A DNA stretch of 64,000 bases from Spisula solida. Its lineage: Eukaryota; Mollusca; Bivalvia; Venerida; Mactridae. The notes under the pieces were generated by a model. The model had not been told where the DNA came from and did not search any database. It was given only the letters and a program-made list of their open reading frames with translations. Every line of letters begins with the position of its first letter. The first letter of the stretch is position 1. The stretch covers positions 4,602,530 through 4,666,529 of the forward strand of contig OX365947.1 in assembly GCA_947247005.1 (NCBI GenBank), given 5' to 3'. This document shows positions 1 to 64,000 of this stretch, one piece after another. The position numbers were made by a program, and so were the translations under genes.

Positions 1-1511
1 CATAATATAGAGTATAGACCATGTCCAAACAATCATAATATAGAGAGTAGACCATGTCCAAACAATCATAATATAGAGTATAGCCAAACAATCATAATAT
101 ATATCCAAATAATCATAATATAGAGTATAGACCATGTCCAAACAATCATAATATAGAGTGTAGACCATATCTAAACAATCATAATAAAGAGTATATAGAC
201 CATGTCCAAACAATTATAATATAGAGTATAGACCATATCCAAACAATCATAATATAGAGTATATACCATATCCAAACAATCAATATATAGAGTATATACC
301 ATATCCAAACAATCATGATATAGAGTATAGACCATATCCAAACAATCATAATATAGATCATGTCCAAACAATTATAATATAGAGTATAGACCATATCTAA
401 ACAATCATAATATAGAGTATAGACCATGTCCAAACAATCATAATATAGAGTATAGACCATGTCCAAACAATCATAATATAGAGTATAGACCATGTCCAAA
501 CAATCATTATGCAGAGTATAGACAATGTCCAAACAATCATAATATAGAGTATATATCATGTCCAAACAATCATATTATAGAGTATAGACCATGTCCAATC
601 AATCATAATGTAGAGTATAGACCATGTCAAAACAATTATAATATAGAGTATAGACCATGTCCAAACAATCATAATATAGAGTATATATCATGTCCAAACA
701 ATCATAATATAGAGTATAGACCATGTCCAAACAATCATAATATAGAGTATATATCATGTCCAAACAATCATAATATAGAGTATAGACCATGTCCAAACAA
801 TCATAATATAGAGTATAGACCATGTCCAAACAATCATAATCTAGATCATGTCCAAACAATTATAATATAGAGTAAAGACCATATCTAAACAATCATAATA
901 TAGAGTATATACCATATCCAAACAATCAATATATAGAGTATATACCATATCCAAACAATCATGATATAGAGTATAGACCATATCCAAACAATCATAATAT
1001 AGATCATGTCCAAACAATTATAATATAGAGTATAGACCATATCTAAACAATCATAATATAGAGTATAGACCATGTCCAAACAATCATAATATAGAGTATA
1101 GACCATGTCCAAACAATCATAATATAGAGTATAGACCATGTCCAAACAATCATTATGCAGAGTATAGACAATGTCCAAACAATCATAATATAGAGTATAT
1201 ATCATGTCCAAACAATCATAATATAGAGTATAGACCATGTCCAATCAATCATAATGTAGAGTATAGACCATGTCAAAACAATTATAATATAGAGTATAGA
1301 CCATGTCCAAACAATCATAATATAGAGTATATATCATGTCCAAACAATCATAATATAGAGTATAGACCATGTCCAAACAATCATAATATAGAGTATATAT
1401 CATGTCCAAACAATCATAATATAGAGTATAGACCATGTCCAAACAATCATAATATAGAGTATATACCATATCCAAACAATCATGATATAGATCATGTCCA
1501 AACAATCATAA
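1..1511. repeat. 33-bp satellite array with a 646-bp higher-order duplication
   Basis: About 45 head-to-tail copies of a 33-bp A/T-rich unit (core gtccaaacaatcataatata). Because 33 is a multiple of 3, long spurious reading frames run through it on the minus strand. Rare variants (for example ccaatcaatc at 595 and 1241, caatatatag at 281 and 927) recur exactly 646 bp apart, so roughly 240-860 has been duplicated as 890-1506. The array ends 2-5 bp from the WDSUB1 stop codon. Confidence 0.95.
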
Positions 1512-1512
1512 G

Positions 1513-1613
1513 TCAGTTACAATCATCCCTACCATTATCTTTCTGTTGTACAAGAGGATGTTCCATCAGTCGAGCTCGTGATCGCAAAATTTTGTTCCTG
1601 TGCCCGAGAGAAT
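1513..1613 (-). CDS. WDSUB1: WDSUB1 coding exon 9 (end of SAM; TGA at 1515-1513)
   Basis: The acceptor is TTTTCAG|ATTCTC. It encodes DSLGHRNKILRSRARLMEHP, the last SAM helix, then a short polar tail and TGA. A donor-like ATG|GTAGGG with exon end at 1533 would remove the stop and splice onward in phase 1. I see no minus-strand AATAAA or ATTAAA in the 1.5 kb that follows, which favours the gene continuing outside the window. Confidence 0.72.
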
Positions 1614-4600
1614 CTGAAAATAAGAAATAAAACTATAGATTTCACTGAAAGTTGTAAACAACAATCAAAATAAGAAGAAATATGATTATTAACTAAACTA
1701 TACAGTTGAACGATTTGGTTAAAGCCAGAATAAAATTCCTCAAATTGTCCAGACCTATCTCTCTAGCTACTCTGACTGACATCATCTCAACTCTATACCT
1801 TACGCTGCCTTGGCTAATTGTTTTTGCTTACAATTACATCAAATAGTCGGTCAAAACTCTAAAACAATTTTCATTCCAAGTGAGATTTGTACATGAAAAG
1901 CAAGTGATGGTGCATCCTTAAACACCTCCACTCAACTATAGGTCACAAACCACTAAATAAAACTGTTCTTTAGCTCAAAGTAAAAGGACAATTGTCAGTC
2001 CAAGATTATATCATGTTAAAGTCTTTAGCCAGTAGACAGACCTATATCATTGAAAAGCAGTATGTTTCAGCTACAAAATAAGACCAAAAAAACAGGGGGT
2101 CCTGTTTAGTGTAAGAAAGATTTTATTCGTCAAAGGCGGTAGACAAATTTTTACAGAAGCGCGGATGTGGGTTTTACCCTACTCTACTTTCGCTTTGTCA
2201 AATATGCCAAAATCTCAAAATATTCAAGATGAAACACATTCACTCATTGAACTACATGTATACAATACCTTTAAACTCATTTTGTCAAGGCATATCACTA
2301 TTTCCAGGCAAACAGAAGTTTCTGTAAGGACTCTTTGAGTGTATCCGATTTTGGTCCGCGTATGCATTTAGTGGTTCATAACTTATAGATACCTACAAAG
2401 CCTATATACATCATATAAACGTATCATATATACCTATCTGTAATCCAACTTTCAATGTATCATCGGTCAAGGTGAGTAGTTCCATGCCATCTATATGATG
2501 TTGTTCAAAGTTCTTCTCATATTGATCTAACCCAATCTCCACGATCCACTTGCGTACGTCCTCTACAGACCACGTCTCAGGTTTCACGGCAGTCCAGGTA
2601 CCATCAGCGCTTTGATTTACTGCAGAACCAATGTATAACTCATCTTCAGTTTCTAATGCCGCTGAAATAAAAGTGTTTCGTTGTTTTAGTTTAAGCTTAT
2701 TTACTCACATCCTTACGTTGATGGATACTATCAGACAAATTTTCTTTTTTAAATATTGTTTTAAGTCCAACAGTATTTTAGTCACATGGAGAGTACATAG
2801 TCCCCTCATTCTGATGCCAGGTGAACCAGCATAAACCAGCATAAACCATAAACCAGCATAAACCATAAACCAGCATAAACCATAAACCATCATAAACCAG
2901 CATAAACCAGCATAAACCATAAACCATCATAAACCATCATAAACCATCATAAACCAGCATAAACCATAAACCAGCATAAACCAGCATAATTTAACATGCG
3001 ACCTCTCCCACTCAAAGCGGACACTCTACCGCTAGGCTATCAAGGTGGTTGCATATTATTCATGTAGCACAAAAATGACAAAGGGTAGTAACTTGTGCAG
3101 GCATGGTGAAATTGAAAATCCCACATTTACACATCTACATGTTCAGTTTCATAATAATAATATACCAGATTTATATAGCGCCCTTTTCATGCGAACGCAC
3201 GTTCAAAGGCACTTTACCCATGTTGCAGCCACAAGGGCGCAGTTGCATCCTCTACCAGTGCAGAAACAGCATGATCTGACCAGAGGGACAGACTGAGAGA
3301 AAGCCCCTGAAGGGAGAGAGAGACATTAGATACAGGCATGTCCGGCGCTGCAGAGGTGCGCCTAGCTCTTATTTCGAATAGACAGCCTGGTTCTTTAATG
3401 TGCCCGGTGTATAGCACCGATACACAGCTTCCTGGCACTTCCAGATACTTTGCAGACCACACGGCCAGATATAGCGGGAAATATTATAAATATTTCAGAA
3501 ATGTTAAGTTCCAATGCCAGGGATTGAACCCACAACCTCTGGATTGACAGCCCAGTGCCTTACCACTGAGCTAAATCCGCTTATATAATAAAGATTCAGT
3601 GAAGGGTGATAACGAATACAGAAGCAAAAAATGAAGATTGAAATTCCCTGATCTTTCCCTGACTGACAGGTGATTTTCCTCGATTATTTGCAATGTTTGC
3701 AACTCAGATACAGCTGGAAAAAAGATGGCCCCAACCTTCCCTTTTAGCCATACCTCCACCACCAAACTCATTATTTACAGTTTTTTTTATGATATATAAT
3801 GTAGTTAATAAGTATGTTTGAAGAAATACATCAATTTAATAAAGTCATGGAAAATCTACCAGTAGACACATTCCCTAATTTGGGTTCAATTTTAAAATTC
3901 CCTGATTTTTCCCTGTAAGGAATTTGTTTTTGGAAGATTCCCTGTTTTCCAGAGTCTTAGGCCACCCTGGGTAGATATAGGTCGAGTATATATGATACAT
4001 ACAGAATAATTGTTGCTCTGACTGGAGTTTCCATACCATCACTGTTTTATCATTGGATCCTGAGGCCAAGTATCTCCCATCACTGGAGAATGCACAACAT
4101 GTCACGTATCTGTAATGTGTTTTATAAGAAATCTATAACGCGTTTTGAAGCAAAAACGACGCTAAAAGTATGTGTCACACGTTGTGTCAACAGCAAGACA
4201 GCAAATTACTAAAACATGCCATTTTGTGAATTGTCATTCAAAATCATCCAAACTTCTCCAATATTTGCCTTGATGACTTAACGATGTTACATCGTTACCG
4301 TTAGCACCAACTGTTAATAATAAGTGTCAAGTGGTAGTGTTAGTAACACAATTTCTAATGTCACAAATCAGATCAAAGCACGACTCGGTATAGGAAAAAG
4401 CAAATACATTTATCAGAAATTGGTATAAATATTCCATTTCTGTTTCAAACCGGGAATTATGTATTTTTGTAATACATATATGCACACCATATCGTGTTAA
4501 GGTAATTGCGTACTCTTCAGTTGAGCGGAAGTTTAGAAATCGGTGTAAATAAGACGCATTGAAAGCGTCTGACTATCATGATGAAATTTAGTACGAAAAA

Positions 4601-7600
4601 ATTAAAATTGATATGTCAACATGTTCTCATGTCTTAAAATCGCGAATGTACTGTATAGTTATTACTATATTATACTATAATAAACTTGCAGAATAAAGCT
4701 ATAGCGGAACTTTTACGTGCCATTTATTCCAAATATTAGAAACACCAACACTCGCGAATACTAGCTACAACGTACGTGAAACGTTTTATAATTGGCCCAC
4801 ACAAAATTTTACTCAAGTTTTAATATTTGTTTATAGCAAGCATCCCGACCACTTTAGAGAAAGGTTCTTTCGCATTTATTTCTTAAGAATATAGACAGCA
4901 AAAGAATGAAAAATGAAAAACAAATTATCACGAAAACGGGATACAACGTATTCAAAACGTTGATGTATTTTGTAAACTCCTGGTTTTCGACATTTCCGAA
5001 ATCACTAAAGTGTCAATTAAAAAATTCTAGCCGAGCAACTGCCATGAAATTTGGGATAAAGCTTCTATTATAGTTACTCTACTTGTTGCATGTACGAAAA
5101 CAGTATGTTGTTCAACAATATTTTTCGTAAAACATAAAAATGAAAAATCACATATTTTAAAATATCATTTAAAAATACATATAACATGCATATTATAAAA
5201 CAAACGTTATCGTGTGATTCAGTATATACAAAATTTTGTGCAGGCCAAGTTTCATGTAAATAAATGCCAAACTTTTTCGGTAAAATGCAAATATCAGTTT
5301 TAGGGGGTTTCCCCCAAATCTTAAAATATCTTAAAAACTAGCCGAGCAAAACAGTTATGGGTTTGCACAATCACTCTTATGGGTGTGTTCTTCATAAAAA
5401 TCAGGTGTTTGATACCTCTTGTACAGAAAAAATTAAGAGTTAGCAATTACCTTAAATGTTAAACACTTGTCTAAAAGTAGTGTAATCAACCATATGTTTG
5501 GTGATAATGAAGCATCAAATGAGCCAAACATTAACAGAATGATTGAAATTTATATCACTTGCGCTCACAAAGAATGATACTTTCACTCATGGCTATGCCA
5601 CTCGTAAAATGTCCACAAAGAATGATACTTTCACTCATGGCTATGCCACTCGTAAAATGTCCACAAAGAATGATACTTTCACTCATGGATATGCCACTCG
5701 TAAAATGTCCACAAAGAATGATACTTTCACTCATGGCTATGCCACTCGTAAAATGTCCACAAAGAATGATACTTTCACTCATGGCTATGCCACTTGTAAA
5801 ATGTCCACAAAGAATGATACTTTCACTCATGGCTATGCCACTCGTAAAATGTCCACAAAGAATGATACTTTCACTCATGGCTATGCCACTCGTAAAATGT
5901 CCACAAAGAATGATACTTTCACTTATGGCTATGCCACTCGTAAAATGTTGTTTTCTAGGACCTCTTGGTGAAATAAAATTTGATTTTTTCAACCGAAATC
6001 AACAAAAACCTCTAGTTCACTGATAACATGTCAACATTTCATTGCAGAGCATAACTTATTCTGCTTTCTCTTTAATGACAAAATTAATGTGATGACAAAA
6101 AATTGTAATAAAGTTTATTTCACCTTTTATGTCCTTCTATAACATGCAGACAAACACCATTCGTCTGAAATATAAAATTAAGAAATTATTTTCATGAAAA
6201 TATTTATATATTTGTAGTAAAAAAAACTTCAATGATTTGACAAAATGTCTTTTATGGAACAGTTTACAATGTCTCATGTTATCAACTTATATACAAGTAA
6301 GTTCATTGCATTAAAACAAGAACATATTTTACAGCAAGTACACGAGGCATCTGTACACTTAACGGCACTTCTAACGCTACCTTTAATATATTACAGTTTT
6401 CTTTAAAACTCCTCCATGAATTCTCCTGAAATTCGGCACACTCAAACCACAATATTTGACACTAGTTCTGACCAAATTTCATCTAAATCGGACATTCGAC
6501 TATTGCTAGACACTTCTTCGACTGAACATATCCTTATATTGAAAGTCGCATTTTTCATGCAATATGTTGGTCATCCGGTTGTTATTTAAGAAATAAAAAT
6601 CTGTTCGCGTATTTTGTCGGTGAATAAAACATTGGCAGGAGTTCGGATGCGGAAAAATTAAATCACGAGTGTGTAGCAGTGACTAGTAAATAAAGTTATG
6701 TTGTTTTGCCAAAAGCAAATGTTGACCGTTACCATAATGGGTCTGGAGTCGAGGTCAACATGACATTGGATCTATTGGTGACCAAAAACGATATTTAACT
6801 GATTCAATTTAATTCTACAGCATACTTTTACATATTTGTTGTTAAGAAATTATGTGTATTTTAACTTTCAAGTACAAAAATGTAGCCCTCATTCAGGTTT
6901 AACATTGATATTGAAAATATCGTTTTTTTATTCAGAAGAGACATGTATTTTGAGGCGTCCTTAGCTTAACAACTGTATTTTGATGTAACAGTCATAAGAT
7001 TATAAACTTAGAAAACTTGCAACAAACATTGCACTCTGATATTACAATCTTCTGACACATACCCTATATCTTCGCCCATAAGTCAGGTAAAAGGTGTCAA
7101 AAATATTTCAAAAAGTTACTTATTTATCATGACCCATCCTTTGATATCAACATAATAAGGCATACATTGTAGTTCTTATAGAGGATTTTTTACATTTATT
7201 CAGTCAATATCTGGTTGACTTTGGAATTTTTTTAACTTGATTTTACTGACTTATGGGCGAGTATATACAGTTTATTATAAGGAAATAAATTCACTTACAG
7301 GATCCCAGAGTCTAACTGTCTTATCTATAGATCTGAAATATAAACAATATTTCCCTGATTATTCACTAGATTACTGGGTACTGTTTTATCAAAGCACTAA
7401 CAGAAATCATAAACTTGCAATCAAATTTATTTTTTTCATAATTTGTTTACAATTATAAAGTGCGTAAAAGCTGCAATATTAATAATGATTTAGTTAAAAC
7501 ACTCCTACAAACCATATCCGTAATCAATGTGCAGTTGTTAAAGAGATATAAAGCATTTAAATTTAAGCGCACTTTTAAGATTTTCGTAAGTGCTTTGACA

Positions 7601-10600
7601 AAACGGTACACTGGTACCCACTCTATTTCCTCAATCTAATACCACAACTACAGTCACCAGTAATTAATCAAGGAATACATCACATGGGGCAGCTTAACCA
7701 AGTGTTCTTAATACCAAATGACCAACTGTGATTTATTGTAGGCAGTATGAGACATGTGGTTGTTTAATTCAGGTTATGAGATGATCATGAACACAGCTTT
7801 GCACATTCACAAAACACTGTATTGATGTTTTCAACAAGTCAGTCAAATGACACATATTTAGTAAGTGATTTTTTTAATGTTTGTTTGGGTTTGACTTCGA
7901 GTCATAAGAGCCTGGTCATCCAGTTTTTCCCTGCCAGACTCACTACAATGACCTCAGACTTCCAAGAGGAGATATTGTTGGTAGACATAACTTTACTGTT
8001 ATATTAAACATTTCTCACAATAAGACAGATTACATACAGTACTGAACAGAACATCACTATAGGTACCAAACCACCAAATGCCTACGCGGACCAAAATCAG
8101 ATACACTCAAGTAGTCCTGTAAAAAACTTTGATTTGGCTGGAAATGGTGGTATGTGTTGACAAATCAGCATTAGAATCATGTAATTGGGCTTAAATGCTT
8201 TGTACACATGTATGTGATGGAGTGAAACTGTTTTATTTAGAAAATTTTGATATTCTGGCTTAAATATGAAAGTGAAAGTAGGGTTGTGGCTAACAGACTT
8301 CCAATCAGTCCGCGTGTGTGAGAAAATATGTTCACCGCGTTTGACAAACCAAATTTTTCTTATATAATACACAACCCCCTGATTTTTTTTGATTTTCTTG
8401 AGGCTATATGCTATTTCTATTGATTGTGGATTTTGAGAGGTCCCCACGGACAAAAGTTTGACATTTTTTGGGTCAGCAATTTGTCACTTTACATTGAGTT
8501 AAAGAACAAATCTATTTGGTGGTTTGTTTCCTATATTAAGTCTCGTTGCTACAGCAACGCAAGAGAATACAATGCACAAAACAATTTTACAGAGTATCAC
8601 ATGATATCGCCGGCTTAGAATTAGAAGGTTACGACCTGAAAAGACTCAAGCTTATTTGAAATCTGCGTCTCATGGCACTTCTTATAAGCGTATTTTCATG
8701 AAAACCAAAAGTGGCCATGTTGACCAAACCGAAGTTTAAAAAGCTTATTTTTCCATAAGTAAATAGCAGTTTTCAGACAGTTTTTATTTTTTTTAAAATA
8801 CTGATTTTGTACTTACGACCTTCTAATTCTTAGCCAGCGATATTACGTAGTGAATACATACCCTGAGGCTAACAGTTTGCCGTTGAGAGAGAATCTACAT
8901 TGCATGACTGACCCTGTATGACCTTTCATAACAAACTTCTCCTTTAACAGCACACCTGTACATATTTATATAGAGATTGTTAGAAAAATAAATACTGGTA
9001 ATTTATAAACTACAAGTACTGAACTCATGTACCATGATGATAGATTTTGGTATGATGGTTATTTCATGATTGGGGTCATAAATTTGTAGATGCCAAATTT
9101 CAAAAGCAAAATAAAAATAAATTTATCACTATATGTGGATTTTTCCTACTTGGAATGGATCCCTAGACCTGTAATTTTGGGAAAAATATTCATAATATAT
9201 ATGACACCTACTATATAAGTAAAAATGCCCTGCTATAACTTGATCACAGTTGATTTGATTTTGTTGTAAAGTCCATACACACAAAAATTCCAGAACAAAT
9301 AAATGAATTAGGACAATGTTACAAAGTAAATAATAAAAATAATGAATATCTAAACATTTTACAACGATCATGAATCTGATTCATGAATTTCATGAACAGC
9401 AGGTATCAAAGTCAGAACAAATTGTCCTACCTACTGACCTCATGCGTACATCCTCACTCAGAGTATAGTCCAGAGAATTTGATCAGATCCTCGACCATTA
9501 ATTTTCATAATTTAACAGCAGCTGAGCTGATATCTTTTTTATATTTATAACCCTGGTTGTATGTTTTCATATGCGGGGAGTATCATGAAAACACTTGAGG
9601 TGTAATACAAACACAAATCTAAAATACTGTACCGATAGTGCACAATTTGCTTGCAGAAATAAGTATATTCAAAACAAGATCTTTTTTAAGCATAAAGGTC
9701 AGGATCAGGCCAAATTCTCTGTGCTATAGTATCTGTATTTAATATTACACAGGTTGTCAATCATGGGTTCAGTGAACCAATATATTAGAGGATATTTCAA
9801 TGTATTTATTTAGTTGAAAGATCCAATTTTAATGCTCAGTAGAACTAGTCCTCAATAAAGAGATAAGACAAAGCTAGTGTGATGCAGTATTGAACTTTAC
9901 AGAAAGATTGAATATACATGTAATGAGAAAACTACACGTACTTGAAGTTCCACCAGCAGAAATAAAGTCCCACAGTTTGACCAGATCATCTTGCCCGGAT
10001 GTAGCTAGAAGAAACCTTGACGTACCTGTAGGTGGTCCATTTTGTACTGTAAACATACACACTTCACATATCATAGTTGTTCATAGTTATCATGTATTCC
10101 TGTAATTTACTGTATGCATTCCATGCTAATCAACAATAAATAAAGTTATTATTATATTATTATTAAAGTTGCAAACTATAGCACTTGGAATCACTTTAAA
10201 ATTTCTAAATAAGTGTAGTCGGGTGAGAAAAATGTGCAACCAGACTGGGACTCGAACCTGGTGTAACCGGGACCCTTTGCTTATAGGGTGAATGCTCTAC
10301 TGACTGAGCTAGCAGGCTGCCTACACAAGTTTCTCCCCTATTAGTAATCAAATCCTATTCACACTACTACATAAAGGCAGAGAATAGTTGACCTGGACGT
10401 ATTATTGTCAGACAAATGATAGCACAGTAGAAAACATGCTTCACCTGTGTTAAAACTAATCCCCTAAAATTAGCAGTTACAATTTTTATTTATTATTATA
10501 CCATTATTATATAGCCCTTTTTCATGTATATACACCTTGAAAAGTGCTGTACACTCATGATTAAGAGATTAAGACATGGTTAAAACAATATGCATAAATT

Positions 10601-12473
10601 ATACAACAATTGAAAAATTTACAAATCAACACATCCACTACTCATTATGCAAACAGGTAAAATGTTTCAAAGTACCAGCTGAGCTGAAGGCCAAGTCCAA
10701 ATATACTATCATTGCACAAACATTTATTTACAACAGATTAAAGACAGTAGGACAATTAGCTAATGCTAGACTGTTTCAGTAGGGGTGACTATTGCGTCCA
10801 GTTTTGACTATTGCTATTGCTGAAAGTACTATTGCGATACTATTGTATTGCTGGAAACTATTGTGATACTATTGCAATAGTTATTGCCAAAATTTGAAAA
10901 CCAGAGATTAACTTGTAAATGCAATTTTGCACTGTGTAAGATATCATTTTTTTTTACAAACATACAAATCTACTATTTTTGGAAATGATTTAAAATTAAT
11001 TTGACAGAAATAGATTATTAAAATGAATGGGATATTAGTCCATTGTGGTTGTTTTGATGCGAAAACGGATGTTTTTTTAAAATTAATAATAACCTTTATT
11101 TATAACTAGTTGAGCTAACTATCGGCGATAGTTATTGGATCGAGACTTTTACTATCGATACATACTATTGGGACACTCGGAACCACCCCTATGTTTCAGT
11201 AATAGCTCACATCTTAGCATTAACTATAAACAGAATGTATAAATGTTTTCCAATTAAACAGATATAGAAGACTGTACATACCGTTCATTCCACAAGTGGG
11301 TGAAAATTCACAAGAGGTCACCCCAAGGTCATGCCCTTCCAACAAGAGTAACAAGCTGACCCCGTGTCCGTATTGTGCATCCCAGACTTGTAGGTCACCA
11401 TCACTGGATCCTGATACAATAAACTGTCCATCAGGTGTAAAATCACAACCAAACACTGTTCCCTCATGTCCTCGGAATGTACTAAAATTACAAACACAAT
11501 TTTTGTATGCATGTCATAGCATTTTTCTACCGTAACTGACAGACCAGCTAGCCAATATGTGCATTCATTATAATGCAATAAAAAATATTTTTGTGCATTT
11601 CTAGGCTGATTGATTTAACTAAAACAGGAAAAAAATTAATATTTTCAGCACTCGTGTGGAAGTAGCCGTGATGTTAATTAATTTTTCTAACTAGATCAAA
11701 TAATGCAATCCATATTATTCTTTAGAGAACTATTTCAAACACATCACTATTCAAATAAAGTTATAACAACTTGTACAATGAAGTTACTTTAAACCAATAA
11801 ACTTTCACGAATACAAACTTTCACTTTTTGCTGATCGTCGGCATACTGGCGACTACAAACTTTCGCGTTTTTAAGCTTCCTGCAATCATGTTTTTAGCAC
11901 TTTTGCAGTGACTTAATTTCGCAACCTTCTTCCACTCAAAAACTTCACAAAATTAAATTGCGCGAAACAATTTGTTGGTTTTCAGTAATATTTCATGATA
12001 CCATACTAAATCTAAAATAATCTAAATATTTATTGTTGCTGCTACAAAACTTACTTGACTAAAGATTCTGTAGAAAGATTCCAAAGACACAAATTGTTAT
12101 CATCACCACCTGACAACAACATTTTAGAATTTGGTGAGAAACGTATAACACGTATAGGTGATTTACTCTCGTGTTGGAATGTTCCCTTCTTCTTCCCTGT
12201 TTCAGGATCCCAGATTATCACCTTTCCATCGGTCGAGCATGATGCTAGCAATGTTCCGAACGGTGAGAATGCACAGCAGTGTACATAATAGCTGTGGCCA
12301 CACAGTGGTGAAGATTGCGCTTCACTGTAGTCGTCAGTATTCCAAACACGCACTGTTTTATCACCGGAACAAGTTGCTAGGAACTTTCTTTTAGAGAAAC
12401 AAACACCATTCACATCCGAGGTATGTGAACAAATAGTATGATGTAGACTAGCAATAATACTTGACGATTCCAT
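1513..12473 (-). CDS. WDSUB1: WDSUB1-like protein (WD40 propeller + SAM), nine coding exons
   Basis: Joined coding exons on the minus strand: 12055-12473, 11282-11481, 9942-10046, 8862-8955, 7299-7332, 6124-6164, 4003-4109, 2434-2661 and 1513-1613. Every junction has GT/AG ends and compatible phase, giving 442 residues plus stop. Seven WD40 blades are visible (cores such as HCCAFSPFGTLLASCSTDG, CRFSLNGKLLASGSIDKT, CCAFSSDGRYLASGSNDKT) over about residues 7-330, then a SAM domain at about 362-425 (WSVEDVRKW, HHIDGMELLTL, LGHRNKILR). The order WD40-SAM is that of WDSUB1; the human protein is about 476 residues and ends in a U-box (putative E3 ligase module). That U-box is missing here, so ubiquitin-ligase activity cannot be assumed for the visible part. 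The start ATG gives a first blade aligned with the family. Family assignment is firm; the C-terminus is uncertain. Confidence 0.9.
2080..2400 (-). repeat. Dispersed repeat, copy 1 (inverted relative to 8040-8430)
   Basis: Shares long diverged similarity with the reverse complement of about 8040-8430; matching landmarks include a run of A followed by cagggggt, gatttt.ttcgtcaaa.gcggt, and gattttggtccgcgta.gcattt. It lies in WDSUB1 intron 8. Class unknown. Confidence 0.65.
2434..2661 (-). CDS. WDSUB1: WDSUB1 coding exon 8 (linker and SAM domain)
   Basis: The acceptor is ATTTCAG|CGGCAT and the donor ATAG|GTATAT. It encodes about residues 334-409: an acidic linker (ALETEDELYIG), then WSVEDVRKWIVEIGLDQYE and DGMELLTLTDDTLKVGL, the main body of a SAM domain. 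SAM domains mediate protein-protein or oligomeric contacts. Confidence 0.9.
2817..2990. repeat. Minisatellite of cataaaccag / cataaaccat units
   Basis: About 170 bp of mixed 10-bp and 7-bp words (cataaaccag, cataaaccat, aaaccat) in tandem. It directly abuts a tRNA-like sequence at 2991-3052 and looks like an expanded tail of that element. Confidence 0.9.
2991..3052 (-). mobile_element. tRNA-like SINE head remnant
   Basis: On the minus strand an A-box-like TAGCCTAGCGGTAGAGTG is present, but the expected B-box is degenerate. It is followed at once by the minisatellite. It is not a functional tRNA gene. Confidence 0.5.
3147..3584 (-). mobile_element. tRNA-Asp-like SINE, full-length copy
   Basis: On the minus strand it starts GCGGATTTAGCTCAGTGGTA and has an anticodon arm that folds as 5 bp + 7 nt with GTC (Asp-like), then a B-box GGGTTCAATCCC, a roughly 330-bp body, and a tail ending GGGCGCTATATAAAT. 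A second full copy is at 33647-34080 and a headless one at 26649-26955. It lies in WDSUB1 intron 7. Confidence 0.88.
4003..4109 (-). CDS. WDSUB1: WDSUB1 coding exon 7 (WD blade 7)
   Basis: The acceptor is ATTACAG|ATACGT and the donor ATTCT|GTATGT. It encodes YVTCCAFSSDGRYLASGSND followed by a KTVMVW blade end, closing the seven-blade propeller. Confidence 0.92.
5567..5948. repeat. 48-bp minisatellite, eight copies
   Basis: Eight nearly identical 48-bp units beginning aaagaatgatactttcac, in WDSUB1 intron 6. The multiple-of-3 unit gives open frames on both strands (for example a KNDTFTHGYATRKMST repeat), which I treat as spurious. Confidence 0.95.
6124..6164 (-). CDS. WDSUB1: WDSUB1 coding exon 6, 41-nt microexon
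   Basis: The acceptor is TATTTCAG|ACGAAT and the donor AAAAG|GTGAAA. It encodes TNGVCLHVIEGHK, and the split Arg codon continues into exon 7 (YVTCCAFSSDG). Without it blade 7 would lack its opening GH dipeptide. The motif, splice sites and phase all agree. Confidence 0.86.
7299..7332 (-). CDS. WDSUB1: WDSUB1 coding exon 5, 34-nt microexon
   Basis: The acceptor is TTTCAG|ATCTAT and the donor ATCCT|GTAAGT. With two bases from exon 4 it encodes GSIDKTVRLWDP, which finishes blade 6. The strong WD signature and exact phase make this tiny exon convincing despite its length. Confidence 0.88.
8040..8430 (+). repeat. Dispersed repeat, copy 2 (inverted relative to 2080-2400)
   Basis: Partner of the repeat at 2080-2400, in WDSUB1 intron 4 and in the opposite orientation. 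Landmarks include gcggaccaaaatcagataca and cccctgattttttttgattt. Confidence 0.65.
8604..8842. mobile_element. MITE family with ATATCGC...GCGATAT termini
   Basis: Inverted ends read atatcgccggcttagaatta and, at the right, attcttagccagcgatat; the second motif is cttacgaccttctaatt. Relatives are at about 22200-22370, 50819-50960, 53155-53331 and 56826-57089. The right end lies 20 bp from WDSUB1 exon 4. Confidence 0.8.
8862..8955 (-). CDS. WDSUB1: WDSUB1 coding exon 4 (first half of WD blade 6)
   Basis: The acceptor is TACAG|GTGTGC and the donor CAGG|GTATGT. It encodes KGHTGSVMQCRFSLNGKLLA, the first strands of blade 6. The phase matches both neighbours (one base in, two bases out). A MITE terminus (ending near 8842) begins only about 20 bp inside the following intron. 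Confidence 0.88.
9464..9728. mobile_element. MITE, TATAGTCCAGAGAATTTGA family, copy 1
   Basis: About 265 bp with inverted ends tatagtccagagaatttga and caaattctctgtgctata. Two more copies of similar length are at 19990-20249 and 48900-49166. It lies in WDSUB1 intron 3. Confidence 0.85.
9942..10046 (-). CDS. WDSUB1: WDSUB1 coding exon 3 (end of WD blade 5)
   Basis: The acceptor is TTACAG|TACAAA and the donor TCAA|GTACGT. One base carried from exon 2 completes a Val codon; the exon then encodes RFLLATSGQDDLVKLWDFI, the second half of blade 5. The loop before it (NGPPTGTS) is an insertion inside the blade, as in other WDSUB1 proteins. Confidence 0.92.
10225..10325 (-). mobile_element. tRNA-like SINE head
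   Basis: On the minus strand an A-box TAGCTCAGTCAGTAGAGC and B-box GGTTCGAGTCC are spaced as in a tRNA gene. The anticodon arm closes only with an 8-nt loop and the acceptor stem is poor, so I call a tRNA-derived element rather than a tRNA gene. Confidence 0.55.
10780..11191. mobile_element. hAT-type non-autonomous element with perfect 8-bp TSD
   Basis: A 412-bp segment bounded by TAGGGGTG and CACCCCTA, and flanked on both sides by TGTTTCAG (10772-10779 and 11192-11199). The 8-bp duplication and the termini fit the hAT superfamily. The interior is rich in actattg words, with no transposase frame. It is inserted in WDSUB1 intron 2. Confidence 0.85.
11282..11481 (-). CDS. WDSUB1: WDSUB1 coding exon 2 (WD blade 4, start of blade 5)
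   Basis: The acceptor is TTTTAG|TACATT and the donor AACG|GTATGT. It encodes about residues 140-206, including GHEGTVFGCDFTPDGQF, a DLQVWD blade end, and GHDLGVTSCEFSP, which opens the next blade. GHDLGVTSCEFS closely resembles the matching stretch of vertebrate WDSUB1. Confidence 0.93.
12055..12473 (-). CDS. WDSUB1: WDSUB1 coding exon 1 (WD blades 1-3)
   Basis: The ATG is at 12473-12471. The exon encodes residues 1-139 plus two bases of codon 140. Three WD repeats end in the patterns VRVWN, VIIWD and LCLWN. The donor reads CAA|GTAAGT. A GT/AG-consistent acceptor lies at 12489-12490, just upstream of the ATG, so there is probably an untranslated upstream exon. Confidence 0.93.
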
Positions 12474-12488
12474 TGTTTAGAACTGTAC
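12474..12488 (-). other. WDSUB1: 5' untranslated part of the first coding exon (WDSUB1)
   Basis: On the minus strand the sequence reads ...ttttccag|gtacag... with the AG at 12490-12489. That would leave a 15-nt leader before the ATG in this exon and puts the transcription start in an unlocated exon further upstream (higher coordinates). This is read from a splice-site pattern only. Confidence 0.5.
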
Positions 12489-14683
12489 CTGGAAAATAAT
12501 GTTATAATATATACATAATACTATCATAAAAGTGGACAACACTCTTTTAATAACTATAATTTTTACCTTGTTGGGTAATTTCGTTAAGTGTTGTTTTCCC
12601 TAATACATAAAAACATGATTGCAGGCATTTGTACAGGTTCTATGAAGAGAAACTCTGCTATTGAGGTGAAACTATTTTTATCATAGTTGCAATAATATTT
12701 ATAAAGGATTGACATAAAATAATCAATACAGTCAAAACTATCTGCCATTGTTTAGAGAGATCTCATACCCCTGACATCATGTCAAGGGAAGAAAATTTCA
12801 CAAGATTTTGTGTATACATGTATTTCTGTTGGACGTCATGCTTGTTCTGTCGGGGACATTGTTTAGGATATAAAGGAGTGCTGGACCCAATAGTAGATGG
12901 AAGCAAGGAGATTGCATCCTTTTGTATTAGAACTAAGGACGAAGGTTCGGGAAGAATGACAATGGCATTAGTCTTTAGGGTCAGCCAGTGATGCTTGCCA
13001 TATGTCCGAAAGAGGGGAACTTGTACTGGATATCAGACTGAATCATTTAAGCATTGTAGTGTTTACCTTGCTACATCGCTTATTTACGGTTAAGGTAATG
13101 TCAGCGCCCTATGACATTACTCCTCTAGGGTCCCCTTTAACAGATAAAGACGGGGAGAGTGTAGTGATTTTGGGTCACTACTTTAGCAGCCCTAGTGTGC
13201 GTCATACTGGAACTTGTCTTGCTAGTCGCTGATTGGCTAATATCAGCGGCGCGAGATATCAAGTTTGAAACCAGGTCTGGTAGACACTTACTGACCGGCC
13301 TCCTTGCTGACCGACCTCGGAGGAGGCAAGTCGTGTCCCTGACAGAATGGCTGTACCATCTCAGAGCTGTAAGTTAGAGGTAATTAGTCCCTTGTGCTGA
13401 AGCTAACCGCAAGGGCCTTCAATTGGTTCAATAAGGTGGTCGTACACGCATAAAATAATATGTGCCAATACCCTGTGGGAAGACACAAGCTGGGCTTGGC
13501 ACATAATAGTCAGATCTAACTCATCTTGTCATATGATCTCTTTTTGTGTCACTTTTTAACCTTTTTTGAACATGCCTAGCGATCTGTCAACTAATTTTTC
13601 TAATTATTATCCAAAACTAAGATCAGAAAATAAATGTCAACTCTTGTGCTTGATCAATATTTTTTAAAGCCACCGAATGAAAAAATACAATACCTTCAAA
13701 ACACCAGAACTTTACGACAAATGCTCGGATTTTGCAATATTTTTATAAATTATTATTTGTGTACATCTACCATTTTGTTTTTTTGAGTCATGTGATCACC
13801 GGTGCGCATGTAAAATCTACACACTATATAATTCACTTATAGGTCAGACTCATATAAATGTTCCGCGTAAGATTCAAAATAACGTAACGTGGAAGGCTTA
13901 CCCAAAGACCTAAATATACACAGATTGGACACTTAATTGAAAATGGGGAGAATATGCAAAATGGCATGCAACAGATGCTGATATTTTGCATGAACGCTTT
14001 TGTTTGTCATCCTTTTTAATGACCAATATCTCATTTTGAAGAGCTAGGCTTCTTCTACTGCAAGATGTAGCTTATTTTTTCTATCTCTTATTTTTAGGTC
14101 TTTGTACCATGCACTGTAACTTTTCGCGACTGAGAACGAGCGTAAGATCAGCAACGATCATATTTTTAACGATTGCTTATTAAAATATTAGATATTTAGT
14201 AGATCTACACGGATCACCAAAGAATAACAGTTATAACTTAAGTGTTAAAATTACCATGACAATTTCTGTTGTAAAACGACCATCTTTTCTCCTTATTTGA
14301 TAGGCCTTCTATATTTCTAAACTTTGGTTGTAATACTCATTTAGATACATGTAGGCCTATGTCTATTATAATTTACAGTCAATGAAGTCCAATTTATACA
14401 TGTACACTTAATTTTACTGACCCAATTGTTATTCCACTGATGTAATGCACTTGTATAACACAATTTTAGGAAGTGAAATGCATTAAATTACCACGTGCAT
14501 TACATGTATTGCTAAATACATGCATTGCAGATTACATTGAACAGTAGTGTACATTAAATACCCTCTCAATTGGTTTACGTTCCTACAAAAAACTGTTGAC
14601 CATGCATTATAATTACATTTTTGAATTACGCCGTATTTGTTCATATTGCTTTATTCCGGGAAATTTACACTCTTTGGTTTTTG
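12489..14683. other. Upstream flank of WDSUB1, no gene recognised
   Basis: No protein family, tRNA or clear transposon recognised. The stretch 13.1-13.4 kb is richer in G+C than its surroundings. It may contain the untranslated first exon and promoter of WDSUB1, but I cannot place them. Confidence 0.4.
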
Positions 14684-14707
14684 CACGCATGTTAATTAAC
14701 ATGCGTG
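14684..14707. repeat. 24-bp perfect palindrome
   Basis: cacgcatgttaa and its exact reverse complement abut with no spacer. ggtttttg occurs just outside on both sides as a direct repeat. Confidence 0.9.
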
Positions 14708-14924
14708 GTTTTTGTGACTTTTTACTTTCAGATATTTAGAAATAAAGCTGTTGGAAAAATCGTCGTCGACTGATCAATGCGTTTCTTTTTTTTCATTGAG
14801 TACATACAATGTAAGCTTCTATTACATATAAACATGTGTATCTAGATTTGCACAGAACATTGCTTACTGGTATGAATCATTTGATCAAAATGACGTACGT
14901 GTATTTAATTATACCAATGTAGAC

Positions 14925-14938
14925 GTTACCATGGCAAC
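14925..14938. promoter_or_regulatory. RFX X-box motif, near-perfect palindrome
   Basis: GTTACCATGGCAAC matches the known X-box consensus bound by RFX factors. A second, weaker copy lies 178 bp away. Several TGACGT/GACGT cores (CREB/ATF-like) occur in the same 300 bp. Confidence 0.5.
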
Positions 14939-15102
14939 AAGACATACGAGGGGTGGTCAAGAAATACACGGAATAGTGTTGTAATTTCTTTAATTGTCAT
15001 TGTAATTCTATAAATCTTTCTAAATAGGTACATTTATTTCAAATTGATTTATACAAGTGATAGTTATCATTAACTGGTTTCTGAACATACTGAAAAGACG
15101 CG

Positions 15103-15116
15103 GTTTCTATGGCAAC
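15103..15116. promoter_or_regulatory. Second RFX X-box-like motif
   Basis: GTTTCTATGGCAAC differs from the X-box consensus mainly at the C before the AT spacer. It lies in the same GACGT-rich stretch as the motif at 14925. Confidence 0.4.
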
Positions 15117-15591
15117 GTCTCTGGACGTTATGCGGCCCACATTTTCCGACGTTGTACGTAGCAAACGATGACGTACTATTCTGACGTTGTAATACATGTG
15201 CTATGATTTGCTAAATGATGGGTTCTATATAGTATATACACATTCATATAACATTACACACATAATCAAAGAATACGGGGGAATGGAACTGACACTTAGC
15301 TGAATTGCTTATAGGAGCCGCCATTTTGAAAAAAAGTTGTTGTCTGAATATCTGAATTAAATCCCGTCTTACTTCTTCAATTGAGCATATTTTGATAATG
15401 ATAGAGAAACCTAATTTCACATGTTTACTCTAAAAATAAGAATGGTTTAATTAACTTACTGTTTAAATAGGTCAGAAAATTATTCGTATCCACCGTACTT
15501 ATTAAATGTGTTTACAAGCGCCCTTCTGGCATACAAGATATCCTATTGGCCACCGCATTATATGTATGGACTGGTTGTATTATATTGATCG

Positions 15592-15793
15592 TATAATCCA
15601 GTTAGGATCTGTTGACAGTGACGTAGCCGTTTATGAGTACACATAACATTACAACCATTGTCTGAATAGGTAGTTCGAATATAGTTTGTTAGTTTAGCAT
15701 TGACATTATGGCTGTCTGTTTAAGCCTTTATAATTGGTTTTGCACCGTAATAGTGTACCCGACCGCTGCGTCACTGTATTATTACCCTGGCTG
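15592..15793. mobile_element. MITE, TATAGTCCAGTTAGGAT family, copy 1
   Basis: About 200 bp starting tataatccagttaggat. It shares a GACAGTGACGTAGCCGTTTA motif and a CGACCGCTGCGTCACT motif with copies at 21960-22161 and 36821-37028. The right end is decayed. Confidence 0.8.
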
Positions 15794-16199
15794 TTTTTTA
15801 TGCATTAATGTATGTGCCTAAATCAGAATGTCAATATCAAATTGAATATGTTATGTACAGCGACATTTGGTTCCACACTACATACATACGGCGTTCCATA
15901 GTAAAACAATCGAACATGGTCACAATACTTACTAGTGCGAACAAATTAATGATACACATCGAGTGCCCCGATGACTGTATGTTTCGATGACTTTATGTTT
16001 CGATGACTTTATGTTTTATAACATTCTATATCTACACTTTGATCAGTGTTGTGCATGGGAGCATAAAGACGCATAGACCATTCACCTAACAGAATATATA
16101 TACTAGTACATCATCATTTATTAATATACAATACACAACCTATCCGACCATCTCCAGTCTTGTGCTATGGGTTAATAATTTAAATAGAATATATCAATA

Positions 16200-17215
16200 C
16201 GTTTTCTGAAGTAGCAACAGCAAAATAACAACAACAACTTTACAAAGTACGATTAAAACAACAGCACACTGATCAAAACAACACGCAGACCAAAACCAAA
16301 ACAACATCAATAATGGCAACCAATGAACAAAACCAAAAACAACATAAAAACAACATAAAAAATAACTGCAACCACGGAACAAAACAAAAATACACTGACC
16401 AAAACAACACCAATAACTGCAACCACTGAGCAAAACAAAACCAATAACTGCAACCACTGAGCAAAACAAAACCAATAACTGCAACCACTGAGCAAAACAA
16501 AACCAATAACTGCAACCACTGAGCAAAACAAAACCAATAACTGCAACCACTAAGCAAAACAAAACCAATAACTCCAACCACTGAGCAACACAAAAGCACA
16601 TTTACCAAAACAAAACCAATAACTGCAACCACTGAGCAAAACAAAAGCACACTGACCAAAACAAAACCAATAACTGCAACCACTGAGCTAAACATAAGCA
16701 CACTGACCAAAACAAAACCAATACCTGCAACCACTGAGCATAACAAAACCAATAACTGCAACCACTGAGCAAAACAAAACCAATAACTGCAACTACTGAG
16801 CATAACAAAACCAATAACTGCAACCACTGAGCAAAACAAAACCAATAACTGCAACCACTGAGCAAAACAAAACCAATAACTGCAACCACTGAGCATAACA
16901 AAAGCACACTGACCAAAACAAAAGCACACTGACAAAAACCAAAACAAGTTCAATAATTGCAACCACTGAACAAAAAGTCACACGGACCAAAACAACACCA
17001 ATAATTGCAACAACGGAACAAAACAAAAGCACACTGACCAAAACCAAAACACACTGACCAAAACAAAGCACAAACAAAACCACATCAATAATTGCAACAA
17101 CGGAACAAAACAAAAACACACTGAACAAAACCAAAACAACATCAATAATTGCGACCGCGTACAACACTAACCAAAACAACCACAAAGGACCAAACAACAA
17201 CAACAACATATACTA
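16200..17215. repeat. 31-bp minisatellite, about 1 kb
   Basis: Tandem 31-bp units (core ccaataactgcaaccactga followed by gcaaaacaaaa), degenerating to the right into longer A/C-rich blocks. Long minus-strand frames with hydrophobic repeats (VVAVIGFVL) are a by-product and are not considered genes. Confidence 0.95.
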
Positions 17216-18714
17216 GCAACAACAACGATGCCGCGGTGACACAAACTCCAGCAATATTCAGGTTAACAACGTGCTCTAACTAAATGACTAGGCCTGAAAC
17301 GTTTGTTTCTGATATCGGCTCAATACGCACATTTAGGTACCGTATTGATTACATAAAATAAAATCCAATCAAAAATACATTTTGTTTTTGGTGCATTGTG
17401 CTTTCAACTGTTAACTGCTCCAGTTTATTTCCTGTCGGGTAAACCCCCAAATTTACAGGATAAAAATAATCCCCATCACCTTCCCTATCCGATATCTTGC
17501 ACGAAGCATTAACATACAATGTACTTTTAAGGCCCAATATACATGTAGTTGGTCGAGATTTAATGTTACATCGCGACGGTATCCACAAACCTGATCCCCG
17601 AGATCACTGACCGGGCTTGCAATTTGAATCCTATGAGATCCACAGGACATGGGTCTCATACATTCTCGCGTTACTTCGTTAACTTGGTAACGTTATAGTG
17701 TTAGCATCTGACATAGGTGTCATTAACCGGAACAAAGTCAGGAAAAAAGTATCATTGTTTACACATAGTTATACAGCATCACACTTTATCAGATGTTGTT
17801 AAGTAAAAACACTTTATTTTCACGTCTTTTACGACCTGTTGCGTCAGAAGTGTGCGATAAATTAGTTACTATCTATGTTACTGTACCATTCACGCATGAC
17901 CCGAGACCCGGTGGCGATTTATAAAAAAGAAACACTTTAAATTGGTGTGAATTGTCGCTTTATGGCCGGTTTGTTAGTCGTCCAGGTGAATTGGCGGTGG
18001 CAGTAGCAAGGGTACTTCGTTCGTCCAGTGAATTGATGATCTAGTTTTAGGACTGGTTGGTCAGACGTCAGGATGAATAAATGGCAATATTTGGATTGTT
18101 TCTTATGACGTCATGGTACGCATAGGGTCCGTCATAAGTTGTCTTTGGAGATCAACATTTCTTAAACGAGTCTAGGAAACATACGTTATTAAAACCACAT
18201 TCTCCCAAGACCTTTTTTCAATCCACCAGTAAATAGACTAGTTACAAAGAATTAGGATATTGTTTACAAATGACCAATAATAGACTAAAGAATGTTGAAT
18301 GTATCTGTCGAAATAGCATGCCAAAATCACATTATTGTAAAATGTATGGACACAATACTAATTTTGCAAGAGTTGCTTCCATTAGATTATAAATTGTGCA
18401 TTATTTATTTTGTAAACAAACCAACTGGAGGTTGTATTCATTTTTTTTCCACCTTATGGTCTTTTCACCTTTGGGACTCTACTAAAGTGTTCAAAACCCA
18501 CGGCTCTTCTAATAGGTTACCAAGTTATTGCTTTTTGAAAATTGCCGTTTAAGGCCTAATGTGGCTTTAAGCGAGGCTATAACGGTATTTAATAATACTA
18601 TTTATGTGATAAATTTTTTTTTCACATAATTAATACGTGTAGCATATTACTTGTTCGTCACTGAAACTTGTATCTGTCGTACATTGTATTTGTAAACATT
18701 AACTACACACGATA
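17216..18714. other. 1.5-kb stretch with nothing recognised
   Basis: I see no protein family, RNA gene or repeat that recurs elsewhere in the window. Confidence 0.4.
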
Positions 18715-18719
18715 TATAA

Positions 18720-19139
18720 CAGTGTAGCAATACCACGTGACTTTTGGCTACAGTTACAAGAAGAAATTTGTAAACATTGGAAAATGAAATAGACATAAGT
18801 ATTTTATTTCTTCATCGATTTCTATGAAATATACGCCACGCTAAGGGGGAAATTATTTGCTTTCCATGAAGTAAAAGATCTTTTTCAAAAGCTTTACCGA
18901 TTTTTCCATTACCCTGTGAAACCTACGCGTTCCACGGTTTCACAGGGTAATGGACAAAACGGCACAGCCGCTGAAAATATTTTATATTTCATGGAAAGCA
19001 AATAATGTTCCCCTTAGCGTGGCGTACATTTCATAGAAATCGATGAAGAAATAAAATACTTATGGCTACATTCGTGTTTCAATGTTTACAAATTTCTACT
19101 TGGAACTGTAGTAAAAAACCACTTGGTATTGCTACACTG
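18720..19139. mobile_element. 420-bp foldback (palindromic) MITE, copy 1
   Basis: The two halves are inverted copies of about 204 bp around a 12-bp centre. Ends are CAGTGTAGCAATACCACGTG and its complement. Target duplication TATAA is at 18715-18719 and 19140-19144. Copies: 21421-21841 and a deleted one at 54527-54722. Confidence 0.93.
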
Positions 19140-19989
19140 TATAATTAATGTAAATTTATATAGAAAAAAACTAGGCGTTGGGCAGTAAATGTGTGCCTAA
19201 ACTAGGTACAATTTTCATAATTTAATTTGATTGTTTATTGAAACGTACTAAATCACTTATTGGCGTATTTGCAAAAATAAAAGAAAATTGTCCAATATTT
19301 GCGTTACTTTGATCATGTAGCTCGCAAACCCCTTTACCAAGCACCCCGATATATAACAGAGCTTGCGAAACATCATTTCGTAGTTATTCTATCATATAGG
19401 GTCATATTAACTAAAACACCAATCACTTAAACTGTTCGCAAGCGATGGAAATGAATTTCAAAACGTTCCGAATATTCCATTGGTGTTTACGCTGTAGTTT
19501 GTTTATGTTACAGAAGGATCACGTGTGCAACTGTGTGCTTAAAAGGAAAAACACCGAGTGAGCGATATCGAGAGTGGCCTTAATTGCGTATTTGCAATAA
19601 ATCTTCCTTAAAGCAACCATCAGTGGTTTTCTATTACATGTACATCAATACTTGGCTGGGCAGGAAAGCTACTTCATACATAAACTCGATCTAAGCTTCA
19701 ACCGCTTTCAATAGGTGCGGCTGTTGTTTACAGGTTAATATACTACGATTAGATTTCTCTAGTTGTTGACACACAGTTTGTTATGTTTATGATAAAAATG
19801 AATGAAGTATCTCATAAAGTAATTCACCCACCTTTGTGACCAGTGGTCAATACAAGGACATGTCAGCCTTGACACTCAACCAGTGTATTGTCAGTCAGCG
19901 GACAATATTATAACAGTAGTTAGTCATATATACATGTCCACTGGTTGTCCGTATTATAAAACAACTAAACGACTATAGCACTATACGAG

Positions 19990-20249
19990 TATAGTCCGGA
20001 GAATTTGATGCGCATCTCGACCTTCTATTAGCATTATTTAACAGCTGATATATTGACCATATTCATAATCCCGATTGTATGTTTTCATAAGCGGAAAGTA
20101 TCACGAACACGCTGGGTGTGCAATACCAACACAAATATAAAGGACCGACATTGCTCGAGTTGCTCGCGGAAATTTATATATTTAACGCAAGGACCTTGTA
20201 ATATATTCATGCATAAAGGTCAGGATCAGGTCAAATTATCCGTTCTATA
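19990..20249. mobile_element. MITE, TATAGTCCAGAGAATTTGA family, copy 2
   Basis: Begins tatagtccggagaatttga and ends caaattatccgttctata. Colinear with 9464-9728 and 48900-49166 (shared gtatgttttcata and gcataaaggtcaggatca). Confidence 0.85.
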
Positions 20250-20648
20250 CATGTCATTATCTAGTTGAAGTCAAACTATGGATGCCATAAAGTCTGATAT
20301 GATCGCTGCGCAGTGCCATCGATTTTCTCCCGTTTATAAATATACATGTACATTGGTGTTTAGTATAAGTACATGTATAATATAACGCGTCACATGACAA
20401 AGGAATATAATAACAAGCCGTCACGATATGCTACTGTTACAAAGTCACGTTATATTTCAAGCAGTGTGCATATTGCGCAATTCATGATTCACGAGGATTG
20501 AGTAGGGAATTCTAAATTCACGGTGAGTAGTCGATTTTAAAAAGCTGATTTGTCATTGTGATAGTAATTACATCTAAATACATGTCATTGTATGACTTAT
20601 ATTAATGCGTCATACATTTATATATACATAATAAAATTATGTTCTGGA

Positions 20649-20756
20649 ATTATATCACAAACTACAGAGTTTTGAAATTCCCCATCATCCGGTATTTGCA
20701 TTTTATAATGACCGGATGATGGGGAATTTCAAAACTCTGTATTTTGTGATATAATT
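20649..20756. repeat. 108-bp snapback inverted repeat
   Basis: Arms aattatatcacaaa..cagagttttgaaattcc..catcatccgg and their complement are separated by about 19 nt. The right arm copies the left almost exactly over 28 bp. It would form a strong hairpin. Possibly a small MITE. Confidence 0.9.
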
Positions 20757-20961
20757 TCTTAGGCCTGTGGTGCTATCAAGATTTGAACGCGTTGGTAATA
20801 GTGTATGGTTCTATGCACATGTATAATTTGAATGACGAGAGAGAAATAATAACAAAAATACGTACACGTAAATTTAAGACAGAAAAAGACATAAAACGTA
20901 ACGTTAATCAGATGAGCGCGTTGATTAGTTGTTACATCCAGCAATTTTACCGATAGTTATA

Positions 20962-21169
20962 TATAGTCCGCCCAGGATAGTGTGATATTTACAAACATGA
21001 ATCGGTTTGGTCAACTGTGGCAAAATTGGTTTTACAAATCACTTAAATAAACAGATAAGGTCAGTATTGTACTCAAAACATCACAGATAATTGGTGCACA
21101 TAATTGTAATCCACCTTTGTGGACTATACCAAATTTTCCCGCCTTTCACATTATCCTGGGTTCACTATA
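20962..21169. mobile_element. MITE, TATAGTCCGCCCAGGATA family, copy 1
   Basis: Ends tatagtccgcccaggata and tatcctgggttcactata. The interior carries aaaattggttttacaaatca and aacatcacagataattgg. Other copies: 22395-22602 (with an amplified tail) and 42353-42560. Confidence 0.85.
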
Positions 21170-21420
21170 CCAAACTGCACTTAGATGATACATTTAGCGT
21201 GTTTGTGTACACGTTCACTAGTTTGATGATGTAAGTGTTAATCATCCGTTTGACTGAATATTATTGGTGATGCCTAAACAATAAGACGCACATCAAATTA
21301 AGACAGAAACAAGTTAAGACCAAAACACGAGAAAATCGGAAAAAGCAAGGCTCGAACCATCCCCTCAGCAAGAAACAAAATAATTAGACGAAGTCATTAC
21401 CTATTTATATGGAGCAATTA

Positions 21421-21841
21421 CAGTGTAGCAATACCACGTGACTTTTGACTACAGTTACAAGAAGAAATTGGTAAACATTGGAAAATAAAAAAGCCATAAG
21501 TATTTTATTTCTTTATGGATTTCTATGAAATATACGCCACGCTAAGGGGACAATTCTTTGCTTTTCATGATATATAAAAAATATTTCCGCGACTCTGCCG
21601 TTTTGTACATTACCTTGTGAAACCGTGGAACGTGTAGGTTTCACAGGGTAATGGAAAAATCGGTAAAGCTGCTGAAAAAGATCTTATATTTTATGGGAAG
21701 CCAATAATTCCTCCCTTAGCGTGGGCGTATATTTTATAGAAATCGATGAAGAAATAAAATACTTATGACTATATTTGTGCTCAATGTTTACAAATTTCTA
21801 CTTGTAACTGTAGCCAAAAGCCACGTGGTATTGCTACCCTG
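21421..21841. mobile_element. 421-bp foldback MITE, copy 2
   Basis: Same family as 18720-19139 in the opposite orientation, judged from the asymmetric centre (gtggaacgtgta against tacgcgttccac). The target duplication is AATTA at 21416-21420 and 21842-21846. Confidence 0.93.
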
Positions 21842-21959
21842 AATTAGAACTGAAGACAGTTTAAACATACTTTATTACCCAAATGATGTGCATAATTTCT
21901 ATTATACACATTCTACTTATACGTTACCTGTATAATTATTACATACACATTTACAAAGG

Positions 21960-22161
21960 TATAGTCCAGTTAGGATATTGTGACAGTGACGTTGCAGTTT
22001 ATGTGTACGCAAAAAATCACAACCATTGTCTAAACAGGTAGAGCAAAGTTTAGTATTAAAATTATAGTTGTTTGTACAGTATAAGCCTTTATAATTAGTT
22101 TTACACCGTTATAGTGGACTCGACCGCTGCGTCACTGGATTTTTATCCTGACTGGACTATA
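21960..22161. mobile_element. MITE, TATAGTCCAGTTAGGAT family, copy 2
   Basis: Best-preserved copy: starts tatagtccagttaggat and ends atcctgactggactata, imperfect inverted repeats. Confidence 0.88.
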
Positions 22162-22199
22162 TGTTTAAAGGGGCATGTCGAGGATCTGGAGTGTCTCGG

Positions 22200-22370
22200 T
22201 TTGCATACAACAAAATTGCGTTTATAACATGTTGATCAAACTGATGCTGAAAAAGCTTGTTATTTCATTAGTAAAAAGTAGTTTTCAGACAGTTGTTCTT
22301 GTTTTTTTCTTCAAAATATCGATTTTGTACTTACGACCTTCTCATTTTAAGCCAGCGACATATCTACAGG
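22200..22370. mobile_element. Partial MITE of the ATATCGC family
   Basis: Right half only: gttttcagacag, gattttgtacttacgacctt, ttaagccagcgacatat, matching 8700-8842. Confidence 0.7.
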
Positions 22371-22394
22371 CGATTTATGTTTAAAATGTCTGTT

Positions 22395-22838
22395 AAAGTG
22401 CGCCCAGGATAATTGTGAAAGGCGGGGAAAATGGTATATTCCACAAAGGTGGATTAATCAGATGTGCACGGTTTATCAGTGATGTTTTGAGTACAATACT
22501 GACCTTATCTGTTTACTTCACAAATATGTAAAACCTATTTTGCAACAGTTGACCAAACCGATTTAATGTTTGTAAATATCATATTATCCCGGGCGGACTA
22601 TAGTAATTTGTAAAACCAATTTTGCAACAGTTGACCAAATCGATTTAATGTTTGTAAGTATCACATTATCCTGGGCGGACTATAGTAATTTGTAAAACCA
22701 ATTTTTCAACAGTTGACCAAACCGATTAATGTTTGTAAATATCACATTATCCCGGGCGGACTATAGTAATTTGTAAAACCATTTTTGCAACAGTTGACCA
22801 ATGTTTATAAAGATCACATTATCCTTGGCGGACTGTAT
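22395..22838. mobile_element. MITE (TATAGTCCGCCC family) with tandemly amplified right end
   Basis: A complete element ends near 22602. Its last 80-83 bp (aaaaccaattttgcaacagt ... cctgggcggactata) are then repeated about three more times in tandem. The final copy is shortened. Confidence 0.85.
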
Positions 22839-23419
22839 ACGGTTAATTTCCCCTCCTTCGTTGTTCGTCATTGTTCATCGATTACTCACCGTGTTTGTGT
22901 GGATATGATAACAGGACAAGGACAACAACCGTTGATGGTTGCTCGCCGTGAAACTTGACCGAGAAAAAAGTATTTATAAATAGTAGACTTTGGTCACCTT
23001 TTGCATTTGCTATCGTATCATTCTCGATGTTACATATAAGCACAATTTTGTGAACATTGTTGAGGTCAGCTGTTCCGATTTTTATCTCCGGAAATCAGTT
23101 CATTGTTTAATTTTTATATTAATTATAACGTTATTTCTATTGGATTGAACAGATTATTTATAAATATTTATTATAACGTTATTTATATTGGATTGAACAG
23201 ATTATTTATTATATTATTATAATATTAACAATGTCCACGGATAAAGGGTGTTGTATATGTGTTCAGGACAACGGGTCTGTTGTGACGTCAGCATCAGGAA
23301 CAGTAACTGTCCAAGGTACTCAGTTTGTTAATTACTCAAACTTGTTCTTTTCAAGTGTTTAGTAGTCGTGTATACTAGTACGCCAGTCAGAAAACATAAC
23401 CAGTGTTTCTTGAATTAGT

Positions 23420-24035
23420 CATATACCAGTACTGACTTCCTCTTCCACAAGAATGTGGCAACTGCTCCACATGTGGAAGACATGACTAGCCCATGTTCTG
23501 TGTGAGCATCACCGGTCTAACCCAAAAACCTCCACAAAAATGTAACTCCTCCACATGTGGGAGACATGACTAGTCCATATTCTGTGAGAGCATCGCCAGT
23601 CTAACCCAAAAACTTCCACAAAAATTGTAACTTCTCCACATGTGGAAGACATGACTAGCCCATGTTCTGTGAGAGCATCACCAGTCTAACCCAAAAACTT
23701 CCACAAAAATGTAACTTCTCCACATGTGAAAGACATGACTAGCCCATGTTCTGTGTGAGCATCGCCAGTCTAACCAAAAAACTTCCACAGAATTGTAACT
23801 CCTCCACATGAGGGAGACATGACTAGCCCATGTTCTGTGTGAGCATCGCCAGTCTAACCCAAAAACTTCCACAAAAATTGTAACTCCTCCACACGTGGAA
23901 GCCATGACTAGCCCATGTTCTGTGAGAGCATCACCGGTCTAACCTAAAAACTTCCCCAAAAAATGTAATCCTCCACATGTGGAAGACATGACTAGCCCAT
24001 GTTCTGTTTGAGCATCACCAGCCTAACTCAAAATT
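23420..24035. repeat. About 85-bp minisatellite, seven copies
   Basis: Units share ctccacatgtggaagacatg, actagcccatgttctgtg and gagcatcgccagtctaaccc. ccacatgtgg is itself a 10-bp palindrome in each unit. Confidence 0.92.
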
Positions 24036-25059
24036 CGAACTTAACAAAAAAATAGTACAATAAATTTTTGTTGAATGTTGTTACTGATCACAGTAATTCA
24101 ACACCACCTCTCTAAATTAGCCAACCGTTGATTATAAAATTCAAAATTCTATCATTTATTCAAAATAACATGCGCTTACATGTATATTACAACAAAAGCA
24201 CACACACAAATAGGCAGGTATTAGTTTACGGTATAACCATAATACTATTGATGTTCAGTAAATGTACTGCCAACATCACGTGGTATAGTTAGTTGTCAAG
24301 TCATCAGAACAAGCCTCAAATGTCATATCTAGTTTCTTCATCCGGGTATTTAAACCAGAAAACATTCATTGTTACTTGTTGGTAGTATGTTACCAGCCAA
24401 ACATACATTATACACATTAACGCATTATTTTTGTATTTTGTATGATGTGAACGTGAAAAAATGTTCAACGGAACTAATAAAAACTGCTGACACGATTGTT
24501 GTAGATAATATACTACTCAAACTTTGCTAAGGGTCAAGATATCAATTGTGATGTCTATTTATGTTACCCGAAAAAACCGATTCAGTGAAGGTTGTGCGAT
24601 TACGAAAATATCATCTTATCTGCTGCTACATTACGATACAGTCACGTCTTCAATTTGACAAGCATTGTCATAATGACGCCGTTTTTGAGGTAACTGATAA
24701 GCCCTATTTGCAGAGCACAAATTGGAAGGCATCACATGGAAATGTTTGTCCCGTTTTGATTTGCATATCGAGTATGACCCAAAATGCCAAGAAATGAACT
24801 GCAATATATTATTACAGAAGCTTGAATGCAGCACGTATGTTTTAATAGGGTTGGGCTTATCAGCACTTAGACATTAAATTATGAAGTTATCATCATTCGT
24901 TTGCAATATTGTAGATGTATCATTAAGTTTCTGAAAAATTTTACCAGTCAATCTTATTCAATTTGCAAAATATTCAAATGGAAAATTGCTTGACCCTTAT
25001 CAAATTTTGAGTAGTATAACTGACGGTACTCACATTCATAACGTGTGCAGACGAGCACT
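24036..25059. other. 1-kb stretch with nothing recognised
   Basis: Short open frames only, with no family resemblance, and no repeat shared with the rest of the window. Confidence 0.4.
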
Positions 25060-25335
25060 ATTGACCTCTCACTAATTAATCCTCGTGTGTTTACTTTCAT
25101 GTACTGGGATGGTATTCAATATTGATTGTTTTAATTGAAGAATAAGGATAGCCAATCATATAGCATGTTACTGACCAAGAGTTTAATATGGCATGGTCTG
25201 ATTGGTTGTCCTTATCATTAAGTCAAATAATATAAATATTGAGTACCACCCTGAAGAATGTTTTGATTAGTTAAAATTACAACTCTGATTGGACAACGGA
25301 TAAGCACGGATATTCAAGGATGACATGTTAAAAGT
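25060..25335. mobile_element. Dispersed repeat interrupted by a nested MITE
   Basis: Flanks (aatcctcgtgtgttt on the left; aatgttttgattagtt and ggacaacgga..aagcacggatattcaagg on the right) match an uninterrupted inverted copy at 43658-43780. The interruption, 25106-25252, is a separate MITE with ends gggatggtattcaat and attgagtaccaccct. Confidence 0.8.
25106..25252. mobile_element. MITE, GGGTGGTATTCAATATT family, copy 1
   Basis: Inverted ends gggatggtattcaatattga and aatattgagtaccaccct. The interior aggatagccaatca/tgattggttgtcctta is also inverted. Second copy at 35281-35431. Confidence 0.82.
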
Positions 25336-26648
25336 GCTAAATTATACTATGTACTAGTTATCGTGCATAATATGTGTCAAATTCGTTCAATATTTCAAAA
25401 CCGTACTAGTTATTAACTTTTAAATGTACTCTCCATAACTGTGTGTTATATTCGTATGCCAAAAAATCCATACTCCCATAGTTCGTATGTTTTTCACCAA
25501 ACGATTTTTTTTTCATTTCGTTGAAATTGGTGTATTTTGAGAGAAGACCAATGTTAAGCCGTTATAGGGTCTAACTATGCATTGAATGTATTCGTTTAAA
25601 AACACCTCTAACATCAAAATGCAAACCAATGTGATCTAGTGGATTCAAAATAATTGTATGAAGTTTTTAGAAAAGTGCAACATTAATTGTGTACCGCTTT
25701 ACTATAAAAACCAAAGATGTTTGAAAAATACGTATGTCCCCATGGCAGCCCAATAGTCTGAAATGGTAAATATCACAGACTCAGTGACCTCGACCTATGA
25801 CATACTGACCTCAAAATCAATAGGGGTCATTTACTGTTGATGACCAACTTCCATGTAAAGTTTGAAGATCCTAGGACAATGCGTTCTTAAGTTATTAAAC
25901 GGAAACCATTTGGTCGACCGACCGACCTACAGACAGACCGAATTTACTCCCTCATCATAGACGGGTGCATAATAATATGACACTTCTACAGAGCAACAGA
26001 TAAGGGCTTAGTCCATTGGGTATTTCACCCCCGAGTTTCAATTTTGTTTGAGTTTTGACAAATGTTAATTGGCCATTTAACAAAACTCATAGGGTAAATG
26101 ATCTTTTATGTACTATTTTTCACTATAACATGTATGAGGAAATCTGAATCATACAAGTTGTTTGTTGAACTGCCGACTGTCTGTATTTGGCAAACAACGC
26201 TAATAAAAGACTAGATGCACCAACTTTTCAATTTTGTAGCACTGAGCGTCTTTTTTCTGCCTTTTTTCTGCCTTTATGTTTTTTTGTCCAAAGTTGTGGT
26301 TTGCTGGAGTATTCATACTGTATTGAAATAAACTTTGAAGTATAAGTGGTGTTTTGTAAACATTCATTTTAACAGATGATCCATTACGATTTAAGTGAAT
26401 TCGATATTTGAGTAGATACATTTTCTGTTTGATTTCGTATGACCGGACATTTGAAGCACTTTGATTAAGTATCGTTATTTGTATCAAACGGAACATGTTG
26501 TTATGACCTTTTCATCATGTATTTATATCGTCCCTTCATCTAAAACAACACTACATTATGATCCTTGACTCTGATAGTATAAAACAGTCAGCCTTTCATG
26601 ATGACTTTCCGTTTGACTGTATGTCGTATTCAATACATGTATGCATAT
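25336..26648. other. 1.3-kb stretch with nothing recognised
   Basis: No gene or recurring repeat recognised. Includes a short local run of gaccgaccgacc-type words at about 25915. Confidence 0.35.
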
Positions 26649-26955
26649 CTGACCGTGTGGACTGCAAGGTTTCTGGTTGAAGGTCCCAGGAAGCTGTGTA
26701 TTAGTGCTATACACCGGGTACATTGAAGAACCAGACTGTCTTTTCGAAATAAGAGCTAGGGGCACTTTTGCAGCGCCGGACATGCCTGTATCTAATGTCT
26801 CTCTCTCCCTCCAGGAGCTTTCTCTCAGTAGGTCACAGTGGTCAGATCATGCGGTATCTGCACTGGTAGAGGATTCACCTGCACCCATGTGGCTGCAACA
26901 CTATATTTTAAGTACCTTTGAAAGTGTGTTCGCATGAATAGGGCGCTATTTAATT
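26649..26955 (+). mobile_element. Headless copy of the tRNA-Asp-like SINE
   Basis: Matches the body and tail of the SINE at 3147-3584 (gtgctatacaccgggtacat, gcgccggacatgcctgtat, gaatagggcgctattt) but lacks the tRNA-like head; a 5'-truncated copy. Confidence 0.85.
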
Positions 26956-27164
26956 AATTTATTTATTTCATGTGTATTATATATCCTGATGAACGCATCA
27001 TGTAACAATTTTCTAGCAATTTGATTCGAATTATATTCGGAATCAGTTTAAGGTCCAAGTGGAATAATATATAGTATACAAAAAATATATTCACCTAGTG
27101 TCCTATCTTACTGAATGTTTACAATTGGTACATGTTATTATTCGAGCTTGTGTATAAGTTTGTG

Positions 27165-27345
27165 GCATCTATGGGGTTCGAGGCATCTAGGGGTTTCCAG
27201 GCATCTAGGGGTTTCCCAGCATCTAGCGGGCTTCAGACATATAGGGGTTCGAGGCATCTAGGTTGTCCAGGCTTCTAGGGGTTTCCCGGCATCTAGCGGG
27301 CTTCGGGCATCTAGGGGGTTACATGCATCTAGCGGGTTCCATGCA
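27165..27345. repeat. Degenerate minisatellite of ggcatctaggggtttcc units
   Basis: Eight or nine imperfect units of about 18-21 bp (ggcatctaggggttt, agcatctagcgggcttc). Confidence 0.85.
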
Positions 27346-27939
27346 AATTCTTTTTTCGATGCATGAATTGACTGCATTCGCCATTTATAATATACGACAT
27401 TTTACCTACAAACTTGATCACATGATCACCAACCCCCACAGAACTTCTGTTCGAGGTATTCACCCATGTTGTATTCACCAGCGTTGGCGATAATTTATGA
27501 TCGTTTATTATGTCGGCAATGGAAAATGTTAACGACGCGACAGGGACGTTCATAGTTATAACACCATTTGTTTTATTACGTAACTTCTGAGGTTCACGAC
27601 AACATTAACGGAATGGATTCCAGTTAGGAATGCATTAATTGCGCGTGATAGATTAGAATGTGCGCATTGCGACAATATTCTCACGTTCCCTCAACCCAGG
27701 TCAATCACACATAGATTAGATTTATGATCGGACCATAACTACGGTAAGGTCACGGAGTACAGCCCCTGTAATATCTGCAAAGCATTACACACTGAACATA
27801 GAATTGAATCATACACTAAGCTTGAATTCTGAAAATGTCGATTTGTTTGTGAAATTTTGTACCGGTGTCGCGTGAGAAGTGTTCTGATGCATCTAATTCC
27901 TATGACGGTGCGATGGACTAACCTTGCGCTTCATTACAT

Positions 27940-28682
27940 GGTCCGCGTCCGAATATTCACAGAGAAGAGCTTAACGAAAACGATTCCCGAATAATGACGG
28001 ATACAAGACGATGTCCGAATAATTACAAAACGATTCCCGAATAATGACGGAGGCTTGACGATCAGTATCCGAATAATCACGGAAACGAGACATTATCCCA
28101 ATGGTCGCAATGGTTACGAGGCTAAGATGATATCCGAATAATGCCGGAGATGATATCCGAATAATGCCGGAGATGATACCCGAATAATGCCGGAGACGAT
28201 ATCCGAATAATGCCGGAGACGATATCCGGAAAATGCCGGAGACGATACCCGGATAATGCGGGAGACGATACCCGAATAATGCCGGAGATGATACCCGAAT
28301 AATGCCTGAGATGATACCCGAATAATTATGCCGGAGATGATACCCGAATAATGCCGGAGACGATATCCGAATAATGCCGGAGACGATATCCGGATAATGC
28401 GGGAGACGATGATCCGAATAATGCGGGAGAGGATGATCCGAATAATACGGGAGATGATGATCCGAATAATGCGGGAGAGGATGATCCGAATAATGCGGGA
28501 GAGGATGATCCGAATAATGCGGGAGATGATGATCCGAATAATGCCGGAGACGATACCCGGATAATGCGGGAGATGATGATCCGAATAATGCGGGAGAGGA
28601 TGATCCGAATAATGCGGGAGATGATGATCCGAATAATGCGGGAGATTATGATCGGAATAATGCCGGAGATGATATCCGAACA
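27940..28682. repeat. 23/24-bp minisatellite (ccgaataatgccggaga units)
   Basis: Begins with longer degenerate units (cgattcccgaataatgacgg), becomes a regular 23-bp array (gagatgatacccgaataatg), then a 24-bp array (gagatgatgatccgaataat). Long minus-strand frames through it are spurious. Confidence 0.93.
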
Positions 28683-29157
28683 CGTTGGGTGACACGAGTT
28701 CCGTGGCTTCATTAACGTACTGAATAATGCCCGACCAGTCACCGACTAAGCGTACTACCACACTAATTGCGCAATTTGGAGGCATATCAAACGTACATCG
28801 ACCCCTCGAAATTCCTTTGTTTTTCGCCAACTACAGATAAGTACGTCGAACTTCTGACACCGACGGAATTTATCAATTATTTAAAGTTAAATAATTTCAA
28901 GAGCCGCATAAGTGCTTAACCTGGACTTATTTGTATTTCTTCGATAAGCTGTTATTTATATTGCTTTTAAGTACCAACACGCTAGATATTGTACACTTGA
29001 AATGTACTTCTAACTATCGATCAAAAAGTGATACTTCTGTGGTATAAAATGTGGACATTGATGCGTTTAGAGAAGTTCTTTGTTGAGTACCTGTGCGTTC
29101 AATGTGCAAAGGTTGTTCTTCCGTGCCCCGCAACATCCCCTGTCCCGTCAGCAGATA

Positions 29158-29420
29158 AAACTAGGTATTTCAGCCATTTTACTGTTGGTACTAGGGCATT
29201 CAGCTTTTTGATTTCTGAAACTGGTTCATTTAGTATTTCGACATCTTGGACATGGGAGGATTATAACTTGTTTAGTTGACCATTGTACCTTGTATGTTTT
29301 ATATCTTTTGAGCTTGACTAGTTTAGGTTAGCATTGTACCTTGTGTGTTTTTTATGTGTTCTGTGCTCGGCTGGTTAAGCTGAGTGCTGCCTTCCCTGTC
29401 TGACTTAATATTATCTTTTT
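29158..29420 (+). repeat. Dispersed repeat with coding-like similarity, copy 1
   Basis: Diverged copy of 41992-42218. Both contain actaggtatttcag, ttcagctttttgattkctga, tcttggac.tggg.., gctcggctggttaagttgag and ccctgtctgacttaatatta. Both can be read as AFSFLI-ET-S-S-STSWTW in one frame, but with no larger gene context. Confidence 0.7.
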
Positions 29421-29944
29421 CAATCTCTTGGTTTAAAGTGACACGCCGATATGATCTTTTGCACTTAGGAGCAAAATGCAAATCAAATGCAAGTCCATTT
29501 TGAAATATTGTTGACCTGGGAGGCATTCAAGGAGGAGAAGCGTTTGTCATAAACATGCACCTTAACACAATGTTGAAAGCTCATAAGATAAAGTTCAAGT
29601 GTTTGGTCAATGTTAGCTCACTTTAATGACTTATCCCTAAATATATTCCTTAATCATGTGTTTTATTTGCCGCGACAAGAGAAACGGTCCTTAAAAGTCA
29701 AGTCATCTTTCTTAAAGGTCAATATCACGTTCGTTATACTAATACACTGTACTGATACTTCGACTGTGTATGATTGTGCTTAAGTGTTTGTACTTATTGC
29801 ACATGTTGGCTATTCTACTACTATAATTCTACTTCTGTCATGACAATGACGATTATTGATATTGACTTTGGAACGCTGACCTATTTCTATGTTACAGTCA
29901 TGTTTATACGCTTATCCATTGATCTGTTGTTTGAATGCTGATAG

Positions 29945-31735
29945 TTCGCCTCTGTAGCATAGGTGATAGAGTGAACGAGTGATCGAGTGTCCACTTGGAA
30001 TGCCAGATGTCCCGGGTTCGATCGATACCAAGTCTCGGGTTTGATCGAGTCCAAGTCTCGGGTCCGATATAGTCCAAGTCTCGGTTTTGATACAGTACAT
30101 GTCTCGGGTTTGATAAGTCCAAGTCACGGGTTCGATACAGTCCAAGTCTCGGGTTTGATCGGGTCCAAGTCTCGGGTCCGATATAGTCCAAGTCTCGGTT
30201 TTGATACAGTACAAGTCTCGGGTTTAATAAGTCTAAGTCTCGGGTCCGATAAAGTCCAAGTCTTGGTTTTGATACAGTCCAAGTCTCGGGTTTGATACAG
30301 TCCTAGTGTCGGGTTTGATACAGTTCAAGTATCTGGTTTGATACAATCCGAGTCTCGGGTTTGATACAGTCCAAGTCTCTGGTTTGATAGAGTCCATGTC
30401 TCGGGTTTGATACAGTCCAAGTCTCGGGTTTGATACAGTCCAAGTCTCGGGTTTGATACAGTTCAAGTCTCGTGTTTGATACAGTCCAAGTCTCGGGTTT
30501 GATACAGTCCATGTCTCGGGTTTGATACAGTTCAAGTCTCGGGTTTGATACAGTCCAAGTCTCGGGTTTGATAGAGTCCATGTCTCGGGTTTGATACAGT
30601 CCAAGTCTCGGGTTTGATACAGTCCAAGTCTCGGGTTTGATAGAGTCCATGTCTCGGGTTTGATACAGTCCAAGTCTCGGGTTTGATACAGTCCAAGTCT
30701 CAAGTTTGATACAGTTCAAGTCTCGGGTTTGATACAGTCCAAGTCTCGTGTTTGATACAGTCCAAGTCTCGGGTTTGATACAGTCCATGTCTCGGGTTTG
30801 ATACAGTTCAAGTCTCGGGTTTGATACAGTCCAAGTCTCGGGTTTGATAGAGTCCATGTCTCGGGTTTGATACAGTCCAAATCTCGGGTTTGGTACAGAC
30901 CAAGTCTCGGGTTTGATACACACCAAGTCTCGGGTTTGATACACACCAAGTCTCGGGTTTGATACAGACCAAGTCTCGGGTTTGATACAGACCAAGTTTC
31001 GGGTTTGATACAGTCCATATCTCGGGTTTGATACAGTCCAAGTGTCGGGTTTGATACAGACCAAGTCTCGGGTTTGATACAGACCAAGTGTCGGGTTTGA
31101 TACAGTCCGAGTCTCGGGTTTGATACAGTCCAAGTGTCGGGTTTGATACAGACCAAGTCTCGGGTTTGATACAGACCAAGTCTCGGGTTTGATACAGACC
31201 AAGTCTCGGGTTTGATACAGTCCGAGTCTCGGGTTTGATACAGTCCGAGTCTCGGGTTTGATACAGTCCAAGTCTCGGGTTTGATACAGACCAAGTCTCA
31301 GGTTTGATACAGACCAAGTCTCGGGTTTGATACAGTCCAAGTGTCGGGTTTGATACAGACCAAGTCTCGGGTTTGATACAGTCCGAGTCTCGGGTTTGAT
31401 ACAGTCCGAGTCTCGGGTTTGATACAGACCAAGTCTCGGGTTTGATACAGTCCATGTCTCGGGTTTGATACAGTCCAAGTCTCGGGTTTGATACAGTCCA
31501 AGTCTCGGGTTTGATACAGACCAAGTCTCGGGTTTGATACAGACCAAGTCTCGGGTTTGATACAGTCCAAGTCTCGGGTTTGATACAGTCCAAGTCTCGG
31601 GTTCGATGCAGTCCAAGTCTCGGATTCGTACAGTCCAAGTCTCGGGTTCGATCCAAAGTCGCTAAAATGGTACTATTATATCTCCCTTGCTTGACACTCA
31701 CTATAATCATTTCCATGTATGTGCTGGTTTACCCA
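29945..31735 (+). mobile_element. tRNA-derived SINE split by an internal B-box expansion
   Basis: The left end has an A-box-like TAGCATAGGTGATAGAGTG and B-box GGGTTCGATCG. The right end (GGGTTCGATCC, aaagtcgctaaaatggtac, ctcccttgcttgacactc) matches the SINE at 40672-40810 just downstream of its B-box. Between them lies a 1.6-kb tandem array whose unit contains the B-box region. Confidence 0.75.
30010..31652. repeat. 23-bp minisatellite, about 70 copies, B-box-derived
   Basis: Unit: caagtctcgggtttgataca plus gtc. Most copies carry GGGTTTGATAC, one CpG-to-TpG change from the SINE B-box GGGTTCGAT that survives at both ends of the array. 3 x 23 = 69 nt gives frames of up to 437 codons on the minus strand, all repeat artefacts. 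Confidence 0.95.
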
Positions 31736-31782
31736 GTGTGACTTAAAACAATGTTTATTTTGTACACTGTTGACTGATGGCG

Positions 31783-31862
31783 GATGGTTCAGCGATCGAT
31801 GGCTACTAGTATTTAACACAACGTGGGAAGTAGGTTCGAATCACGTCCGGGCAAGCTGACCT
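31783..31862 (+). mobile_element. Possible tRNA-like element
   Basis: GGTTCAGCGATCG and GGTTCGAATCAC are spaced like A and B boxes, but no convincing cloverleaf forms. Confidence 0.3.
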
Positions 31863-32149
31863 TAATCCTAACTTTATAAGAAAGACACGGAGTGCGATAC
31901 ATAAAAGCACATTAAGTTGTACTATTTTATTAAATTGTTGCTGTACATATAAAGGTTTAAACTAATATACTTCTGTTTTGTCATCCGATGTATCAAAAGA
32001 GATTACATGGTAATCTGTGCATAAATGATGTTTTCTCTGATTAAAAGGTTACACGAAAACCTCAATTATAAGGCCATCGTTGGACCCAAGAAAACTGGTT
32101 TAATTTTTGAGTTGGTTAAAAAGTGTTCATAATTGAATAAAACATTAAA

Positions 32150-32227
32150 AAAGGGTTGCCCGCAGAACTGTCGTAACTGCTTATTATTAAAGAAGGATAT
32201 ACTGCAGTCTTGCAGGCAACCCTCGAA
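32150..32227. repeat. Small hairpin repeat, copy 1
   Basis: Ends aagggttgcccgcag and aggcaaccctcgaaattt form an inverted repeat; colinear with 50137-50212. Confidence 0.75.
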
Positions 32228-32406
32228 ATTTTAGAGCTGCCAAACCGTTTGTCCCCGGTAAATATACTTATGCAATGCATAAAGATCGATGTGTTCCGAA
32301 TGATTCTGGTGTATGAATCCGTGCAAGAATCACTTGGAGTTGAATCAAAGCACTGTGGGATCGTGTCCCGTGTGTAAGAATATGAGATGTATGTGAGACC
32401 TACCAT

Positions 32407-32585
32407 AGGAACTTGCATTTATAATTTGAAAAAAAAAGAAAAAAAAATTGAATAAAATTATTTTTTTTAAATAGGCCTACTGTAGTATTAAAATATATTT
32501 TAATAGTACAGTAGGCCTAGTGAAAAAAAATTTTTTTTTCAATTTTTTTTTCATTTAATTTTTCAAATTATAAATGCAAGTTCCT
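32407..32585. mobile_element. Foldback MITE, AGGAACTTGCATTTATAA family, copy 1
   Basis: Inverted ends with A/T-rich arms. The centre attaaaatatattttaat is palindromic, flanked by taggcctactgta and tacagtaggccta. CCTAC flanks both sides. Second copy at 42901-43073. Confidence 0.88.
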
Positions 32586-32737
32586 GTGGGCCTACTTAAC
32601 TTAGATGTTTCAAATCACCTACCTGACGCACCTCTAGATGTTACATTGAGGTTATCTCCGCTATCAAACTTTACTTGCATGATATAACTAACTGCAGGTG
32701 TTAGATATATGGTACAATGTACACATGCAGGCAGTGA

Positions 32738-32786
32738 GGCAGGTCTAGCGAGGTCTAACGAGGTCTAGCGAGGTCTAGCGAGGTCA
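32738..32786. repeat. Short tandem repeat of aggtctagcg
   Basis: About four to five units of 10-12 bp (gaggtctagc). Confidence 0.85.
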
Positions 32787-32870
32787 CTTGTCACCTTACT
32801 GTGTGAAGCACAGATAACTGTATCATAAATAAAGAGTCAATAAACACATTTTTTAATAAAATGTATGATA

Positions 32871-33044
32871 CAGTCAGATCTCGATATAACGACACCCGAT
32901 ATACTGACAAATTCATTAAACTGACATCAAATTTGGGGACAAAAGTATTGAAATGCTCTTTGTATCAAATCAGTATACTGACATATTCGTTATAACGACA
33001 TTTTTCTTGGAAACAAACAGCGTCGTTGTATCGAGATGTGACTG
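32871..33044. mobile_element. Tc1/mariner-like MITE, CAGTCAGATCTCG ends
   Basis: 174 bp with inverted ends CAGTCAGATCTCGATATAAC and a matching right end finishing TCGAGATGTGACTG. TA sits on both sides. The interior repeats tgaca/ataacgaca words. Confidence 0.85.
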
Positions 33045-33646
33045 TACTAGTATGTTAGAAAGGTTCATAACACAAGAAGTTGACCTCACATTCACTCAGG
33101 TGCAGTTTGGTTTAAAAAAACAACATTTTATTACTACTGGCGTTATTTTAAATATATTTGCATAATCAGAAACTGGAGAGCTTCGTCTTTAATTTGATAT
33201 AAATATTTTAAAAATCTGTCCATAAATAAGAAAATAAACCCATAGGGCGTGAAATCCCTTTCTTTTTCTTGGTTAGAATAGCATTGTCGTTTCTACTGAA
33301 TGCACCTCAGTGACTGACTGGACACCGTGGTATACATTTCATGGTATAACTTTTTAACTAGTAGATCGATTTCGATGGGATTTTGCATGGAGGTAGTTCT
33401 AACAATGTAATTACTTTATGAAGATATCGAAAGCCAATTCTTGTTTTTTGATACCATGAAAATCTGACCACTTTAGTGCAAATGCACTTTTCTAAGATAA
33501 CATAAATTTTATAAAAGATTTTTTTACTCTTTATCAATGATACAGTTACCTGTAGTATGAAGGTGATAGAAACTCATATTACTTGGTAATCAGTTTTACA
33601 AGATATAGCTGATTTTCCTACAAACCACAATCACTTCACTGAATAT

Positions 33647-34080
33647 AAGCGGATTTAGCTCAGTGGTAACGCACTGGGCTGTCAATCCAGAGGTCGTGGG
33701 TTCAATCCCTGGCATCGGAACTTGACATGTCTGAATTATTTATAATATTTCCAGCTATATCTGGCCGTGTGGTCTGCAAAGTATCTGGAAGTGCCAGGAA
33801 GCTGTGTATCGGTGCTATACACCGGGCACATTAAAGAACCAGGCTGTCTATTCGAAATAAGAGCTAGGCGCACCTCTGCAGCACCGGACATGCCTGTATA
33901 TAATGTCTCTCTCTCTCCCTTCAGGGGCTTTCTCTCAGTCTGTCCCTTTGGTCAGATCATGCTGTATCTGCACTGGTAGAGGATGCACCTGCGCCCTTGT
34001 GGCTGCAACATGGGTAAAGTGCCCTTTGAACGTGCGTTCGCATGAAAAGGGCGCTATATAAATCTGGTATATTTATTTTA
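33647..34080 (+). mobile_element. tRNA-Asp-like SINE, second full copy
   Basis: Head gcggatttagctcagtggta, anticodon arm ctgggctgtcaatccag, B-box gggttcaatccc, body and tail (aaaagggcgctatataaat) match 3147-3584 along the full length in the opposite orientation. Confidence 0.9.
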
Positions 34081-34371
34081 TTTATATAACAAGTGTGATC
34101 TGTGATAGGTTGGTGGCCTTTCTGAAAGTGGTTTTGGCTTCCTCCTTCGGGTTGGAGGTTCTGAGTTCGAATACACTGGGATCCGATCTGACGTGGTCAG
34201 ATGGACCCAGTGAACCACCCTCTTGATAAATAATGATTATATTGGCCGGTATGACTTTTATGAGTCTTGAAGTAAATCTACCCTGACCTTTAATTAAAAC
34301 GACAAACGTCCAGTGTACAGTGTTAAAGCACAAGGTATCATCGGCATACTGACATGTTATGTTGGGGATTA

Positions 34372-34440
34372 TGCTCAGTGATAAGTGCTTGTAGTCTAAT
34401 CTGGCGACCCGGGTTCAAATCCGGGTGGAGGCACACATAT
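34372..34440 (+). mobile_element. Degenerate tRNA-like element
   Basis: TATGCTCAGTGATAAG and a B-box arm CCGGGTTCAAATCCGG (a good T-arm) are present, but the anticodon arm does not form. I do not call it a tRNA gene. Confidence 0.4.
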
Positions 34441-34506
34441 ATGCCTGCAATATTTCAGCAAAAGCTGACTGGCAAACTAGTAAAGGCTTTGCCCGGTATT
34501 TTTTTA

Positions 34507-34671
34507 CAGTGAAACTTCAATAATCAGACCACCCTTGGATCCTTAAAAATGGTCTCTTTATTGAGTTGGTCTTAATATTGAGGTCGAATAATGAGCAAAC
34601 CGATGAAAATTGTGGTCCTAATTTTGAGGTGGTCTAATTATTGAGGTGGTTTTTTAGATGTGATTTTACTG
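34507..34671. mobile_element. Tc1/mariner-like MITE, CAGTGAAACTTC ends
   Basis: 165 bp with ends CAGTGAAACTTCAATAAT and ...GTGATTTTACTG, and TA duplicated at 34505-34506 and 34672-34673. The interior repeats ggtctaattattgaggtggt-type words. Related to 39042-39216. Confidence 0.85.
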
Positions 34672-34699
34672 TACAATGTAATAGTAAGATACATACATA

Positions 34700-34920
34700 A
34701 GATACCGCGACCGTGGCCGAGTGGTTAGGGCGTCCGCCTTTGAAGCGCGAGATCGATGGTTCGAATCCTGGCGGAGGCTGGTTAAAGAATTGTTACGGTA
34801 TGCCCATCTCTGCCAGGCGCCCGGCAATACGAGAAGGGATTCGGGAGGTACTGTGCGCACGATATATAGGTGTCTCATAAGTCAAATTGGCTGGCCCTTT
34901 CAATAGTGGTGACACTATAA
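34700..34920 (+). mobile_element. tRNA-Ser/Leu-like SINE
   Basis: A-box TGGCCGAGTGG and B-box GGTTCGAATCC are both near-consensus at tRNA-like spacing. The anticodon stem (ccgcc...cgcga) does not pair, and a SINE-like body follows, so this is an element rather than a tRNA gene. Confidence 0.65.
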
Positions 34921-35280
34921 TAAAATAAAAACTTTACCTTACTTTCTATTTCATGTAATGCATATTAAATAACCAACACTCACAATATACATGTTATGTC
35001 ATTTTATTGTCTATTGCAAAACCCACATGTATTTTTTTGTAAATAATACGGATTGAAGGTAATAAAAGTTGGTTTAAAGCGATTGTAAAAAGTATTTGTC
35101 TGACGGCCACCGACTTAGCAGACTCCAACACAATGTATAATACTCGTGAATATTGAAATTGAGCTTACGTTTTGGTCTTACACAGTCATAATTTAGGCAA
35201 AAAGATTAAATTAAGTAATTACATTTGGTATGAGTGGATACCTGAATACGAATCGAAATATTTTTATTTCGAATCTCGAC

Positions 35281-35431
35281 CGGGGTGGCATTCAATATCG
35301 ATCTTTCTTGACTTAAGGATAAGGACAACCAATCAAATCACACCATATCAAACTCTTGGTCAGTAGCAGGAGATATGATTGGATATCCTTGTCGTATAAT
35401 TATATAAGATAAATATTGAATACCACCCCGG
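35281..35431. mobile_element. MITE, GGGTGGTATTCAATATT family, copy 2
   Basis: Ends cggggtggcattcaatat and aaatattgaataccacccc, with the same inverted aaggacaaccaatca interior as 25106-25252. Confidence 0.82.
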
Positions 35432-36131
35432 GGAATTTGGTAATTTCAGTGTCTTTCACCCAACGTGAGATGAACTGGTTTCTGGAACTTGTAGTCTCGT
35501 GTGTGTCGGTGGTTTGCATCGGGATTGTTATAGAATAAATGAGTAGAATCCGAACAGAGCCAGGGTAGCGCTTCCGGATTCCTTGTACCACATACAACTG
35601 GCTCTTGCCTCGAAGTCTGAGGTCATTGGCCAACTTGGCAGTAAAATACCGATGACCACACACTACTCGAACAAACAAACAAACAATCCAAACAAGCAGT
35701 TTATTAATATATCGGTTTATATAAAACAGTGTGGTCGGCAATCCCATCTCAGTGTTTTTGTTTATGAAATACGAAATGCACAAGTATAAACATATTTATG
35801 TCCAATTTAAAAACCTGTCCGAAAACTGGGACAGTTACTGATACAAGTTCATGGTAATTCAAGTTGCTGATAAGAGATACATTCATAAGTTGACAAGTAC
35901 AATGTTGAGTTTATACAACTAGGGTAATTTGTTAACGACAGTTTAATTAATGACATTTTAATTTAAACTGTCAAGACCAAATAATTGAATCCCGGAAATG
36001 GCAAGTTTGGGGGCCACCAATTATTTAAAAGAAATAATAGCAAAACGTGAGAGCTGGGGCGTTCCATAAATTTTGATTTTACATCATTGTTTTGGCTTTA
36101 GGTATATGAATATATGAAACAGTTCGAGAGC

Positions 36132-36134
36132 AAG

Positions 36135-36201
<67 letters not shown>

Positions 36202-36204
36202 ATA
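36132..36204. repeat. (AAAT)n microsatellite
   Basis: About 17 uninterrupted taaa units. Confidence 0.97.
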
Positions 36205-36484
36205 CAGCCGGTCCATATCGGGGTCCTAGTTGACGGCAGGTATTAACCACAACATTAATCGTTTTCGGGGTAATTCTTCTTGTTGATAAATATCTGCATT
36301 AGCAGTTAATAGTACACACTTACCATGCATAACTGTAAAATCGTTTAATTTCAATGGGACAAAACTTTGTAGTTTTTGTGAAAAGATCAATTCGTGAGGA
36401 CGTAAAGGATTTTAGATTTCATGAAAAATGGCAAGGTCAAAATTCACAATGTAAATTTGACATATGTACGGTATAATTATTCAG

Positions 36485-36542
36485 TGGGGATTTAATTTCG
36501 TGGTTGAGGTCATGGACGACATCCACGAAATCAAATCCCCCA
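36485..36542. repeat. Imperfect 20-bp-arm hairpin
   Basis: gtggggatttaatttcgtgg faces ccacgaaatcaaatccccc across about 17 nt. Confidence 0.85.
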
Positions 36543-36820
36543 CGAATATTACTTATTTTAGAATATATTGTGTTGTGGCAAGAGCGGCATTTCGTCCCTA
36601 CCAGAATTTAAACTAGTAAATCAATCACCCTTAATTCTATAAGTTTATAATGATAAATGTTGCTAATAGTTAATTACGTGTGTGTTCGGATAATAGATTG
36701 TGCGGTTTTAATAAACACCTAAAATGTCCAAATATTTAAAAAAAACTACGATTGTGTTTCTTTTCAAATTTGAGTTATCTCAATTTGTTGCATTATCTAT
36801 GAATGTGCTTCCATAATATG

Positions 36821-37028
36821 TACAGTCCAGTTATGGTATGGTGACAGTGGCGTAGCCGTTTATGTCTACACAAACGATTACAACCATGGTCTGAATAGGC
36901 ACTATAGTGAGAATATAGTATGTTAGTTTAGCATTGAAATTATAGTTGTCTGGTTACGCCTTTATAATTGGTTTTAAACCGTAGACTCGACCGTTGTCTT
37001 ACCCTATTCTTAGCGTGACTGAACTATA
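36821..37028. mobile_element. MITE, TATAGTCCAGTTAGGAT family, copy 3
   Basis: Starts tacagtccagttatggtatg and ends gcgtgactgaactata; colinear with 15592 and 21960. Confidence 0.85.
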
Positions 37029-37927
37029 TCTCTTTTCTAATTGTCTTTTCTCTTCTGTTTGTTTCTTCTAGTTGATTTTTGCTTTAACATATTTTGCGAA
37101 CTAAATTACGTATTATTACTTTATTTTCGTAATTTTACTTTGTCTTTTTATGTCTTTAAGATAGCAAATATAATTATGATCATTTTTGTTCACAAACAAG
37201 TGTTACATGTGCGTTGTTATAAACTCACAATCTTTCGTAATTCTTAAACTACATGTATAAGGTTATATACCTTCCATCATTTAATAAAACTTAGATTATT
37301 TTGAAGAAGATCTTTCTACGATACAAAGCCTTCATAGATTCTTAACTATGCGTGACACTGTATATAATATACATGATAAATACTCAAGTTACTTGAAATT
37401 GACTTTCACAATGACTTGTACACGTTCAAAATCTATGTCAATATTACATACATGTGGCCTATATATAAGTGTATACGTGCTGTGGTCAATGGACAAAGTC
37501 ATATCTTGTAGATAATGAATACAAATATAATTTATCGTGTGCAATTATTGATGATTTGCTTCGTAAATTAAGATGGTTTTACACTACTTTAAAATTACAT
37601 GTATGAGAAAGTATAAAAATGACTGTAGCCAGAAATGTGTCTATACCGCTGTCCGTTTGAAATGATAAATTATTCTTGTTTTTGAACTTTCATCCTAAAA
37701 ACCTACCCTCCTTAAGATAAACCCTATATTTCCAAGAATTGCGATTTTCTCCAAGCAAGAGTACTTTCAGTACTTTGATTGAAAGATCACCAACAACAGA
37801 CCACCCTAAAAAAGACCAACCCTCCTTAAAAAAATGCTGACCATTGCAAGTTAACTGAGCGTCGCTTTATCTATACGGATCTTCGAAACATCCCTTTGAC
37901 TAAATATTGTCACAAAATTAATACTAT

Positions 37928-38314
37928 CAGGGGCGTAGCTTGGTCTTAACAAATGTGTAGGCTACATTATTTTAAGGGGGTCGGGGACTTTTTTTTAAAT
38001 TTCTATATCGTCGCAAATGCATTCTTATTAGTTTTCAGACTAGAAAACAAGAACAATAATGACTCGCATTTGTCATTAAGATGAATGAAAAACCACGAAA
38101 GTAGGACTCTACACTATTGTCGAGATTCTATATTATCAACGTATATACATACTTTTTTGTAGTGAGGTCTAGGGCATCTGGACTATTTTCAGACAAAAAA
38201 TCAAGCACAGTTCACAATTGATTTGATTGCATTTTTTGGCATTTTTATTTTTTCGACTTTCTGTGAAAAATTGTAGGCTGCAGCCTTTACGGCCTATAGG
38301 AAGCTACGCCCCTG
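37928..38314. mobile_element. Non-autonomous element, CAGGGGCGTAGCTT ends
   Basis: 387 bp with inverted ends CAGGGGCGTAGCTT and AAGCTACGCCCCTG, flanked by ACTAT on both sides (37923-37927, 38315-38319). The termini resemble hAT ends, although hAT usually gives 8-bp duplications. No transposase frame. Confidence 0.85.
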
Positions 38315-38361
38315 ACTATTACCCAGCATGACCCTGTCTGTATCTCATTTGCCTCCTCATA

Positions 38362-38628
38362 TTTAGAATATAACCTACATTATGAGCCAATGAAAACGCC
38401 GCATTTTGGCGGTTATCTGAAAATTTAATCATTAAAATTTTCTCTTCACAGACTTTACGTCATGCGTTGACGCTACTTTCTATCGGCCAATCAGAATGCA
38501 GAATGTTATATTCTAAGTTAGTTAGAACATATTAAGTAAATTTTAATGACTAAAAAGGACTCGCTTCGCTTCGCTCGCTCCGCCCTGTTTAATCATTAAA
38601 ATTTACTTAATTTGTTCTAACTATAACA
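38362..38628. mobile_element. Two adjacent foldback segments
   Basis: 38362-38517 has ends ttagaatataac and gttatattctaa with inner inverted gagccaatgaaa/ggccaatcag-like arms. 38522-38628 is a hairpin (gttagaacatattaagtaaa...tttacttaatttgttctaac) with a loop of cgctt/cgctcg words. Confidence 0.8.
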
Positions 38629-39041
38629 TAATATCAATGACTTTATTATCTTATAACTAGCGGTGATCACAGGTAACTGTATCATTGATTAAGAGTAAAA
38701 ATAAAAAAACAAATACTCTATTTGTTTGTTACATTTATGAATCCAATATAACTGTATAGTCAAGGTCAATGGACAACTTAAATTTCATATATGGAATAAA
38801 TAGCGCGCACATGTGAATCGAGAAAACAACTTTGAATACTCGGTTCTAACCAGTGGAGAGCGGTTTTATACTGGATTTTGTATTGAGCTATAGTAATGTT
38901 TTATTTAATACGCAGTAGCATATTTCCGCTTCTTCCATTTAACGTTACTTATCGGTTTCTGTGTATTTATAAATACAATGTTTATTTTTTTATAAACTAT
39001 TTTAGAAACAACATTCTCTGTATTACCGCTATATCATACAC

Positions 39042-39216
39042 CAGTAAAACCTCGATAATGCGACCACCCCTGTCTGCTTCTGGTTTTTTATTGAGTTGGT
39101 CTTTACATGGAGTTTGTATTAAGAACAAGAGGGTGAAAATGGAGTTAAAATTGTGGTCGGAATACCGAGGTTGTAATATCATCTAGGAGGGGATGGGTTA
39201 AGGTGAGGTTTTACTG
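39042..39216. mobile_element. Tc1/mariner-like MITE, CAGTAAAACCTCG ends
   Basis: 175 bp with ends CAGTAAAACCTC and GAGGTTTTACTG. Interior words (gaccacccc, ttgagttggtct, attgtggtc) match 34507-34671. Confidence 0.83.
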
Positions 39217-40671
39217 TATGCATGATAAATTGTACACTCGTACAAACTGTTTCGTAATATCAATAAATTGCTTTGTACAACGTTAAAGGTGCTGCCTCAC
39301 TGATTGGGCTAAAAAAAATTAATATCCTGATTTTCCAACCTAACCAAGTATTGATGTAATAATAGAAAGCCACTGACGGTTGCTTTATGAAAGATTTGGT
39401 GCAAATAAGCAATTTTTACCACTCTCGATATCGCCCACTCGTTTTTAAAATAACACAGAGTTTCCTTCCAACATGCTTTGAGAATTATGTATTTCACATG
39501 TGATTGAACTGTAACATTAACAAACTGCAGCGTCAGTGAGGTATTTGGTTCGCTTTTCGATTCATTTTCATCAAATGCGAATAAATTTCAGGCAATTTAA
39601 GTAATAGTAGTGTTAATTCTATAGGGTATTAATACTTTACCAAAATTACGCGAATATTTGACAATTTTATTTTATTTTTCCCAATACACCAATATGTGAA
39701 GCAGTCCCTTTAAAGCGTCTTTATTGAGCACCGCGGCTTTCCATAGGCTGAAACACTGTCATCACCATATATAATGTAGTATATAGAGACGCGGATAGCA
39801 TTGTAGTAATTATTGATACTGACAGTATTTTCACATATTTGAAGTGTTTATACAATATAGCAATAATATAGTACGATTGATCTACCGGTTGCGATATTTC
39901 ATTTTTATTGGTAAGTTATATTTTATTATCTTGAACATAAATTAAATGGTTGTGCGTTTTAAGCTTAAGTGATATGTTTTTATATAAAAAAATATTTAAC
40001 CATTTCACGTTAAATGCATAGCTTGTAAACAATTATAACAATAGCGACTTAATTTCAGCCTTATTTGACATGCTCGTATATCTCGAATACACGTACTAGT
40101 TTACAAGCTGAATAGATGTAAAAAATCGGCCAGAATCTTTTTGGAGAACATTACACTTCATGCCCTTATGAATCTGTCACGGGATACCACAATTGCTAAA
40201 AGAGGGTATTAGCATTTAACCGACAATATTAAACATTATACTAAACATGCAAACACTACCGTATACATGTTCAAATTACCCATGTAGATATTTGAACGTA
40301 TTCTATTTCTATATGAATAGTCGGGTTCATTTATTGTTGCGATATTTTGGTGGAGTTTAAGCTGGAGACATTAATCCAGAGAAATAGCTGTTATAGTCTC
40401 AGGTTTTCCAACCATTTTTTCAACCGTTTCTCACCGTTTCATTTAAAACTGTTTCGCAATTTAAAACAATTTGCAACCATTTTCCAACTTCATTAAACTG
40501 TTGTTGTTTTTAGTCGGTTTTGTCAATAACGGCGGTGTTGTTGTTTTGTAACAATTGTTCAAATTTAATTAAAACAATGACTTGTTGATGTTGTTGTTTT
40601 GTTGACAGTGTTTCTACAAACATCATCGGTTTAGTTAAACTGTTGGCGTACATAGTAGTTTTAAAAACATT
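39217..40671. other. 1.45-kb stretch with nothing recognised
   Basis: A/T-rich, with only short open frames. Around 40400-40640 there is a loose run of caacaattt/gttgttgtttt words. Confidence 0.35.
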
Positions 40672-40810
40672 CTCCGCCTCATCGATAGCCTAGTGGTTGA
40701 GCGTTCGCTTCGAGTGCGGGAGGTCTCGGGTTCGACCCCTGGCCGCGTCGTACTAAAGACGAAATAAAAATGGTACCAGAAACTCCCTTGCTTCTGGCTT
40801 CTCTTCTCTC
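40672..40810 (+). mobile_element. tRNA-derived SINE (same family as 29945-31735)
   Basis: A-box TAGCCTAGTGGTTGAGCG, B-box GGTTCGACCCC, then actaaagacg, aaaatggtacc and ctcccttgcttctggc. This shows the unexpanded structure of the element broken by the 23-bp array. The layout resembles V-SINE-type elements reported from molluscs; that assignment is from memory. Confidence 0.72.
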
Positions 40811-41292
40811 ATATCCTCGTTGCGATGGCTAACATCAGCATTGAGGTATCGAGAGTGATTGGTATAAGTTAAATAAACTTGTTTCACAATCGACCTTAAA
40901 TAAATTAGAATGTATGAATCAGTATACACATTCTTACACTTCAATGTTGTATAAAATTAGTTTTAGAAATACGGTTTTTAATATTTTAATAATTTTAAGA
41001 AAGACATAACAATCTCTATGCTATAGTTTTGTGATGAGCATTTACGTTTAATTATTAGTAACCATTAAATTAGACGTGGAATGACGGAGAACGTCACAAA
41101 AAAGTCATGGAAGATGTAACAGAATTTACCAATGCGCAGTGTTTAGCAGATTGGCAAATTCATATGTAATGATTTTCATCCATCTCTTACGTATACCAAA
41201 AGCTCAACGATAAACTGAAATCTAATTTTCTTAATCGTGAGGCAACTTTTTTCATTCATGTTTATATATTCAATCCATTGTCCATGTAAATA

Positions 41293-41504
41293 CAGGGTGT
41301 TAAAAAAGATTGTTCTCAAAATTCAAATTCATGCTAAATTTCATCTGAGCTTTGTACGCAATGTGCAAGTTTAATTTCTTAAACTAATAATTTCATTTAA
41401 TGCTCAATATATCAGAACAATTGTCAAACCTTTTGGAATTTAATCTGACAATTGTACATTCTCCTGGCGACAGAAAGTCATTGGAGAACTTTTTTAACAC
41501 CCTG
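41293..41504. mobile_element. Tc1/mariner-like MITE, CAGGGTGTTAAAAAAG ends
   Basis: 212 bp with ends CAGGGTGTTAAAAAAG and CTTTTTTAACACCCTG (slightly imperfect) and flanking TA on both sides. The body has no frame of note. Confidence 0.88.
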
Positions 41505-41991
41505 TACATGTATGATGTGATTTATATCACTAGGTACATATCTCAGAAGTTGTAATAACTGGTAGTTGTTCCCAATCCATTGTCTGTATAGTCTACATTT
41601 ACGACAATAAATACATTTGAACAACAAAAATAAGTGTGGTGTCACTAGACTTCATAACATTTTCTGTACAAGTGTCCATGCGACGACGTTATTGTCACTG
41701 GTCTTTATCTATACCAAAACACATAAACAATATTTGCGTAATATCAAATGTGTGTCAAAATTGCATCCAGCAGCTATCATGTGTACAGGCTTACTCAAAA
41801 CTTTGTCAAAATAATAAAACGCATACGCTTCATCTCTCTCCAATAGCTACATTCATTGCAGCAATTAAAATTATGAAATATTATAGTTTAATATAACATG
41901 TCACGACAAAATAGCAAACTAATTTATTCTTGTTCCTTAGCAACGAAAAATACGGATCGCTATTTTAATGTTTTTGTACTTCCGATTGCTA

Positions 41992-42218
41992 AAACTAGGT
42001 ATTTCAGGCGTTTTATCGTTGGGACTGGGTCAAACAGATTGGGCATTTAGCTTTTTGATTGCTGAAACTAGTTCATTAAGCTTTTCGACGTCTTGGACTT
42101 GGGCAGATCATTTACTTGTTCAGTTGGGCATTGTGCCTTGTATGTCTCTTTATGTTTTTTGTGCTCGGCTGGTTAAGTTGAGTGATACCTTCCCTGTCTG
42201 ACTTAATATTATCTTTTT
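41992..42218 (+). repeat. Dispersed repeat with coding-like similarity, copy 2
   Basis: See 29158-29420. This copy reads WAFSFLIAETSSLSFSTSWT in a short frame. Confidence 0.7.
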
Positions 42219-42352
42219 TAAAACAAACAAGAACATACAACTAATGCACGTGCCATTATAGAACATTGACCTTAAATAACTTGTTGAAAGTATGGGACGC
42301 CTCGAGGGGTTAAAGCGCAGTTTTTTGTGTTATATTTTGATTGGCTAGAACG

Positions 42353-42560
42353 TATAGTGCGCCCAGGATAATGTGATAGGCGGGAAAATTTGGTATCGTC
42401 TACAAAGGTGGATTACAGTTATGTGCACCAATTATCAGTGATGTTTTGGGTACAGTACTGACCTCATCTGTTTATTTAGGAGATTGGTAAAACCAATTTT
42501 GCCAAAGTTAACCAACCCGATTCATGTTCGTAAATATCACATTATCCTGGGCGGACTATA
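42353..42560. mobile_element. MITE, TATAGTCCGCCC family, copy 3
   Basis: Ends tatagtgcgcccaggataat and attatcctgggcggactata are near-perfect inverted repeats. Confidence 0.9.
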
Positions 42561-42900
42561 CCTCGTGGTAAGATTCTATTTAGATAGTTCAAGATACACT
42601 GATGTCACAATTTGTTGAAAATGTATGATAATAACTATGGTGTGAAAACCCCATTAAGAGTATGACTTCAATGAATCTATCGTGTCTTCAATCAGAGTTG
42701 GTTTGAATGAAAACAAGTTTTATCTTTTGTCATAAATTTATAGCCTTCAGTTTGTTCTTGCATTGACGTACAGTTTTTATACGATAAATACCACGTGTTT
42801 GTGCATATACGAGAATAATTGTGACGTCAATAATATGTGTTATTGGTGATAATTAACAAATATGATTATGTCGATACGGCATTGTACCATCTTGGTTACA

Positions 42901-43073
42901 CCACAGGAACTTGCATTTATGATTTAAAAAAAAAGAAAAAAAAATGAAAAAAATATTGTTTTTTCACTGGGCCTACTGTGCAGCCTCTGAATTAAAATAT
43001 ATTTTAATACAGGCTGTACAGTTGGTCCGTCATTTTCATTTTTTTTTCAATTTATAAATGCAAGTTCCTGTGG
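42901..43073. mobile_element. Foldback MITE, AGGAACTTGCATTTATAA family, copy 2
   Basis: Ends ccacaggaacttgcattta and taaatgcaagttcctgtgg. TTACA at 42896-42900 and 43074-43078. Same gcctactgt and attaaaatatattttaat core as 32407-32585. Confidence 0.9.
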
Positions 43074-43657
43074 TTACACCAGGCTTACATTGAACATTGG
43101 ACATTTGCCTAACTGTGTTGCCTAAATACCGTCTTATTATTTTGATTAATACTATTATTAGTACATATAGAAATGGGTGGTACATAATAACATGAATACA
43201 CTTATATTGTTCGTTTTATTGTGGCCCTTTATAGACTAAATAACATAAACAAGCTAACCTGTCCAATAAATTGATAATTGCACCATTTCTTTCATTGGAA
43301 AAAGCCCCGATAAAGCAGTTACGGATAGAAGATATTAACCCATAAACACTGTATTCATCAGAATTTATGATAATTACTAGTATATAATTGCTTCTTTGAG
43401 CTTTAACATGCTCCTTCGTATAACTCTAATACATGTAATAACATATGGGCATTTCACGGCAAACGAGCACAATTTATATAGATTAAAAATGTTTTTAAAA
43501 TGTTTTTGTCTCCAATTTTCCATTGGTAGGAGACATTTGGGTCCGGTATAGTTCCATGTTTGGCATGGTAGGTTTTTTGTTTGACATTTGTTTCCGTACG
43601 GAATCTATACTTTGGATGGGTGTTAAACCGTACATAACCTTAAACAGCTAATAATTA

Positions 43658-43780
43658 ACATGTCATCCCTGAATATCCGTGCTTGTCCGTTGTCCAATCA
43701 TAGTTGTTATTTGAACTAATCAAAACATTCTTATGGTACAATAACGGAAACACACGAGGATTACTTAGTGACACGTCAAA
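43658..43780. mobile_element. Dispersed repeat, uninterrupted copy (empty site)
   Basis: Reverse-complement match to the flanks of the nested MITE at 25106-25252 (catgtcatccctgaatatcc, ccgttgtccaatca, aaacacacgaggatta). Confidence 0.75.
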
Positions 43781-44321
43781 TGAGCTCGCCTATAACCTAG
43801 AGCTTATATACGGTCTTGAACCTGAACAAATCAATGGACGAAATCGTTCTATATAATTATTCATTATTGAACGATATCACGAGCATTTTAGATGACTTAG
43901 CAATAGTTGATCTTATTTAACCTATTACTATAAGCAATATTGTAATTGTTATAATGTTTATTACGCATATATTATGTGACATGCCCTTTTTTAAAGGTAC
44001 ATGTACATGTATTCAGCAGCTTTAAAGACGATGTACTTTAACAAATCTTCAATAAACTATTACACAGTTCAGCATGTTCGATTCTGCTGTAACTTGTGAC
44101 AAATACGTTTGTACGTTGATATTCGTCAAGGGAAGCGAACTTTTACGTCAATGCACATGTGACATTTGGCATGATTTTATATAGATCCGTCAACTCATAT
44201 TTGTCACATATGTGCTTAATGGGTTCGGATTCCGCACGTGCGAAATATAATTTGCTTAAGCGACATTATGTTTCAGCGTATTACTTTAATATACTTCTTT
44301 AAAAAGAAGTTAATTAAATAC

Positions 44322-44757
44322 TTTCCGAGGATTACCGGAACATTACGTAATCATACGGACTTATCCGGAACGCTATAATGCATATCCTTCGAGGATAACC
44401 CGATCATTACGAAATCATACGGACTTATCCGGAACGCTATGATGCATATCCTCCGATAATTGCCGGATCATTACGAAATCATACGGACTTATCCGGAACG
44501 CTATAATGCATATCCTCCGATGATTACCGGAACATTAAGAAATCATACGGACTTATCCGGAACGCTACAATGCATATCCCCCGAGGATAACCCGAACATT
44601 ACGAAATCATACGGAATTATCCGGGACGCTATAATGCATATCCTCCGAGGATTACCGGAACATTACGAAATCATACGGACTTATTCGGAACGCTTTAATG
44701 CATATCCTCCGAGGATTACCGGAACATTAAAAAATCATACGGAATTATCCGGAGTAA
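44322..44757. repeat. 64-bp minisatellite, about seven copies
   Basis: Units share gaaatcatacggacttatcc, ggaacgctataatgcatatc and ctccgaggattaccgg. Ends about 500 bp before the SLC16-like gene's first coding exon. Confidence 0.93.
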
Positions 44758-45267
44758 CGCTCTTCGTATGCCACTGTGCGTTACTTATCTCGCCAAGTTT
44801 CGTAAATATTGTCGAGGGCTCTCCTAACAAATCCCCATTGGGTGATAATGTTGTTATGACCTTGCCCTCTGTTCACTTATTGCACTGGTAGAAGTTGTTA
44901 CACATATAGAATATGAGCACCAATATAAAACGGATATATCCTATTATAAAACATAATAGTGACTGCGTGGGATTTTCCCATGCATTTTTGTATTTTAATT
45001 TGATTACGAAATAACTGATTATACAACATATTTTTCATAGTACCTAACGAGTGTTATATTTCAATACGAAATCATTACATTGATGCGCCTATATGAGTAC
45101 AAATTACAAAGCAATTGCCGGCGGCCACGATGGTATAAACTCTGTAACGGAATATTCCCTAGAACACTTTTATTCGCCGGAACATTTTCCCAGAATGCAA
45201 CAGTTGTAGCGCTCGCGGTGAAATAAGTCCGCTCGTTTGTTTAACGGCCGGTTATTCTTAATTTCAG

Positions 45268-45335
45268 AATGTATTCGTGATCAACTTGGCGATCATCAGG
45301 AAAAAGTGAAAAGTTTGTGGCGAAAGTTACAAGTA
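45268..45335 (+). other. 5' untranslated part of SLC16-like first coding exon, with a 3-codon uORF
   Basis: An acceptor tttcag ends at 45267, so an unlocated exon lies upstream. The leader contains ATG TAT TCG TGA at 45269-45280, out of frame with the main start. The main frame is open back to the acceptor, so an upstream exon could also supply an earlier start. Confidence 0.55.
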
Positions 45336-45588
45336 ATGGGCAGAAAGTTGAAAACAGAACCGAGTCCGGACAGCAGTTCGGCCAGTTCCGGTTCGTACGA
45401 CGACAATGCCCCGGATGGTGGTTGGGGATGGGTCGTCTGCTTCGGGTCATTTCTTCTAAACTTTATATTGGACGGAACAATGTTCTCATTCGGAGTGCTT
45501 CTGTTGGAATTATTGGATTATTTTGGACAAGGGAAAGCGAAAACCTCGTGGATAGGATCTTCCTTGCTTGGAATGAGTATGTTCTTAG
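45336..45588 (+). CDS. SLC16-like coding exon 1
   Basis: ATG at 45336 gives a 25-residue Ser-rich cytoplasmic N-terminus before PDGGWGWVV and TM1, then KTSWIGSSLLGMSMFL (TM2). Donor TTAG|GTAAGT. An in-frame non-ATG stretch precedes the ATG, so this is the first visible start. Confidence 0.88.
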
Positions 45589-48500
45589 GTAAGTACCTAA
45601 TCTAGTCGATGTTCCATTGTATCCACGTGACCGCATTCAACGTCATCATTTCCATCATCAGCATCATCAACTGTAACATTATCACAATCATTTCCCCATC
45701 TTCATTATCATCATCATTATCATCATTATCATCATCATCACCGCCACCAACAACAACCACAAAAAACCCCCAAAAACACAACAACAACAAAAACAACAAC
45801 AACATCATCATCATCATTATAATCAACATCAACAGTATCATCAGCATCAGCAGCAACAACAATAACAACAACAAAATCATCATCATCAGCGGAAACAAAA
45901 ATGATAATAACAACAACATCATCAGCATTATCATCACCATCATAATCCCCATCATCATTAGCAGCAGCAGCATCAACAGCAGCATCAGCAGCAACAGTAA
46001 GCAGCAGTAACAACAATAACAACAACAAATAGATTGACAAATAGCATTGTTCGAACATTAGTTTAGTTGCTGCAGACTCATGAACGCCGTATGTACTTTC
46101 CGAATACAGTAACTAATACATGAAGCTGTTTGACTAATGTACCTACTCAGCATATATAGAACAGGGTCATACATTTACTCCTATCTAAATACCCATCACC
46201 TGTAAGTAGATCTATTATGTCAGATAACATACTAACCTCAAAGCATAGTATGAGTCTAGTTATATAGTCACACCTGGACACACGTACACCAGGATGTTTA
46301 CAACAATCGATCATATACACTAGACTCCTAAGACTACAAGTACTAGTTTTATTTCCATGCAAATCTTTGTTTGAATCAATCAGAACACTAATACTCGCCG
46401 CTGCTAACTAGATAACGTTTTTATCAATAACATACTAGTCAGTACTATGTATCATTTTTTTGTGCTTTCCCTAGAAATCATATTTTGTTCTTGCACTATC
46501 AGTCCAAGTAACCGCTTTGGACTTCAAAGAAATACATTAAGTGCATAAGAAAAAAATGTTTAAGAGTTGTCTAACGTTTAGAGCATTGGTCTGCGTGATC
46601 ACAGCACTACATGTACTTCGTTCTAAGTGTGTTATGTACAATCTGAATCTCAAATATTGAACTCAACTGAGGCAAAAATGCAACTAAAAGGTTGAAATAA
46701 ATAACTGAGCGTGAGAGTGCTCTCAAAGAGTTTCGTAATATTGGATCAGGGCCTGTATACATACATAAAGCAGTTCAAAGTGATATTGGAACAGGGCCTG
46801 TATACATACATAAAGCAGTTCAAAGTGATATTGGAACAGGGCCTGTATACATACATAAAGCAGTTCAAAGTGATATTGGAACAGGGCCTACATACACGCA
46901 TAAACCATTACTTGCACTAAGAGGTTCATCAAGTTTAATATGCCGAGAATCTTTATTACCGAAACATAAAGTTGTTGATGCTCAATACGTTTCATGTTTT
47001 ATTATGTTGTTAAATGTAACGATCAAAACCACCAGAAGGAATCCATCATATAAGGGGGGAATATTGTTATTTTTTATGGTGTTTCAACAACTTGTATCTA
47101 ACTTTGATGTTCGGCAATTATACCTCGAGGGTTGTTACGTAATTATGTGCAATCTTGATGACTCAGGTTATGATTGCCATTTTTGTTACTTAGAATGTTT
47201 TGTGTGCTGATTTTTTTCTCAGCAAGTTACACATGTTGTATTTACAACATGAAAGATTCAATAAAACGTAATTGTAATAAGTGCTGATACATCACTGTTA
47301 AATGATTAAATACAGACAAGTATGTTACATACAAATATGTAATACAATGTATTATGTATTCAGACTTATGGTCCGTCCGTCCGTCCGTCCGTCCGTCCGT
47401 CCGTCTGTTTGTCTGTCTGAATCAACGGAATTTCAACCGCACGAATTTGTTATCTTACCGCAATCTATGAAATTTAATATTCAGGAAAGAAAACAAAATT
47501 TTATGTTGAAAACATTTAATTAGCACAGACTAGATCTAATCCCCATTAATAATCGTTTTCTTGTATCGATCACTACTAACGTTTACGTACTCTAATAATT
47601 CCTTTGAAGATAATCAACATTATGTGCTTTTCTTGTATGATGGATGATTGGGCATATATTGTACCGTATTCCAGGGTTAACTCGCGGGTGGGGCATACGA
47701 TGCACCGTATTCCAGGGTTAACTCGCGGGTGGGGCATACGATGCACCGTATTCCAGGGTTAAATCGCAGGTGGGGTATACGATGCACCGTATTCCAGGGT
47801 TAAATCGCAGGTGGGGTATACGATGCACCGTATTCCAGGGTTAAATCGCAGGTGGGGTATACGATGCACCGTATTCCAGGGTTAAATCGCAGGTGGGGTA
47901 TACGATGCACCGTATTCCAGGGTTAACTCGCGGGTGGGGCATACGATGCACCGTATTCCAGGGTTAAATCGCAGGTGGGGTATACGATGCACCGTATTCC
48001 AGGGTTAAATCGCAGGTGGGGTATACGATGCACCGTATTCCAGGGTTAAATCGCAGGTGGGGTATACGATGCACCGTATTCCAGGGTTAAATCGCAGGTG
48101 GGGTATACGATGCACCGTATTCCAGGGTTAATTCGCAGGTGGGGTATACGATGCACCGTATTCTAGGGTTAATTCGCGGGTGAGGTTTACGATGCACCGT
48201 ATTCCAGGGTTAATTCGCGGGTGGGGTATACGATGCACCGTATTCCAGGGTTAATTCGCAGGTGGGGTATACGATGCACCATATTCCAGGGTTAATTCGC
48301 GGGTGGGGTATACGATGCACCGTATTCCAGGGTTAATTCGCGGGTGAGGTTTACGATGCACCGTATTCCAGGGTTAATTCGCAGGTGGGGTATACGATGC
48401 ACCGTATTCCAGGGTTAATTCGCAGGTGGGGTATACGTGGTACCATATTCCAGGGTTAATTGGCGGGTGAGGTTTACGATGTGCCGTATTCCAGGGTTTA

Positions 48501-51500
48501 ATTCGCGGGTGAGGTATACGATGTGCCGTATTCCAGGGTTAATTCGCGGGTGAGGTATACGATGTGCCGTATTCCAGGGTTAATTCGCGGGTGAGGTATA
48601 CGATGTGCCGTATTCCAGGGTTAATTCGCGGGTGAGGTATAGGATGTGCCGTATTCCAGGGTTAATTCACGAACAAGAATAGTAGAGAAATTGGCTCAAA
48701 ACACTATTTCACGATTGACTTATTCGTAAATTTTACCAATTAATGTTTAAAAAAATCGCAGTTTCAATTGACCTAAAATGTACGTTAATTAAAAGTATTT
48801 AATTTGACGAAATAATTATTAGCAACCGCTGATATAAAAAAGTGGTAATTAGTATAATATAGCAGGCAAAAAATACTCATCAACTAATTAAAACATGATT
48901 TAATCCAGAGAATTTGACACGACTCTCGACCTTCAATTAGCATAATTTAACAGCGGATATATTATCTATATTAATTATCCCGGCTGTATGTTTTCATAGG
49001 CGGGGAGTATCACGAGTACGCTCGATGTGTAATACCAACACAAATCTAAAGAACCGATATTGCATGATTAGCTCGCGGAAATTTATACGTGTATATTCAA
49101 CGCAAGTACCTTGTTATATATTAATGCATAAAGGTCACGATCAGTTCAAATTCTCTGTGCTATAATCGAACCTGAAGGTACAGTCATACAGGCATAGTTA
49201 ATATCGTCCTACTGTGGTTTCTGCTACAGCAAAACCTCGAAAATACGAGCATCGATGCTACGCGCATCCGGCCTATGTCGAGCAAAATTCGAATTCCCGT
49301 CAAATTTGCTCTATGCTGTATATTAATTTATCCCTTTAAGTCGGTTAGAGTCATACATACATAGTTGATATCGTCCTAGTGTGGTTTCTGCTATATGTTA
49401 TAAATGCACATACTGATATGCCATACTGCTATTTGCGCCAGTCCTTTATTTTCAAAGATTTTGAGAGAACGCCTACCAATTTCTAAATCAAAATAAGACG
49501 AATTCACACCTGTTGCGAAATAATTTATTTATATTCTTGGTCAGTTTCTACATCCTCATATATCAGTGTTTAGTCCAGTTCCCAGACTACCACACACACA
49601 AAGGTGACGAATACTCTGGTGAACGAGAATGAGTTTCTAGGGCCTGTTAATTTATTTTAGCTCTACACTCAACCATTTTTCAAATTCACTTTTCAAACCC
49701 CAAATACGTTTAACTGTGACCACAATGTTTGACGATAGTTTGCTCACAAACGTTAAATATATGCAATTGTCCTAACACTTGAATCAATAAAAATCAAAAC
49801 CACGTGTCAAAGAATGCATGATCAGTCATTCGATAAATTTTGTATTTTCGCAATCAAATAATGTGATCACAGTGAAAGGTATTTCGGGTTTGAAAAGTGA
49901 CCAATTAGAAATGTGGTTGGGTGTATTGCCATACATGTTCGACAACTTATATCAAACACTCTCGACACCTCACCAGTCCTGATTGGGTATTTTGGTATAG
50001 GGGAAGCCAGTTTCCCTTTCATCGGATCATTTGAGAGATCACCTATTTATATGCAAAGTGCCCATCGGCAATCTTTTGGATGAATGAACAATAAAACCAA
50101 TCATTCACAAACAGCTAGTTGGTGGGTACATTTCGAGGGTTGCCCGCAAAACCGCCGTAACTGTTTATTATCAAAGAAGGATGTACAAGTCTTACAGGCA
50201 ACCCTCGAAATTTTGCATATGAATACCTTTATGTACCAACGTGATCTCTCTGCTGGTTAAAGCAAATAGCGGCAGGGATCCATTTTCCCAATTTCAGTAA
50301 AAGGTACCTTTCCAATTTGAAAATGATCCATTTTCCCAATTTCAGGGAAAACAATTCCCAATCTGGTTCTGCAATGTTGCATCTAGGCTGCATAATTCAT
50401 ACTCAGATCAAAAGTTCGTGCATTTTATATGAAGAAATGCATGACATATCATGCACAAACCATTTTATGTTCAATTTCGTCATTAATTAGATAGATACAT
50501 TTGTTTTTAAGAATTCACAACTTCTTACAAAAAGTTCCAATTTGCGTCAAAACGCTTCGAATTTTCCCAATTTGTCCCGTACTAGTACATTTCCCATCAA
50601 GTCAAGCAAAAAAAGCACTTCGTCAGTTGCAGTCAGTAAGGATAACGCTGATTTCTGAAACCCTTAGTGGACTTGTGGAATCCATGTGGACGCATACTAC
50701 TGTACATGTACCCTTTATTAACACCATGCTATTGTATGTCTTGTAGATTTTACATGTACAATATTATATATATATATATTACAATGTATACTATACGCAT
50801 ACATGTAGTGTATTCATATATATATCGCTGCTACTTATGACCCGTAACTTATAAGTTATAAGACCCATGCATATTTAAAATCTGCATCACGAGGCGCTTC
50901 TGATGAACCTGTTTTCACTTTTGTACTTACGACCCTTTTCTTAGAACTAAGCCATCGATATGTTGACCTCTTAGAACTCATTTTGATGGTAATATAACTA
51001 CTGATGACGTGCTGAGCTGTTTTATTAACCGCGAACCAATAAATTACGCGGTACATACTTTTAAATGTCGATATATTTTTATTTAGTTAATTGTATTTTA
51101 CGATGTAATTAATGGAAACAATCTCGTATTATGTCGACGCAGGTGGTTTAGTAGTCTATTCCCGTAATTGAATGAAAACCAAACATTAACAAAATGAGTG
51201 TTCTTTTTTTTCTAAAAAAAGAACACCAACTATCGTAACGTGAACGTAACTTTGGACCTGTATCCTATACTTAGGACTTTGAATTTCAATGTTTTATACA
51301 AAAGAAGAAGACGTTTATTTCTTATCAATATACACAACAAATGTAATTTACGATTAGGCCAGAGATCACCCATGATCATAACTTGTTATTTTATACATAA
51401 AGTTTGTATTTTCTGCAGTATGATACAATTAAATGCGAACGTATATATATAAACACGTTGTTTGAGTGTGAAAGTTGTCCGATTATTTACATTAACTGTC

Positions 51501-54500
51501 TTACATTCTATTTATAACTCTAACACCACGAGTAGCTATTTTCGTCTACTTGGAAAACACATGAATACAGGTGATATGTACAGTATTACTCATGCTAGGA
51601 TCTACAGGAAGTTGCATCGACGTAACAACTTGTAACAAACTTGTCTGTTCGGCTTGCTACATCATTGCAACATGCTAAATATTGTATTTTAAATGTTGCA
51701 TTTTACACTGAATACATGCATCATTGCTGTATAATAGCTTTTAAACAAAGCTTTATATAGTGTGTCATCGACATCATGATCACCATCGCCCCGTCGTTAC
51801 CATCATCGTAATCGTAATCGTCGTCGTCATCATCATCATTGTCCTAATCATTATTGTCCTAATCATTGTCCTAATCATTGTCCTCATCATTGTCCTAACC
51901 ATTGTCATCATCATTGTCATCATCATCGTCATCATCATTGTCATCATCATCGTCATCATCATCGTCATCATCATTGTCATCATCATCGTCATCATCATCG
52001 TCATCATCATTGTCATCATCATCGTCATCATCATTGTCCTCATCATTGTCCTAACCATTGTCATCATCATTGTCATCATCATCGTCATCATCATTGTCAT
52101 CATCATCGTCATCATCATCGTCATCATCATTGTCATCATCATCGTCATCATCATCGTCATCATCATTGTCATCATCATCGTCATCATCATTGTCATCATC
52201 ATTGTCATCATCATTGTCATCATCATTGTCATCAAAGCTATCGTCATCATTATCATTACCATACCTACACCATTATTGTTAAGTTCTACTATAACTCGAC
52301 ATAAGAATATCCCGCGACCCTTTGCAAAGAAGCAGTTGGTAGTTTAAGGGTTATAACAGCAAGTGATGGTTAGGATCACGAACATTTACGAGTACCAACG
52401 AAGAGTTTCCCGAAGTTTAATCAGTTTCAAGTAAAATCCGCCGATCCATGTCAATATACGAGTACTAGTTAGCAAGCTTGAAAAAGAAGCATTTGCATGA
52501 CGTGTAGTACTGACATACTTATGCACGATCTGTGACATGTGATAGATAATCTTAGTCTTTAAATACCAGATTTTGTATTCTTGATACGAGTTTGTGTAGA
52601 TATATACTAGGAACTATTGAGTTACAAACGTCACAGTTAATCATTAGAACAGACATGTACATACAATCGTCATCACTTAAGCCTAGGTCCCACTGAACAT
52701 TTTTTGCCTCGGCCATGTTCTCCCGATGGAAATTAATAAGCTATCGGGATTAGGTTGCTTGTGGTCTAAGGGAAGCTTCGGGACAGTCATTAGACAGTTT
52801 GTGATATCGGAAGGAATTGTGATGATCGGGCGGTATCGGAAGAATCGGGAGAACATCGTCGATGTGGAATATTCCTCAGTGTGACCTAGGCTTTACATTC
52901 ATCACTTACACGTAACGTGACATGAAGTCAGTTTCTCGGTCAAGAACCTTCATAGGTGTGTTAGTGTGTTTATAGAGGTATAGATTAGCTACGTTTCCTA
53001 ACCACTGTTAATACATTCGTTATATCCGTGTTCCTTATTCGAAGTTTTACCTTGCAAATATTAGCAACTTATAACCAGTGTCCTCGTGGTGAATGCAACA
53101 GTGCATCTCACATAGAAGTGAAGAGCTTTTTAGAAAACATGAACAACTGTCTGATAACTACTCTTTACTTTTGGAAAAACATGCTTTATAAACTTTAATT
53201 TGGTCAACATGGCCTGTTCCGATTTTTATGAAAATAGGCTCATAACGAGCGCCTTGTGATGCAGATTTCAAACATGTACGGGTCTTATAAGGTCGTAAGT
53301 AGCAACCTTCTCATTCTGAGCCAGCGATATGTCAAATATCAACATGTCGTTGAATCGTGCCCCTAAGTTGTTAGCTGCTTTTAGAATATGTTGACGTCGT
53401 GTATGAACCCCTTGTAAAGGTTTTATCACCGTATTTACCAGAATCTAGTTACTATAAATAAATGCCAAGCTATTAAACGTAGACGTTTCTTGTCGGACTT
53501 CCGGTTGTAGAACATCAGATGTCCTGTTGTATTACAATTTACATGGCTGGCGGACCTAAAATGGCTACAGTGATTAATATGTAATTGTCGTTGTTTTATC
53601 GCCTTTGGTTGGTACAAAATGTACGCCTTTGATGCACATTGCATCGAAGGTTCTGTTCTTCATTATTAACTATTTCAAATCCAATATTGACGTGAAAGCG
53701 AATTCGAAATCTTTACCCCGTAATTAACTCATTTCAAACGCCCGGCAAATTGACACGCGATACTGACAAGAAAGTGAATTCGAAACATTTTATCCATATT
53801 TAACTCATTTCAAACGCCCGGCATATTGACACGTGATACTGATAAGAAAGTGAATTCTGAATATGTTATCCTTAATTAACTCATTTCAAACGCCCGGCAT
53901 ATTGACACGTGATACTGACAAGAAAGTGAATTCTGAATATGTTATCCTTAATTAACTCATTTCAAACGCCCGGCAAATTAACACGCGATACTGACAAGAA
54001 AGCGAATTCGAAACATTTTATCCATATTTAACTAATTTCAAACGCCCGGCATATTGACACGTGATACTGACAAGAAAGTGAATTCTGAATATGTTATCCT
54101 TAATTAACTCATTTCAAACGCCCGGCATATTGACACGTGATACTAACAAGAAAGCGAATTCGGAACATTTTATCCACAATTAACTCATTTCAAACGCCCG
54201 GCATATTGACAAGAAAGTGAAATCGGAATCTTATATCTCTATAATTAACTATTTCAAACAAAACGAATTGGAAACAAAATGATCACTTTGACTTCAGCTA
54301 GTCTAGATTTGGCAAGATTCAATTCAAACGATCTTTTGATCTGACAGTGGAAGAAAAGCTCGTACGATGCTCACATTTTTGCACATGCATGACGGCATCT
54401 AGTGCTATAAAAAGCGGTCATGATAGAATACAGAAACCGAGTTTCTCACACCTTGTATCAGCTGACAGTAAATAAAAATTATGTCGTAGTTCTCTCGGTG

Positions 54501-57500
54501 CGAAATTTCAGGTACACTAGTAATAGCAGTGTAGCAATACCACGTGACTTTTGGCTACAGGCCCAAGACGAAATTTGTCAGCATCCTGTGAAACATGTAT
54601 TTTCCACGGTTACACAGGGTGCTGGACAAAACGGCACAGCTGCTAAAAAGATATTAAACATGTATACCATGGAATGCAAATAATTTTCCCCTTAGCGTGG
54701 CATATATTTCATAGATATTTTTGAAATGGCGATCTCCATACGCATAGCAAAACGAGGGTTTGAAAATGCAATAGCCCCATTAATTAGTCTCCGATGTTCA
54801 CTCTGTTTGCGCCATGGACGCTAGTTTAAAATATAATCAACTTGTTATACGCCTTCTCGTTCCCTTTAATAAGTAGTATATCTTCTATTTGCAGGACCTG
54901 TGGTTAGTATGCTGCTGGAGAGATTCAGTTGTCGACAGATAACTATTGTCGGTACACTGGTGTCTGTGTGTGCGTTTGTAGTCAGTGTGTTTTCACCAAA
55001 TGTTGAAATGTTGATCCTGACGTATGGTATTATTGGAGGTAAGTGTTCATATAACTGGTCTAACATTTCGCCCGTCCAGTTGGTATATTATCGTTTTGCG
55101 TTAAAGACCCATTGTGAGTATTGCAGTCCTACGGAGAACAGCCAGTCATTGAACTGAATATAATATGTGTACCTACTATACAAGACTAATTTTAATGCAA
55201 AGCATCAAAGACGGCGCACATGTTCTCAAATATCGCAAAGATAGAGGTCAACGTTGAAAGAGCTCTATACATTTTGTAATTTATATCATAAGGTCTCTAG
55301 TAGGGCAGTCGGTTCGTTACACGTGACAGTTGTCTACAACGGTCAACCCTGAAATATCTATTTAAGGTCTCTGACAGGGGGTCGGGTAGTAGTAGGTGGC
55401 AGTTTTCTACGACCGACAACCCTGAAATGTCTATATAAGATCTCTGACAGGAAGTTGGTTAGCTATAAGTTGCAGTTTTTTTCTGACGTTCAACCTGGTT
55501 CACAATCGAACCTATCGCAAACGTGCTTTGCCGGCAAACATGTTGTCGAAACAATAAATGTTATTGCAATATCAACCTACTAAATTGTTTTTATTTCTTT
55601 TTTGAAAAGGAAATAAATGACTCACTACTGTTAAGGAGATTAAAATAACCGTACGTGTTCTGTTTAATGCATGTTGGTCTGGAAAAACAGTATTTTACAT
55701 ACAATACGTGTATTAGTCAGCATAACATGTTTGCCAAAAACTTAGAATTAGTCCACTTCGGCTAATGCCAAACTTATTGTTAGAAACTGTGAAAAATAGC
55801 CATTTCGTGTTTAAAATACTGAACATTGTCTGTTTCAGGTGTGGGATTCTGTATGACGTTTGTGTCAGCAATCATTGTCGTTGGTTTATATTTTAATCGC
55901 AGGAGAGCCATAGCAACTGGAATTGCCATGAGTGGCAGCGGTCTTGGAACATTTGCGTACGCATACTTGACCAATTTCCTCATTTCAACATTTGACTGGA
56001 GGGGCACTATTCTCATTCTAAGTGGCATATTGCTCAACGGTGTAGTTTGTGGGTTGTTATTCCGACCCTTATTGCCTTCAAAATTAAACGAAAGTAGATC
56101 TGAAACAGTGTCACGTGACAAAAATGACGTCATTGATTCCGGTGAAATAAAGATACTTCTACCAAAAATGGATTCGCAAGTGAACTATCTTAAAGCATCG
56201 GCTTTGCCCACACGGTTGTCAATGAGCACGGATATAACAATGATTCAGAAAGACTTTGCCATGGAGTCGTCAGTTGCTAAAAGCTTCTCTAGTCAGAGCG
56301 ACTGCAGAAAACGCGAGTTTCAAACAATCTCAAACCAAATGTCTAAGAAGGACATATTCTACAGTGGTTCTTTAAGACGCCTTCCACATCAAGGTGACTC
56401 TCAAATACTGTTGCCACGCTCTGTTAAATTCCAAGATACGGACTCAGACGACAAGAACAAATCCTTTTTGGCTACATGTGTGGAAACCACTAAAAGCAAC
56501 TTGTCGTTGTTTAATGATAAGGTGTTTGTGCTGCTGCTGTTCACAAACGTTTGTTGGACAGGTAAAACAAAACATCTATTTTATCAATTTACATCATTAT
56601 AATAACACTATTCCGTTTATTTATGCCACACCGATATAATCTAGTCACACGTCGAGAATTTCAGTTTTTAAAACCTTTGCCTTAAAGCAAATCTATAACA
56701 TGATCTAAACACTTTGATGTGGTGAAAGCATTTCATTTTACATTCTTATCTATGTTTGATTTGAATGAGCAAACTGTATACGATGTTACATTTGCGTATA
56801 CTAGTAAGGGACCACTTGCTGCTGGATATATCACTGGCTTAAAGTTAGAAGGTCGTAGGTAAAAAATAAATATTTTGAGAAAACAAGAAAAAATGTCTGA
56901 AAACTAACATTACTCTATACTTATGGAAAAACAAGCTCTTTCAACTTCAGTTCCGTCAGCATGACCATTTCTGATTTTCACGAAAATAGGCTCATAAGAA
57001 GCGCATTGAGATGCAGATTGCAAATATGTCTCAGTCTTATAAGGTCGTAAGTAGTCCTTACGACCTTCTAATTCTAAGCTAGCGATATGACAAAATCAAC
57101 ATCGTGATCTAGAAACACATATAAATATGTTTTTAAACAAACCAAACAAATGGTGCCTGTTCCAGCTATATCAAACTTCTGCTATTGAAATGTAAAACCT
57201 TTCAAGATTTTGGAACATCTAGCGTAACATAGTTTTCATATTTTTATCAAGTTCAAAGGTTTTTGGCATAATCAGCATTTTGATGTCGCGAGAGTGTCAT
57301 AAGCCATTAGACATGACAATGGTAATTACACTTTGTAATAAAGCTTTCACATGTGATCGTTTAATGTATGTAGCAGATATCGTTAAAGTGACGTCACAAT
57401 GATAGTTGCAGAAAGTAGTATTTGTGACGTTTCGGTAGAAAAATATATTTGAGATAAGAATACTTGTTCATTTAGAATTATTGAAGTCGTTTTGTAAAAT

Positions 57501-60500
57501 TGAAAAAAAATCGCTATTTTATTTTATCATTCAACTCATTTATTAAATTCAATATGAAAAACAAAATATCCTCTATATCACGTGCATCACTATATATAAG
57601 TACATCGCGTAAAATTGGTAATTTTGATGAACTTACGAGATACAAGACTATTTGCACTTCTATGACAACATTTATGCTAATGAACCTACTTATATATTCA
57701 GTTTGATATGATATGTTGTATAACGTTACCAATAACACTGCAACAAACGTCCCATGTGATATGGACACTTTAATACATTGTACAGTGAAGTCAATGATAC
57801 GTATAAAGTACTAACATTATGATGATGGTATCTCACCGCTGACACTATTAACTGTTATATCATCATATATTGTATGTGATTTGAACTTACATATGTTACA
57901 AAACTATCTATACCCGTCCACAGCATTCACAAAGCAATGGTACATAATGTTGCTTTCGTATAATGCCTCTTGTAAATATGAGAATGATATTGAAATTATG
58001 TCAATACAACTGTCCCTAACATCAGTAACACTGTCCCTTACATTAGTAACATAATCATAAGACTACATGAATCCCTTTCCTTTAAACATTGTCGATTCAT
58101 ATCAACTATTTCTATTAGTTTATCTGAAAATATAAAACATGTGTTCATTGACTGACCGTCGTTATGTTTGTTTACACCCATTTGGAGATATATAGATACA
58201 TTTGTATATACATTGTTATAATTATGTAATCACCACCAACAACAGCAACAGAACTAACAGCAACAGCAACAATAGCAATGAAATTAATACCAACAAGTAA
58301 CTCAAAAGTAACCCTTTATACATGTTGTATAACATATAACTGGTTTATACAATTAACTTGTAATATACACTTGTACATGTATCGAGTATCGGAAATTATG
58401 AATGACTGTAGCTCAATACTTCGTTCGTCTAGCAAAATTTGTGTAACTGTCAAACAATCAAAAATGAAATTTTGGAATGAACGTTATTTGTCTGAATGTT
58501 CTCGCTAACAGCACTGATGTCTGGATAATGAGGGTGAACTTTTGTTTCCTTGTTTCATTTTATATTCATAATGTAATTACAACGTTAAATTTCAATTAGG
58601 TTGAATGACTGATACGCTATGTAAATACAGGACTTTAGTCATGCTATATATAAATATAATACCATCAATATTTTAGATGCCCATTCGAACAAAATATTTT
58701 TACAGACCTCTTTGAAATTGAATACAGAAAACATTTATGTCAGGCAAGAATCTTACAACTTTGAACACAACACTATATAGTCATTATGAGAACTAACAAA
58801 GTCGTTATGTTGTTGTCTATGACGCACCTCTTCACCACACCCATATATCGTATAAATGCATTCTTTTTTCAGGTCGGGCCTAGAATGGTCACGTGAATCT
58901 GACCTGCGGACGGGCCTCGACATTTTGTAATTTTCAGTGAGTTATTTGATGAATGGGGGAAAGTATCGTGTTGGGAATATAGAAACTATCAGACAAAGTA
59001 ATCAAACTATAAAACCCCGACCTTTATAGTAAATATGCTTCCAATTCCTGTCTCTAGTCTCACGCATCCTTTATCAGGTTTAAGTAACTGATTCCTGAAT
59101 TGCTTTAATATGTCTGGGGTTTTCTGATAGTCACTGTTTTGTCTTCATGATCAACGAAATCGAACTTATTTAAATTTTCTTATTTTCAGACCGTGAAAAT
59201 CCAGTCATTGTCATGAAGTCTCATTGGGTAAAACAACATCAACAACATATCTTGTTGTAAATCAAATTAATTCTTACTAGTCCACCCCTACCTCAATTTC
59301 TATTTTTCAACTTCTCCAATAGTAACTTTAGGACATTCCAAATTGTTGATTTCCTTGAAAATGACTGGGTTTTATGTATATGTTGAATTTAAAGCATGTC
59401 TGTATCCTGTTTAATTATGAAATGACAAATCTAAATGATGAAGTCACATAATTGTACTAAAGATTGTTATAATCTCATTGTAGTCCAATATCTTGACATA
59501 TTCGTAAAGGACCATCTTTCTTTTGTACCTTTGTAACGTATTGTTTTCAAGTACCTATTGACTTAATATCATTATAAATAGCCAGTCGCTTTTACGTTTC
59601 ATTTTGTGTAATCTATTATTATAACCCTGCTCTGTTTAGTACGAACATAAATCATAACGAACGTAAATATTGTATAATCCAACATAATTATCGACATTGT
59701 TTACATTGTGTGTCTATCTTCCTTTCAGTACAATCGGTGCCATTGACGTATATTCCTGATCTTGGTGTCTCCAAGAACTTACCAACCTCACAGGCAGCCA
59801 TGTTGATCTCTATTGTTGGCGTCACAAACATATTCGGTCGTATATTATCAGGGATAATCACCGACCTATTCCACATCAAGAGTTCTGTGACGTACACCAT
59901 CGCCTTGTTTACGGCGTCAATAGTTAATTTTCTGATGCCATGGTGTGAAGATTTTCTCAGTCTGGCTATATGTGGTGCCGTGTTTGGTTTATGCATGGGT
60001 GAGCATACACTTCGTTAACTAATGTTATTTTCAAGGAGCAATTAATGTTACTATGTATAGCTACGGCTGTATCAATGACCAATTTAATGTTACTATTTTT
60101 AGCTACTGCTGTATCAATGACCAATTTAATGTTACTATTTTAGCTACTGCTGTATCAATGACCAATTTAATGTTACTATTTTAGCTACTGCTGTATCAAT
60201 GACCAATTTAATGTTACTATTTTTAGCTACTGCTGTATCAATGACCAATCTAATGTTACTATTTTTAGCTAATGCTGTATCAATGACCAATCGAATGTTA
60301 CTATGTTTAGCTACGGCTGTATCAACGACCAATTTAATGTTACTATTTTTAGCTACTGCTGTATCAATGACCAATCTAATGTTACTATTTTTAACTTCGG
60401 ATGTATCAATGACCAATTTAATGTGACTGCTATATCAATTAGCAATTTAATTTTACTATTTTAACTATCGCTGTATCAATGATCAATTTAATGTTTCTAT

Positions 60501-62976
60501 ATCTAGCTACTGTCGTATCAATAGGCAAATTAATTTTCCCTTTTACAAACGCTGTTTAAATGAGCAATTTAGTGTAACTATTTAGCGACTGCTGTATCGA
60601 TAAGGACTAAATTGTTTCTATTTAGCTACTACTTAATCAATAAGGACTAAATTGTTTCTATTTTAGCTACTACTGTATCAATAAGGACTAAATTTTTTCT
60701 ATTTTAGCTTCTACTGTATCAATAAGGACTAAATTGTTTCTATTTTAGCTACTACTGTATCAATAAGGACTAAATTGTTTCTATTTTAGCTACTACTGTA
60801 TCAATAAGGACTAAATTGTTTCTATTTTAGCTACTGCTGTTTCAATGAGGACTATATTGTTTCTATTTTAGCTACTACTGTATCAATGAGGACTAAATTG
60901 TTTCTATTTTAGCTACTGCTGTATCAATGAGGACAATTGTGATCGCTGACCATCTTGGTATAGAGAAGCTGACAAAATCGTTCGGAATGGTTGCGTTATT
61001 CCAAGGAATTGCTTTCATGACGAATGCTCCCCTTGCAGGTAAATACATTCTTATAATAAATAAATAATGTACACTGTATCTCCTGTATAAGACAAAGGCC
61101 AACGAATCTGGTTCGTACAGTGACGTTTCTACCACACTAAACAACAAAACAAACATAGGTGATGGAGCATTCCAATGAAAGGACCAATGTGCTATTAGAG
61201 CGTATAAATAAAAGATTATGTTATTGAAGCCACAAATGTCTTAGTATATGTAGTTTATATCTATACGTTATATTACCCTTGTTTTAAGTCATTCTTCGGT
61301 TTCGTAAATTAAGTTGATAATAATGCAGATGACTAGAAACTAACATAATAAATAAATAAAGCATGGTTCTAACATTTAATATCATATAAACATATTATGT
61401 TCCAAAATTAAAATATTGTTGATACCTATGTCAAGGTTTAAATATACATACATTTAGTACATACAAATTAGTCGAACACAAGGTTATTGCTTGACTAAAA
61501 GTTAGTCGGTCACATTTAGTTGATACCAAATACACTGGAGTCAGCATTTAATAGATTACGCCAGTGCGTTACATAGAAACGTAAGGAATGTACATGCGTT
61601 TGTCTTTGTTTAAATCTGAGATTTTTTCACGCCCGAACATGAGTGATTATAATGTAATAACGACAAATAACGCTGATGTCACAGGTTACTCCGTAATGAA
61701 CACGAACACTGATAACGTGTTGGTTATATATAAATGTGTCCTTATTCCTTCTCCTTCTCTCCTACTTGTTCCCTCCTCGTCCCCTATTTGGTGTGCAATG
61801 AGACAAAACTGGCATCTAGAAACGTCCTACTCGACAGTAAAGGAGATATGTTAAGTTTCACAGGAGGAATGTTACATTAACAAGGAGGTTCTAAGGAGAA
61901 TGTTTATATCTTGTGTCTACCCAAGTCCGCTCGTTCAAAGCATATCTGTCTGATAGCTTATCTTAGATGCGTGTTTTGTCTTGTTTCTGTGTCCCCGAGG
62001 TTAGAACTTTGATACCGTCATGTCATTCTGAATTCATTTCCAATCACATACTTTTCTTTATTAACTACTGGCTAATGCTATACGATTGTTATAAAAAAAC
62101 ATATTTCGGTAGTCTAGTAATAAGACTGTATAAATTGACCAGCTGTGCGATCATACCCTCAACATATGGTAATAAAACGACTAATCAACATTGTAATAAA
62201 AGTGCCATTCCGTTTTACTAATTAAGCCATCGTTAATCATAGAAGAGCAACCATTTTATTATTTGCTTGATGTCACTTTGACTTCTCTAGCTACTGTCTT
62301 AATCCTTAGTTGAAACGTATTTATTTCCCTAATATTATGCAGTATACATACGATTAAATATACGGTAACAACAAACAGTTTAAGGCAAAGTATTAGTGTG
62401 AAAAACACATGGTCTTATTACATTCTTCTCCTTAGATAGACATCCAGTTTAATTAATAACAAAAGTATCAACACTTTAGCTATTGGTATATGATGCAGTG
62501 ATTTGGGTTGAAATCAAACAGGGATAAAGAGATCAAAAATGCGCGGAAGAGTTAGAAGTCGTATCCTTGGTCCGTGTCTTTATTTAGACACGTAAAGTTT
62601 CTTTGAACCAAACCGATGTTTACAAAATAGAACTATGTTCATCAGTGACATGTTTTTGTTTCATTTAATGTAGTAATTTTGATGTTATAATTTGGAATAA
62701 ATTAGAATGTCGTAACTCACGGCGAACAGTCGCAGGTGTTTATATGTAAACTACTAGTGTTTCTATTTACAGTTATGTCTTTTTTCAGGTTTTCTCTACG
62801 AGAAGTTCGATTCTTATGTGATGCCATTTAGTTTTGCTGGAATAATGTACTTCCTATCTGGTGTTTTCTGTGTAGCTGTACAGTGTGTGGATAATGACAA
62901 ACCTGAACGTGTCATTGAAGTGTTTATAGATCGTCATGAGGATGCAGCTCATGCGAAGAATAAATCGGGATCTTGA
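45336..62976 (+). CDS. SLC16 (monocarboxylate transporter) family protein, six coding exons
   Basis: Joined coding exons: 45336-45588, 54895-55038, 55839-56561, 59729-59998, 60913-61038 and 62789-62976, giving 567 residues plus stop. All five introns are phase 1 and have GT/AG ends. Family hallmarks: PDGGWGWVVCFGSF at residues 26-39 (TM1), YFNRRRAIATGIAMSGSGLG at about 150-169 (TM4/5 signature), a long polar loop at about 200-345 between TM6 and TM7, then six further hydrophobic segments and a charged C-terminus. This is a plasma-membrane transporter fold of the major facilitator superfamily. At MCT1 positions known for H+/lactate transport the Lys of TM1 aligns with Phe and the TM8 Asp with Asn407, while the TM8 Arg is kept (Arg411). 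This fits orphan-type SLC16 members (A9/A12/A14-like) better than MCT1-4. The substrate cannot be inferred. Confidence 0.9.
45646..46030. repeat. Compound CAT/AAC trinucleotide microsatellite
   Basis: catcat-, aacaac- and cagcag-type triplets, imperfect, starting 58 bp after the exon 1 donor of the SLC16-like gene. Open frames on both strands are artefacts. Confidence 0.93.
46735..46906. repeat. 45-bp minisatellite, about four copies
   Basis: Units share gatattggaacagggcctgt and atacatacataaagcagttc, in SLC16-like intron 1. Confidence 0.93.
47369..47420. repeat. (GTCC)n / (GTCT)n microsatellite
   Basis: Seven to eight gtcc units followed by gtct variants. Confidence 0.95.
47662..48666. repeat. 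41-bp minisatellite, about 24 copies
   Basis: Unit core ccgtattccagggttaaatc, then gcaggtggggtatacgatgca. Variants (aactcgcggg, aaatcgcagg, aattcgcggg, gaggtatacgatgtgcc) are clustered in order along the array. It lies in SLC16-like intron 1. Confidence 0.96.
48900..49166. mobile_element. MITE, TATAGTCCAGAGAATTTGA family, copy 3
   Basis: Starts taatccagagaatttgac and ends caaattctctgtgctata; colinear with 9464 and 19990 copies. Confidence 0.85.
50137..50212. repeat. Small hairpin repeat, copy 2
   Basis: cgagggttgcccgcaaaacc ... aggcaaccctcgaaatttt. Matches 32150-32227, including ttattatcaaagaaggat. Confidence 0.78.
50819..50960. mobile_element. Partial MITE of the ATATCGC family
   Basis: atatatcgctgctact at the left and cttacgacccttttc..agccatcgatat at the right, with the ctgcatcacgaggcgcttct interior shared with 53250 and 57000. 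Confidence 0.7.
51200..51227. repeat. Short perfect-arm hairpin
   Basis: gtgttctttttt faces aaaaaagaacac across a few bases. Confidence 0.8.
51775..52246. repeat. (TCATCATCG/TTG)n microsatellite
   Basis: About 470 bp of cgtcatcat/tgtcatcat words with interspersed tgtcctaat. Translates as Val/Ile or Met/Thr runs, which are not a gene. Confidence 0.96.
52681..52891. mobile_element. Possible MITE with GCCTAGGTC ends
   Basis: gcctaggtcccactga and tcagtgtgacctaggc form imperfect inverted ends around about 180 bp. No second copy is seen in the window. Confidence 0.55.
53155..53331. mobile_element. Partial MITE of the ATATCGC family
   Basis: gatttttatgaaaataggct, ggtcttataaggtcgtaagt and ctgagccagcgatat match 56826-57089. 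Confidence 0.75.
53690..54245. repeat. 76-bp minisatellite, about seven copies
   Basis: Units share aactcatttcaaacgcccgg, catattgacacgtgatactg and acaagaaagtgaattc, in SLC16-like intron 1. Confidence 0.94.
54527..54722. mobile_element. Internally deleted foldback MITE, copy 3
   Basis: Starts cagtgtagcaataccacgtg, jumps from the left arm to the centre (cctgtgaaac...ggttacacagggt), continues with the right arm to the cccttagcgtggca region and then stops. It lies about 170 bp before SLC16-like exon 2. Confidence 0.85.
54895..55038 (+). CDS. SLC16-like coding exon 2
   Basis: Acceptor TTTGCAG|GACCTG, donor GGAG|GTAAGT. Encodes GPVVSMLLERFSCRQITIVG and a hydrophobic stretch ending LILTYGIIGG (TM2-TM4 region). 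144 nt, symmetric phase 1. Confidence 0.92.
55289..55495. repeat. Three diverged 73-74-bp tandem copies
   Basis: Units share aggtctctgacagg, gcagttttctacga and tcaaccctgaaat. In SLC16-like intron 2. Confidence 0.8.
55839..56561 (+). CDS. SLC16-like coding exon 3
   Basis: Acceptor GTTTCAG|GTGTGG, donor ACAG|GTAAAA. It encodes TM4-TM6 with the YFNRRRAIA signature, the large polar loop rich in Ser/Asp/Lys, and most of TM7 (KVFVLLLFTNVCWTG). 723 nt, symmetric phase 1. Confidence 0.93.
56826..57089. mobile_element. MITE of the ATATCGC family, complete copy
   Basis: Ends atatcactggcttaaagtta and attctaagctagcgatat; interior includes gaaaaaatgtctgaaaacta and cacgaaaataggctcataag. It lies in SLC16-like intron 3. 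Confidence 0.82.
57090..59728 (+). other. Rest of SLC16-like intron 3, nothing recognised
   Basis: A/T-rich, no gene or recurring repeat identified; one short caacagcaacag run at about 58230-58280. Confidence 0.4.
59729..59998 (+). CDS. SLC16-like coding exon 4
   Basis: Acceptor CTTTCAG|TACAAT, donor CATGG|GTGAGC. Encodes VQSVPLTYIPDLGVSKNLPT, SIVGVTNIFGRILSG (TM8, with Asn407 and Arg411) and TM9 up to FGLCMG. 270 nt, symmetric phase 1. Confidence 0.93.
60040..60912 (+). repeat. 41/42-bp array made of copies of the exon 5 splice acceptor
   Basis: About 21 units, each of the form (t)tttag|ctactgctgtatcaatga followed by an A/T-rich spacer. They end exactly at the real acceptor and first bases of exon 5. 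Left block: 42/41 bp with accaatttaatgttac; right block: 41 bp with ggactaaattgtttc; a degenerate zone lies at 60430-60580. The array fills about 95% of intron 4 (59999-60912). Confidence 0.95.
60913..61038 (+). CDS. SLC16-like coding exon 5
   Basis: Acceptor ATTTTAG|CTACTG, donor GCAG|GTAAAT. Encodes ATAVSMRTIVIADHLGIEKL and SFGMVALFQGIAF, a conserved SLC16 segment (TM10-TM11). Its first 22 bases are repeated about 21 times in the intron before it. 126 nt, symmetric phase 1, so skipping it would keep the frame. Confidence 0.92.
61039..62788 (+). other. SLC16-like intron 5, nothing recognised
   Basis: A/T-rich. Short open frames only and no repeat shared with the rest of the window. Confidence 0.4.
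62789..62976 (+). CDS. SLC16-like coding exon 6 with stop
   Basis: Acceptor TTTTTCAG|GTTTTC. Encodes GFLYEKFDSYVMPFSFAGIM, the last hydrophobic segment (YFLSGVFCVAVQCV) and a charged tail ending KNKSGS, then TGA at 62974-62976. Confidence 0.92.
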
Positions 62977-63265
62977 AAAACGTTTGTTATCACTTAATGA
63001 TCGCATAATATAATTCTAAACAGTAGAGACAAGCGTCTATTGACAAGTTCTACTGTCTACGAAACACTGGGCGGAGCCTAAATGATACTGCCAATTGATT
63101 GGTTGGCCAATGCGTGAGTTGTACGACGTAATGAGCCGGTTTGGTTTGAAAACTTAGAAAAAGCATAATTGGAAGGAGTTCTGCGCTTGTTAATAGTAGT
63201 TAACTCAAAGGACAAAAAGCAGAACGCTCAACGTTGTACGATACAATGGGTTATGTACTTCGTAA

Positions 63266-63271
63266 AATAAA
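63266..63271 (+). promoter_or_regulatory. Likely polyadenylation signal of the SLC16-like gene
   Basis: First AATAAA after the stop codon, 290 nt downstream. Gives a plausible 3' UTR of about 310 nt. Confidence 0.6.
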
Positions 63272-63289
63272 TTAAAAATGCTGGTAAAT

Positions 63290-64000
63290 ATTGTTTGAAG
63301 TTGTGTTTATTGAGGCATGTCTTAGTATGATTGATATCTCGAATGTAGGATAAGTCGAACATGTAAACTGTGTGACCAGAGAAGAAGAAACTTAGCATGA
63401 CATATTTTCAGACGGTTCTAAGTGAAAAAGGTTGCTGACATAAATGAGTTTTATATTCATGTGTATATATATTATATATGCGTATGGTAGTGTAAAATTC
63501 CTCATGACTATTGTGCTTACTTTGATGTAACTCGAAATCGAGCTTGCGATATCTTGCGAAACACGTACATGTTCGCGTTCAATTTCATACTTTTATATAT
63601 TCGAACATTTCTGTTATGATTTCGTTTTTGAAACATTACTAGGTCCCCTCGGTATGTCTTATTCAGTCATTATGGCTTCAATATATATTTTTCTTATTTA
63701 ATATTTGCAGCATGACGCAGTGTGTTTTCAACACTTTGCCAATATTTGCTGCTTTCATTTGAATAACTATTTGCAATAATATAAATACCTAAAGAATACG
63801 TTGCAACTAAAGCAGGTTACAATTGAATACTTATATATAGTTACATGCTATAACGATATGTCATAATGATGCGACGATAATTTATTTAAATACTTTACAA
63901 TCAAGGATATTATCAATGAAGCATATACAGATGTGCTATTCTTTTATAAAGTGCTTAATTCCTTGACTGGTTAAACAGTCAATATGTGTTTTTTATAAAG
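63290..64000. other. Downstream flank, nothing recognised
   Basis: A/T-rich sequence after the SLC16-like gene without genes or repeats I can name. Confidence 0.35.

Follow-up and report, generated by a model that had tools for sequence, protein, structure and literature searches.

The window, that is, the whole 64,000-bp stretch of Spisula solida DNA analysed here, contains an SLC16-like transporter gene whose exons 2 to 6 are linked through phase-1 introns, and the donor 59998|59999 and the acceptor 60912|60913 of intron 4 fit this gene model (Table 1). The predicted product matches MFS_1 (domain match, E=1.3e-38) and is similar to the solved MCT1/MCT2 chains (E about 1e-33), as expected of an SLC16 (MCT) transporter. 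Its best relative is the Mactra antiquata protein P0001 (79% identity), and several of the closest relatives carry the names monocarboxylate transporter 14-like or 9-like. The gene lies in repeat-rich surroundings: 31 minisatellite loci cover 10,623 of the 64,000 bp of the window (16.6%). One of them, a 41-bp unit repeated 24.5 times at 47663-48668, lies in intron 1 of the SLC16-like gene, although its unit is unrelated to that of the intron 4 array described below; an array at 5566-5948 of the window consists of eight copies of a 48-bp unit that are 98% alike, and three of its reading frames are open, two forward and one reverse.

Table 1. Coordinates of the SLC16-like gene and of the tandem array in its intron 4 (positions in the window)
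Feature	Position	Strand	Remarks
Exon 1	ends at 45588	+	
Exon 2	54895-55038	+	
Exon 3	55839-56561	+	
Exon 4	59729-59998	+	phase 1 at both ends
Intron 4	59999-60912	+	914 bp; the part outside the array is limited to the initial 20 bp (by alignment) to 32 bp (by Tandem Repeats Finder)
First unit, degenerate	60019-60060	+	AG kept; 30/41 identical to consensus; in Tandem Repeats Finder the array begins at 60031
5' block, eight units (six of 42 bp, two of 41 bp)	60061-60394	+	AG at 7/8 ends
Degenerate middle, five broken units	60395-60585	+	AG at 2/5 ends (60506, 60585)
3' block, eight units of 40-41 bp, nearest the exon	60586-60912	+	real 3' splice site at the end of the last unit
Real 3' splice site	60893-60912	+	candidate CTAAA branch point (A at about 60896), pyrimidine tract, TAG; motif only
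Exon 5	60913-61038	+	source of the exon part of the unit: initial ~18-21 nt (perhaps ~28 if a 2-nt gap is allowed)
Exon 6, last coding exon	62789-62978	+	

Between about 60019/60031 and the true acceptor, intron 4 is occupied by a direct tandem repeat of the minisatellite type, as seen both with Tandem Repeats Finder and by alignment. The former detects a 41-bp period with 22.2 copies (score 820) at 60031-60931, and within it a 42-bp sub-block at 60031-60428, while a wrap-around alignment to the 41-bp unit resolves 22 units across 60019-60912 and continues past 60912 into exon 5 with 28/30 matches. The repeated unit thus straddles the intron-exon boundary, the authentic sequence of exon 5 included. 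A 20-nt string formed by the AG and the 18 bases that open exon 5 is found, besides the real site, in five exact copies within the intron, and we estimate that the chance of such recurrences in 914 bp is negligible. These three lines of evidence confirm the original prediction of a 41/42-bp array of about 21 copies of the acceptor and exon 5 start filling intron 4. On the donor side (59999-60018) nearly no ordinary intron body is left; the matching intron of a neighbouring SLC16 paralogue measures 810 bp and has no such array.

Each unit reads, in order, as a piece of exon (~18-21 nt), a tail that in most units includes a branch-point-like motif, a pyrimidine tract and a TAG, and units match the consensus at 25 to 40 of its 41 positions. 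In the 5' block the exon piece is almost identical to exon 5, and the tail is a variant of its own, so that seven columns distinguish this block from the 3' block. Homogenisation proceeds block by block, since units 60103 and 60144 are identical to each other, as are units 60749 and 60790, and such identical neighbours are read as a mark of recent turnover. It had also been claimed that every unit keeps its AG, which holds for 17 of the 21 decoy positions and fails at the four that end at 60394, 60425, 60464 and 60545. Positions -20 to -1 are the same as at the real site in four decoys (60666, 60748, 60789 and 60830) and match it at 19/20 positions in two others (60707 and 60871). Because the first four are letter-identical over this segment, local signals alone should not separate them from the real site.

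The AG closest to the real acceptor on its upstream side is at 60889-60890. The spliceosome is described as choosing the AG that comes first downstream of the branch point, with AGs less than 12-15 nt from the branch point being open to bypass (PMC1431707). If the first-AG rule is followed, the position of the nearest upstream AG would confine the branch point used by the real acceptor to the last unit, where the CTAAA motif listed in Table 1 is a candidate.

Entry at a decoy would have one kind of outcome in terms of reading frame. All 17 AG decoys reach a premature stop before exon 5 and none of them (0/17) gives an in-frame insertion, so that the truncated transporter foreseen in the original prediction is, in principle, what decoy entry would yield. 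Entry at a 41-bp unit is read for 13 codons and then meets the TAG of the next unit, as had been predicted, while the companion claim, that 42-bp units remain open until the next 41-bp unit, was not borne out: no stop closes the 42-bp run after 60184 before a TGA at 60424-60426, which lies in a broken 31-bp unit. Between the stops and the exon 5-6 junction there are 126 to 895 nt, so in all 17 cases they lie well upstream of the last junction (at least 126 nt), as expected of splicing coupled to nonsense-mediated decay (NMD). By the vertebrate rule, here extended to a mollusc, such truncated messages, if made, should be NMD targets. GTRAG, GTATG and AGGT are all absent from the array (60019-60912), and therefore neither a cassette exon nor a recursive splice site is to be expected, and both readings were rejected.

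As to the source of the repeat, the start of exon 5 codes for ATAVSMRTIVIADHLGIEKLT, and the same residues are found in the M. antiquata protein. Among the best 70 of 108 relatives, this segment is gap-free in 61; the remaining nine comprise six that are blank, two that are badly aligned and one, P0010, that lacks 12 residues. P0010, a MOT9-like record from Mya arenaria, lacks exactly these 12 residues at the start of its equivalent of exon 5, as if an acceptor downstream, inside the exon, had been chosen, and this gap may reflect a prediction error. At position 17 of the unit, several copies of the 3' block have an A in place of the G that the exon retains in an ATG (Met in the closest relatives), and this change against a conserved codon points to a polarity from the exon to the intron copies. 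In the assembly (931,988,947 bp in 36 contigs), the core of the unit has at least 13 matches with up to three mismatches, all of them in this locus and the real site included, and the tail of the 5' block has at least nine, again all in this locus. The SLC16 paralogue, located on the other strand about 20-37 kb past the end of the window, has the same phase-1 intron, and no tandem array was found at the acceptor of that intron, which indicates that the intron is older than the array and that the array grew out of the boundary. The conservation of the segment in relatives, the array-free intron of the paralogue and the restriction of the core to this locus support the start of exon 5 as the ancestral source and the intron copies as its duplicates, and so uphold the earlier claim to the same effect; the seven columns at which the tail of the 5' block differs leave some slight room for a second origin of that half.

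The array is therefore best regarded, with good though incomplete confidence, as a minisatellite of the type named 'mirage' in amphioxus, a near-neutral array that the gene tolerates and not one dedicated to control. Judging from the anatomy of the unit, a segment of about 41 bp, made of ~20 nt of the intron end and ~21 nt of exon 5, would have been duplicated in place, and the duplicated intron end would have included the branch-point candidate, the pyrimidine tract and the TAG. The array would then have grown and been homogenised in two blocks, probably via slippage or unequal exchange, as the identical neighbouring units suggest. Splicing would stay at the authentic, exon-proximal acceptor, leaving the copies inside the intron, because no other copy would be followed by a complete exon with a 5' splice site. 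An occasional entry at a decoy would produce a truncated and probably NMD-sensitive mRNA, the stops being present in the sequence. That splicing is normal here is what the amphioxus precedent leads us to infer. In a genome this rich in minisatellites, some arrays should seed across exon boundaries by chance.

A second reading is that of a splicing brake, in which the decoys compete with the real acceptor so that a fraction of the transcripts is truncated and sent to NMD, the number of units setting that fraction. It draws on the AG kept at 17/21 decoy positions, six of them with a near-perfect -20 to -1 context, on the stop that is reached from all 17 AG decoys, and on the self-poisoning of the 41-bp units, whose frame is closed by the next TAG. 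The AG columns, however, drift at the average of the array, with 4/42 changed cells (9.5%) against 68/714 (9.5%) for all non-diagnostic columns together, AG included, and among 28 adjacent pairs of non-diagnostic columns (the AG pair included) 20 are changed in at most four decoys, four being the value for AG. These change rates, over 21 related units and with low power, give no sign of selection either keeping or removing the decoy AGs. Intron-derived columns have fewer changed cells (22/315) than exon-derived ones (45/378); as related units inherit their changes in common, this difference cannot serve to test for selection, yet it does not favour strict neutrality. The mirages of amphioxus, moreover, are reported or inferred not to disturb splicing, and the 'tunable splicing brake' of the original prediction is left as a possible but unsupported and rather unlikely role. 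Its more elaborate form, a rheostat tuned by copy number, in which serial acceptors of full strength, with unit numbers varying between individuals, would set the amount of productive transporter mRNA and the TAG of each 41-bp unit would stop the frame opened by the previous one, also appears doubtful, with about one chance in ten in our judgement.

An assembly artefact, either a false expansion or a collapse, is very improbable, since the units are diverged (25 to 40 consensus matches, as given above) and an array of only 0.9 kb should be spanned by HiFi reads. A dispersed satellite or transposon-derived repeat, resembling the exon by chance or having invaded it, could be imagined in a window so rich in minisatellites, but neither the core nor the tail pattern is found anywhere else in the assembly at up to three mismatches, and relatives conserve the exon piece as coding sequence; with no copies reported outside the locus, this origin was rejected as extremely unlikely. 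The creation of the intron itself by tandem duplication of an exonic proto-splice site, for which tandem duplication at an exon edge has been proposed as a route (PMC3087553), has an equally minimal likelihood and was rejected, because it calls for an intron absent before the duplication while the paralogue shares the phase-1 intron without the array, and because the array has no AGGT.

Further arrays on exon boundaries (period of at least 20, straddling a match edge and the intron) were searched for in 30 SLC16 loci, six of which come from this same gene, and in 30 kinase loci, and none was found, a result that gives no rate, given that the sample is small, that match edges do not always coincide with exon edges and that long open frames make up many of the kinase loci. 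Two short matches with a period of 16-17 were seen (L030 and L058). One candidate, L020, an SLC16 paralogue, was rejected as an in-frame coding repeat: its tandem repeats, one with 2.8 copies of 42 bp (1737-1853) and one with 3.4 copies of 24 bp (2102-2183), are coding and sit in the open frame after the exon match. Three kinase reading frames with nearly identical scores (254, 248 and 604 aa) recur together within about 40-45 kb at eight places (in G000: C3, C5, C6 with two places, C14, C16, C18, C19, and partly C11), which suggests either a large DNA virus that has integrated or a large mobile element present in multiple copies.

The intron offers a natural test of how the spliceosome distinguishes the genuine acceptor from copies that are nearly the same and lie one unit away. 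As the local sequence is constant between the real acceptor and the copies, exon context, distance and order must decide. In this respect, the downstream exon sequence reportedly has a role in the choice between duplicated splice sites, in work by Reed and Maniatis.

Several known systems share part of these features. The internal tandem repeats found at exon-intron boundaries in human segmental duplications (PMC2812944) are, like the clam array, boundary minisatellites that alter gene structure, although they are described as able to form novel introns, many of them supported by transcripts, whereas the clam intron is old. The arrays of dual-specific splice sites in polyubiquitin UBC genes (PMC10809524) are also tandem repeats bearing splice sites, but their monomers are reported to be bounded by AGGT, a motif that the clam array lacks at its unit boundary and throughout 60019-60912. 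Intron gain by tandem genomic duplication, as far as it has been described, likewise involves tandem duplication at splice signals, with the difference that the clam intron predates its array. Among molluscs, the TSSK1-like gene of abalone (PMC6905558) has an intron minisatellite with a 27-bp unit that varies between individuals, although the available text of that report does not mention a unit spanning an exon boundary, in contrast to the clam array. No molluscan mirage or boundary array was seen in the open-licence literature searched, to the extent that its texts were accessible, which is no proof of absence in print.

The closest likeness is to the mirages of amphioxus, which have been defined as minisatellite-like duplications of intron-exon boundaries (PMC3087553). 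The BflGb6 gene repeats the 3' end of an intron together with the 5' part of the exon, with six and three units in two haplotypes, splice signals are present in many, not all, of the amphioxus repeats, and the RT-PCR results pointed to regular splicing, although the authors allow that the copies could act as cryptic sites (PMC3087553). Adh and troponin C have been added as further lancelet cases, said to generate no aberrant mRNAs, and PGBD5 as a similar one, for which the absence of aberrant mRNAs was inferred by the authors (PMC3902484). As in these published accounts (BflGb6, BflGb9, Adh3, troponin C and PGBD5), tandem copies of a boundary lie in the clam beside the authentic one, many but not all of them keep the splice dinucleotide (17/21), and homogenised clusters with diverged edges have their counterpart in two blocks with identical neighbours. 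By its sequence, then, the clam array has the features of a mirage: a tandem repeat, a boundary-spanning unit, partial retention of AG and homogenisation by blocks. Length polymorphism and normal splicing are further features reported for amphioxus. Compared with what has been described in amphioxus, it differs in belonging to a bivalve mollusc, in filling nearly the whole intron, and in its 21 decoy positions, against the three and six units of the BflGb6 haplotypes. It would extend mirage minisatellites beyond cephalochordates, adding a new phylum to a type of array that is already known.
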